A stretch of DNA of 42,451 nucleotides from the NCBI GenBank assembly GCA_016212665.1, contig JACREZ010000012.1, positions 1 through 42,451 on the forward strand, read 5' to 3'. Shown here one piece after another: positions 1 to 42,451 of this stretch. The notes beneath the pieces are model-generated. The model had not been told where the DNA came from. It searched no databases and saw nothing but the letters and a program-made list of their open reading frames with translations. The stretch comes from Ignavibacteriota bacterium (GTDB lineage: Bacteria > Bacteroidota > Ignavibacteria > UBA10030 > SZUA-254). The number at the start of each line of letters is the position of its first letter. Positions within the stretch are counted from its first letter, which is position 1. A program made the position numbers and the translations under genes.

Positions 1-1
1 A

Positions 2-160
2 TTCTTCAATCCGAACGTAACCAACACCTTCAACCTCGGTGGTGGTGGTACCTGCAATCTTCGCCTCGGTTATGTGTTCACAGTTCCTGCGAACACAAAC
101 ATCGCTGGTGATGCATATGTTGGTCAAATTCTCACCAATGCATACTACACAGGTCTATAA
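2..160 (+). CDS. C-terminal end of a secreted protein, paralogue of the next gene (5' end outside window)
   Basis: The reading frame is open from base 2 to the TAA at 158-160 and gives 52 residues. They match the last 52 residues of the protein at 341-844 at about 44 of 52 positions, including the runs NTFNLGGGGT and NLRLGY and the ending YYTGL. This is therefore the tail of a tandem duplicate. The neighbouring full-length copy has a signal peptide, so this protein is presumably exported too. The function is unknown. The gene is cut by the window edge, not truncated in nature as far as can be seen, and a terminator follows 22 bases after the stop. Confidence 0.85.
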   Translation, partial: FFNPNVTNTFNLGGGGTCNLRLGYVFTVPANTNIAGDAYVGQILTNAYYTGL

Positions 161-181
161 TTAACACTTGTAGTAATTCAA

Positions 182-212
182 CCCCGCATGTGAACAACAT
201 GCGGGGTTTTTT
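182..212 (+). terminator. Rho-independent terminator
   Basis: A perfect 9-bp stem, CCCCGCATG at 182-190 and CATGCGGGG at 198-206, encloses a 7-base loop and is followed by six T at 207-212. It closes the partial gene that ends at 160. Confidence 0.9.
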
Positions 213-226
213 ATTAAAAAACTTTT

Positions 227-261
227 TTTGTTTCATTTTCACAACTACTTTAGTATATTTG
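227..261 (+). promoter_or_regulatory. Bacteroidota-type promoter for the secreted paralogue
   Basis: TTTG at 227-230 and TATATTTG at 254-261 match the -33 and -7 elements known from Bacteroidota (TTTG / TAnnTTTG), with a spacing of 23 bases that is slightly long. The leader to the ATG at 341 would be about 75 bases. Confidence 0.6.
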
Positions 262-340
262 CACTACTAAAATTTGTTGAGCTGTCAAATTGTAATAAAT
301 ATCTAAACATTCTATTCCTTAAGATTACCAGTATAATATT

Positions 341-844
341 ATGAAACATTTGATTTTGATTGCATTAACTTTATCAATAATAACAAGCGCAAGTTTCGCA
401 CAGCTGACTGTTGCCGCTTCTGATGGCGGAGTTGATGGCGTACTTCGCGGTATTACTTATACTTTGGTTTATGACCCCTTTGCTGGAACAAGCACAGTAT
501 CACCAAATAATAACGGTGAAGCACCCAACGGCGACGTCGGTGTAGATATTTCCGGGAACATCAATTCCAACGTGACTGTTGAAATGAGTCTTCCCGACCA
601 TTTACTTGGGAGCGGCGGTACTTCGATGGCAATAACATTTCCTTCTTCCGGTCCAGGTTCCGGAGTTCGTGTTGAAACTGCAGGATTCTTCAACCCGAAC
701 ATTACAAATACATTTAATCTCGGCGGAGGAGGAACAAGCAACCTACGACTTGGATATACGTTTACAGTTCCTCCCAACACCAATATTTCCGGTGATGCTA
801 TGGTGGGACAGATTCTCATCAACGTATATTATACTGGACTATAA
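341..844 (+). CDS. Secreted protein of unknown function, Gly/Asn/Thr-rich, tandem paralogue
   Basis: 167 residues. Residues 1-20 form a clear signal peptide (MKHLILIALTLSIITSASFA) with cleavage likely before Q21. The mature part is rich in Gly, Asn, Ser and Thr and has alternating hydrophobic residues, as in a secreted beta-sandwich. The C-terminal pattern (LRLGYTFTVP ... GQILINVYYTGL) recalls DUF4402-type surface proteins, but this is only a resemblance. A second copy ends at 160, so the two form a tandem family. The gene has its own promoter-like element (227-261) and terminator (866-897), so it is probably monocistronic. It has no type IX sorting domain that I can see. The function is not known. 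Confidence 0.85.
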   Translation: MKHLILIALTLSIITSASFAQLTVAASDGGVDGVLRGITYTLVYDPFAGTSTVSPNNNGEAPNGDVGVDISGNINSNVTVEMSLPDHLLGSGGTSMAITFPSSGPGSGVRVETAGFFNPNITNTFNLGGGGTSNLRLGYTFTVPPNTNISGDAMVGQILINVYYTGL

Positions 845-865
845 TTACAATCTTCCTTTTTTTAG

Positions 866-897
866 CCCTACGTTTTTGTAATAACGTAGGGTTTTTT
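866..897 (+). terminator. Rho-independent terminator
   Basis: A 9-bp stem, CCCTACGTT at 866-874 and AACGTAGGG at 883-891, with an 8-base loop and six T at 892-897. It ends the secreted-paralogue transcript 21 bases after its stop codon. Confidence 0.9.
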
Positions 898-934
898 ATT
901 TTCATCAATTTTATGGAATCATTGTTTACCGGTT

Positions 935-1549
935 ATGGCTACTAAAGACAAACGTGTTGATGCATACATTGCAAACTCTGCAGATTTTGCTAAACCTATT
1001 CTAACACATTTACGAAACCTTGTTCATCAGGCATGTCCTGATGTTGAAGAAACGATGAAGTGGAGTTTTCCTCACTTCGATTATAAGGGAATGATGTGCA
1101 GTATGGCTTCATTCAAACAACATTGTGCTTTCAGTTTCTGGAAGGCATCGCTAATGAAGGATAGAACATTGATGGAAAATGCAAAGTCGGAAAAAGCAAT
1201 GGGTCATCTGGGAAAGATTACTTCTTTAGCAGACCTTCCGAAAGACAAACTACTACTCAACTATATCAAGGAAGCCGCACGATTGAATGACGATGGAGTG
1301 AAACTACCACAGAAACCAAAATCGTCTTTAAAGAAAGACTTAAAGATACCGGATTACTTCCTTCATGCGTTAAAGAAAGATAAGAAAGCAATTCAAACAT
1401 TCAATGAATTTTCTTACTCGCACAAGAAGGAATATGTTGAATGGATTACAGAGGCAAAAACTGAAGAAACAAAATTGAAACGATTGGAAACTGCTGTGCA
1501 ATGGATGGCGGAAGGGAAACCCAAAAATTGGAAATACCTGAAGAAATAA
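935..1549 (+). CDS. DUF1801 / YdeI-OmpD-associated (OmdA) family protein
   Basis: 204 residues with no signal peptide, so cytoplasmic. Residues 1-115 have the DUF1801 (YdhG-like) pattern, with DAYI near residue 9 and ETMKWSFPHFDYKG in the middle. Residues 135-204 match the OmdA-type helical tail (YFLHALKKDKKA, then EYVEWITEAKTEETKLKRLE, ending in a GKPKNWKYLKK basic tail). The two-domain arrangement is a known family whose biochemical role is not settled; names such as bacteriocin-protection protein are historical. It stands alone between a terminator and a convergent minus-strand block. The start follows the previous terminator by 38 bases, and no strong ribosome-binding site is visible. Confidence 0.85.
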   Translation: MATKDKRVDAYIANSADFAKPILTHLRNLVHQACPDVEETMKWSFPHFDYKGMMCSMASFKQHCAFSFWKASLMKDRTLMENAKSEKAMGHLGKITSLADLPKDKLLLNYIKEAARLNDDGVKLPQKPKSSLKKDLKIPDYFLHALKKDKKAIQTFNEFSYSHKKEYVEWITEAKTEETKLKRLETAVQWMAEGKPKNWKYLKK

Positions 1550-1645
1550 GAAACCTCAGTAATAAATTAACAGAATTAACAGGTTGAATTGTTCAAACAC
1601 GCCTCTCATACTCACTCAATGTCGTTATGGTGAGGTGAATTACTT

Positions 1646-2296
1646 TTAAAATCCCTCCTCCCGTAAATACACTTCCGTAAGTGAACTCTTCATTTTCTTT
1701 TCCCCTGTTGTTTCACTCATCATCCTCTCAATATACTTTCCAATCAAATCAAACTCAAGATTCACCATCGTTCCGTTCTTATATTGTTGGAAAATTGTAT
1801 TCTCAAGTGTGTGAGGAATAATTGAAACCCGAACAACACTTTCTTCTATCTCAGCAATTGTCAAACTCACTCCATCAATAGCAATCGAACCGACAGGGAT
1901 GATGTAGTTCTTGAATTGTTCAGGAATTTCAATCGAATACATCGTACTGTTTCCACGCTGTACTATCGTCTTTATCGTTCCGACTGTATCAACATGTCCA
2001 AGGACAAGATGACCGCCGAGACGTTCATTCAAACGCATCGGCAATTCAAGATTCACCCGGCTTCCTGTTTGAAGCGAACCAAGCGTTGTTTTCTTCAACG
2101 TCTCTTCTACGCTTTCAACATCAAACGTATCGTTACTTCGCCACACAACCGTATGACACGCGCCGTTAATCGAAACGCTATCGTTTACTTTCAACTCCGG
2201 CGAATACTTCGGCGCAGAAACCCGGAAGCGAATTCCTCCACCCTGTCTCTGAACGCTTTGAATCGTTCCTACTTCTTCAATAATTCCTGTAAACAT
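1646..2296 (-). CDS. ribE: Riboflavin synthase, alpha subunit
   Basis: 216 residues, the usual length. It converts two 6,7-dimethyl-8-ribityllumazine molecules into riboflavin plus the pyrimidine by-product. The start MFTGIIEEVG is the family signature. Two lumazine-binding barrels follow each other: the first carries SINGACHTV (about residues 43-51) and GHLVLGHVD, the second carries IAIDGVSLTI. A short extra tail after IGKYIERMM is not typical. ribD lies 106 bases upstream on the same strand, so both serve riboflavin synthesis and are likely cotranscribed as the end of a long minus-strand block. The gap between them holds only low-complexity A/T-rich repeats; I see no FMN riboswitch. Lumazine synthase and ribBA are not in the window. 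Confidence 0.95.
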   Translation of the reverse strand: MFTGIIEEVGTIQSVQRQGGGIRFRVSAPKYSPELKVNDSVSINGACHTVVWRSNDTFDVESVEETLKKTTLGSLQTGSRVNLELPMRLNERLGGHLVLGHVDTVGTIKTIVQRGNSTMYSIEIPEQFKNYIIPVGSIAIDGVSLTIAEIEESVVRVSIIPHTLENTIFQQYKNGTMVNLEFDLIGKYIERMMSETTGEKKMKSSLTEVYLREEGF

Positions 2297-2402
2297 TCTC
2301 AGTTAAAAATTAAAAATGAAAAGTTAAAAATTCATTGGTGATTGATGTCTAACAAATAACCTAAAACTAAAACCAATAACTAAAAACCAGAAACTATCTC
2401 AG

Positions 2403-3500
2403 TTATCTACAATAAGATTCAATCAAAAAATCACTTCCAATCGCCCGGACGGATACATCTTGAAGTTTGATTTCATTTCCGAGCAATCGCTTCGGAAGTT
2501 CTTCAAACACGTTCAATCCCTGACCGAGAATTTTCGGAGCGATGAAACACATCATCTTATCGGCAAGATTTCGTTCGAGAAAATGGCTGAATGTTGTCGC
2601 TCCTCCTTCAACCAACAGTGAAGCGATTCCTTTTTCACCCAAGACTTTCAAAATATTTTCAAGCGACATGTAACCGGGAACCGGGTCAGGCATTTCTATG
2701 ATTTCAACACCGAGACTTTCCAAATACGATTTTTTATCGTTCTGCTTCCGTCCCCTCATTTTACTTGTGAAGAGAAGTGTCTTTGCAGATGTATCATGGA
2801 ATATCTTTGCATCCTCCGAAAGAGAGAAGTTTCCGTCAAGAATTACCCGTACAGGATTTCTCCCTTGAACTTGTCGAACCGTCAAGAGCGAATCATCTGC
2901 TTTGATTGTCCCTGCACCGACGAGTACTGCATCATATTCCGCTCGCAACTGGTGAACATGGTGAAGCGACTCTTCCCCGGTAATCCATTTCGACTTCCTG
3001 TTTCTGTCGGCAATCTTTCCATCAAGTGTTTGTGCAATCTTCAAAGTGACGAACGGCCTGTTTGTAAGAATATATTTTGTAAATGCTTCATTCAACTTCT
3101 TCGTTTCATCTTCAAGCAGACCAAACTCAACTTCAATCCCTGCTTTCTGCAGTTGCTTGATTCCCTTGCCGCTTACTTTTGGATTCGGGTCCAACATTCC
3201 GACCACAACACGTTTAATTTTTGATTTGATAAGCAACTTTGTACATGGCGGCGTTTTGCCGAAATAATTACACGGTTCCAGATTCACATACACCGTCGCT
3301 CCGCTCACCGATTCCCTTGCGCTGTTGATTGCATTCACTTCCGCATGCGCTTCACCGAATTTCTGATGATACCCTGTTCCAATCACCTTCCCGTTCTTTA
3401 CAATCACACATCCAACCATCGGATTAGGACTGACACTTCCAGCGCCCTTGCGCGCAAGTGACAAGCATTGTTTTATGTATTTAATATCAAAGTTTTTCAT
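2403..3500 (-). CDS. ribD: Bifunctional riboflavin deaminase/reductase RibD
   Basis: 365 residues. The N-terminal cytidine-deaminase-like domain (about 1-145) has the zinc motif HAEVNAI (H52, E54) and PCNYFGKTPPC (C77, C86). It removes the amino group from the pyrimidine intermediate. The C-terminal reductase domain (about 150-365) has KIAQTLDGKIAD, GAGTIKADDSLLTVR and LLVEGGATTFSHFL, and reduces the ribosyl side chain with NADPH. Length and domain order are standard. It lies between the Gfo/Idh gene (85-base gap) and ribE (106-base gap), all on the minus strand. A hairpin at 3511-3534 sits just before the start codon. Confidence 0.97.
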   Translation of the reverse strand: MKNFDIKYIKQCLSLARKGAGSVSPNPMVGCVIVKNGKVIGTGYHQKFGEAHAEVNAINSARESVSGATVYVNLEPCNYFGKTPPCTKLLIKSKIKRVVVGMLDPNPKVSGKGIKQLQKAGIEVEFGLLEDETKKLNEAFTKYILTNRPFVTLKIAQTLDGKIADRNRKSKWITGEESLHHVHQLRAEYDAVLVGAGTIKADDSLLTVRQVQGRNPVRVILDGNFSLSEDAKIFHDTSAKTLLFTSKMRGRKQNDKKSYLESLGVEIIEMPDPVPGYMSLENILKVLGEKGIASLLVEGGATTFSHFLERNLADKMMCFIAPKILGQGLNVFEELPKRLLGNEIKLQDVSVRAIGSDFLIESYCR

Positions 3501-3510
3501 TTATTTAATT

Positions 3511-3534
3511 CCCCTCTCTTTTTAAGAGAAGGGG
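3511..3534. repeat. C/G-rich hairpin before ribD
   Basis: CCCCTCTCTT at 3511-3520 pairs with AAGAGAAGGGG at 3524-3534 with one bulged base. It lies in the 85-base gap before the ribD start. It resembles the CCCC..GGGG hairpins at 36363, 38231 and 40676, and could be an intergenic repeat or a weak leader structure. Confidence 0.5.
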
Positions 3535-3585
3535 CAAGGGGATGAGTTATAAAATCCTCAACGAGTAACCGATAACTGATAACAG

Positions 3586-4590
3586 TTAACGTAACACCAC
3601 TTCCTTTCCTTTCGCCGCAGACTTATACAGCGCATCCACAACTTTCATCCGTTGAACTGCTTCTTCGCCGGAAGAAATAATCGGATGAAATCCATGAACC
3701 GCTCCAACAAAATGTTTGAACTCATTCTCATAACTTTTCTTGTAGAGATGTTGCGGCGAATCTGCTTTTACGGGAGTGACATTCACCAAATTGCCATGAA
3801 GTTTCTTATGAATTCTCAGAGGATTGATTGTTGCGCTTCCTTCCGAACCATAGAATTCACAATAAAAGAAATCTTGTTCTGATTGAAACGTCCAACTCGC
3901 TTCAAAGAAAACGGAGACGCCGTACTTCATTTCAAGAAAGCCGAGACACGTATCTTCTACACTTTTCGTTTCGTGGCGATACATTTTAGCGCTCACCCGT
4001 TGCACTGCCGGAAAGCCGAGCATCCACAACGACATATCCAGCAGGACAATTCCTAAATCAAGAAACACACCACCGCCTGCTTTTTCTTTTTTTGTCAACC
4101 AAACACGGTCGGCAGTAAGTTTTTTCAACCAACCGGCTTTCACGTAATATACTTTTCCGAGTTCGCCCCCTTCAATAAAACTTTTCAGAATCATTGTGTC
4201 GGGGCGAAAGCGATTGTTCATCCCCACCATCAACTTTCGTTTGTATTCCTTCGCCGCTTCTGCCATCTTCACCGCTTCATCATAATGCCGCGCAATCGGT
4301 TTCTCGACGAAGACATCTTTCCCTGCTTGCATCGAAGCAATCGCAACAGGAAGATGCGCGTCGGTACTTGTACAAATATCAACTGCGTGAAGGTCTTCCA
4401 CCTTCAACATTTCCTGATAATCGCTGTACCATCGTTTGATATTAAATTTTTCTGCAATGAGTTTTGCCCGCGACTTGTCCTTATCGCACACGGCGACAAC
4501 TTCCACGTCGTCCATCTTTGTCAGAATCGGGAGATGAAAAATCTGTGCAACCCATCCCAGCCCGACTAACCCTATTCGTACTTTCTCCAT
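3586..4590 (-). CDS. Gfo/Idh/MocA family NAD(P)-dependent oxidoreductase
   Basis: 334 residues. The N-terminal Rossmann fold has the nucleotide-binding loop GLVGLGWVA (residues 7-15) and the family's catalytic-lysine motif EKP (96-98, in DVFVEKPIA). The C-terminal part is the alpha/beta dimerisation and substrate domain, with GGGVFLDLGIVLLDMSLWMLG supplying a DxGxxxxD-like stretch. Members oxidise or reduce sugars, inositols or related compounds; the substrate cannot be read from the sequence. It lies 6 bases after the dxs stop and before ribD, so it is cotranscribed with isoprenoid and riboflavin genes, but nothing ties it to either pathway. Confidence 0.93.
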   Translation of the reverse strand: MEKVRIGLVGLGWVAQIFHLPILTKMDDVEVVAVCDKDKSRAKLIAEKFNIKRWYSDYQEMLKVEDLHAVDICTSTDAHLPVAIASMQAGKDVFVEKPIARHYDEAVKMAEAAKEYKRKLMVGMNNRFRPDTMILKSFIEGGELGKVYYVKAGWLKKLTADRVWLTKKEKAGGGVFLDLGIVLLDMSLWMLGFPAVQRVSAKMYRHETKSVEDTCLGFLEMKYGVSVFFEASWTFQSEQDFFYCEFYGSEGSATINPLRIHKKLHGNLVNVTPVKADSPQHLYKKSYENEFKHFVGAVHGFHPIISSGEEAVQRMKVVDALYKSAAKGKEVVLR

Positions 4591-4596
4591 AAGTTT

Positions 4597-6534
4597 TTAT
4601 CTGTATTGATTGTGTAATGAAGGTAATGCGTTTTGTATTTGTAGAAACTCTTTCGTAGTCATCGCAATGCCATCAGCATCAAGTCCGAGCATTGCGTGCA
4701 GTTCTGCCGGTGTTCCATGTTCAACAAAATCATTTGGCAAACCATGAACTTTTACATGGACGCCGGTGATATTCCGTTGATTCATGCACTCCAACACTGC
4801 TCCCCCAAAGCCACTTGAAATGACATGGTCTTCAACCGTTACAACATATTTGAAACGATAACAAATTTCTTCAATGAGCGCGCCGTCAATTGGTTTTACG
4901 AAACGCATGTTCACAACTTCTGCTTCGATTCCTTCTTTTGAAAGTTGTTGCGCCGCTTTGATTGAAGGATATACCATGTTTCCGATTGCAAGAATTGCAA
5001 CATCCTTTCCCGAACGGAGAATCTCGCCTTTGCCGATTGCCAATCTATCGAAATGTTGTTTGAGCGGAACTCCATAGACCGTTCCTCGCGGGTAACGCAT
5101 CGCAATCGGTCCGTTGTACTCGACTGCCGTGTGTAACATATCCCGCATTTCATTCTCATCTTTTGGTGCCATGATGACCATATCCTGAATACATCGCAAG
5201 TACGCGAAATCCAACACGCCATGATGCGTCGGACCATCAGAACCGACCACACCTCCTCTATCCATCACGAACACAACATGCAAATGTTGAAGCGAAACAT
5301 CATGCACGATTTGGTCAAATGCTCGTTGAAGAAAAGTCGAATAAATTGCAACGACCGGAATATATCCTTCAGTAGCCATTCCCGCAGCGAATGTTACCGC
5401 ATGTTGCTCTGCAATGCCGACATCAAAAAATCGTTCAGGCATTTCTTGATGCAGGATAGTCAAACCGGTTCCGTCTGCCATCGCCGCTGTAATGCCGACA
5501 ACTTTTTGGTTCATCTTGCAAACATCAACCATCGTCTTGCCGAAGACGGTCGTATATTGAGGAAGTTCTCCCTCTTTCTTTGGTGATTTGCCTGTAACTT
5601 TGTCGAACGGATTGACACCATGCAATCGTGTTGCATCAACTTCTGCCGGACCGTACCCTTTTCCTTTTTCACTCAACACATGAATGAAAATCGGACCATG
5701 TAAATCTTTCACATGCTGAAATATCTCGACCAACTTCACGATGTTGTGTCCATTCACCGGACCAAAATATCTGAAGCCTAATGCTTCAAACAACATTCCG
5801 GGAGTGACAATTGCTTTCACTCCTCGCTCAACTTTTTGTGCAACCGAGCGCAATCTATCGCCGAGTGCATCCAATTTCCCGGTCAAGTCCCAAACACTTG
5901 CTTTGAATTTATTGTATGCAGGATGAGTCAGCATTTCATTGAAGTAATCATGAAATGTCCAGATATTTGGATTAATGGAAGAGAGCGAACCCATCTGATT
6001 ATCGTTCAACACAACAATCAAATCTTTTTTCAGGAGTCCGGCGTTGTTCATCGCTTCGTATGCCATTCCCCCGGTCATTGCTCCATCGCCGATGATGGCA
6101 ACGACTTTGTAATTCTCGTTTGCAAAATCCCGTGCGGTTGCAACACCAAGTGCGGCAGAGATTGAAGTGCTTGCATGTCCCGCACCGAATACATCGTATT
6201 CGCTTTCATCGCGTTTCAAAAATCCACTCAAGCCGTGCAATTGCCGAATCGTGTGAAATCTGTCTTTTCTTCCGGTAAGAATTTTATGCGGGTATGCCTG
6301 ATGTCCCGTATCCCAAATCAGTTTGTCTTTTGGTGTTTCGAAGACGTAATGCAACGCAACGGCGAGTTCAACTGCGCCAAGTCCCGCTCCCAAATGCCCA
6401 CCGACTTTCGAGATTGTATCAATGATAAACTCACGTACATCCGAGCAAACTCCTTTCAACTCCGAAACGGGAAGCCGTCTTAAATGTTCCGGCAGGTCAA
6501 TTTCATTCAAATATTTGTATTGATGTTCTGACAT
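4597..6534 (-). CDS. dxs: 1-deoxy-D-xylulose-5-phosphate synthase
   Basis: 645 residues, standard length. It condenses pyruvate and glyceraldehyde 3-phosphate, using thiamine diphosphate, to start the MEP isoprenoid pathway. Visible motifs are GGHLGAGLGAVEL (H47), DTGHQAYPHKILTGR, the thiamine-diphosphate site GDGAMTGG (149-156) ending in NDN (177-179), HVLSEKGKGYGPAE, and VGIAEQHAVTFAAGMA with the catalytic Glu. Its ATG shares one base with the TAA stop of xseB (TAATG at 6532-6536 on the minus strand), so translation is probably coupled. The xseB-dxs neighbourhood is widespread in bacteria. Confidence 0.98.
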   Translation of the reverse strand: MSEHQYKYLNEIDLPEHLRRLPVSELKGVCSDVREFIIDTISKVGGHLGAGLGAVELAVALHYVFETPKDKLIWDTGHQAYPHKILTGRKDRFHTIRQLHGLSGFLKRDESEYDVFGAGHASTSISAALGVATARDFANENYKVVAIIGDGAMTGGMAYEAMNNAGLLKKDLIVVLNDNQMGSLSSINPNIWTFHDYFNEMLTHPAYNKFKASVWDLTGKLDALGDRLRSVAQKVERGVKAIVTPGMLFEALGFRYFGPVNGHNIVKLVEIFQHVKDLHGPIFIHVLSEKGKGYGPAEVDATRLHGVNPFDKVTGKSPKKEGELPQYTTVFGKTMVDVCKMNQKVVGITAAMADGTGLTILHQEMPERFFDVGIAEQHAVTFAAGMATEGYIPVVAIYSTFLQRAFDQIVHDVSLQHLHVVFVMDRGGVVGSDGPTHHGVLDFAYLRCIQDMVIMAPKDENEMRDMLHTAVEYNGPIAMRYPRGTVYGVPLKQHFDRLAIGKGEILRSGKDVAILAIGNMVYPSIKAAQQLSKEGIEAEVVNMRFVKPIDGALIEEICYRFKYVVTVEDHVISSGFGGAVLECMNQRNITGVHVKVHGLPNDFVEHGTPAELHAMLGLDADGIAMTTKEFLQIQNALPSLHNQYR

Positions 6535-6782
6535 TATTCTTCTTCCGTTCCTTCTGAAAACAATTCAAAATTTCCTTTTGCATCTTTGCTCAATCGCTTT
6601 AACTTCAATTCGGCTGAATTCAATTTCTCAACACACTGTTTTGAAATCGAAATTCCTTCTTCATAAAGTTTCAGCGCATCATCAAGCGGAACATTCCCCT
6701 CTTCCAACGATTCAACAATTTCTTCCAATCGTTTCAGGGAATATTCAAATGTATCTTTTTTTTCTTTAGATGTTTTACTCAC
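6534..6782 (-). CDS. xseB: Exodeoxyribonuclease VII small subunit
   Basis: 82 residues, all helical. The family core FEYSLKRLEEIVESLEEG is followed by PLDDALKLYEEGISISKQC, as in ExoVII small subunits, which bind as coiled helices to the large subunit. It begins 27 bases after xseA ends and overlaps dxs by one base. The large subunit is encoded immediately upstream, so the whole nuclease is made from this operon. Confidence 0.95.
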   Translation of the reverse strand: MSKTSKEKKDTFEYSLKRLEEIVESLEEGNVPLDDALKLYEEGISISKQCVEKLNSAELKLKRLSKDAKGNFELFSEGTEEE

Positions 6783-6809
6783 GTTTTACTAATGACAAAT
6801 GACTAATGA

Positions 6810-7994
6810 CTATTGACCAACGGTAGCGCTAATTCTTCCATCATGAAACTGCATCTCAACTTCGTCATTTAATTGAAGAGCAGATGCGTTACTTATAACT
6901 CGTCCATCCTTTTGAACCATCGCATACCCGCGCTTCAACACTTGGTGCGGGTCAACTGAAGCAAGACGATGATGAATCGAATCAAGATGTTGCTTAACAA
7001 ACGTGAAGCGATGTGAAATAGTTCGCTCAAGTGTGTTTCTCAGTTCATCCGAACGCTGGGAATACTGACGTAACAAATCGAGCGGACGGTTGAACGCATA
7101 ACTTTTTAATAATGATTCAATCGTTTCGCGATGCGATTGAATTGTATCTCCGAGATACTGTTCGAGTGAATAATAATAGTTGATGATATTTTCTGCTAGT
7201 TCATTTTTGTTCGGAACAACAAGTTCCGCCGCGGCAGAAGGAGTCGGCGCACGTAAATCGGCGACAAAATCTGCAATGGTAAAATCAATCTCATGTCCGA
7301 CAGCGCTGACCACCGGAATTTTTGATGCAAAGATTGCCCGCGCAACAACTTCTTCATTAAATGCCCACAAATCTTCCAGCGAACCGCCGCCGCGCCCGAC
7401 AATCAGAACATCAATCTCACCGAACGTATTGAAATCTTTTATTGCTTCTGCAATTTCTTCCGATGCGCCTGTCCCTTGCACTTTCACCGGAAACAAAATC
7501 ACTTCGACAGATGGAAATCTTCTCGAAATAATATTCAACATGTCCTGAAGTGCCGCGCCTGTTGGTGAAGTTACAATTCCGATTCTCTCCGGATAGTGTG
7601 GAATCGGTTTCTTATTCTCTTGTTCGAACAATCCTTCTGCGGCAAGTTTCTGTTTGAGCTTTTCAAACGCAAGTTGTAGTTCACCGATCCCGAGCGGTTG
7701 TAACGAGATGCAGTCTATCTGATAATTTCCCCGTGGTTCATACACCGTGATACTTCCGCGAGCGACGACTTTCATTCCATCTTGCGGAGAAAAAAACAAA
7801 TTCGCCGCACGACTTCTCCACATCACAGCCGATATTTGAGCGCTCTCATCCTTCAACGTGAAATACAAATGTCCTGACGAATGACGCTTGAAGTTTGAAA
7901 TCTCGCCGCTGATAGAAACCTTCGAGAAATCTGTTTCCAGTACACTTTTAATACGTCGTGTCAGTTCACCGACTGATATTACTTGATTGCTCAT
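6810..7994 (-). CDS. xseA: Exodeoxyribonuclease VII large subunit
   Basis: 394 residues from the ATG at 7994. An upstream in-frame TTG at 8003 would add three residues, but the protein family starts at SNQVISVGELT, so I choose the ATG. The N-terminal OB fold (about 1-100) contains SGEISNFKRHSSGHLYFTLKDE, a nucleic-acid-binding pattern. The catalytic region has IGIVTSPTGAALQDML and DVLIVGRGGGSLEDLWAFNEE, followed by PVVSAVGHEIDFTIADFVADLRAPTPSAAAE; a helical, coiled region binds the small subunit. It degrades single-stranded DNA from both ends. A TATATTTG element ends 6 bases before the ATG. Confidence 0.97.
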   Translation of the reverse strand: MSNQVISVGELTRRIKSVLETDFSKVSISGEISNFKRHSSGHLYFTLKDESAQISAVMWRSRAANLFFSPQDGMKVVARGSITVYEPRGNYQIDCISLQPLGIGELQLAFEKLKQKLAAEGLFEQENKKPIPHYPERIGIVTSPTGAALQDMLNIISRRFPSVEVILFPVKVQGTGASEEIAEAIKDFNTFGEIDVLIVGRGGGSLEDLWAFNEEVVARAIFASKIPVVSAVGHEIDFTIADFVADLRAPTPSAAAELVVPNKNELAENIINYYYSLEQYLGDTIQSHRETIESLLKSYAFNRPLDLLRQYSQRSDELRNTLERTISHRFTFVKQHLDSIHHRLASVDPHQVLKRGYAMVQKDGRVISNASALQLNDEVEMQFHDGRISATVGQ

Positions 7995-8008
7995 GCGGTG
8001 CAAATATA
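7995..8008 (-). promoter_or_regulatory. xseA: Possible -7 element giving a near-leaderless xseA transcript
   Basis: On the minus strand TATATTTG (8008 to 8001) lies 6 bases before the xseA ATG. It fits TAnnTTTG, but I find no matching TTTG 17-23 bases further upstream. If active, transcription would begin at or just at the start codon. Confidence 0.35.
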
Positions 8009-8065
8009 TGCAAAAGATTGCTGATTGCCGATTTTTGATTTCAGATTGGACGCATCATCGAAAAA

Positions 8066-9811
8066 CTAAAAACGATAATCCAGTTGTATGCCCACCCTGT
8101 TATCCCGATTTGACGGAAGTTCATCAAGTCCGCTCCCGATTCGCTTCACATCCTCTCTTACAATGTCTGAATATTTCATCGTAAGTTGGAGTGAGTTAAG
8201 AATTTCATATTTCAAAAATGTGTACCACCGAACACCTTCGCCATAAAGTATCGGAACGGAAAGAACTCCGGGCAAATCGTTTTCGTACTCTGCAACTCCC
8301 GCATCGAATGAATCAGACCTGAAAAAAACTAAACGGAAATTAAATGATACGTTTCTTGTGGCAGTAACTCCTACATCTCCGTACGCAAGCAAACCCTTCT
8401 CTTCCACATTGTTCTTCTGAACATCAACAAACTCGACACGACCGCGTAGTTTTACATTCTTCGAGAATCTATAATCTCCGTTCATTCTGATTGATTGTTT
8501 CGTTCGTGTTGTTCCGTCTTCCTCAATTCTCTTTCCGGAATATCGAAGCGTTGTGAGAAGTTTGCTCACCAATCTCGATTCAACATTCACCATAAAATCA
8601 TTTCCATGTGAAGGAAAAACTGAAGAGAATGTCGCATCCGGGAACCTGAACATGTCGAAGTATCCAGAAACATTCAACAAACGATGCAGTTTCATTTTCA
8701 TTCCGAGATACCAACCCTCTTCGTTTGATAAGTCAGAGCCTTCAGCAAATCCGTTTCCGTGCAAATTAAAAAATCCTGTCCCATAATTTCGATACGAAGT
8801 GATAATATCAATTTGTTGAGTCGGTTTCAGCACCGCACTTGAATTTCCTGCGATTGCTTTTGAACTGCTTCTTCCCCACTCACCAAACAATTTCAACTTA
8901 TGAAATACTAAATTATAGTTGAGCGAAACAATCGAATTCTCATCACCTGAAAATCCATTACTTAACATTAACGGGTGAGAATAACTTGAATAGTATCCGT
9001 TCAGACCAACTGTATTCGTTTCTGATAGTTTGTACGTAACCGTCCCTCCGAACAAATTTTCTGTGAATGTGCCTTGCTTCTGTTTTTCATTTTCAGTTCT
9101 GAAATAACCGGAAGTGTAAATGCTGGTAATAATTTCTTTCCAAGAAGTTGTGTCAAGCGTCCCGTCCAATTTTCGGTTTGAATAAAATCCGCTAACAGAA
9201 AACTCAGATGATTCAATTTGAAACGCACCTCCCCGGAGAAATGCATGTTCATCTGCCGAGGAATACGAGACCAACCCGCGTGGCTTTCGCTGAACAGGCG
9301 CAACGACGTTGACTCCTTTGCTCACGTCATAGCCGCGCCAGAGTGAAATGCCTTGTCCCGCTTCAACAAGAAAATCACCAGCAATAATTTTTGTGAATGG
9401 TCCGACGGAAGTTAGTTGAAGAAATCCTGAAGTAAAATTCGTGAACTGTTCCTCTCCCGCATCTTTTTCAAGCAAAAGTCCGCCCGCGATATGTTCTCCC
9501 TGATAAAATTTTAATCGCTGATAAAACTTCAACGGTGAACCAAGGTACGTCCCGTTTCGGTATCCTTCCGCTTCTTGCAATTTTTGAATGAGACGCGAAC
9601 GGAATTCCGCTTTGACATTTGTAAAAAGCATCGCATCCAATTCATCCAGCAATGATGATTCGTCATCGCTCACTGATTGCTCAACTAACGATTCAAGACT
9701 ATCGTTAGCATCAAGCGTATCAGTTTCTAATGAGTCTACTTCAACTTGTGCAAAAACTGCAGTTGAAAAGCAGAATAAAAGAAAAAAAAGAATAAATTTA
9801 CTCTTCATCAT
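8066..9811 (-). CDS. Outer-membrane beta-barrel protein of unknown function
   Basis: 581 residues. Residues 1-22 are a signal peptide ending in TAVFAQ, followed by an acidic linker (about 23-60, rich in Asp, Glu and Ser). The rest is a long series of alternating hydrophobic beta strands, ending in GIQLDYRF with the terminal Phe typical of outer-membrane barrels. The segment AGDFLVEAGQGISLWRG is reminiscent of a Bacteroidota/Ignavibacteria barrel family that often carries helix-hairpin-helix repeats at the N terminus; I do not see those repeats here. Its start overlaps the end of the PorV-like gene by 14 bases, so the two are translationally coupled. The substrate or partner is unknown. Confidence 0.75.
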   Translation of the reverse strand: MMKSKFILFFLLFCFSTAVFAQVEVDSLETDTLDANDSLESLVEQSVSDDESSLLDELDAMLFTNVKAEFRSRLIQKLQEAEGYRNGTYLGSPLKFYQRLKFYQGEHIAGGLLLEKDAGEEQFTNFTSGFLQLTSVGPFTKIIAGDFLVEAGQGISLWRGYDVSKGVNVVAPVQRKPRGLVSYSSADEHAFLRGGAFQIESSEFSVSGFYSNRKLDGTLDTTSWKEIITSIYTSGYFRTENEKQKQGTFTENLFGGTVTYKLSETNTVGLNGYYSSYSHPLMLSNGFSGDENSIVSLNYNLVFHKLKLFGEWGRSSSKAIAGNSSAVLKPTQQIDIITSYRNYGTGFFNLHGNGFAEGSDLSNEEGWYLGMKMKLHRLLNVSGYFDMFRFPDATFSSVFPSHGNDFMVNVESRLVSKLLTTLRYSGKRIEEDGTTRTKQSIRMNGDYRFSKNVKLRGRVEFVDVQKNNVEEKGLLAYGDVGVTATRNVSFNFRLVFFRSDSFDAGVAEYENDLPGVLSVPILYGEGVRWYTFLKYEILNSLQLTMKYSDIVREDVKRIGSGLDELPSNRDNRVGIQLDYRF

Positions 9812-10631
9812 CGAACGTAAAAAGAATTGATGCCTGATGCGTCAAACCGAAATCCTGATGAGTGTAAAAAGCATAGTCAACTTCAAACATGGAATAACGA
9901 ACTCCGATTCCGGTCGAGTATGATGTCGGTTCATCAGAAATTCCCGCACGAAGAGCAACCGATTCAACAAGCCAATACTCAAATCCGAATCTCGGTGATG
10001 CAGATTGCTGTATCTCTTTTACATAATCAAGCATGAGTGAAAATTCTTGGAGCGGTTGGTAAGAAACTCCAACTGAAAAGGTGCGGGCAAGTTGCTCTTT
10101 GCTTTCACCGATTGTCGGACTGCTCAGGTTTGTTGCCGAGAGTCCGATTTTCACCTGACGATGAACAGGAACAAGAAATCCGACATCAAATCCAACGGCT
10201 CCGCTTGAACCATAATTTTTGATATTCACATTCTGGTAGTTCAGATTCAAACCAACACTTATTTCAGAAATCTTTCTTGAATAACTCAATGTAAACGCAA
10301 GTTCCTTGTACAAATCAAAACCATAACTCGTTACACCAAGTCCGAAATTTCCCATAGATGTTGGAACCATTCCCGCAAGAGCGCCGTTTGATAATTCGGA
10401 AAGTCCGACGGTTTGCGGCGAATAGAACAAAGCAACCTGAATATTCTTCAGGTTCGATAAACCGGCAGGATTGTAATAGATTGACCAGACATCATCTGCC
10501 GAACCAACGAACGCACCACCAAATGCCCGTTGACGCGCACCGATGTCACGTCGTTCAAAACCTGCCTGCATTGTTTCGGACTCAAATAAAAAAAGCGCAA
10601 TCAATACAGCAAATAGATAAAGTATTCTCAT
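9798..10631 (-). CDS. PorV/PorQ-like outer-membrane protein
   Basis: 277 residues with a signal peptide (about 1-23). The mature start FERRDIGARQRAFGGAFVGSADDVWSIYYNPAGL is the hallmark of the PorV/PorQ family (FadL-like 14-strand barrels), in which an early aligned NPAGL motif is diagnostic. In Bacteroidota, PorV shuttles type IX secretion substrates and PorQ belongs to the attachment complex, but many paralogues have other roles. It is the first gene of the long minus-strand block and is divergent from a PorD-like gene 46 bases away. It overlaps the next barrel gene by 14 bases. Confidence 0.8.
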   Translation of the reverse strand: MRILYLFAVLIALFLFESETMQAGFERRDIGARQRAFGGAFVGSADDVWSIYYNPAGLSNLKNIQVALFYSPQTVGLSELSNGALAGMVPTSMGNFGLGVTSYGFDLYKELAFTLSYSRKISEISVGLNLNYQNVNIKNYGSSGAVGFDVGFLVPVHRQVKIGLSATNLSSPTIGESKEQLARTFSVGVSYQPLQEFSLMLDYVKEIQQSASPRFGFEYWLVESVALRAGISDEPTSYSTGIGVRYSMFEVDYAFYTHQDFGLTHQASILFTFDDEE

Positions 10632-10677
10632 AATTTCTCTTGACGATAGACCGTCATTTCGTTATATTGTAAAAAAA

Positions 10678-11586
10678 ATGATGACCATGAAAAAAATAAT
10701 TCTTGTTGTTACATTCTTTCTCTGCACATTCGCACCGGTTGTCGCACAGGAAATTGAGTGTGAAGTAAAAATCAATGTCGAACAACTTACAGCCGAAGGT
10801 CGGGAAAACCTTGACGACTTTGTTCAACAATTACGGCAATATATCAACGGACACAAATGGACGAATGTTGATTTCGGTGATTTGAAAATCAAATGCAATC
10901 TGGAAATTTCGTTTCTTGGCGTCAACGATAGCAAACGATATACAGCACAGGCATTCATCGGGGCGCAACGCCCTATTCACAAAAGCGACCGAAACACCGC
11001 TACTATGCGCATCCTTGATGATAAATGGGAGTTCGAGTATGTCCGTTCGCAATCCATGATTCATGATGAATATCGTTTCGACCCGCTCTTAAGTTTTATT
11101 GATTTTTATATGTATGTCATTCTCGGTCACGATTTCGATTCATACAAAGCGTTTGATGGTACTGTCTATTTTGAAAAAGCAGTTGACATCGTGAACAAAT
11201 CCCGCGGCATGAGCGGCGGAAAAGGTTGGGAATCAACTTCGCAAACAATTTATTCGCGAGGACAATTCATTGAAGAAATTCTTAATCCCAATTATCGCGA
11301 CATCCGAAAAACATTTTTTACCTATCATTATAATGGTTTGGACTTGCTTCAATCCAAACATGAAAAAGCACAGAATAACATCATCACCGCGCTGGAAAGT
11401 ATAGGGAAACTTCGTGAGAAAATCAACCAGCAAACATTGTTAATGCGACTTTTTTTTGATACAAAGTATCTTGAAATTGCAGAAACATTTCTTGATTACC
11501 CCGACCGAAGTGTCTATGAAAAGTTAGTAAAGATTGACCCTTCACATCAAAAAACGTATGAGGAATACGCCTACAAGCCCCGTTAG
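10678..11586 (+). CDS. DUF4835 family periplasmic/outer-membrane protein (PorD-like)
   Basis: 302 residues. Three close starts exist (ATG at 10678, 10681 and 10687); the signal peptide is clearest from MKKIILVVTFFLC and is cleaved after VVAQ. The mature N terminus EIECEVKINVEQL ... LDDFVQQLRQYINGHKWT and the central FIDFYMYVILGHDFDSYK match DUF4835, the family of the type IX secretion protein PorD, as I recall it. Its role there is in assembling the translocon. The divergent PorV-like gene fits that context, although no other type IX component is in the window, so the functional link is an inference. Confidence 0.8.
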   Translation: MMTMKKIILVVTFFLCTFAPVVAQEIECEVKINVEQLTAEGRENLDDFVQQLRQYINGHKWTNVDFGDLKIKCNLEISFLGVNDSKRYTAQAFIGAQRPIHKSDRNTATMRILDDKWEFEYVRSQSMIHDEYRFDPLLSFIDFYMYVILGHDFDSYKAFDGTVYFEKAVDIVNKSRGMSGGKGWESTSQTIYSRGQFIEEILNPNYRDIRKTFFTYHYNGLDLLQSKHEKAQNNIITALESIGKLREKINQQTLLMRLFFDTKYLEIAETFLDYPDRSVYEKLVKIDPSHQKTYEEYAYKPR

Positions 11587-11611
11587 TTAATTTCCTGACA
11601 CTGAGAGTATC

Positions 11612-13051
11612 ATGCTCTTAAAGAATCTTATTCTGTTTTTCTGCTTTCTCGGCATTTCTCCATCCTTTTCATTTTCACAAAATCCATATTCATGGAGAAC
11701 TCTTCCCAAGCCCACAATACAAACACTAAGTTCTGTTTTTTTTATTGATAGTGTCACGGGTTGGGTGGCTGGAAAAGAAGGAGTCGTTTTCAAAACAACA
11801 AACAGTGGCACAAGTTGGCTTCAACAAACTTCCGGCACTACCTCGGAGATTGTAGAAATATTTATGCTCAACCACATGCGCGGTTGGATGCTCGCCCCAA
11901 AGTACGCCACACAACCGGGCGAGTGGTATGGGACATTCTATTTGCAAACAACAAACGGTGGAACAACCTGGTCACTGACTGAATATCCCGAAATATTCCT
12001 CTACTCAATCGCATTCAATGATTCATTGAACGGTCTCGTTGGTGGTGAACAGGGGTTGCTTCTCCGGACTGATGATGGCGGGGAGACATGGAAAGTGACC
12101 GATATTGAAAGTACGTTGGTGTCATACCGTCCATTGAGAAAAATCAGATATTATTCAGATGATTTTGTTATGGCAGTAGGTGGGCAAGCGGAATTTGCCG
12201 GTCCAATTTGGCGTTCGACAAACGGAGGTCAATCATGGCGTGTATTTCTGACGGCAGATAAACTTGACGATTTCCAGTTTATTGATTCACTCAACATTGT
12301 TGCAGTGGGAGGTGGACTTGATGACGGCGCGGCTGCGGCGCGTAGCACCGATGGCGGGTGGACTTGGAACTTTCAATATATCGGTATGTTCGGAACAGCG
12401 AAAGCAATTGCGTTCAGAACTCCTTCTGAAGCATTTACTCCGCTTACAAATACAGGAACATTTATCTACACTGGAGATTCAGGCATATCATGGACTGAAA
12501 AGTTTACTCCCGATAGTTCATACGTCAACGATGTTTTTTTTACCGATGAGCGACACGGATATATGGTCGGCAAAAACGGTTCTGTGTTCAAGTATAATCA
12601 TCCGAGAAGTTTTCAAGTCAACCAGCAGTGGAACATAATCTCGATTCCTGTTTTAAGAACAATTTCCCTTAAGGATTCCCTCTTTCCTACTGCAAGTTCA
12701 AGTGTGTTTATATTTTCTCCTACAGGATATGAAATAAGAGATACGCTAACCAACGGCACAGGCTATTGGTTGAAATTCCCAACGGCACAAACAATTCAAC
12801 TCGAAGGTTATCCAATCCAAAGCGATACTATTGCAATTTTGGAGGGATGGAATATGGTCGGTTCGATTACTGAGCCGGTTTCTGTTTCAGCGATTACCTC
12901 TCAACCTGCTGAACTTACACTTTCTCAATTTTTTGGGTATTCATCCGGCTACTCAGTCGCCGATACAATTCAACCCGGAAAAGGTTACTGGGTGAAATCG
13001 AATGTTGCGGGAAACATTATTTTGAACACAGAATCTGTTCTTGTGAAATAG
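11612..13051 (+). CDS. Secreted YCF48/BNR-repeat beta-propeller protein
   Basis: 479 residues with a signal peptide (about 1-23, ending SFSFSQ). At least six repeats of the sort S/T-x-D/N-x-G-x-T/S-W are visible (TTNSGTSW, TTNGGTTW, TDDGGETW, STNGGQSW, STDGGWTW, TGDSGISW), which form a YCF48/sialidase-like propeller (about 25-335). The last about 140 residues form a separate domain with two related stretches, WNIISIPVL ... GYWLKFP and WNMVGSI ... GKGYWVKS, an internal duplication. This second part is common in Ignavibacteria-type secreted proteins. It follows the PorD-like gene by 25 bases. The function is unknown and probably extracellular or periplasmic. Confidence 0.8.
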   Translation: MLLKNLILFFCFLGISPSFSFSQNPYSWRTLPKPTIQTLSSVFFIDSVTGWVAGKEGVVFKTTNSGTSWLQQTSGTTSEIVEIFMLNHMRGWMLAPKYATQPGEWYGTFYLQTTNGGTTWSLTEYPEIFLYSIAFNDSLNGLVGGEQGLLLRTDDGGETWKVTDIESTLVSYRPLRKIRYYSDDFVMAVGGQAEFAGPIWRSTNGGQSWRVFLTADKLDDFQFIDSLNIVAVGGGLDDGAAAARSTDGGWTWNFQYIGMFGTAKAIAFRTPSEAFTPLTNTGTFIYTGDSGISWTEKFTPDSSYVNDVFFTDERHGYMVGKNGSVFKYNHPRSFQVNQQWNIISIPVLRTISLKDSLFPTASSSVFIFSPTGYEIRDTLTNGTGYWLKFPTAQTIQLEGYPIQSDTIAILEGWNMVGSITEPVSVSAITSQPAELTLSQFFGYSSGYSVADTIQPGKGYWVKSNVAGNIILNTESVLVK

Positions 13052-13160
13052 AACCTTTATTGATACGGTTAGTGGTTACTGGTTTGTGGTTTCAGTTTTT
13101 TGTTTTTGGTTTCCCGCCTCCGTAACATGTATCAAGCATCAAGAATCAAGTATTTAATTT

Positions 13161-13826
13161 ATGGCATTATTATTAAATGAAATTGAAGTCCGAGTTCTCG
13201 GCTCCCTTATTGAAAAAGAAATTTGCACACCGGATTATTATCCGATGACACTCAACGCTCTCGCAAATGCGTGCAACCAAAAAAATAATCGTGACCCGAT
13301 TGTAAATTATGAAGAGACAACCGTAGTACGTGGCTTGGATTCATTGCGGGATAAAAGTCTCGTTGCAATGGTAACGGGCGCAGGAATGAGAGTTCCCAAA
13401 TACCGGCAGAAAATTACCGAAGTACTTGCACTTACTGAACAACAAGTGGCTGTGATGGATATTCTTATGTTACGCGGACCTCAAACAGTCGGTGAATTAC
13501 GAAATCGCGGTTCTGTTCTTTTTGCATTTCAGAGTTTGGATGAAGTGGAAGCAGTGTTGCAAACGTTGATGGAAAGAACTCCGGATGTACTCGTTGCAAC
13601 ACTTCCCAGACTTGCGGGACAAAAAGAAACTCGTTTCGCTCATCTCCTGTGTGGTGAACCTCAAATCGTTCAAAGTAATGTAACGCTTCCGCCGGAACCG
13701 GCTCGTGTTCAGGTTCTTTCGGAGAATGAACGAATCACGAAACTTGAAACGACAGTGCTTTCGCTTCAAACTCAGATGGAAGAATTGAAGAACCAGTTTG
13801 CTAATTTCAGAAAACAATTCGAGTGA
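13161..13826 (+). CDS. yceH: YceH/DUF480 family protein
   Basis: 221 residues. The start LLLNEIEVRVLGSLIEKE is followed by TPDYYPMTLNALANACNQKNNRDPI, the DUF480 signature, then LMLRGPQTVGELRNR. The family folds as two winged-helix domains, suggesting nucleic-acid binding, but its function is not established. The last 30 residues form a coiled coil (ENERITKLETTVLSLQTQMEELK). It lies 109 bases after the YCF48 gene; the gap carries only low-complexity GGTT-type repeats. Confidence 0.92.
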   Translation: MALLLNEIEVRVLGSLIEKEICTPDYYPMTLNALANACNQKNNRDPIVNYEETTVVRGLDSLRDKSLVAMVTGAGMRVPKYRQKITEVLALTEQQVAVMDILMLRGPQTVGELRNRGSVLFAFQSLDEVEAVLQTLMERTPDVLVATLPRLAGQKETRFAHLLCGEPQIVQSNVTLPPEPARVQVLSENERITKLETTVLSLQTQMEELKNQFANFRKQFE

Positions 13827-13831
13827 ACACC

Positions 13832-13893
13832 ATTGAATCATTTTCGATTGATTCATTGATGATTGCTTCATCAAAATGGCTCAATGATTCAAT
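13832..13893. repeat. Inverted repeat between yceH and truA
   Basis: ATTGAATCATT at 13832-13842 and AATGATTCAAT at 13883-13893 are perfect complements 40 bases apart. The loop and flanks are built of further GATTCATTGATGATT-like words. No T-run follows, so it is not a standard terminator. Confidence 0.5.
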
Positions 13894-13913
13894 CGTCAAT
13901 CATCAATAACTAT

Positions 13914-14690
13914 ATGTCGAGACTTAAAATCAAAATAGAATACGAAGGGACGCGTTACTCCGGCTGGCAAATTCAGAAAAATGCCAGAACCATTCAGGGC
14001 GAACTCATGTCGGCGGTGAAAACCGTTTTTCAAACCACCGATTTTGAATTTTATGGTTCCGGAAGAACCGATGCAGGAGTTCATGCGCTCGAACAGGTTG
14101 CACACTTAGATGTTCACACCGTACTCGCTCCCCATATTATCCGCATGAAACTCAACGATGAACTCCCTGCCGACATAAATATTCTTGATGTCGAAAAAAC
14201 TTCGAAAACCTTTCACGCACGCCACGATGCCGAAGCACGGAGTTATCTCTATCAAATATCAAAGAGAAGAACAGCGTTCGGCAAACGATTTGTGTGGTGG
14301 ATTAAAGATAGATTGAACGTTCAACAGATGCAGACCTCCTCTCAACTCTTCATCGGATTGAAAAACCTTCAATCGTTCACCGCTGACGACCCGGAAGAGA
14401 AATCAACCAAAGCATTAATTGATGAAATCAGAATTCTGGAAGATGACAATTTGATTCTGCTCCGCATTACAAGTTCTCATTTCCTCTGGAAAATGGTTCG
14501 ACAGATTGTCGGCGTTCTAGCGGAAGTTGGTCGTGGAAGTCTTTCAATTCAGGATGTGGAACGGTTCCTCAAAATCAAATCAGGTGAACCGGCAAAGTTT
14601 ACCGCGCCTCCTTCGGGATTGTTTTTAGAAAAAATCTATTACAAGGGAGACGAACGACTTACTGAAATGCTACCGACTCTCAGAATGTAA
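13914..14690 (+). CDS. truA: tRNA pseudouridine synthase A
   Basis: 258 residues from the ATG at 13914; the frame is open further upstream, but the family begins at RLKIKIEYEGTRYSGWQIQ. It makes pseudouridine at positions 38-40 of the tRNA anticodon arm. The catalytic motif GSGRTDAGVHA starts at residue 48 with Asp53 as nucleophile. The later motifs SYLYQI and FLWKMVRQIVGVLAEVGRG are also in place. It is immediately upstream of a tRNA gene, which has its own promoter. Confidence 0.96.
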   Translation: MSRLKIKIEYEGTRYSGWQIQKNARTIQGELMSAVKTVFQTTDFEFYGSGRTDAGVHALEQVAHLDVHTVLAPHIIRMKLNDELPADINILDVEKTSKTFHARHDAEARSYLYQISKRRTAFGKRFVWWIKDRLNVQQMQTSSQLFIGLKNLQSFTADDPEEKSTKALIDEIRILEDDNLILLRITSSHFLWKMVRQIVGVLAEVGRGSLSIQDVERFLKIKSGEPAKFTAPPSGLFLEKIYYKGDERLTEMLPTLRM

Positions 14691-14702
14691 TCTCTTCTCG
14701 GC

Positions 14703-14733
14703 TTTGTAAATCAGCCCATTCTTCGTATATTTG
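14703..14733 (+). promoter_or_regulatory. Promoter of the CAU tRNA gene
   Basis: TTTG at 14703-14706 and TATATTTG at 14726-14733 with a 19-base spacer form a textbook Bacteroidota promoter. It lies 11 bases before the mature tRNA 5' end. This is the clearest promoter in the window. Confidence 0.85.
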
Positions 14734-14744
14734 CAAGCCTTTAT

Positions 14745-14818
14745 GGCGGGGTAGCTCAGCAGGTTAGAGCAACGGAATCATAATCCGTGTGTCGGGGGTT
14801 CGACTCCCTCCCCCGCTA
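14745..14818 (+). tRNA. tRNA with CAU anticodon (elongator Met, or Ile2)
   Basis: 74 bases fold as a cloverleaf: acceptor GGCGGGG with CCCCGCT (a G1-U72 wobble at the end), D stem GCTC/GAGC, anticodon stem ACGGA/TCCGT with loop ATCATAA giving CAU, variable loop GTGTC, T stem GGGGG/CCCTC with loop TTCGACT, and discriminator A73. The 3' CCA is not encoded. The absence of three G-C pairs in the anticodon stem argues against an initiator tRNA. Whether it is Met or the lysidine-modified Ile2 cannot be decided by eye; the TilS enzyme that makes lysidine is encoded immediately downstream. Confidence 0.93.
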
Positions 14819-14829
14819 CTATCATCCGT

Positions 14830-14862
14830 CCCTTTGAATTGCGAATTCAAAGGGATTTCTTT
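14830..14862 (+). terminator. Terminator after the tRNA gene
   Basis: An 11-bp perfect stem, CCCTTTGAATT at 14830-14840 and AATTCAAAGGG at 14844-14854, with a 3-base loop, is followed by a T-rich stretch. It separates the tRNA from tilS, whose ATG lies 22 bases further on. Confidence 0.8.
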
Positions 14863-14875
14863 ATTCTGTATTACT

Positions 14876-16258
14876 ATGCTGAAAGAATCATTCCTCCATA
14901 CATTCCAGCAACACGCCACTCGTGAACACCTTCTCAACGAAGGAGACAGCATCGTTGTGGCTGTTAGCGGTGGAATTGATTCGATGACGTTGCTGAATAT
15001 TCTTGTTCGATTACAAAAAGATTGGAATTTTCAACTTTGCGTCGCGCATTTCAATCATAAATTAAGGGAGGAAGAATCCGAAGAGGACGAAGCGTTTGTC
15101 AAACAAACTGCCGAACGATTAAATCTCCCGTTTTATTCAAAAAGTGCTAAAACTAATGAACTTTCTGAGGGAAACGGAAAATCCATTCAAGTAGTAGCCC
15201 GTGAACTCCGCTACGATTTTTTTCAACAACTTCGACTCTCGCTTGGATATCATAAAATTGCAACCGCTCATAACGCAAATGATAATGCTGAAACAGTTCT
15301 GTTCAATTTGCTCAGAGGAAGCGGTGTAAAAGGTTTATGCGGGATTCCTTCAGCCCGTTCGGAGGCGGGAATTATTCGTCCGTTACTGTTTGCAACACGC
15401 GAACAAATCCGTCACTTCGTGGAGGAGCATTCCATCACGTACCGGGAAGATTCATCAAACAAGAAAACAGATTACTCAAGAAATCTTCTTCGACATCATA
15501 TTTTCCCGATTCTCCATCAAACCATCAATCCTAATTTGACGGAAACACTGAACCGGAATTCTGAACTTTTCTCGATGCTTGAGAGTTATCTGACTGTTCA
15601 ATCCGTTGAATGGAAAAAACAACTTCTTACATCAGTTTCTGGCGAAGAAATTATCGTTGACCGTGAATTGTTGTCAAAGCAACATGAATTTGTTCAATAC
15701 CAATTTCTTCACACTCTTGCAAAGGAATTTTCTCATTCTGAAGTTTCATTTGAAACGGTGAGAGAAATGTTGGCAATCGCATCATCGGAGACCGGTTCGT
15801 GGTGCCCGATTGATGAACACTCGATGTTCTATCGCGATAGAAATCATGTAGTGGTAGCACGGCAGCCGAACAGCGAGAATTTTCAAGTCCTTGTTTCTCC
15901 TCCTGAGCATATTCATCGAGACGAATTTGATTTTGTAACATCGTTCGTCCCGGAAGCGAATTTTTCCGCGAACCGCTCAATTGAATTTATTGATGCAAGC
16001 AAGTTGGGAAAAGACATTCTCCTCAGAAATTGGAAGAACGGCGATTGGTTCATCCCGCTCGGCATGAACGAAAAGAAAAAGTTAAGCGATTATTTTATCG
16101 AACAAAAAGTACCCCGCTTCAAGAAACAATCCATCCCGATTCTCACATCAGACGAAAATATCGTTTGGGTGTGCGGTCAGCGGTTGGATGAGCGGTACAA
16201 AGTAACATCATCAACCACATCAATCCTTAAAATGGAATACGAGCCGATTCATGGCTAA
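14876..16258 (+). CDS. tilS: tRNA(Ile)-lysidine synthase
   Basis: 460 residues from the ATG at 14876; the frame is open back into the tRNA gene, which cannot be coding. It uses ATP and lysine to turn C34 of tRNA-Ile(CAU) into lysidine. The PP-loop SGGIDS (31-36) is clear, followed by VAHFNHKLREEESEEDE and ATAHNANDNAETVLFNLLRGSG. The C-terminal TilS domain (about 380-460) contains RNWKNGDWFIPLGMNEKKKLSDYF. It overlaps hpt by 8 bases; the tilS-hpt-ftsH order is common in many bacteria. Confidence 0.96.
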   Translation: MLKESFLHTFQQHATREHLLNEGDSIVVAVSGGIDSMTLLNILVRLQKDWNFQLCVAHFNHKLREEESEEDEAFVKQTAERLNLPFYSKSAKTNELSEGNGKSIQVVARELRYDFFQQLRLSLGYHKIATAHNANDNAETVLFNLLRGSGVKGLCGIPSARSEAGIIRPLLFATREQIRHFVEEHSITYREDSSNKKTDYSRNLLRHHIFPILHQTINPNLTETLNRNSELFSMLESYLTVQSVEWKKQLLTSVSGEEIIVDRELLSKQHEFVQYQFLHTLAKEFSHSEVSFETVREMLAIASSETGSWCPIDEHSMFYRDRNHVVVARQPNSENFQVLVSPPEHIHRDEFDFVTSFVPEANFSANRSIEFIDASKLGKDILLRNWKNGDWFIPLGMNEKKKLSDYFIEQKVPRFKKQSIPILTSDENIVWVCGQRLDERYKVTSSTTSILKMEYEPIHG

Positions 16259-16811
16259 ATCAAAAAAAGAAACACTTCAACTCGGCAACGATACTTTTGA
16301 ACTGTATCTTAGTGAAGAACGGATTCAACAGCGTGTGCAACAACTTGCCAGAAAAATCAGTAAAGACTACAAAGGTCACGTCCCAATCTTCATCGGTGTA
16401 CTGAATGGTGCATTTATTTTCATGTCCGATTTAATTCGGAATGTCACGATTGATTGTGAAGTGGACTTTCTCAAACTTTCAAGTTACGGCGATGCAAAAA
16501 TCAGTTCCGGCAAAGTTACACTGTTGAAAGAACTCAACTGCGATGTTAAAGGTCGCGACATTATTGTTGTCGAAGATATCATTGACTCAGGATTATCAAT
16601 TGATTTTATGAAGCGCCTCATCACCGTATTGAAACCGCGCTCGGTCAACATCGCTTCATTGTTATACAAAAAGAAAGCAATTAAAATTCATACGCCTATT
16701 AAATACATAGGATTCAAAATAACTAACGATTTTGTCATCGGCTACGGATTAGATTACGCGCAGAAAGAAAGAAATTTAAGAGCCGTCTATCGGCTGAAAA
16801 AAAAGAAGTAA
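16251..16811 (+). CDS. hpt: Hypoxanthine phosphoribosyltransferase
   Basis: 186 residues. It transfers phosphoribose from PRPP to hypoxanthine or guanine (purine salvage). The PRPP loop VVEDIIDSG lies at 106-114, and VGVLNGAFIFMSDL-like residues (49-61) form the other conserved loop. FVIGYGLDY near the C terminus is the base-binding signature. Length is normal. It overlaps the end of tilS by 8 bases and precedes ftsH by 41 bases. Confidence 0.96.
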   Translation: MAKSKKETLQLGNDTFELYLSEERIQQRVQQLARKISKDYKGHVPIFIGVLNGAFIFMSDLIRNVTIDCEVDFLKLSSYGDAKISSGKVTLLKELNCDVKGRDIIVVEDIIDSGLSIDFMKRLITVLKPRSVNIASLLYKKKAIKIHTPIKYIGFKITNDFVIGYGLDYAQKERNLRAVYRLKKKK

Positions 16812-16852
16812 CAATTCCGTCGTTCCTGCGAACGTAGGATGTAATTTAATGA

Positions 16853-18946
16853 ATGAGACAAATGTCGGAATATGTCCGGCATGACGTGAACAATACTATC
16901 GAATTAGAATTTATGGAAGAACAAAAACAAGATAAGCAAACCTCAAAACCGTCAAGGAAGTTTCCGAAACCGAAGAAGAATCGTCCGACGATGCCTCAAC
17001 GACCGGATGATGATTTCAATTGGAACCGAGTTGTCCGTGTTGTGTTGAGTTGGTCGGCAATCATTCTCGGCGTCTTCATCATCATGACGCTTTTTCGCGC
17101 TACCGAAGAGCAGGAAACCGATATCGGATTTAACCAGTATCAGGAATTGCTTCGCGCAGGGAAAATCAAAGAAGCAACTATCAAAAAGACTGACATAGAA
17201 AATTTCGATTTTCATGGCATCCTCAAAACACCGGAAGAATTTCAGTCCACTTCCGGCAAAAAAGTGATGGTGGAAAAATTCCATGTTACCCTTCCGTTCG
17301 TTGATGGAACTGTAATCAACGAATGGAATCAGATGGAATTGAAATTTAATATCGTGAAAGAAGATAACACGTGGATGAGCGCGTTGATAAGCGCCCTCCC
17401 TTGGATTCTGATTCTCGCCGTCTGGCTAATCTTCATGCGAAGAATGCAAGGTGTCGGAACGAAAGGTATTTTTTCCTTTGGAAAAAGCCGCGCAAAATTA
17501 ATGACCGAAGCCTCTCCCAAAGTTACCTTTGCCGATGTTGCAGGGGCAGATGAAGCAAAATATGAGTTACAGGAAATCATCGAATTCCTGAAAGAACCAT
17601 CAAAGTTTCAACGCCTTGGTGGAAAAATTCCCCGCGGTGTATTATTACTTGGTCCTCCCGGAACAGGAAAGACTTTACTCGCACGTGCAGTCGCTGGCGA
17701 AGCGGGCGTCCCCTTCTTCTCCATCTCCGGCGCTGATTTCGTTGAAATGTTTGTCGGTGTCGGTGCAAGTCGTGTTCGCGATTTATTCGAGACAGGAAAA
17801 AAGAACGCGCCTGCAATTATTTTCATTGATGAAATTGACGCAGTCGGTCGTCATCGCGGCTCAGGACTCGGCGGCGGACATGACGAACGTGAACAAACAT
17901 TAAACGCACTGCTTGTAGAGATGGATGGATTTGACCAAAACAGTGGCGTCATTATCATCGCCGCAACAAACCGTCCCGACGTACTTGACCCGGCGTTGTT
18001 ACGTCCCGGAAGATTTGACCGACAAGTTGTCGTTGACCGTCCTGACGTAAAAGGACGTGAAGGAATCTTCAAAGTTCACACACGACAAATTCCTCTTTCT
18101 CCCGATGTTTCATTAGAAACATTGGCAAAAGGAACTCCCGGTCTTTCCGGGGCAGATATTGCCAATCTCGTAAATGAGGCAGCGTTGCTTGCCGCAAGAC
18201 GAAATGAAAAATTTGTTTCCATGCATCATTTTGAAGAAGCAAAAGATAAAGTCATGATGGGTGTGGAACGTAAGAGTTTAATTATTACCGATGAAGAGAA
18301 GAAGATTACCTCTTATCACGAATGTGGACATGTGTTGGTCGCCAGAAAGATACCGCAGGCAGACCCCGTCCATAAAGTCACTATCATTCCACGCGGTCGT
18401 GCGCTGGGAGTAACAACCTATCTTCCTATTGATGAGAAACATACATACTCCAAAGAATATCTCGAAGCGATGATTGCCTATGCACTTGGCGGTCGAGCGG
18501 CAGAGAAGTTGGTGTTCAATCAATTCACCACCGGAGCGGGAAATGATATTGAACGCGCATCCAACATCGCGCGGAAAATGGTCTGTGAATGGGGCATGAG
18601 CGAAAAACTCGGTCCACTTGCCTACGGCGCAAAAGAAGAAGAACTCTTCCTCGGTAGAGAAATTACTCGTTCACAAAATTACTCGGAAGATACAGCCGTT
18701 GCAATTGATGAAGAAGTAAAGCGAATTATCATGCACGGCATGGAACGAGCAGAAACTATTCTTGCCGAAAACATGGAAACACTTCATCGTATCTCTGCGG
18801 CTCTGCTCGAACGGGAAACGCTCGATGGAGATGAAATTGATATTTTGATTGCTGGCGGAGAACTTCCTCCATCACTCAGGAAGAACGGTCAGAGTAACAC
18901 AGCAACACCGGAAGCAACTACATCCTCACAAGAAAGTACAACGTAA
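16853..18946 (+). CDS. ftsH: ATP-dependent zinc metalloprotease FtsH
   Basis: 697 residues from the ATG at 16853, with an AGGA 13 bases upstream. An internal ATG at 16913 (677 residues) is a real alternative, because the first 20 codons lie in a repeat-like hairpin segment (16858-16884) and family similarity begins later. Two membrane segments (about 61-81 and 175-195) bracket a periplasmic domain. The AAA+ domain has Walker A GPPGTGKT (267-274), [15 protein letters not shown] and the SRH with [15 protein letters not shown]. The protease has HECGH (489-493), where most FtsH proteins have HEAGH. It degrades membrane and short-lived cytoplasmic proteins. Confidence 0.97.
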
Positions 18947-18948
18947 GT

Positions 18949-19608
18949 ATGGAAGTCGGGCTATCGCAACATGATGGCTCTTACCGTGTTGAACTCGCTC
19001 GAAAGGCAATTCATTTCTGTTCCCTTTTGATCCCGGTTCTCTACTTTTTCCTGAATAAAGAAAACGCTCTGCTTCTCCTTGTTCCGGTAACTACTCTCTT
19101 TATCGGCGTTGATGTTGCACGTTACTATTCTCAGCCGCTTCAACAATGGTTCCTCCAAATGTTCGGTTGGATGTTACGGAAACACGAAACAGACGAAAAA
19201 CGAAAACGACTCAACGGCGCTTCGTATGTTCTCATTTCAGCAACGATTTGCGTCATTGTCTTTCCAAAAGTTATTATGCTCAGTTGTTTCTCTGTTTTGA
19301 TTATTTCCGATTTAACCGCCGCTCTTGTCGGCAAACGATTCGGACGTCATCGTTTCCTTTCTAAATCTCTTGAAGGAAGTCTCGCATTTCTCGTCAGCGG
19401 AATCATTGTCATTCTCCTCACTCCAAAAGTAGAACATCATTTCACAGAATATCTCATCGGGGTTATTGCCGTTGCCGTCGGAATGGTCATCGAAGCACTT
19501 CCAACATCGGTGGATGATAATCTGTCAATCCCACTCACGGTTGGCGCAACCATGTGGCTTCTCTATTTCCTCTTTTTACCATCATCAAACATTTTTATTT
19601 TAGGATGA
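18949..19608 (+). CDS. Diacylglycerol/polyprenol kinase family membrane protein
   Basis: 219 residues with about six hydrophobic segments. RKAIHFCSLLIP near residue 18 and the motif DLTAALVGKRFG followed by KSLEGSLAFLVSG are the SEC59/DGK1/VTE5 signature, a family of CTP-dependent lipid or polyprenol kinases. The natural substrate in this organism is not known. It starts 2 bases after the ftsH stop and its stop overlaps the next start (ATGA at 19605-19608), so it is translationally coupled on both sides. Confidence 0.85.
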   Translation: MEVGLSQHDGSYRVELARKAIHFCSLLIPVLYFFLNKENALLLLVPVTTLFIGVDVARYYSQPLQQWFLQMFGWMLRKHETDEKRKRLNGASYVLISATICVIVFPKVIMLSCFSVLIISDLTAALVGKRFGRHRFLSKSLEGSLAFLVSGIIVILLTPKVEHHFTEYLIGVIAVAVGMVIEALPTSVDDNLSIPLTVGATMWLLYFLFLPSSNIFILG

Positions 19609-20072
19609 AACAACAACGAGTCTATTTATCCGGCGGAATGGAATATGCCGACGGCGAAGGCGCAAGTTGGCGCCAAACAATGCAACTGTGGCTCGAGACA
19701 GAACTCGGACATTCTGTTTTTAATCCCAACGTCGAGAGCGACATGTTCTTCGCATCGAAATACCCTGATGTTGATTTCCGGAAAGCAAAGATAGAAAACA
19801 TTACCTTGTATCAGGAAATCGTCCGGCATCTTGTCGAAATTGATTGCAAAGAAATCGCCGAACATTCCGATTACGTCATTTGCTATTGGGATGACGGAGC
19901 GGCAAAAGGCGCAGGCACGAAAGGCGAACTCACGATGGCAAAATATTTCAACAAGCCAGTCTATCTCGTAACAACATTCAAACTTCACGACATACCGGGA
20001 TGGGTGCTTGGTTGTACGACGAAATTTTTCCAATCTTTCGATGAACTCAGAACCTTTCTAAAAGCATTGTAG
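19605..20072 (+). CDS. Nucleoside 2-deoxyribosyltransferase-like protein
   Basis: 155 residues from the ATG at 19605, which overlaps the previous stop as ATGA; a longer frame upstream lies inside the kinase-like gene. YLSGGMEYA near the N terminus, SDYVICYWDDGAAKGAGTKG and ELTMAKYFNKPVYLV match the nucleoside 2-deoxyribosyltransferase/DUF4406 fold, in which the first motif binds the sugar and the GTxxE motif holds the catalytic Glu. Whether it acts on nucleosides is uncertain. It is soluble and is the last gene of the tilS-to-here run. Confidence 0.75.
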   Translation: MKQQRVYLSGGMEYADGEGASWRQTMQLWLETELGHSVFNPNVESDMFFASKYPDVDFRKAKIENITLYQEIVRHLVEIDCKEIAEHSDYVICYWDDGAAKGAGTKGELTMAKYFNKPVYLVTTFKLHDIPGWVLGCTTKFFQSFDELRTFLKAL

Positions 20073-20177
20073 AGTGTTGGTCGAAATATGATTTCTTCAT
20101 TCATTATTTGTTATTCATCATTCGACATTTTTCTGAATAATGAATATCGAATTTTCAATTCCGAATGTTGAAAGATT

Positions 20178-20207
20178 TTTGAGGGCAACCTCAACTTAAT
20201 AATTTTG
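20178..20207 (+). promoter_or_regulatory. Promoter giving a leaderless transcript for the site-2 protease
   Basis: TTTG at 20178-20181 and TAATTTTG at 20200-20207 with an 18-base spacer fit the Bacteroidota consensus. Only two bases separate the -7 element from the ATG at 20210, so transcription would begin at the start codon or within it. Confidence 0.65.
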
Positions 20208-20209
20208 CA

Positions 20210-21148
20210 ATGACAAAAACCATCTTCACATATCTCCTCCACCTCGGACTCTTCATCCTCACATTCATCACGGTGACAATTGCCGGAGTGCAATGGCTGA
20301 ACAAAAACCCGTTCGAACTCCTGTACTTTGCCGACGGACTTCCCTACTCCCTTTCGCTCCTTGCAATCATCTCTGCGCACGAATTCGGACATTACTTTGC
20401 GGCGAAGGCGCACAACATAAAAACAACGCTCCCCTTTTACATTCCCGCTCCATCGTTCCTCGTCAATCCCTTCGGCACAATGGGCGCAGTCATTCGTGTC
20501 CGAGAACCACTAAAAACACGAAAAGCATTATTCGATATTGGCATCGCCGGTCCCGTTGCAGGGCTTGTCGTAACAATACCAATTCTCTTCTACGGATTTG
20601 CAACACTCCCGCCAAAGGAATTCCTCTACACACTTCATCCTGAATACATGAATCTCGAAACCCTCCCGACACAAGGCATGACATTCGGAACATCCATCTA
20701 TTTTTGGTTAATGAAAGAATGGTTCTCCTATCAACCATTCATCCCCCCGATGAACGAAATCTATCACTATCCATATCTCTGCGCGGGATGGTTCGGCTTA
20801 TTCATGACAGCGCTTAATCTTCTCCCCATCGGACAGTTAGATGGCGGACATATTCTGTACGCGCTCATCGGAAAAGCGCAACGACACGTTGCATACATTT
20901 TCTTTCTCCTCTTAATTCTCACAGGATTTGCAAGCGTCTATTCATTATTCATCTGGAAAGTACAACTCGGTTCTATTGGCTGGCTCTTGTGGGCAGTAGT
21001 ATTATACTTCATCATCAAAATCGAACACCCCCCAATCAACGATGAAGAACCCCTCACACCCGGAAGAAAATACCTCGGCTGGATTATTTTAATCTTCTTC
21101 CTCCTCACCTTCCCACCCATTCCCTTCTATGATTTCACACCATTCTAA
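20210..21148 (+). CDS. Site-2 protease family (M50) membrane metalloprotease
   Basis: 312 residues with about six membrane segments. The zinc site HEFGH is at 57-61 and the second motif NLLPIGQLDGGH lies about 200 residues later, which together define intramembrane M50 proteases. Between them are the conserved loop NPFGTMGAVIRVREP and a G-x-AGPVAGLV motif. No PDZ domain is present, so it resembles the compact type rather than RseP. The substrate is unknown; such enzymes cut membrane-anchored regulators or signal-peptide remnants. Confidence 0.93.
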   Translation: MTKTIFTYLLHLGLFILTFITVTIAGVQWLNKNPFELLYFADGLPYSLSLLAIISAHEFGHYFAAKAHNIKTTLPFYIPAPSFLVNPFGTMGAVIRVREPLKTRKALFDIGIAGPVAGLVVTIPILFYGFATLPPKEFLYTLHPEYMNLETLPTQGMTFGTSIYFWLMKEWFSYQPFIPPMNEIYHYPYLCAGWFGLFMTALNLLPIGQLDGGHILYALIGKAQRHVAYIFFLLLILTGFASVYSLFIWKVQLGSIGWLLWAVVLYFIIKIEHPPINDEEPLTPGRKYLGWIILIFFLLTFPPIPFYDFTPF

Positions 21149-21256
21149 TTAGTTAATTGGTGATTGGTGATTAGTGAATTGCCCTTAGCAACTCAGGGTT
21201 GCTGACTAATTAATTAGTTCTTGATGAAACCCGCATGATCAAAATAAAAAAGTAGC

Positions 21257-21275
21257 CGCAGACTTCATGTCTGCG
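21257..21275. terminator. Hairpin after the site-2 protease gene
   Basis: CGCAGAC at 21257-21263 and GTCTGCG at 21269-21275 with loop TTCAT, flanked by A-rich sequence on the left and TCTTT on the right. It may terminate transcription from either side, but the T-run is poor. Confidence 0.45.
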
Positions 21276-21304
21276 TCTTTAATGAGCCTCTCGCCAAATA
21301 GACA

Positions 21305-21409
21305 TTGCGAGCGAAGCGAAGCAATCTCACTATCGAAAGTTAGACGAAATGCCGGGTTGAGAGCGCCGTGCGCCATCCCCTCGGGACCTCGTCGCTTCGC
21401 TTCTTGCAA
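21305..21409. repeat. REP/MITE-like inverted element
   Basis: The left end TTGCGAGCGAAGCGAAGCAA (21305-21324) and the right end TCGCTTCGCTTCTTGCAA (21392-21409) are imperfect complements about 67 bases apart. The word GCGAAGCGAAGCAA is known from short palindromic repeats scattered in many bacterial chromosomes. A single copy is seen in this window. Confidence 0.6.
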
Positions 21410-21456
21410 AGACACTTTTCAGTATTCGGCAACCGCCCTTCAAAACTGTGGAACTG

Positions 21457-21489
21457 TTTGTCTAACTCCGAATTTTTCTCTATATTTTG
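21457..21489 (+). promoter_or_regulatory. Probable promoter of the cytochrome bc operon
   Basis: TTTG at 21457-21460 and TATATTTTG at 21481-21489, a -7 element with one extra T, 20 bases apart. The leader to the Rieske start at 21548 would be about 55 bases. Confidence 0.5.
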
Positions 21490-21547
21490 CCGCTTTTTCA
21501 AGCCATCATTTTCAAGTTCTTACTTTTAGTTAATTCATTTTTTAGGA

Positions 21548-22231
21548 ATGGAAACACAAAACGGGTCAGTGACAGAACCCCAATCTGTCAATTCTCCTAC
21601 AGTCGCCGCTCCTGCGCCGACTGAAACTCAACCTGCAAAGACTGCAACTCCTGCGGCTCCTAAACCTGTCGCCAAAGCCGCGTCTCCAGCCCCTGCTGTT
21701 AAAAAACCAAAACAAGACCGTCCTCCGGAAAACGACCACGGCATTTGGCGTATCAGCCGACGAAACTTCTTTTCTGTTGCCGGTTGGGCGGCATTCTTTG
21801 TCTTTATTGCAACATCTACCGTTGCTTCGCTTCGTATGATGTTCCCTCGTATTCTTTTTGAACCCCCATCGACATTTAAAGCAGGCATCCCCGACGATTA
21901 TCTCATCGGAGAAGTAAGTGAAAAGTATAAAGACGATTACCGGGTGTGGATTGTTCGTGAAGTTGAAGGATTCTATGCTCTCTCTGCAATCTGCACACAT
22001 TTAGGTTGTACTCCCCGATGGCTCGCGGCAGAAAGTAAATTCAAATGTCCCTGCCACGGAAGCGGCTTCCGGCAAACAGGAATCAACTTTGAAGGTCCAG
22101 CTCCGCGTCCACTTGAACGGTTAAAAATTTCCCTTGCCGAAGATGGTCAGATTCTGATTGACCGGAACATCAAGTTCTTATTTGAAAAAGGAGATTGGAT
22201 TAAACCGGACGCATTCCTCAAATACTCTTAG
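21548..22231 (+). CDS. Rieske iron-sulfur protein of a cytochrome bc/b6f-type complex
   Basis: 227 residues. The first about 60 residues form an unusually long Pro/Ala/Lys-rich tail, followed by a membrane anchor (about 75-100, AGWAAFFVFIATSTVASL). The 2Fe-2S cluster ligands are in CTHLGC (149-154) and CPCHGS (167-172): two Cys and two His, plus the disulfide pair. It passes electrons from quinol to cytochrome c. It is the first gene of a four-gene operon with split cytochrome b and a multihaem cytochrome c. The N-terminal tail contributes no known motif. Confidence 0.95.
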   Translation: METQNGSVTEPQSVNSPTVAAPAPTETQPAKTATPAAPKPVAKAASPAPAVKKPKQDRPPENDHGIWRISRRNFFSVAGWAAFFVFIATSTVASLRMMFPRILFEPPSTFKAGIPDDYLIGEVSEKYKDDYRVWIVREVEGFYALSAICTHLGCTPRWLAAESKFKCPCHGSGFRQTGINFEGPAPRPLERLKISLAEDGQILIDRNIKFLFEKGDWIKPDAFLKYS

Positions 22232-22336
22232 ATTCAAATTTTAGGATTCATGATTTGAGATTTGAGTTTTGTGATTTGTTGAAGACTCATTGCCTTCTAT
22301 CAAACATAAAATATTTTTTGATTTACAATTCGACTC

Positions 22337-23113
22337 ATGTTAAAATTACGAGAAAAATTACAACAAACTGAAGTTTGGAAGTCAATCTTCCGACATAATT
22401 ATCAAGACACCAATCGTAACCGCGCGTTACAGATTGTGGACAACGTGTTTCTACACCTCCACCCCGTCCGCATTTCACGTCACGCAACGAACATCGGTTT
22501 CACTTGGGGAATGGGTGGAATTACATTTCTCCTTTTTCTTGTACTCACAATCACCGGCGTCATTCTTATGTTCTACTATCGCCCCGCGGCAGAGTATGCT
22601 TATGAAGATATGAAGTACTTGATGAACGACGTTGCATTCGGTCCCCTCATGCGGAACATGCACAGATGGTCGGCGCACGCGATGGTCATTACTGTCATGC
22701 TTCACATGTTCAGGGTGTTTCTTACCGGTTCGTACAAGCCACCAAGACAATTCAACTGGGTTGTCGGTGTGATTCTTCTCGTATTAACATTGCTTCTTAG
22801 TTTCACAGGATATTTACTTCCGTGGGACCAACTTGCAATCTGGGCTGTCACTGTCGGAACGAACATGGCGCGTGCTACTCCCATCCTCGGACACGAAGGT
22901 CCATTCGGTCCTGAATTAGGAATGAGAATTGACAACGACATTCGTTTCGTTTTGCTCGGCGGAACACAAGTCGGACCGCCAACATTGCTTCGGTTCTATG
23001 TCGGTCATTGTATTTTCTTACCAATCATTGCTTCCATCTTTATGATTGTCCACTTCTGGAGAATCAGAAAAGACGGAGGGATTTCCGGTCCAACCTCAAC
23101 CGGTAAAGAGTAA
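22337..23113 (+). CDS. Cytochrome b, N-terminal (b6-like) subunit
   Basis: 258 residues with four membrane helices. Haem ligands are visible as pairs: [15 protein letters not shown] (first His and the His 14 later) and [16 protein letters not shown], where the two His are 15 apart. The 15-residue spacing is that of cytochrome b6 and not of mitochondrial b. The segment [24 protein letters not shown]-like (about 155-180) is the quinol-site loop. It is split from subunit IV, which follows 20 bases later, as in b6f complexes. Confidence 0.95.
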
Positions 23114-23133
23114 CAAATCAATTTAATAACGTC

Positions 23134-24018
23134 ATGCATAATTTTTGGGAAATAGTTTCTAAGCCGGACAATATTCCGATTGTCCTTTTACTTGTTTTAG
23201 TCGTAGGATATACATGGTGGTATTTCAAAAAGGCTTTGAAAAATGACAATCAAGGCTTTCTCGATGAAGAAAAACTGAGTGAGAAAGTGCAGGTGTGGCC
23301 CAATCTCGTTCGTGTAGAGTTTTTGGCAACCTTATTCGTCATGGTTATCCTTGTCTTCTGGTCATTCCTGCTCGATGCGCCGCTTGAACAACCTGCAAAC
23401 CCGACACTCACACCGAATCCATCGAAAGCCCCTTGGTACTTTCTCGGTCTTCAGGAAATGCTCGTCTATTTCGACCCGTGGATTGCAGGCGTCGTTCTTC
23501 CTACTATTATCATTATCGGATTGATGGCAATCCCCTACATCGATATTAATAAAAAAGGGAACGGATACTATACATACAAAGAACGGAAGTTTGCCATTCT
23601 CACCTACTGTTTCGGGTTTCTTATTCTTTGGGTTGCGTTAATTGTTCTTGGAACATTTTGGCGCGGACCGGGATGGTACTTTTTCCATCCGTGGGAAGAA
23701 TGGGATACGCATCGCGTTGTCGCATTAACAAACATAGATTTATCAGAACTCTTTGGTATTCATACTCGCAATGCAGATAGCAGTCTCAATCCCGTTGCCG
23801 TTATCTTCGGTGTCGTTTTGATTGCCGGCTATTTTGCTCTCGCTCCCTTGTATTGGCTCTGGAAGAAAAATACTGACGTCATGAAAGCGCTCGGTGTTGT
23901 TAAATATAACATCGTCGCCTTTCTCTTCCTGTCAATGATGTCTCTTCCGATTAAAATGGTGCTTCGCATCTTTCTGAACATCAAATACATTCTCGTCACT
24001 CCTTGGTTCAACATCTAA
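23134..24018 (+). CDS. Cytochrome b C-terminal domain subunit (subunit IV-like, extended)
   Basis: 294 residues with an N-terminal membrane helix followed by about five more. PNPSKAPWYFLGLQEMLVYFDPW matches the PEWY-type quinol-oxidation region; here the motif reads APWY. The remaining helices extend well past subunit IV of plant b6f. It completes the b-type core with the preceding gene and starts 20 bases after it; the cytochrome c gene follows 16 bases later. Confidence 0.92.
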   Translation: MHNFWEIVSKPDNIPIVLLLVLVVGYTWWYFKKALKNDNQGFLDEEKLSEKVQVWPNLVRVEFLATLFVMVILVFWSFLLDAPLEQPANPTLTPNPSKAPWYFLGLQEMLVYFDPWIAGVVLPTIIIIGLMAIPYIDINKKGNGYYTYKERKFAILTYCFGFLILWVALIVLGTFWRGPGWYFFHPWEEWDTHRVVALTNIDLSELFGIHTRNADSSLNPVAVIFGVVLIAGYFALAPLYWLWKKNTDVMKALGVVKYNIVAFLFLSMMSLPIKMVLRIFLNIKYILVTPWFNI

Positions 24019-24034
24019 GAAGAATTATAAGCGC

Positions 24035-26608
24035 ATGAAAGGTTTGTTTGATTTATTTAGTAAGCGGGCAAATACACCCGTTGAATCACGTGATTACGGA
24101 AAGATTTACTTTGCTCTTTCCGCGTTACTCTTCCTCGGCACAATGTGGGCAGTCTTAGATGAAGTAACTGCGCGTCGTCCGTGGAAAGAATATCAGGATG
24201 AATACTTTACCCTGAGCGAACAAAAGTGGAACGAACGACTTCAACAAGCGTACGCCAACTTTGATTCTGCCGCGTTTAATGAACTTCAAAAAGAACTTGA
24301 AGCGGCTCAGGCAAAACTTCAATCGCCTGAATACAAAACTGCTTCGGCAGAAATGTTGAAGATTGATGAACAATTACTCGATGCCAACCGCGAGTACACC
24401 TTTGCGAAAAGCCGCGCCGATGAAGCATACTACTTCTGGAAAAAATCTCTCCATGAAGGAGAGGAAAGTGCGAGTGCAAAGAAATCATACGATGATGAAG
24501 TTGCGTTGATGGCAAAGTATAATGCAATCGTTACCGAACTTGAAGCAAAGAAAAAAGTACACGATGAACTCATCAAATCCTATGCTCTCGCTATCAAGGA
24601 TGTTCAGGCGAAAATTAAACCGCTTCGTGCGGAAATTGATAATGCGATGATGAAAATTGAGCGCGTTCAGGCATCAACAATAAATATCCGTCAAGTCATG
24701 TCGAACAATTTCGATAAGACGAACTTCGGAACTCCGAAAGTTCGCATTGACCGTTGCCAAACATGCCACCTCGGTTGGAATGATGAGACGATGGATAGCG
24801 TCGCTCAGCCGTTCACCCGTCATCCTGTACCGGAACTTCTCAAACTCCATAATCCTGAGTCGTTCGGTTGTACACCGTGCCATCGTGGTCAGGGTACTGC
24901 GCTTACTGCCGGTTTCGCACACGGTGAAGACGACCATTACTGGGAATGGCCCCTTCTCAAAGGGAAAGAAGTCTATGCTTCCTGCAATGGATGTCACACC
25001 AATGAAATGTATTTAAAAGGCGGAGAGCAATTCAACAAATCAAAGCAAATCGTATTTGAAGCCGGATGTTTTGGTTGCCATGAAATCAAGGGCTTTACGG
25101 ATATTCCGAAGATTGGTCCTGAAATAAATCAACTTGCGGCGAAGACGAGCGCAGAATGGCTCTTCCGTTGGGTACGTAACCCGAAGGACCATAATCCGCA
25201 CACACGAATGCCGAACTTCCGTTTCGATGATGAACAAGCGGAAGCAATCACCGCATATTTAACAAGCGTAAGTAAGCAAACGAATTATTCACTTCCAACC
25301 GGAAGTGCCTCAGGTGGAAATTCCGTAAAAGGAAAACAACTTGTTGAAACGGTCGGTTGTACAGGTTGCCATGTCGTTGGTGAAGATACACGAATGAGAC
25401 AAGCACGCGGGTTAAGTTTCGACATTGCCCCCGAACTTACGAGAGTCGGTAGCAAAGTTGATGCTGATTGGGCGTTCCATTGGATAAAGAATCCCCGCCA
25501 ATATCGCCCCGATGCCCGGATGCCAAGTCTTCGTCTCTCCGATGCAGAAGCAAAAGATATCGTTGCATATCTGATGACATTAAAAGACGACAGAACCTTC
25601 GAGCAAAAGTCGCTTGACCTCGATAACCCTGAAAAGATTAAACGAGGTGATAAGTTGATTCGTGAGTTTGGTTGCGCAGGTTGTCACGCCATTAAAGGAA
25701 TGGAACGCGAAGGAAAAGTCTCCGTCGCTCTCTCCAACTTTGGTCGCAAACGCGTAGATGAACTTGATTTCGGCGATACAAAAGTTCCGCACACATGGGA
25801 TGATTGGACATTCAACAAAATTAAAGATGCCCGTGTCTATACGACCGATAAAATTATTTCCAAGATGCCTGTCTTTGCATTTTCTGATAGCGAAATAGTC
25901 GCAATCCGTACGCTTCTTCGCGGCATGACGAAAGAACAACCCGAACCAAATTATCAGCGCGCATTCGATAAGAACATGCAATCTATCGAAGCAGGACGAC
26001 GAATGACCGGATATTACAATTGCATCAACTGCCATCAGATTGAAGAACTCGGCGGCTCAATCAAAGCGATGCTGGAAGATGAAGGTCTCGCTCCTCCCCT
26101 TCTCCGTCCCGAAGGCGCGAAGGTGCAGGAACCTTGGTTACATGAGTTCCTCAAATCACCTTCAACAATCCGTCCTTGGTTGAATATCAGGATGCCATCA
26201 TTTTCATTGAATGATAGTGAGGTAACAGTCATCTCGAAATACTTCCTTGCTATCCACAAGAAAGAATTAGAGTTGCGCGACTACAAAGGATTTGAACGCA
26301 ATCCCGAATTAATCGCAGGCGGAAAGAAACTCTTTGATGATTTCCAATGCTTGAGTTGCCACACAACCGGAACAATTCCCGAAGGAAAATCCCCGGCAGA
26401 ACTCGCGCCGAATTTACTCTTGGCGAAGAACCGATTGAAGCCCGAATGGATTGCAGAGTGGTTAAAGAACCCCGAAGCAATTCAACCCGGAACACGAATG
26501 CCCGGTTACTTCCCCGACTTGCTCTCCCCCGACCCGGAAACATTCGGCGGCGATGCAATTAAACAAATGCACGCCTTGCGCGACCACGTGATGACATTAC
26601 AAAAGTAA
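24035..26608 (+). CDS. Membrane-anchored eight-haem cytochrome c of the bc complex
   Basis: 857 residues. One membrane helix (about 22-43) is followed by a long coiled coil (about 60-225, Glu/Lys/Ala-rich) and then eight CxxCH haem sites: C241, C279, C317, C345, C442, C547, C663 and C772. Repeated units with RxPxFRF / RMPSLRLSDAEAKDIVAYL next to the sites show that monohaem cytochrome c domains have been duplicated, with the Met of RMP as likely axial ligand. It takes the place of cytochrome c1/f and would carry electrons from the Rieske protein outward. The operon ends at a terminator (26670-26703). Confidence 0.9.
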   Translation: MKGLFDLFSKRANTPVESRDYGKIYFALSALLFLGTMWAVLDEVTARRPWKEYQDEYFTLSEQKWNERLQQAYANFDSAAFNELQKELEAAQAKLQSPEYKTASAEMLKIDEQLLDANREYTFAKSRADEAYYFWKKSLHEGEESASAKKSYDDEVALMAKYNAIVTELEAKKKVHDELIKSYALAIKDVQAKIKPLRAEIDNAMMKIERVQASTINIRQVMSNNFDKTNFGTPKVRIDRCQTCHLGWNDETMDSVAQPFTRHPVPELLKLHNPESFGCTPCHRGQGTALTAGFAHGEDDHYWEWPLLKGKEVYASCNGCHTNEMYLKGGEQFNKSKQIVFEAGCFGCHEIKGFTDIPKIGPEINQLAAKTSAEWLFRWVRNPKDHNPHTRMPNFRFDDEQAEAITAYLTSVSKQTNYSLPTGSASGGNSVKGKQLVETVGCTGCHVVGEDTRMRQARGLSFDIAPELTRVGSKVDADWAFHWIKNPRQYRPDARMPSLRLSDAEAKDIVAYLMTLKDDRTFEQKSLDLDNPEKIKRGDKLIREFGCAGCHAIKGMEREGKVSVALSNFGRKRVDELDFGDTKVPHTWDDWTFNKIKDARVYTTDKIISKMPVFAFSDSEIVAIRTLLRGMTKEQPEPNYQRAFDKNMQSIEAGRRMTGYYNCINCHQIEELGGSIKAMLEDEGLAPPLLRPEGAKVQEPWLHEFLKSPSTIRPWLNIRMPSFSLNDSEVTVISKYFLAIHKKELELRDYKGFERNPELIAGGKKLFDDFQCLSCHTTGTIPEGKSPAELAPNLLLAKNRLKPEWIAEWLKNPEAIQPGTRMPGYFPDLLSPDPETFGGDAIKQMHALRDHVMTLQK

Positions 26609-26627
26609 TTTTCCAAAAACCCTTGTA

Positions 26628-26657
26628 GATGGAGTCCACCTGCAGGTGGACTCCATC
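26628..26657. repeat. Perfect 30-base palindrome
   Basis: GATGGAGTCCACCTG at 26628-26642 is followed directly by its exact reverse complement, with no loop. It comes 19 bases after the last cytochrome stop codon and 12 bases before a standard terminator. It shares CCTTGTAGATG at its left edge with the hairpin at 26703-26731. Confidence 0.85.
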
Positions 26658-26669
26658 TTTTACTTTCGA

Positions 26670-26703
26670 CCCATCTTATTAAACATAAGATGGGTTTTTT
26701 ATT
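26670..26703 (+). terminator. Terminator of the cytochrome bc operon
   Basis: CCCATCTTAT at 26670-26679 and ATAAGATGGG at 26685-26694, a 10-bp stem with a 5-base loop, followed by TTTTTTATTT. Confidence 0.9.
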
Positions 26704-26731
26704 TGCCACGCACCTTGTAGATGCGTGGCAA
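26703..26731. repeat. Hairpin with CCTTGTAGA loop
   Basis: TTGCCACGCA at 26703-26712 pairs exactly with TGCGTGGCAA at 26722-26731. The loop carries the same CCTTGTAGA word that stands at the left of the 30-base palindrome, so the two may belong to one repeat family. Confidence 0.6.
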
Positions 26732-26737
26732 GTCAAC

Positions 26738-26969
26738 CTCCTCTACTCCATAACTCCTCTACTCCATAACTCCTCCACTCCATAACTCCTCTACTCCATA
26801 ACTCCTCTACTCCATAACTCCTCTACTCCATAACTCCTCTACTCCATAACTCCTCCACTCCATAACTCCTCTACTCCATTACTCCTCTACTCCATTACTC
26901 CTACACTCCATTACTCTCAACTACTCAACTACTCAACTACTCAACTTCTTAAATACTCAACTACTCAAC
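26738..26969. repeat. Tandem repeat, 16-bp unit (11 copies) grading into ACTCAACT words
   Basis: Eleven units of CTCCTCTACTCCATAA or close variants (one to three changes) run without interruption from 26738 to 26913. They are followed by a shorter-period CTCAACTACT stretch to 26969. Similar words recur at 39231-39280 and 40750-40830. It is not coding, and there are no spacers, so it is not a CRISPR array. Confidence 0.9.
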
Positions 26970-27479
26970 AAAATTTTGATTTTTAAAAAACAATTAGTAA
27001 GTTCACAAAGACGATATAGGCAATAGTAACAATGGGAAGACGGACTTAACATTCGCAGTCGCAAGCCCGCCCTTATGAACAGGATGACAAGTTATACAGT
27101 TGGTTGGTAACGTTATTTGAATGGGACGATAGATGGGAATAATTCGATAACATAATTATTACTTGTGAAGTTAGTAAACAGAAATACCTGCATAAGCAAC
27201 AGACCGCTTTTGCAGAACAAATACAAGACATTTTTCGAGCAACTGCTTCTCCGTTTCGAGAAAATGTATCTCCACGCTGAAAATCCAATTCTCAGCACAG
27301 GAATCGTGCGTCCCCAAACAGAAATCCCAATCCTCCACAATAAAAACTCCATTTTCTTTGTGTTACTTTGTGTTCCCTTTGTGAACTTCGTGGTTAAATT
27401 TTTTACAATCAACTATTTAGAACCACAATCTGCCCAAAATAGACAAAAAACAAACCTAAACACCAAAGAAATCAATATT
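26970..27479. other. 510-base stretch without a recognisable gene
   Basis: It is A/T-rich. The piece at about 27345-27400 (CTTTGTGTTACTTTGTG, then CTTCGTGGTTAA) is an intergenic word that recurs at 38350-38395. An open frame that starts at 27165 runs through here into the 21-bp repeats, but its first 100 codons show no protein-like feature apart from a short hydrophobic stretch that is this intergenic word. Confidence 0.5.
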
Positions 27480-27710
27480 TCTGGACATCCAATCAACTTT
27501 TCTGGTTCTCCGAACGACTTTTCAAGTCCTCCAATCAACTTTTCTGGACATCCGAACGACTTTTCGAGACCTCCAATCAACTTCTCCGGTTCTCCGAACA
27601 ACTTTTCTGGACATCCGAACGACTTTTCGAGACCTCCAATCAACTTCTCTGATTCTCCAAACGACCGTTCGACTCCATCAATCAACTTCGCCGGACATCC
27701 AAACAACTTC
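27480..27710. repeat. Tandem repeat, 21-bp unit (11 copies) coding a heptad if translated
   Basis: Eleven units of 21 bases of the type TCTGGACATCCGAACGACTTT keep phase from 27480 to 27710. In the plus-strand frame open from 27165 to 27809 they would encode S-x-x-P-x-N/D-F heptads (SGHPNDF, SRPPINF, SGSPNNF). The outer sequence is repeat-like, so a real protein is doubtful. Confidence 0.85.
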
Positions 27711-27760
27711 ACGCCAGAAGAAAACGATTATAAACAACATCCGAACCACGCAATCCCAAA

Positions 27761-27838
27761 ACCAATCAACCAATTAACCAATCAACCAGTTAACCAATTA
27801 ACCAGTTAACCAATTAACCAATTAACCATTTAACCAAT
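27761..27838. repeat. Tandem repeat, 8-bp unit (about 10 copies) abutting a start codon
   Basis: ACCAATTA and one-base variants (ACCAATCA, ACCAGTTA) repeat from 27761 and the last partial unit ends at 27838, directly before the ATG at 27839. It replaces any ribosome-binding site. Confidence 0.85.
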
Positions 27839-28522
27839 ATGAACAAAACATTCATCAACAAAGTCACCATGTACAGCGTCGTACATCAACTATTGGTAGA
27901 TAACCCGACCATCACGGCGCTCATCAAAGCATTTGCCAACGCAATCATCCTGCTGGGCGAAAACATCCTCCTCCTCGGGGGAAAAGAACAAGAACGCACA
28001 TCCGCAGCAAAAGGAAAGTCGGCGGTAAAAGAAAACGTAGAAGCCACACTCAAAGATACCGTCATCTCCATTTCCTCCGCTATCTTTTCCTATGCGGCAG
28101 ATATAAAAGATGCAGAACTCAAAGTCAAATCAAAAGTCACCAAAACTGCTCTCGATAAAATCAGGGACAACGACCTCATCACCCTTGCAAAAAATATCAG
28201 AGAACTTGCAATCACTCACAGCGTCGCACTCGCCGACTACGATATCACCGCGCAAGACATCACAGACTTCGACTCATTAATTAACTCCTACGGTACCGCA
28301 AAAGTAAACATCGGCACCGGAATCTCCCAGCGAAAAAGCGTCGGACAAACACAAAAAGAAATCATCACAGAAACCGACGCGCTCCTCAAAGAGCGACTCG
28401 ATAAATACGTAGAACGACTCAAGAAAAAGCACCCCGACTTCTACAGACAATACAAAGCCGCCCGCGTCATCCGCGATATCGGCGGCACCGGTCCCAAAAC
28501 TCCGCCCCCTCCCACTCCCTAA
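27839..28522 (+). CDS. Helical protein of unknown function with Pro-rich tail
   Basis: 227 residues that I do not recognise. There is no signal peptide; residues 25-48 (ALIKAFANAIILLGENILLLGG) are hydrophobic and could be a helix hairpin or membrane segment. The middle is Lys/Asp/Ala-rich and predicted helical, and the C terminus ends in GPKTPPPPTP. Codon use is C-rich (AAC, ATC, CTC), quite unlike the AT-rich genes that follow at 29186 and beyond. The start is directly preceded by the ACCAATTA repeats. The gene is followed by a MITE-like element. It is probably real because the frame is long and the composition is protein-like. Confidence 0.6.
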   Translation: MNKTFINKVTMYSVVHQLLVDNPTITALIKAFANAIILLGENILLLGGKEQERTSAAKGKSAVKENVEATLKDTVISISSAIFSYAADIKDAELKVKSKVTKTALDKIRDNDLITLAKNIRELAITHSVALADYDITAQDITDFDSLINSYGTAKVNIGTGISQRKSVGQTQKEIITETDALLKERLDKYVERLKKKHPDFYRQYKAARVIRDIGGTGPKTPPPPTP

Positions 28523-28548
28523 AAATGAATGAGCATTCCACTGGTAGA

Positions 28549-28673
28549 GGCTGTCTCATAAGTGCAATCGTCTTGGGTGTCATTCCTGCGAAAGCAGGAA
28601 TCCATTTCACTCTCGACGATTCTGGATTCCCGTTTGCACGGGAATGACAAGTGTAAAGACTTTTGAGACAGCC
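28549..28673. mobile_element. MITE-like element with terminal inverted repeats
   Basis: The ends GGCTGTCTCATAAGT (28549-28563) and, reversed, GGCTGTCTCAAAAGT (28673-28659) agree at 14 of 15 positions. Inside are two perfect hairpins, ATTCCTGC-GAAA-GCAGGAAT (28582-28601) and ATTCCCGT-TTGC-ACGGGAAT (28626-28645), which are themselves inverted copies of each other. No transposase is present and no target duplication is evident. The same GGGGCTGTCTCAAAAG word forms the terminator at 42311. Confidence 0.65.
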
Positions 28674-28714
28674 CCTTTCCGGACTTCAGAACTACAAAAA
28701 AAGAATTCCCCCTT

Positions 28715-28994
28715 TTTCCTCGGCTGTCATGGTCCATACCATGACAGAGCGCTCCATAACCACCAAGAACAAATTTGATTCACAAAATGAATGATGTATA
28801 TTTACAGAAAATAAAACGGAACCAATATTACTTTACCACAAACTCGATTCAGAAGACAAAAATAAATCACACAGTAGATTATTATTATGGAAATAACCGC
28901 TAATCACTTCATCGTAAACATGCGTAATACTGCACTATGTGTGTTGGATTTGCGCTACTTTGGGAAGTGCGGATAGCGTATATTTAAATGTTAT
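28715..28994 (+). repeat. 280-bp direct repeat, copy A (left of the NACHT gene)
   Basis: It aligns without gaps to 34018-34297 with about 21 mismatches by eye (about 93% identity). It begins TTTCCTCGG, contains the hairpin CTGTCATGGT-CCAT-ACCATGACAG (28724-28747) and a promoter-like pair (28774-28804). It ends in GTTAT at 28990-28994, where the two copies diverge into different downstream genes. Confidence 0.9.
28774..28804 (+). promoter_or_regulatory. Repeat-borne promoter, copy A
   Basis: TTTG at 28774-28777 and TATATTTA at 28797-28804 with a 19-base spacer. The last base differs from TAnnTTTG. It would drive the NACHT gene with a leader of about 375 bases. Confidence 0.5.
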
Positions 28995-28997
28995 TGG
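28990..28997 (+). other. Core site GTTATTGG at the left end of the NACHT module
   Basis: Here the two 280-bp repeats stop being alike. Compare GTTATAGG at the same place in copy B (34293). It is only partly complementary to CCAACGAAC at 33720-33728 downstream of the module, so this boundary is weaker than the next two. Confidence 0.45.
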
Positions 28998-29185
28998 TAA
29001 CTCTATTGGCGACCGTGCGGACATCAAACTAACGAACATTATACAATTTGAAACAGTCCAAAAACATATCAGATAGGCACCGCTTAGAACGAACGTATAA
29101 CGCTTCGTGTTTATTTTTTTTACAAACGCACAATACACATCAATTTTTTAACCTACTTTTAAAAATCTAATAAAGGGAATTTCAG
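28998..29185. other. Leader of the NACHT module, no gene
   Basis: CTAACGAACATT (29029-29040) recurs as CCAACGAACATT at 33720-33731 after the module. AAAGGGA at 29172-29178, seven bases before the ATG, is one of the few good ribosome-binding sites in the window. Confidence 0.5.
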
Positions 29186-32100
29186 ATGATAAAGAAAGAA
29201 ATCAATTTTTCAGACCTTGTGGACTTCTTCAAAAAGAATGATGCCCAAACATTTGACAAAGAAATAGATGAGTTCGGAGGTTATTTTATTACAGCGGCAC
29301 GAATAGCTGCAATTATTATTGCTCCTGACCCTATTTCTAAAATCAGTGTGTTTTGCGCCAGTATTGATGCTGCATCATTAAGGGCCTCAAAACTTTTTTC
29401 TTGGCTTCCTGATAAATTCAAATATAAGGATAGAGAAAAAACAGCATTACAGAAATATGAACTTTCTTCTTATGTAAATTTTATTCTGTTACAGATTGCG
29501 ATTAAGAATGGTGTGAAGGAAATAATAATGCCTCATCTTCAGACAGTATTGAAAAATATTGAGCTTTCGGAAGAGGATAAAAATGAATTGGAAAAAAAGT
29601 CAACAGAATGTGATAAAGAAAGAATCACATTGAATCTGCCAAATAACTGTGCTTTATCTAAAGAGGATATAAGTAATCAGGCAATCAAAATTATTGACCC
29701 AATATTTTCTGTCCTTAACAGGTGTATTGACAAGGTAAAAGACACTACTCAAGCGCAAGCATTGAAGGGAATTGATTCGGCTAGGGCGAAAGAAACCTTC
29801 TTAGAGAATGTATCACTCCAATATCAAGCATTCCTGATTAATTTCTCTAGTGAGTTTCCTGAATTCGCCTTGTGGGCTGATGTAACACAAAAAGAAAAAA
29901 TCTTAACTGAACTTAAATCTGCTTCTAAGAGTAGTAAGGGTGAATTGAAAAAATTAAACGATGAGTTTATTTCTCAAACAGAAAAGCTGATAGAAAAAAT
30001 TGAGGAGCTAAAAGAAAACTCCTTCATTAAAGAAAGCGGATTCCCTTCCTTCATGGAAACATATGATAAGATGTTCAAAACACAAGAAGAACATATTTCT
30101 AAGGTTTTAAGTGGCAGAACAATAGAAAATATAAATGCCCACCATGAACATATTAAAAATAAACTTAACAAGCCCTTATCAGACAATACTGATGTTGAAG
30201 AGATTTGCTATCCACTAGAAAAAAATATATTTATTTCTCAAAGTTTCGAAGCAATTACTTATAGGAAAAAAGTTCATAGAAGAATATTCTTAGCGAAAAG
30301 AAAACTAAGCGAACAAGCAAGAGATGTTGAAATTGGTGAAAATATAGGTAAATTTCTCCAGCAAACATTAGTTGACCCAAATACTGCAACCAAGCCAATA
30401 TTACTTCTTGGTAATCCTGGAGCTGGGAAATCCATGTTGAGCAGAATGTTTGCTGGACTTCTTTGTGAAACAAATGATTTCATTCCTTTTCTTATAAGGT
30501 TAAGAGATGTGGCATCAAGTTCAGGTAATATTTCAGAGCATATAAATAAGGGTCTGGAAAGTACAATAGTTAATGTTACTGACATAAATTGGCTAGAATG
30601 GGCAAAAGAGTTTAAAGAAAGAATTCCTGTTGTGATTCTTGATGGCTTTGATGAATTAATGCAAACCGCAAATCGAGAACTTAATGGTTACGTTGACTCA
30701 ATTAAGGATTTTCAGGAAAAGGCTATCAATAGCGGAATATGCGTAAGGGTAATTTTAACGAGCCGAATAAGCGTTATGCAAGATGTTTTTATTCCTGAAG
30801 AAACAAAAATTATAAAATTAGATAGCTTTGATGATAAACGAAGAGATTTATGGATTGAAAAATGGCAAGAATCCCAAAAAAACAAACCTCATAATTTTAA
30901 AATTCCGAAAAATGAAAAAATTGATCAACTAGCGGAAGAACCTTTGCTTTTATTTATGCTTGCCGTTTATGATTTTGAGAGTGGGGATCTGCAAAAAATG
31001 GCAAAAGACAAAAACTTCAATCAAAGTAAACTTTATGATTCATTACTTGAAAGGTTTATTGAAAGGCAACTTATTAAGTATAAACCATTTAAAGACTTTA
31101 GTGAATCAACAAAAGAAAAAGAAAAGGAACTTTTTAGATTGCGCTTGGGAATGATTGCACTAATGATGTTTTTGAACGATACAACAAGTAGAGATTCTCA
31201 TAAGCTCTTAGATGAAATGAATGCTTTTGGAATTAATAAATCAACCATCCCAACTAATAATATTCTTGGTGGATTCTTTTTTATTCATGAAAACAAATCA
31301 ACTTCTGAAGGGGAAATAGAAAAATTCAACTATGAATTTCTCCATAAAACATTTGGTGAGTTCCTGGCTGCTGATTTTATGTTAAGAGTTACAAAAAAAC
31401 AATACGAGAGAATATTCGATGCCAATCAAGAGTTTATAGCAAAGAAAGAAACATTCTACTTTTGCTTTGGGTACAATTGGTTACATAAGCACAACAACAT
31501 TCAAAAATTTTTATATGAGCATGCCCCGCAAATATTAAAGCCTACCAATGCTGAAGTTAAGTTTATTATTAGTTCGATTATCAAAAACGATCTAAAAGAG
31601 TTGTTTGATAAAGGGCATCAAGCCTATCCTGTTACTGACATAAGGCTTTTAGAGAAGAAAACAGTAATTGAACATTTAGGGATATATTCTCAAAATATTA
31701 TTTTTCTATGGCTTGCTATTGCAAACAATGATAATCCTGTTCCGTTTGAAATCTATGATGTTAATGAATGTATCAGTGAAGCAGTTAATGAACCAAAGTA
31801 CGAATCACAAGACCGTGATGAGATTAACAAAAACAAACTACTTTGGAAGCGGCTTTCCAAACTTTGGACTTTAGTTGGTAACTACAATGCAACAGCCAAA
31901 CTTGCAGAATGGATTACTGTAACCGATAGCGGAAATACGATTGAATTAAGCAAGACAAAATCCAAAGTGATTCACAATTTCTCCGACTCTGCATATGTTG
32001 GATGCAACGACTTCGAACTTTTGTTATCATATTTTGACAACGAGTATAAATTTACAGATGGGCAAAGAACACTTCAAATCATTGAGAATATCATTTCAAA

Positions 32101-33481
32101 GAAGCCTGAACTTTTTTCATTAGCAGTTGACGTTGTGTTACACAGGTTCCATGATTTGTATTCCGCAGAAAATATGAATCTGATTGAATGGTTCAGAGTA
32201 AAAGAAATTAGTAGGAAACAACAAGTAGCTTTAATTAAGAAAACTGGCTTGCTCAAATGGCAAATTGACCCAACAGATTTCGTTGGAGTAGTTCGTTTAA
32301 TAAGTGAATATATGCAGCCGATTTTTAAAGATAATATCCAGGCAACAAATGAGTTTCTGAAAATATTGGTTGACCTAAAAGCATATTTCCCTCTCACTGA
32401 AATTATCAATCCTGAAATGTTGGAAGATATGTTTCACATGTTCAACAAAGAATTTCGACGACATGACAAAGACAGTCCTTTATCTATGTTGGAATATATC
32501 CGACTTCTTAATGAGTTGAGTAAATTCTACCCATTCAGAAGAAAGTTTAAAGGAGATTTTATGGAGGAATTATTGTACCGTTTAAGCAAAGACATGAGGC
32601 ATTATGTTATGGATAATCCTTCTTCAGCATTTGAATATTTAAGATTGTTTAATGAATTAAGGCAATACTACCCAATGGGGAAAATGCAACTTGAGTTCTA
32701 TGATGAAGCACTGCATATTATATCTAAAGACATTAAGCACTTTGTAAGAAACAACCCACAAATAATTTTAGAATACCTGAAACTTTTTTATGATATGAAT
32801 AAACACTTTCAAATTAACGAGAAAGTGCCCCAAAAGTTTATTATTGAATTATTAAGATTGATATCCGATGAATGGGAAACTGTTTTCCGAGACAATCAGT
32901 TTAATCTTTTAGAATACCTGAAAATAATCTCAGAATTTGGTATGCACTATCCAATAGAAGAAATTATTCCTCAAGCTTTGCTTCATGATATTTTTCATCG
33001 TTTATCCAAAGATTTGGTATACATCATTCGTGATAACCCTAAAGAAGCGCATCAATATCTACAAGTAGTGAAACAGTTTTACAGTCATTATTCGAGCAAG
33101 CAACGGTTCAAAGGGAAAATGATCATAGATGAACCTTTCTTTAGATTATCAAAAGAAATGGATATGGAGATTAGAGATAATCCCGATTCAACTTTAATTT
33201 ACTTAGAACTGTTGCTTATCAACCGTGAATATTACCAAGGTAGTAGAGAAGCACAGATGATTGACAGCATGCTAAACACTATCCGAAAAAGCGACTACTC
33301 AAGCAACGTTTTGACTAAAGCAGCTGTTATCCTAATTCAATACGAAGCACCAAGTTATTTAATTGAACGCCTATTTAACAATCATCCAAAATTTAGAAAC
33401 CTTTTTTTAAAGTCTCCTGAATTAGCAATAGAAGTTTTGAAAGCTACAGCAGAACTAAATAAAAATGAGAAATTTAATTAA
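29186..33481 (+). CDS. NACHT-type STAND ATPase with C-terminal 47-48-residue helical repeats
   Basis: 1431 residues, cytoplasmic. Residues 1-380 are helical with no recognised effector domain. The NACHT ATPase has Walker A GNPGAGKS (409-416), Walker B LDGFDEL (485-491) and LTSR (524-527), then EEPLLLFMLAVY and FLHKTFGEFLAADF (718-731), a pattern typical of NACHT proteins. From about 1030 to 1365 at least seven repeats share R-L-S-K-D/E-M...DN-P...EYL-L and tyrosine/proline turns, with a period of 47-48. Such sensors usually bind a ligand with the repeats and fire an N-terminal or partner effector; anti-phage defence is the likely role, by analogy with bacterial NACHT and Avs proteins. AT-rich composition, flanking 280-bp repeats and a good ribosome-binding site set it apart from the core genes. 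Confidence 0.9.
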   Translation: MIKKEINFSDLVDFFKKNDAQTFDKEIDEFGGYFITAARIAAIIIAPDPISKISVFCASIDAASLRASKLFSWLPDKFKYKDREKTALQKYELSSYVNFILLQIAIKNGVKEIIMPHLQTVLKNIELSEEDKNELEKKSTECDKERITLNLPNNCALSKEDISNQAIKIIDPIFSVLNRCIDKVKDTTQAQALKGIDSARAKETFLENVSLQYQAFLINFSSEFPEFALWADVTQKEKILTELKSASKSSKGELKKLNDEFISQTEKLIEKIEELKENSFIKESGFPSFMETYDKMFKTQEEHISKVLSGRTIENINAHHEHIKNKLNKPLSDNTDVEEICYPLEKNIFISQSFEAITYRKKVHRRIFLAKRKLSEQARDVEIGENIGKFLQQTLVDPNTATKPILLLGNPGAGKSMLSRMFAGLLCETNDFIPFLIRLRDVASSSGNISEHINKGLESTIVNVTDINWLEWAKEFKERIPVVILDGFDELMQTANRELNGYVDSIKDFQEKAINSGICVRVILTSRISVMQDVFIPEETKIIKLDSFDDKRRDLWIEKWQESQKNKPHNFKIPKNEKIDQLAEEPLLLFMLAVYDFESGDLQKMAKDKNFNQSKLYDSLLERFIERQLIKYKPFKDFSESTKEKEKELFRLRLGMIALMMFLNDTTSRDSHKLLDEMNAFGINKSTIPTNNILGGFFFIHENKSTSEGEIEKFNYEFLHKTFGEFLAADFMLRVTKKQYERIFDANQEFIAKKETFYFCFGYNWLHKHNNIQKFLYEHAPQILKPTNAEVKFIISSIIKNDLKELFDKGHQAYPVTDIRLLEKKTVIEHLGIYSQNIIFLWLAIANNDNPVPFEIYDVNECISEAVNEPKYESQDRDEINKNKLLWKRLSKLWTLVGNYNATAKLAEWITVTDSGNTIELSKTKSKVIHNFSDSAYVGCNDFELLLSYFDNEYKFTDGQRTLQIIENIISKKPELFSLAVDVVLHRFHDLYSAENMNLIEWFRVKEISRKQQVALIKKTGLLKWQIDPTDFVGVVRLISEYMQPIFKDNIQATNEFLKILVDLKAYFPLTEIINPEMLEDMFHMFNKEFRRHDKDSPLSMLEYIRLLNELSKFYPFRRKFKGDFMEELLYRLSKDMRHYVMDNPSSAFEYLRLFNELRQYYPMGKMQLEFYDEALHIISKDIKHFVRNNPQIILEYLKLFYDMNKHFQINEKVPQKFIIELLRLISDEWETVFRDNQFNLLEYLKIISEFGMHYPIEEIIPQALLHDIFHRLSKDLVYIIRDNPKEAHQYLQVVKQFYSHYSSKQRFKGKMIIDEPFFRLSKEMDMEIRDNPDSTLIYLELLLINREYYQGSREAQMIDSMLNTIRKSDYSSNVLTKAAVILIQYEAPSYLIERLFNNHPKFRNLFLKSPELAIEVLKATAELNKNEKFN

Positions 33482-33719
33482 AGTTTTAATTGCACTAACT
33501 TTTATTGCTGTTGCATTTTGGGTTTGCAACTACGTAGCTGATGAAAAGTGTTCAATTCAGATTAATGAACTAAACAAAAAATCTGAAGTTGACAAAAGAG
33601 TAATTCTGCAACTTCAAGACAGTTTGACTCTTTTAAAAACTGAATTGGAAGAGCAAAAAGTAATCAAACACTTTGATACAGTAAAAACAAAACAGACAAT
33701 AAAACAAGGAAAGAAATAG
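33465..33719 (+). CDS. Small membrane-anchored coiled-coil protein overlapping the NACHT gene
   Basis: 84 residues. Residues 1-23 (MRNLIKVLIALTFIAVAFWVCNY) form a signal anchor or membrane helix; 32-68 is a strong coiled coil (INELNKKSEVDKRVILQLQD ... ELEEQKV); the tail is Lys-rich. Its first 17 bases overlap the 3' end of the NACHT gene, so it is almost certainly cotranslated with it. It may be a partner, effector or regulator of the STAND protein, but I know no family for it. It could also resemble small lysis or spanin-like proteins in layout; that is a guess. Confidence 0.65.
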   Translation: MRNLIKVLIALTFIAVAFWVCNYVADEKCSIQINELNKKSEVDKRVILQLQDSLTLLKTELEEQKVIKHFDTVKTKQTIKQGKK

Positions 33720-33759
33720 CCAACGAACATTGCTAGTACATTTGTGTTTTCCTCGGATG

Positions 33760-33850
33760 TCCTCTCATTGCTACGCTCCAGCGTAGCAATGCCAAAACAG
33801 GCGCTTCGCGTCCGGCATCCTTTAGTTACGCTACTGTTAACATCGGGTTT
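33760..33850. repeat. Palindromic intergenic repeat, copy 1
   Basis: 91 bases aligned without gaps to 35590-35680 with about 9 mismatches. It opens with the perfect hairpin CATTGCTACGCT-CC-AGCGTAGCAATG (33766-33791), followed by CGCTTCGCG words and a shared right end GTTACGCTACTGTTAAC. Confidence 0.85.
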
Positions 33851-33915
33851 ACAATAGCATCAGTGTCGTATCTTGTCTAAACACGGGTACTAACACTCCA
33901 CGCTATTGCAAACCC
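33845..33915. repeat. Imperfect inverted repeat (attC-like arms)
   Basis: GGGTTTACAATAGC at 33845-33858 and GCTATTGCAAACCC at 33902-33915 are complementary at 13 of 14 positions across a 43-base spacer. This is the layout of the outer arms of a recombination site such as attC, with a preceding GTTAACATC core. Confidence 0.6.
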
Positions 33916-34017
33916 CCGAAACATTTTCTGTCACTCTTGCACGACTTATAAACTTCGAACTTTCGGAATTCTCATTGGCGAATATTCGGACATTTACCTT
34001 TTATCAAGATTTGCTTG

Positions 34018-34297
34018 TTTCCTCGGCTGTCATGGTCCATACCATGACAGAACGCTCCATAACCACCAAGAGCAAATTTGATTCACAAAATGAATGATGT
34101 ATATTTACAGAAAAGAAAACAGAACCAATATTACTTTATAACAAACTCGATTCAGAAGACAAAACTAAATCACACAGCAAATTAATATTATGATAATAAC
34201 CGTTATTCCCTTCATCGTAAACCTGCGCATTCCTGCACTACGTGTGTTGGATTTGCGCTACTTTGGGAACTGCGGATAGCGTATATTTAAATGTTAT
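34018..34297 (+). repeat. 280-bp direct repeat, copy B (right of the NACHT module)
   Basis: Second copy of 28715-28994, exactly 5303 bases away. The hairpin lies at 34027-34050 and the promoter pair at 34077-34107. It ends in GTTAT at 34293-34297. Recombination between A and B would remove the NACHT gene and the small gene as a 5.3-kb circle. Confidence 0.9.
34077..34107 (+). promoter_or_regulatory. Repeat-borne promoter, copy B
   Basis: TTTG at 34077-34080 and TATATTTA at 34100-34107 with a 19-base spacer, inside 280-bp repeat copy B. It points at the YciI-like gene 230 bases downstream. Confidence 0.5.
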
Positions 34298-34302
34298 AGG
34301 GC
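34293..34302 (+). other. Cassette-boundary core GTTATAGGGC (left end of the YciI-like cassette)
   Basis: It is the exact reverse complement of GCCCTATAAC at 34879-34888, on the other side of the YciI-like gene. The 10-base pairing around a single gene is what an integron cassette shows (GTT...R' at the left, ...AAC R'' at the right), although the bases after GTTA do not fit GTTRRRY. Confidence 0.6.
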
Positions 34303-34339
34303 ATGTTAGGACAAACAGCAAACAACTAAATTGACGACA

Positions 34340-34822
34340 ATGAAATATGTATTAATAATCACAGTGACACTATTAACCAACTTAACTTTCGGACAAGGTA
34401 AGTCGGAAAAAGACACAGCAAACTCAAACCCCAATTATGACAAAGTATTGGCGGAGAAATTGGGCGGAGACGACTATGGAATGAAAAGTTACTTTTTCGT
34501 AATCCTAAAAACAGGAACTAATAAGACCGAGGACAAAAATCTAATTAGCGAAGGTTTTAAAGGACACATGAAAAACATTGACCGATTGGTCAGAGAAAAC
34601 AAATTAATTGTAGCTGGACCGTTTGGCAAAAATGACAATAATTACCGAGGGCTTTTCATTTTGAACAATATCAAGACAATGGAAGATGCCAAAGACTTGT
34701 TACAAACCGACCCTGCGATTAAAAGTGGACTATTAGACTACGAAATTTTTAATTGGTATGGTTCGGCTGCACTTCCCGAATATTTACCATTTTCCGAAAA
34801 AATCTGGAAAGCAAAACCGTAG
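34340..34822 (+). CDS. Exported YciI-like (YCII-related) protein
   Basis: 160 residues from the ATG at 34340; a TTG nine bases upstream is less likely. A signal peptide (about 1-18, ...LTNLTFGQ) is followed by a spacer and then the YCII-like ferredoxin-fold domain (about 50-145): MKSYFFVILKTG, FKGHMKNIDRLVRENKLIVAGPFG, NYRGLFILNNIKTMEDAKDLLQTDPAIKSGLL. Members are small dimeric proteins with a conserved His-Asp type site (here GHMKNI) and poorly known activity. Export of such a domain is unusual but seen in Bacteroidota. The gene sits between complementary core sites. Confidence 0.8.
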   Translation: MKYVLIITVTLLTNLTFGQGKSEKDTANSNPNYDKVLAEKLGGDDYGMKSYFFVILKTGTNKTEDKNLISEGFKGHMKNIDRLVRENKLIVAGPFGKNDNNYRGLFILNNIKTMEDAKDLLQTDPAIKSGLLDYEIFNWYGSAALPEYLPFSEKIWKAKP

Positions 34823-35032
34823 TGATTCAAAAAACAATATTTACAATAGAACAAATACACGAATCTCGAAAGATAAACGCCCTATAACACGGGTTTGGCA
34901 AAAGTGGCGGCTCAGTGCTCCGCAGACACATTTGTGGTTAATCAAAGTTCAGTTCTCCGCATCTACATTTGTGCTGTAAATCCCGGCCACAGCAAATCTG
35001 CAAAACCTTATTCACAATTGTAAAAAAACACT

Positions 35033-35158
35033 ATGACAGACAAAGCAAAATCAAACGCACAAAATTCAAAAAACATGAAATGTGGGATGAGAATGCCTGT
35101 TGCTCAACATACAGGCTATCCCCAAGACCACTGGAAAGATGTACTGAATATTCGTTAG
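35033..35158 (+). CDS. Small open frame of 41 residues, possible cassette gene or remnant
   Basis: It begins MTDKAKSNAQNSKNMKCGMR and goes on MPVAQHTGYPQDHWKDVLNIR. The second half looks protein-like (conserved-type TGYPxDHW), the first half is Lys/Asn-rich. There is no visible ribosome-binding site. Its TAG overlaps the core site GTTAGCGG. It could be the start of a truncated cassette gene. I do not recognise the family. Confidence 0.3.
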   Translation: MTDKAKSNAQNSKNMKCGMRMPVAQHTGYPQDHWKDVLNIR

Positions 35159-35161
35159 CGG
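35154..35161 (+). other. Cassette-boundary core GTTAGCGG (left end of VOC cassette)
   Basis: It is the reverse complement of CCGCTAAC at 35573-35580 after the VOC gene. With one gap the match extends to GTTAGCGG(T)AATG. Confidence 0.6.
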
Positions 35162-35194
35162 TAATGCTGTCAAAACCATCTACTGACAAATATT

Positions 35195-35557
35195 ATGAGT
35201 TCTGAATATAAAGCATTATATATAAGTCCAATGATACCTTCATTCAACATGAAGGAAACAGTTCACTTTTTCAAAGACACATTAGGCTTTTTATCTGTTA
35301 TGGACACGGAAACTTATGCCGTTTATCAAAAAAATAATCTGACAGTTCACGTTTTACGGGCAGGCGAAAACATAGGACAAATGGAGTTTTATTTAGAGGT
35401 TGACAACATTGACGAACTTTGGTTTTCAATCAAAGACAAGGTAAAGGGACTTAAAGTAAGAGAACCCTTTAACCGAGAATATGGAATGAGAGAACTTCAC
35501 ATTGAAATTCCACAGACAAAGACGCTTTTATTCATAGGGCAACAAATTGACAAATGA
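35195..35557 (+). CDS. VOC superfamily (glyoxalase/bleomycin-resistance-like) protein
   Basis: 120 residues, cytoplasmic, single-domain. Two beta-alpha-beta-beta-beta modules are visible: SPMIPSFNMKETVHFFKDTLGF at the start and QMEFYLEVDNIDELWFSIKDK in the second half, ending MRELHIEIPQTKTLLFIGQ. The His and Glu in ELHIEIP are candidate metal ligands. Such small VOC proteins are common in cassette arrays, where they may protect against toxic compounds; the substrate is unknown. Both flanks carry complementary core sites (35154, 35573). Confidence 0.85.
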   Translation: MSSEYKALYISPMIPSFNMKETVHFFKDTLGFLSVMDTETYAVYQKNNLTVHVLRAGENIGQMEFYLEVDNIDELWFSIKDKVKGLKVREPFNREYGMRELHIEIPQTKTLLFIGQQIDK

Positions 35558-35572
35558 CAAAAGAAGCACATT

Positions 35573-35580
35573 CCGCTAAC
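35573..35580 (+). other. Core site CCGCTAAC (right end of VOC cassette)
   Basis: Complement of GTTAGCGG at 35154-35161, 15 bases after the VOC stop codon. It leads directly into the palindromic repeat copy 2. Confidence 0.6.
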
Positions 35581-35589
35581 AGCACATCT

Positions 35590-35680
35590 TCCTCTCGTTG
35601 CTACGCTCCTGCGTAGCAATGTCAAAACAGACGCTCTGCGTCCAGCATCTTTTTGTTACGCTACTGTTAACATCGGGTTT
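35590..35680. repeat. Palindromic intergenic repeat, copy 2
   Basis: Second copy of 33760-33850. Hairpin arms at 35596-35621 keep pairing, but the loop is altered (TCCT instead of CC at the tip) and the outer pair is G-T instead of A-T, so the structure has been kept while bases changed. It runs into TTTCCTCGGCTGTCATGGT at 35679, the start of the 280-bp repeat. Confidence 0.85.
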
Positions 35681-35687
35681 TCCTCGG

Positions 35688-35711
35688 CTGTCATGGTCCA
35701 CACCATGAGAG
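35688..35711. repeat. Third, decayed copy of the CTGTCATGGT hairpin
   Basis: CTGTCATGGT at 35688-35697 and ACCATGAGAG at 35702-35711, with one mismatch in the stem. The rest of the 280-bp repeat is absent, and the sequence is unrelated after this point. Confidence 0.7.
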
Positions 35712-35817
35712 AAATGCAACGCTGCACAACAGTCAAGAATTGCCTTGGCGACCTCAATACTTGAAACTGCCATCAACAAATTAACATACAATCATCAACC
35801 TTGCGGAAAAAATATCA

Positions 35818-36345
35818 ATGAACAAAATAACTTTGATCACGTTCTCATTAGCAATATCATTCTTATCCGGTTTTGCTTTTAACTCAATCATGACAAACAA
35901 TGGTAACGACAGCGTACCATTAAAAAGAGTAACAAGCATTGGCGGAATCTTTTTCAAATGCAAAGACCCGAAAAAAATGAGAGAATGGTATAAAACGCAC
36001 TTGGGTCTTACCACCAACCAATACGGGTCGGTGTTTGAATGGCGACATGCCACGGACTCTTCTAAAAAAGGTTTTTCGCAATGGAGTCCGTTTTCCGAAA
36101 AGACAAAATATTTTGAACCTTCAACAAAAGAGTTTATGATAAATTACCGGGTTGATAATTTAGGTGCGCTTGTTGAAGAACTAAAAAAAGAAGGAATTAC
36201 AATCACCGATACCATTGAAACATACGATTACGGAAAGTTTGTCCACATTATGGATATCGAAGGAAACAAAATAGAGTTGTGGGAACCGAACGATATTGAA
36301 TATGAAAAATTAGGGAATCAACTCGGAGCGGAAACAACAAAATAA
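35818..36345 (+). CDS. VOC superfamily protein with N-terminal membrane anchor, copy 1
   Basis: 175 residues. Residues 1-24 (MNKITLITFSLAISFLSGFAFNS) are a signal anchor. The VOC domain (about 38-165) has IGGIFFKCKDPKKMREWYKTHLGL at the start and YFEPSTKEFMINYRVDNLGALVEELKK, then YDYGKFVHIMDIEGNKIELWEP with Glu and His as likely metal ligands. A close paralogue follows at 36666. A membrane-bound VOC enzyme is uncommon. The substrate is unknown. Confidence 0.85.
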   Translation: MNKITLITFSLAISFLSGFAFNSIMTNNGNDSVPLKRVTSIGGIFFKCKDPKKMREWYKTHLGLTTNQYGSVFEWRHATDSSKKGFSQWSPFSEKTKYFEPSTKEFMINYRVDNLGALVEELKKEGITITDTIETYDYGKFVHIMDIEGNKIELWEPNDIEYEKLGNQLGAETTK

Positions 36346-36362
36346 CAGGTGGATAAGGGACA

Positions 36363-36414
36363 TCCCCCTTTCTCCCTCCCGAAATAAATTCGGGACAAGC
36401 ACTTCAAAGGGGGA
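36363..36414. repeat. Double hairpin repeat, copy 1
   Basis: The outer pair is TCCCCCTTT (36363-36371) with AAAGGGGGA (36406-36414); the inner pair is TCCCGAA (36377-36383) with TTCGGGA (36389-36395). Related copies are at 38231-38285 and 40676-40703. It follows the first anchored VOC gene and may act as a terminator. Confidence 0.75.
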
Positions 36415-36451
36415 ATACAGTGATAATACGCTTCGTTATGCAAAGAGTAAA

Positions 36452-36482
36452 TTTGATTGATAAATTGAATGAAGTATATTTA
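36452..36482 (+). promoter_or_regulatory. Repeat-borne promoter, copy C
   Basis: TTTG at 36452-36455 and TATATTTA at 36475-36482, spacer 19. The surrounding words (AAATTTGATT, GAATGA, GTATATTTAC) agree with copies A and B although the rest of the 280-bp repeat is missing. It points to the second anchored VOC gene. Confidence 0.5.
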
Positions 36483-36665
36483 CCGGAAGTGAAACATAGT
36501 TACCTATTGATACGTGTAAAAAGCGAAACTCCCGATAAGGAAACTTTCGCAATTCAACATCACGAATGTTGAATGAACGAAATGTATTACAAGTGAGTTT
36601 CGGATAATCACGTAGTAGCGGTATGGGTAACAAACGACATCATAAACAACAAACAATCAAACACT

Positions 36666-37145
36666 ATGAAAAAGACATCATTAATATTTTTTGTTCTTAC
36701 AGCAACGTTTCTTTCGGGTTTCGCATTTAATTCACTCATTTCACAACAACAAAATAAAAAATCAACTATGAAAAAAGTAACAGGCATTGGCGGCATCTTT
36801 TTCAAATGCAAAGACCCGGACAAAATGAAAGAATGGTATAATACACATCTGGGTATAGACGCCGGCAAGTACGGTGCAACCTTCGAATGGCGGCAAGCCG
36901 AGGATTCTTCAAAGAACGGTCAGACACAGTGGAATCTCTTTTCCGATAAAACAAAATATTTTGAACCTTCAACAAAAGATTTTATGATTAACTACCGTGT
37001 AGAAAATCTTGAAGCGCTCGTTGAAGAATTAACAAAGAACGGCGTAACCATTGTGGACACTATTGAAACGTATGACTACGGTAAGTTCGTCCATATCCTT
37101 GACGCAGAAGGTAACAAAGTTCAATTGTGGGAACCGATTGATTGA
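36666..37145 (+). CDS. VOC superfamily protein with N-terminal membrane anchor, copy 2
   Basis: 159 residues, paralogue of the protein at 35818. The anchor (about 1-24, ...FLSGFAFNSLI) and the VOC domain (IGGIFFKCKDPDKMKEWYNT, KYFEPSTKDFMINYRVENLE, YDYGKFVHILDAEGNKVQLWEP) are preserved throughout, with most differences in the linker and in surface loops. The GGxFxK and metal-ligand-bearing segments are almost identical. It is 320 bases downstream and shares a promoter-like element with the cassette repeats. Recent tandem duplication is likely, with separate promoters. Confidence 0.85.
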   Translation: MKKTSLIFFVLTATFLSGFAFNSLISQQQNKKSTMKKVTGIGGIFFKCKDPDKMKEWYNTHLGIDAGKYGATFEWRQAEDSSKNGQTQWNLFSDKTKYFEPSTKDFMINYRVENLEALVEELTKNGVTIVDTIETYDYGKFVHILDAEGNKVQLWEPID

Positions 37146-37184
37146 GTATTATTAAATAGTTGATTGTACTATAGGGCTGGCTAC

Positions 37185-37263
37185 AAGTCCGGCGCTTTAA
37201 AACAGAAATTCACCGTTGACGGTTATTCCAATAACCATCTCAACTTTCATTCGTCGGAATCAT
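37185..37263 (+). pseudogene. Fragment of a second PQQ-type propeller gene
   Basis: 37185-37245 matches 40351-40411 inside the propeller gene over 61 bases with about 8 differences and keeps the frame. It reads KSGALKQKFTVDGYSNNHLN, compared with KSGAVKWNFTVDGYSKNHLN, then runs to a TGA at 37261-37263 after unrelated codons. It has no start and no further propeller, so it is a remnant left by duplication or deletion. Confidence 0.7.
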
Positions 37264-37376
37264 GAAACAGCAGTAGGACAGACACTTGCAAACTACATCA
37301 ATGTTATTTTTTAGCAACTGTTTGTCCTACCACTGATTATTGTAATGAACAACTTCATCTCAATAGTATGTTCAAT

Positions 37377-37856
37377 CTATTTTACTTGTGCGGAAATTAA
37401 TGTTACGTAATTTTCAAGATGATAATCAAGGCAAATTGAAAGAGTTCCACTCTCGTCTTTCTTGAGTTCATATTCATTGGTGAGAAACACCTGTTTATTG
37501 TCGTCATTTTCTCCTTCATTTAAAGTCACTTTCTGAAGTGAAAATACTGTAACACGCTTGAGAAGGATTTCGCGAATGGTAAGCGCAAGTGTAGTTTTGA
37601 GTTCATACTTCCCTGAAGAACGTACATAGGAATAGCTGATTTTACCGTTGATATAATACAGTGCACCTGTCGAAGGGTTTTTTGAAGTTGTATTAACCAA
37701 GATATGTGAATTAATATTTTCGGGAAGTTCTTTGGAAACCGCTTTGTAAGTCAAATCGGAGTTTCCACTTTCCACCTCCGAAATAGAAGTTTGCTCTGTG
37801 CAGCCGATAAGGAGAAGAGAAAACAGGAGAGCAAAGAAAAAGAAAAAGTATTTCAT
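37377..37856 (-). CDS. Lipoprotein of unknown function
   Basis: 159 residues. The hydrophobic start MKYFFFFFALLFSLLLIGC carries a lipobox (LLIG-C, Cys19), so it is a lipid-anchored export product. The rest has strand-like stretches (GALYYINGKISYSYVRSSGKYELK, LALTIREILLKRVTVFSLQ) and I recognise no family. It is the only minus-strand gene in the array region and has no partner on its strand. A/T-rich. Confidence 0.65.
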   Translation of the reverse strand: MKYFFFFFALLFSLLLIGCTEQTSISEVESGNSDLTYKAVSKELPENINSHILVNTTSKNPSTGALYYINGKISYSYVRSSGKYELKTTLALTIREILLKRVTVFSLQKVTLNEGENDDNKQVFLTNEYELKKDESGTLSICLDYHLENYVTLISAQVK

Positions 37857-38460
37857 TTGTGAACCTATAGTTTATGATAAAGAACGTTAATTGATTGAAT
37901 AAATAATTTATTCGTGACTACAAACACATCAATCCGTATGCCATTGATGTGCGACACTACGAAAAAGGTGAAATAGGGAAATAAAAAGAAAGACTTGAAT
38001 CTAGAAGTTCTTAAAGTTCATAATTATGTGGAACCATTTCCACACTTAAGAAATGAAACGCATGTGCATTGTGGAATTAATGGGACATCACACACTCAAG
38101 ATTAACACTTCAAAACTCCTTATTCCATCCCTCACATAGTAAAATCGGATGTACAGTCTGTTCAATATTTCTTCTCGTTGCTCGCTTCCTTATGCGCGTT
38201 GTAGAAATGATTTGTTAATGCAGGAATCAACATCCCCCTTTATCCTCCTGAAATAAATTCGGGACAGGCACTTCTATAGGGGAAATCAGTTATGATATGC
38301 TTCACTACTGCACCGAGTAAAGGTTGGTTCCAAAAACTCTATTATCTTTGTGCAACTTTGTGTGTTTCTTTGTGTTCTTCGTGGTTACATATTTTCAAAT
38401 GAAGTTTTTAGAACTACCCTAAATTAATTGACAAAATGAATATTGTAAAAAGATTAAAAT
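37857..38460. other. 604-base gap without a gene
   Basis: It contains the hairpin repeat 38231-38285 and the intergenic word CTTTGTGTGTTTCTTTGTG ... CTTCGTGGTTACA (about 38350-38395), also present near 27345. Nothing else is recognised. Confidence 0.6.
38231..38285. repeat. Double hairpin repeat, copy 2
   Basis: CATCCCCCTTTAT ... ATAGGGGAA with an inner CCTGAA/TTCGGG pair, related to 36363-36414. A change C to T in the inner stem is tolerated as a T-G pair. Confidence 0.65.
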
Positions 38461-39009
38461 ATGAACCTTAAAATTCTTGAGACAAATAGACTATTACTTA
38501 CAGGACTTACTCCTGCGGATATGAAATATATTTTTGAGAATCTCCCAAAACCGGAAATAAAAAAAATATTGGGCCATCGTTCCGAAGCCGAATATTTGAA
38601 AGAAGAACAAAAACAAAAAAATGGATATTCCAGCTATAACAGAAGTTTTGTATTATTCCTGCTTACAGACAAAGAGTCTAATAAAATAATTGGACGTTGT
38701 GGACTTCATAATTGGAACGTCGAACATAATCGAGCAGAAATAGGGTATGTAATGGAAGATGAGGAATTTAAACAAAAGAAATTAATGAGTGAGGCAGTGA
38801 AGTCAATCATTCATTATGGGTTCCATCAACTACACCTCAATAGAATCGAAGCCCTTGTAGGAATTGATAATATTCCGTCCATTAAAATTTTGGAAAATAA
38901 TAACTTCAGAAATGAAGGCGTTTTACGAGAACACATGTATGTTTCTAACAAATTTGTCGATTCATATGTCTATTCTCTCTTACGAAATGAATACGAATCT
39001 AATACTTGA
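38461..39009 (+). CDS. GNAT family N-acetyltransferase (RimJ/RimL-like)
   Basis: 182 residues, cytoplasmic. It starts LKILETNRLLLTGLTPADMK, has IIGRCGLHNWNVEHNRAEIGYVM (core beta strands), then an acetyl-CoA loop in the form EEFKQKKLMSEAVKSIIHYGF, and closes with NRIEALVGIDNIPSIKILEN followed by NNFRNEGVLREHMY. This is the RimJ/RimL layout; it may acetylate a protein N terminus or an antibiotic, but the substrate is unknown. The loop lacks the usual RxGxG, so activity is not certain. It sits alone between repeat-rich gaps. Confidence 0.85.
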   Translation: MNLKILETNRLLLTGLTPADMKYIFENLPKPEIKKILGHRSEAEYLKEEQKQKNGYSSYNRSFVLFLLTDKESNKIIGRCGLHNWNVEHNRAEIGYVMEDEEFKQKKLMSEAVKSIIHYGFHQLHLNRIEALVGIDNIPSIKILENNNFRNEGVLREHMYVSNKFVDSYVYSLLRNEYESNT

Positions 39010-39357
39010 ATAAACACAACGAATCTCAAACAAACGACTTCAAGAATTTGTAGCATAATGTTTTTGTGTTGTAATTGAAATTACGAATGGCTTATTGTAA
39101 TTTTCCGCGAACAGAAAAGCAAATAGAAAGAAGTTGGAATCAACAAAATTCCTTAATGAGGAACCTTTCCCGAATTAATTAGAAAGAGAGATACAGAGTT
39201 GTGTAATCAGTTGAAGGTATGTTGCAAGCGAAACTCCAGTACTCCAAAACTCCATTACTCCACTATTCATTACCTCTCACAAGACTATCCAACAACATGC
39301 TAAACTTCCTTCCGCTTCTTCCGTATCTGATGTAACCTATTTCAAATAATTTCATAC
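39010..39357. other. 348-base gap without a gene
   Basis: It holds an imperfect inverted A/T-rich segment (about 39070-39100) and ACTCC/ACTCCATT words (39231-39280) like the 16-bp repeat at 26738. No promoter matching the consensus was found. Confidence 0.55.
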
Positions 39358-40584
39358 ATGAGCAAACAACTTTCTTTTTTCCTTGTAATTCTCGCCTTCA
39401 TCATGTCGGGGAGGTCTGTCAGTCAAACAAATTCATTTCCTGATTTTGAAACGCAACCAACACTCTCATGGAAGTATCCAACCAACAGCCCGATTATCGG
39501 CTCCCCTGTCATTAATGAGCAAACGGTGTACGTCGGCAATACCGACGGAACGCTGTATGCACTCAATCTCAACGATGGAAAAGAAGTATGGAAATTCCCG
39601 ACTTACGGACCAATCCGTTCAACCGTTTGCATCGAAAAGGAAAAACTCTTCCTTCTCAGCGGTGACGGAAATTTGTATTGTGTGAATAAACTAAACGGTT
39701 CATTGCTCTGGAGATTCAAAACCTTCACCGGCTACATCGGCGATAGAAAGTATGACTTTGCCGATTATTATGCCTCCTCCCCACTCCTTTATGAAAAAGC
39801 AATTTATTTCGGTTGCAGTGATGGAAGAATCTATGCACTCAATACAGAAAACGGAACACTCCTCTGGAGTTACGAGACAGGCGACATCGTGCATACAAAA
39901 CCTGCAATCTCTCAAGGGAAACTCTTCGCCGGCTCGTTCGATGGAAATGTTTATGCGCTCAATATCAATACAGGCGCTTTAGTCTGGAAATTTAAATCAG
40001 TCGGGCATCGTTACTTCCCAACGGGGGAAGTAACAGGAAATCCGGCAGTAACAAACAATCTTGTGTTGATTGGCGCAAGAGATTATCACGTGTACGCCAT
40101 CGAACAAAACGGCGGCTATTGCTATTGGACAAAACAATTTCCAAAAGGCTGGGCGTTGCCAATCACTGTGCTTGATACAGTTGCCTACATCGGCACATCG
40201 GATGATAGAGAACTTGTAGCAGTTGATGCTCGCACCGGAGAAACAATCTGGAAAGCGAATGCAAAGTTTAATATCTTCGGTGGTTGCTCATTTACTGCCA
40301 CGATGGGATACTTCGGAACATTATCGGGAAACCTCTTCGGGTTTGATTTGAAGTCCGGCGCTGTAAAATGGAATTTCACCGTTGACGGCTATTCCAAGAA
40401 CCATCTCAACTACCTCAAGGATGATGACACGTATCGGGATGATATCGGCTCAATCCTAACATCAAACGATGCAGTATTGACTATGTATAATGATTTGGGG
40501 GCAATCTTTTCCACCCCTGCTGTTACAGAAGATAAACTTGTTATCACAAGTAGTGATGGGAATGTGTATTGTTTGAGAAAATAG
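39358..40584 (+). CDS. Exported PQQ-type beta-propeller protein
   Basis: 408 residues with a signal peptide (about 1-22, ending GRSVSQ). At least seven blades carry the tryptophan-docking pattern G-x-x-Y-A-L-x-x-x-x-G-x-x-x-W: GTLYALNLNDGKEVWKF, GNLYCVNKLNGSLLWRF, GRIYALNTENGTLLWSY, GNVYALNINTGALVWKF, then three less regular ones, and GNVYCLRK closing the ring. It resembles BamB and quinoprotein dehydrogenases but has no visible catalytic or PQQ-binding residues. It probably serves as a periplasmic scaffold; the substrate or partner is unknown. A fragment of a paralogue lies at 37185. Confidence 0.85.
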   Translation: MSKQLSFFLVILAFIMSGRSVSQTNSFPDFETQPTLSWKYPTNSPIIGSPVINEQTVYVGNTDGTLYALNLNDGKEVWKFPTYGPIRSTVCIEKEKLFLLSGDGNLYCVNKLNGSLLWRFKTFTGYIGDRKYDFADYYASSPLLYEKAIYFGCSDGRIYALNTENGTLLWSYETGDIVHTKPAISQGKLFAGSFDGNVYALNINTGALVWKFKSVGHRYFPTGEVTGNPAVTNNLVLIGARDYHVYAIEQNGGYCYWTKQFPKGWALPITVLDTVAYIGTSDDRELVAVDARTGETIWKANAKFNIFGGCSFTATMGYFGTLSGNLFGFDLKSGAVKWNFTVDGYSKNHLNYLKDDDTYRDDIGSILTSNDAVLTMYNDLGAIFSTPAVTEDKLVITSSDGNVYCLRK

Positions 40585-40675
40585 AATAAGCAAACTACTG
40601 TTTACTTTCATACTCCTCCCGTTGCTCACCCCCGCCTGTTTGTGGTAGAATAGGTATAACGAGACAGGAATCTAC

Positions 40676-40703
40676 ATCCCCCTTTGTCCCCCTTCTAAGG
40701 GGG
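40676..40703. repeat. CCCCCTTT/AAGGGGG hairpin, copy 3
   Basis: CATCCCCCTTTGT is followed by CCCCCTT (40688-40694) and AAGGGGG (40697-40703). It lacks the inner CCCGAA/TTCGGG pair of copies 1 and 2. Confidence 0.65.
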
Positions 40704-40842
40704 AATTGTGATGTTATAAAGCTATCACGATTTGGTCCATAGCTGCAGTTTGAACTCCACTACTCGAAAACTCCAGCACTCCTCTTCTCCTGACATCTTT
40801 TCTTCTCAACTTCTAACATACTCAACTACTCTTCAGCAAATC

Positions 40843-40874
40843 TTTGTTCCTTATGAAACTTTCCCGTAATTTTG
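40843..40874 (+). promoter_or_regulatory. Promoter of the tyrosine phenol-lyase gene
   Basis: TTTG at 40843-40846 and TAATTTTG at 40867-40874 with a 20-base spacer, giving a leader of about 30 bases. Confidence 0.75.
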
Positions 40875-40895
40875 CAAAACATTTTTTACAACTAA

Positions 40896-42293
<1,398 letters not shown>

Positions 42294-42310
42294 GTGGTTT
42301 TTAATAAGTG

Positions 42311-42347
42311 GGGGCTGTCTCAAAAGGGCAGCCCCTTTGTTTTGTTT
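42311..42347 (+). terminator. Terminator of the tpl gene
   Basis: GGGGCTG at 42311-42317 pairs with CAGCCCC at 42329-42335, extended by wobble pairs, followed by TTTGTTTTGTTT. Its left half repeats the end of the MITE-like element at 28549-28673. Confidence 0.75.
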
Positions 42348-42451
42348 ATTGTGATTGATAGTGCAACAAGATCGAACCAGAATCGTTATTGGTGGTATGC
42401 CAACAGCAATTTTCAAACCGTATTCTCCCAATCAATTACAACTTCTTCCTC

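Follow-up and report, generated by a model that had tools for sequence, protein, structure and literature searches.

A probable decayed attC site in an Ignavibacteriota genome and a candidate second kind of integron in Bacteroidota

Positions 33834–33931 of the window most probably represent the decayed attC site of a Bacteroidota-type integron array from which the integrase has been lost, leaving a CALIN-like remnant. The window is the whole stretch of DNA that was analysed, 42,451 nucleotides, and is one whole contig (JACREZ010000012.1) of an Ignavibacteriota bacterium whose 3.9 Mb assembly comprises 45 contigs and is 99.65% complete. The site is found by a covariance model, R1, built from 16 diverse sites that all come from other genomes; the window genome is absent from it. 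Taken alone, the window site is a relic of modest interest. Its parts and the features around it are listed in Table 1.

Table 1. Coordinates of the attC-like sites, cassettes, leaders and repeats of the window
Feature	Position	Strand	Basis or remark
Degenerate attC-like site	33834–33931	+	R1 24.9 bits, E 5.8e-4 in the window; takes in R″ and R′
L″ arm GGGTTTACAATAGC	33845–33858	+	Sequence, fold, R1
L′ arm GCTATTGCAAACCC	33902–33915	+	Sequence, R1; with the next CCGAAAC, matches the family 3′ half GCAAACCCCCGAAAC
Place of R′	33923–33930	+	ATTTTCTG, against GTTA.. in the family; core lost
REP-like double palindrome abutting the site	33760–33835	+	Also at 35590–35665 and on contig C27
Second leader copy, 5′ of the STAND gene	28756–28997	+	91% identical
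STAND-type NTPase gene, first cassette gene	29186–33481	+	Weak NACHT / nSTAND3, below Pfam cut-offs
Repeated leader, ending GCGTATATTTAAAT|GTTA; putative orphan attI-like site	34059–34300	+	Five near-complete copies in the genome
R′ of YciI cassette, GTTATAGGGC	34293–34302	+	Sequence
YciI-domain cassette gene	34331–34822	+	PF03795 27.7 bits, cut-off 24
R″ of YciI cassette, GCCCTATAAC	34879–34888	+	Exact reverse complement of its own R′
attC-like site of YciI cassette	34881–35015	+	R1 59.1 bits; R′ reads CTTA
R′ of next cassette, GTTAGCGGTAATG	35154–35166	+	Sequence; gene 35195–35557
120-aa gene between matching cassette ends	35195–35557	+	No Pfam match
R″ of 120-aa-gene cassette, CATTCCGCTAAC	35569–35580	+	Rest of attC seems cut by REP-like repeat

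Sequence and fold of the window site

The two L arms are complementary at 13 of 14 positions, without a gap, and are separated by 43 bases, exactly as an earlier note on this DNA had described them; the word GTTAACATC, which it placed directly before the first arm, is found at 33836–33844. The site extends past 33838–33915, the span given there. At the one position that does not pair, A33851 faces C33909 (a G.T on the bottom strand); this is a mismatch and not the unpaired base of a bulged arm that the note had seen. Most relatives of the site also have no bulge, and the extrahelical L-stem bases of attC are absent from the window site. When aligned to R1, the site has the two-stem inverted repeat with an asymmetric spacer over 33834–33931, the outer stem being partial. 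Folded as DNA, the 78 bases of the arm hairpin reach −13.3 kcal/mol (z −4.8) on the top strand and −17.8 kcal/mol (z −7.0) on the bottom strand, and none of 200 shuffles folds as well on either strand, so the comparison with shuffled sequence that the note had proposed for the bottom strand came out in its favour. The stronger fold of the bottom strand is what an attC should show.

Two other readings of the hairpin were rejected. A terminator is ruled out by the lack of a T run 3′ of the hairpin. A reading on the bottom strand, in which R′ would be GTTAACAG, was set aside because the order in the relatives is CCGAAAC|GTTA, and the window site is therefore oriented on the + strand. Apart from one tRNA, the window holds no known RNA family, and none is present in five loci. 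A search for plasmid DNA related to positions 33700–34100 gave no match.

The GTT of R′ is invariant in all 16 rows of the alignment of the relatives' sites (A2), while the RRRY that follows is not always kept in them. In the window site R′ reads ATTTTCT, against a GTTRRRY core with cleavage at G|TT. The mispair that is fixed in the family is also absent, A33856 and T33904 being paired instead. Relative to the family consensus, R′ has changed from G to A, pair 18/113 from G to A and pair 23/108 from C to T, and these three changes, if the consensus is taken as the starting point, would be of one transition type. With ATT in place of the GTT core and without the fixed mispair, the window copy is probably a dead, worn-out site. 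The earlier note compared the arms to those by which a folded strand is recognised by an integrase; with core and mispair lost and no matching integrase found, such recognition is unlikely for this copy today. The stem is well paired, the whole site folds better as bottom strand (−18.5 kcal/mol) than as top strand (−14.1 kcal/mol) and the asymmetry of the spacer is preserved, as they would be in a live attC usable by an integrase supplied in trans. A live site is nevertheless very unlikely, given the ATT core, the lost mispair and the failure to find an integrase in the genome.

Matches to the covariance model in the genome

The R boxes of the family fit the next cassette only partly, and a covariance model was therefore used. 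The paired positions of its training sites covary: double-changed cells number 87, against 33.4 after shuffling and no more than 20 after sliding. Without filters, R1 scores the YciI-side site of the window at 59.1 bits, with an E-value of 3.4e-12 that, like all R1 E-values, is rough. The next best score in the window after the two sites is 11.0 bits, and the best in 20 other loci of the same genome (63,688 bases) is 13.2 bits. A search of the whole genome at E up to 10, in which 150 of 813 first-look candidates were scored, gives six matches: two on C32, one on C8, two on C12 and one on C27. The window site is the weakest of them (23.9 bits, E 0.094 genome-wide). All six adjoin a gene, the second C32 site included. 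The bottom strand is the more stable in three of the six, the window site among them, the less stable in two and equal in one. Of two plain scans of loci of this genome, the first yielded no site; the second did not pick up the window site but recovered the C8 site, along with several matches regarded as chance.

The covariance search that the earlier note had asked for was thus made with a model from other genomes only, and it finds the window site, the YciI-side site and four more. Sites beside further genes, whose lack would have told against the proposal, do occur. On the strength of the model matches and the six sites beside genes, the integron reading is right in kind: the window site is attC-like and has a second site near it, although it lacks the proposed bulge.

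The REP-like double palindrome that abuts the site raises a different explanation, that the hairpin arose by chance or from the repeat, with arms that belong to the REP-like element and simply resemble attC. A repeat of 91 bases that takes in GTTAACATCGGGTTT does recur at 35590–35680, with the second arm missing, and a longer copy on C27 folds weakly (bottom strand −10.5 kcal/mol). Against this, the second arm together with CCGAAAC matches the 3′ half of attC that is found, by the pattern GCAAACCNCCRAAACGTTA, in 37 stretches of the genome collection, 27 of them with Bacteroidota in the record title; R1 places the window site well above background and gives the C27 copy 27.8 bits; and the stretch that holds a similar REP-like repeat on C25 (L037) has no R1 match. 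Chance or the REP-like repeat is therefore an unlikely origin of the hairpin, and a decayed attC is the preferred reading. The REP-like repeat is seen fused to remnants of three attC sites (33760–33835, 35590–35680 and L035 on C27). It may favour attC sites as targets, and its fusion to the window site obscures the history of that site.

Cassettes and leaders around the site

Along the contig, the window site follows the STAND cassette and precedes the second leader (34059–34300). The opening word of the YciI-side site, ACGGGTTTGGCA, begins at 34889, as the earlier note had it. The loop of this site holds a 25-base direct repeat (34912–34936 and 34949–34973), and the repeat, TCAGT.CTCCGCA..ACATTTGTG, was also seen by eye in the sites of other genomes.

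Five cassettes (two on C12 and one each on C27, C8 and C32) are preceded by the leader, which is about 240 bases long and in each case ends at GTTA. Its end resembles the word before the first cassette at several integrases, and by this likeness the leader may be an orphan attI. The word at 34077 within it is presumably a Bacteroidota-like promoter. No long match to the leader is present in 60 relatives. Upstream of the first leader are tandem repeats at 26738–26916, 27470–27709 and 27760–27838, with units of 16, 21/42/63 and 8 bases; the 21-base repeats lie inside the open reading frame 27165–27809.

Elsewhere in the genome, the C8 cassette has the ends GTTATGCCCAATTTTA and TAAAATTGGGCATAAC, and on C32 three successive genes are preceded by GTTAGCTGTA, GTTATAGGCAAC and GTTAGCAGTAAT, and R1 matches one site behind the first gene and another behind the third. 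PADLOC gave no defence match for four cassette genes.

The family of sites

In a relative of the same order (G047), the same 3′ half forms part of a clean inverted site with a GCCAAC end, a GGGGTTTGCG arm, a CCGAAAC spacer and a GTTAGGC core. A folded site of about 121 bases was obtained in 21 cases, 20 of them in records with Bacteroidota titles. A contig of Kaistella pullorum (L138) carries 11 sites in a single direction within 7.3 kb. Matches to R1 at E up to 1e-3 are present in 26 of the 60 relatives, and in an even sample across the phylum 72 of 148 genomes have matches at E up to 1e-6.

Outside the training set, 12 further stretches yield 57 matching rows, 54 forward and 3 reverse reads. 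Covariation in these rows is 0.543, against 0.148 when shuffled and at most 0.084 when slid, in an alignment that is fitted to the structure of the model. Pair 23/108 is A.C in 52 of the 54 forward rows and A.G in the other two; the three G.T rows are those taken as reverse reads. The mispairs on the top strand are 28 A.C and 5 G.T, and they favour the bottom strand at 13 sites and the top strand at none; in the larger set they favour the bottom strand at 35 sites against 3, with 16 ties. The bottom strand also folds better in 15 of the 16 training sites. Since the sites are related, these mispair and fold counts are not independent.

Most stems of the family have no gap: 30 of 35 sites in the plain scan and 14 of 23 with looser scoring are gapless, and a gap or insert interrupts the L arms in 10 of 57 rows. 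Among classical sites of the same order, in few arrays, gapless stems number 0 in 4 reads of three sites and 0 of 14 in six loci. A classical IntI scoring over the TIGR02249 cut-off is present in 13 of the 60 relatives, as would suit a classical attC with extrahelical bases and an IntI of the classical kind, additional domain included, to recombine it. This origin of the window site is extremely improbable. The 14 classical sites detected in six loci all carry two bulges, R1 finds no site in the six classical loci (L078–L083), and a classical IntI over the cut-off is present in none of the 22 genomes with a Bacteroidota-type site (from the 37 stretches). A classical IntI is thus rejected as the enzyme.

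Arrays and their direction

All sites matched by R1 near an IntI-like gene lie downstream of that gene and on the same strand. This holds for all 57 sites, which are spread over 18 arrays: 20 sites in 10 of 26 IntI-like loci, 1 site in one of ten further loci (nine are siteless), four of four sites on a plasmid of Chryseobacterium sp. SNU WT5 (NZ_CP041688.1) and 32 of 32 sites in six further genomes, three of them single-contig (G137, G135, G131). The six genomes are examples and not a random sample, since they were chosen where lists showed a site near a recombinase. Eight weaker opposite-strand reads of the same sites (1, 3 and 4 in three scans) are excluded. The second plasmid stretch, from C. 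oryzae, has a similar integrase and no site found by R1, so that one of the two plasmid stretches is siteless. In the plasmid array of NZ_CP041688.1, a group II intron maturase (L231, 15765–17081) was noticed within the cassettes and opposite to them.

R1 finds no site in 16 of the 26 IntI-like loci. In four of the 16 (L084, L087, L088 and L089), or 5 of 25 with the later loci counted, the plain scan does find sites; in L161, L162, L165, L166, L171, L178, L179, L180 and L086 the integrase is at most about 450 bases from the array-side end of the contig or runs off it; and in L163, L170 and L172 sites were not found. The plain scan places sites in 12 of the 26 integrase-bearing loci, with 26 of 26 downstream and co-directional and none in shuffled sequence; nine sites in L138 and L114, loci without an integrase, are dropped from this count. 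Looser scoring of the IntI-like loci puts 17 sites on the strand of the integrase and 6 on the opposite one, against 4 in shuffled sequence, and the stricter scan and the model are preferred as the measure.

Beside integrases, R′ and R″ of the first cassette share 9 or more of 12 bases at 12 of the 14 loci; of the 176 pairings with ends from other loci, 22 reach this level. The bases before this R′ are often, though not in every locus, TATA-rich; an example of an entry word is ttcgtatatttataa|GTTA, which may be compared with gcgtatatttaaat|GTTA of the leader. The arrays of the relatives are in this way sets of co-oriented cassettes beside an integrase, with an attI-like entry site. Arrays without an intact integrase in view also exist, in one stretch of G206 and in two more arrays of G137. 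One of the two arrays of G137, a single-contig genome, is headed by a fragment of an IntI-like gene (L230, 3285–3656); here the integrase is decaying and the array persists.

The IntI-like recombinase

Neither an IntI nor an IntI-like integrase was found in the window genome (99.65% complete, 45 contigs), two congeners (83% and 81% complete) likewise yielded no classical IntI over the cut-off and no integrase of the IntI-like class, and the four stretches of the genome that carry leaders hold no integrase remnant (best E 0.032). In 17 of the 22 genomes with a Bacteroidota-type site, there is a protein whose N-terminal piece matches TIGR02249 at 100 bits or more; where the C-terminal piece is listed too, the match passes over about positions 180–237. 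In the alignment, from which L180, L087 and L089 are left out as partial or misframed, 42 columns that are filled in IntI are nearly empty in the IntI-like proteins, being filled in fewer than 30% of the 23 rows, and by eye the IntI-specific additional domain is missing from all 23. The predicted structure of an IntI-like protein (mean pLDDT 84.9) is consistent with this, residues 280–295 connecting two helices with no extra helix. An N-terminal extension is often present.

In a tree that does not include archaeal XerA, IntI and the IntI-like proteins are set apart from 11 local Xer proteins (100/100). IntI occupies one side of a branch (100/100), and the IntI-like proteins form one group in 39% of bootstrap trees. 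In NCBI the plasmid protein carries the name 'site-specific tyrosine recombinase/integron integrase'. Relatives of the IntI-like proteins occur in 266 plasmid records, many from Rhizobiales and Acinetobacter, so the protein family is not tied to attC alone; one of these plasmid relatives is annotated as TnpF. Three phage records hold a distant relative of the integrase.

Relationship to known systems

The Bacteroidota-type arrays share with integrons and CALINs the matching R′ and R″ ends, the two-stem attC with an asymmetric spacer, the arrangement in arrays and an attI-like entry site. A CALIN consists of at least two attC sites with no integron integrase nearby, and the window, with two sites and no integrase found, has this composition. 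The arrays differ from integrons in that the integrase is without the IntI-specific domain, that its gene points into the array, that most attC stems have no extrahelical base, and that at 12 of the 14 loci the two cassette ends agree over 9–11 bases out of 12.

The closest integron relative of the enzyme is the integron integrase model TIGR02249, to which seven IntI-like proteins score 180–245 bits (cut-off 265). The structure of the Vibrio cholerae integron integrase (PDB 2a3v, named IntI4 there) aligns over 249 residues (Z 18.9, rmsd 4.9). The best structural match is archaeal XerA (PDB 4a8e; also 5hxy), with 258 residues aligned to 4a8e, Z 23.9 and rmsd 8.7. XerA is known as a resolvase of chromosome dimers and is not known to have the IntI-specific patch. 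The IntI-like gene differs from XerA in standing at the head of cassette arrays and, often, in an N-terminal extension. IntI-like proteins score 202–230 bits (cut-off 220) with NF040815, an NCBIfam model of the XerA type. NF040815 has matches in 136 of the 148 genomes, 79 over the cut-off, and is no measure of the IntI-like integrase because Xer proteins are caught by it as well.

Parts of this picture are already in print. PMC13148043 (2026) describes a Riemerella anatipestifer aph(3′)-IVb unit, consisting of the gene with 27 bp upstream and 140 bp downstream, that inserts without flanking homology and whose 3′ portion is reported to take an attC-like fold; the mechanism, according to its authors, has not yet been elucidated. 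By this description, the likeness is an attC-like 3′ fold in Bacteroidota. In the main text of that paper the words 'integrase' and 'recombinase' do not occur. IntegronFinder, as described in PMC9668308, requires the IntI-specific domain, and arrays headed by an enzyme without it would therefore be missed or called CALIN. In PMC9024848, the authors of IntegronFinder name a single complete integron in Bacteroidetes proper, that of Salinibacter ruber. PMC7790495 and PMC4792948 propose that acquisition of the I2 helix created single-strand recombination by IntI. Among the titles, openings of abstracts and passages covered (including PMC13063519, PMC8618304, PMC8138268, PMC2426708 and PMC8371274), a scope outside which preprints and most subscription papers fall, no description of patchless integrases heading attC arrays was found.

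Proposed mechanism and significance

With moderate confidence, the arrays may be regarded as a second kind of integron in Bacteroidota, in which a recombinase without the I2 or additional domain acts on folded, single-stranded attC without extrahelical bases, a fixed T.G wobble and the asymmetric spacer tell strand and polarity, and the integrase gene reads into the array. In intact relatives, a cassette consists of a gene between matching ends, R′ GTTA.. and R″ ..TAAC. The site that follows the gene is about 121 bases long and folds, as single strand, into two stems, a 19-bp L stem and a short outer R stem, with the asymmetric spacer between them. A patchless tyrosine recombinase resembling IntI and XerA, encoded upstream in the same direction, would bind the folded bottom strand and join it, at G|TT of R′, to an attI-like site that is often TATA-rich and ends in ..|GTTA. 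As a mark of strand and polarity, the fixed T.G wobble of the bottom-strand stem may stand in for the classical extrahelical bases.

The family of sites is widespread in Bacteroidota and appears to be served by an integrase without a part thought essential for such sites. If patchless enzymes do act on folded attC, a large phylum would have an overlooked system of gene capture, and the proposal on I2 acquisition could be tested with natural enzymes. The second kind of integron would then be a living alternative to the classical IntI, or its forerunner, and the resistance genes that insert without homology in Riemerella might owe their insertion to a patchless recombinase.
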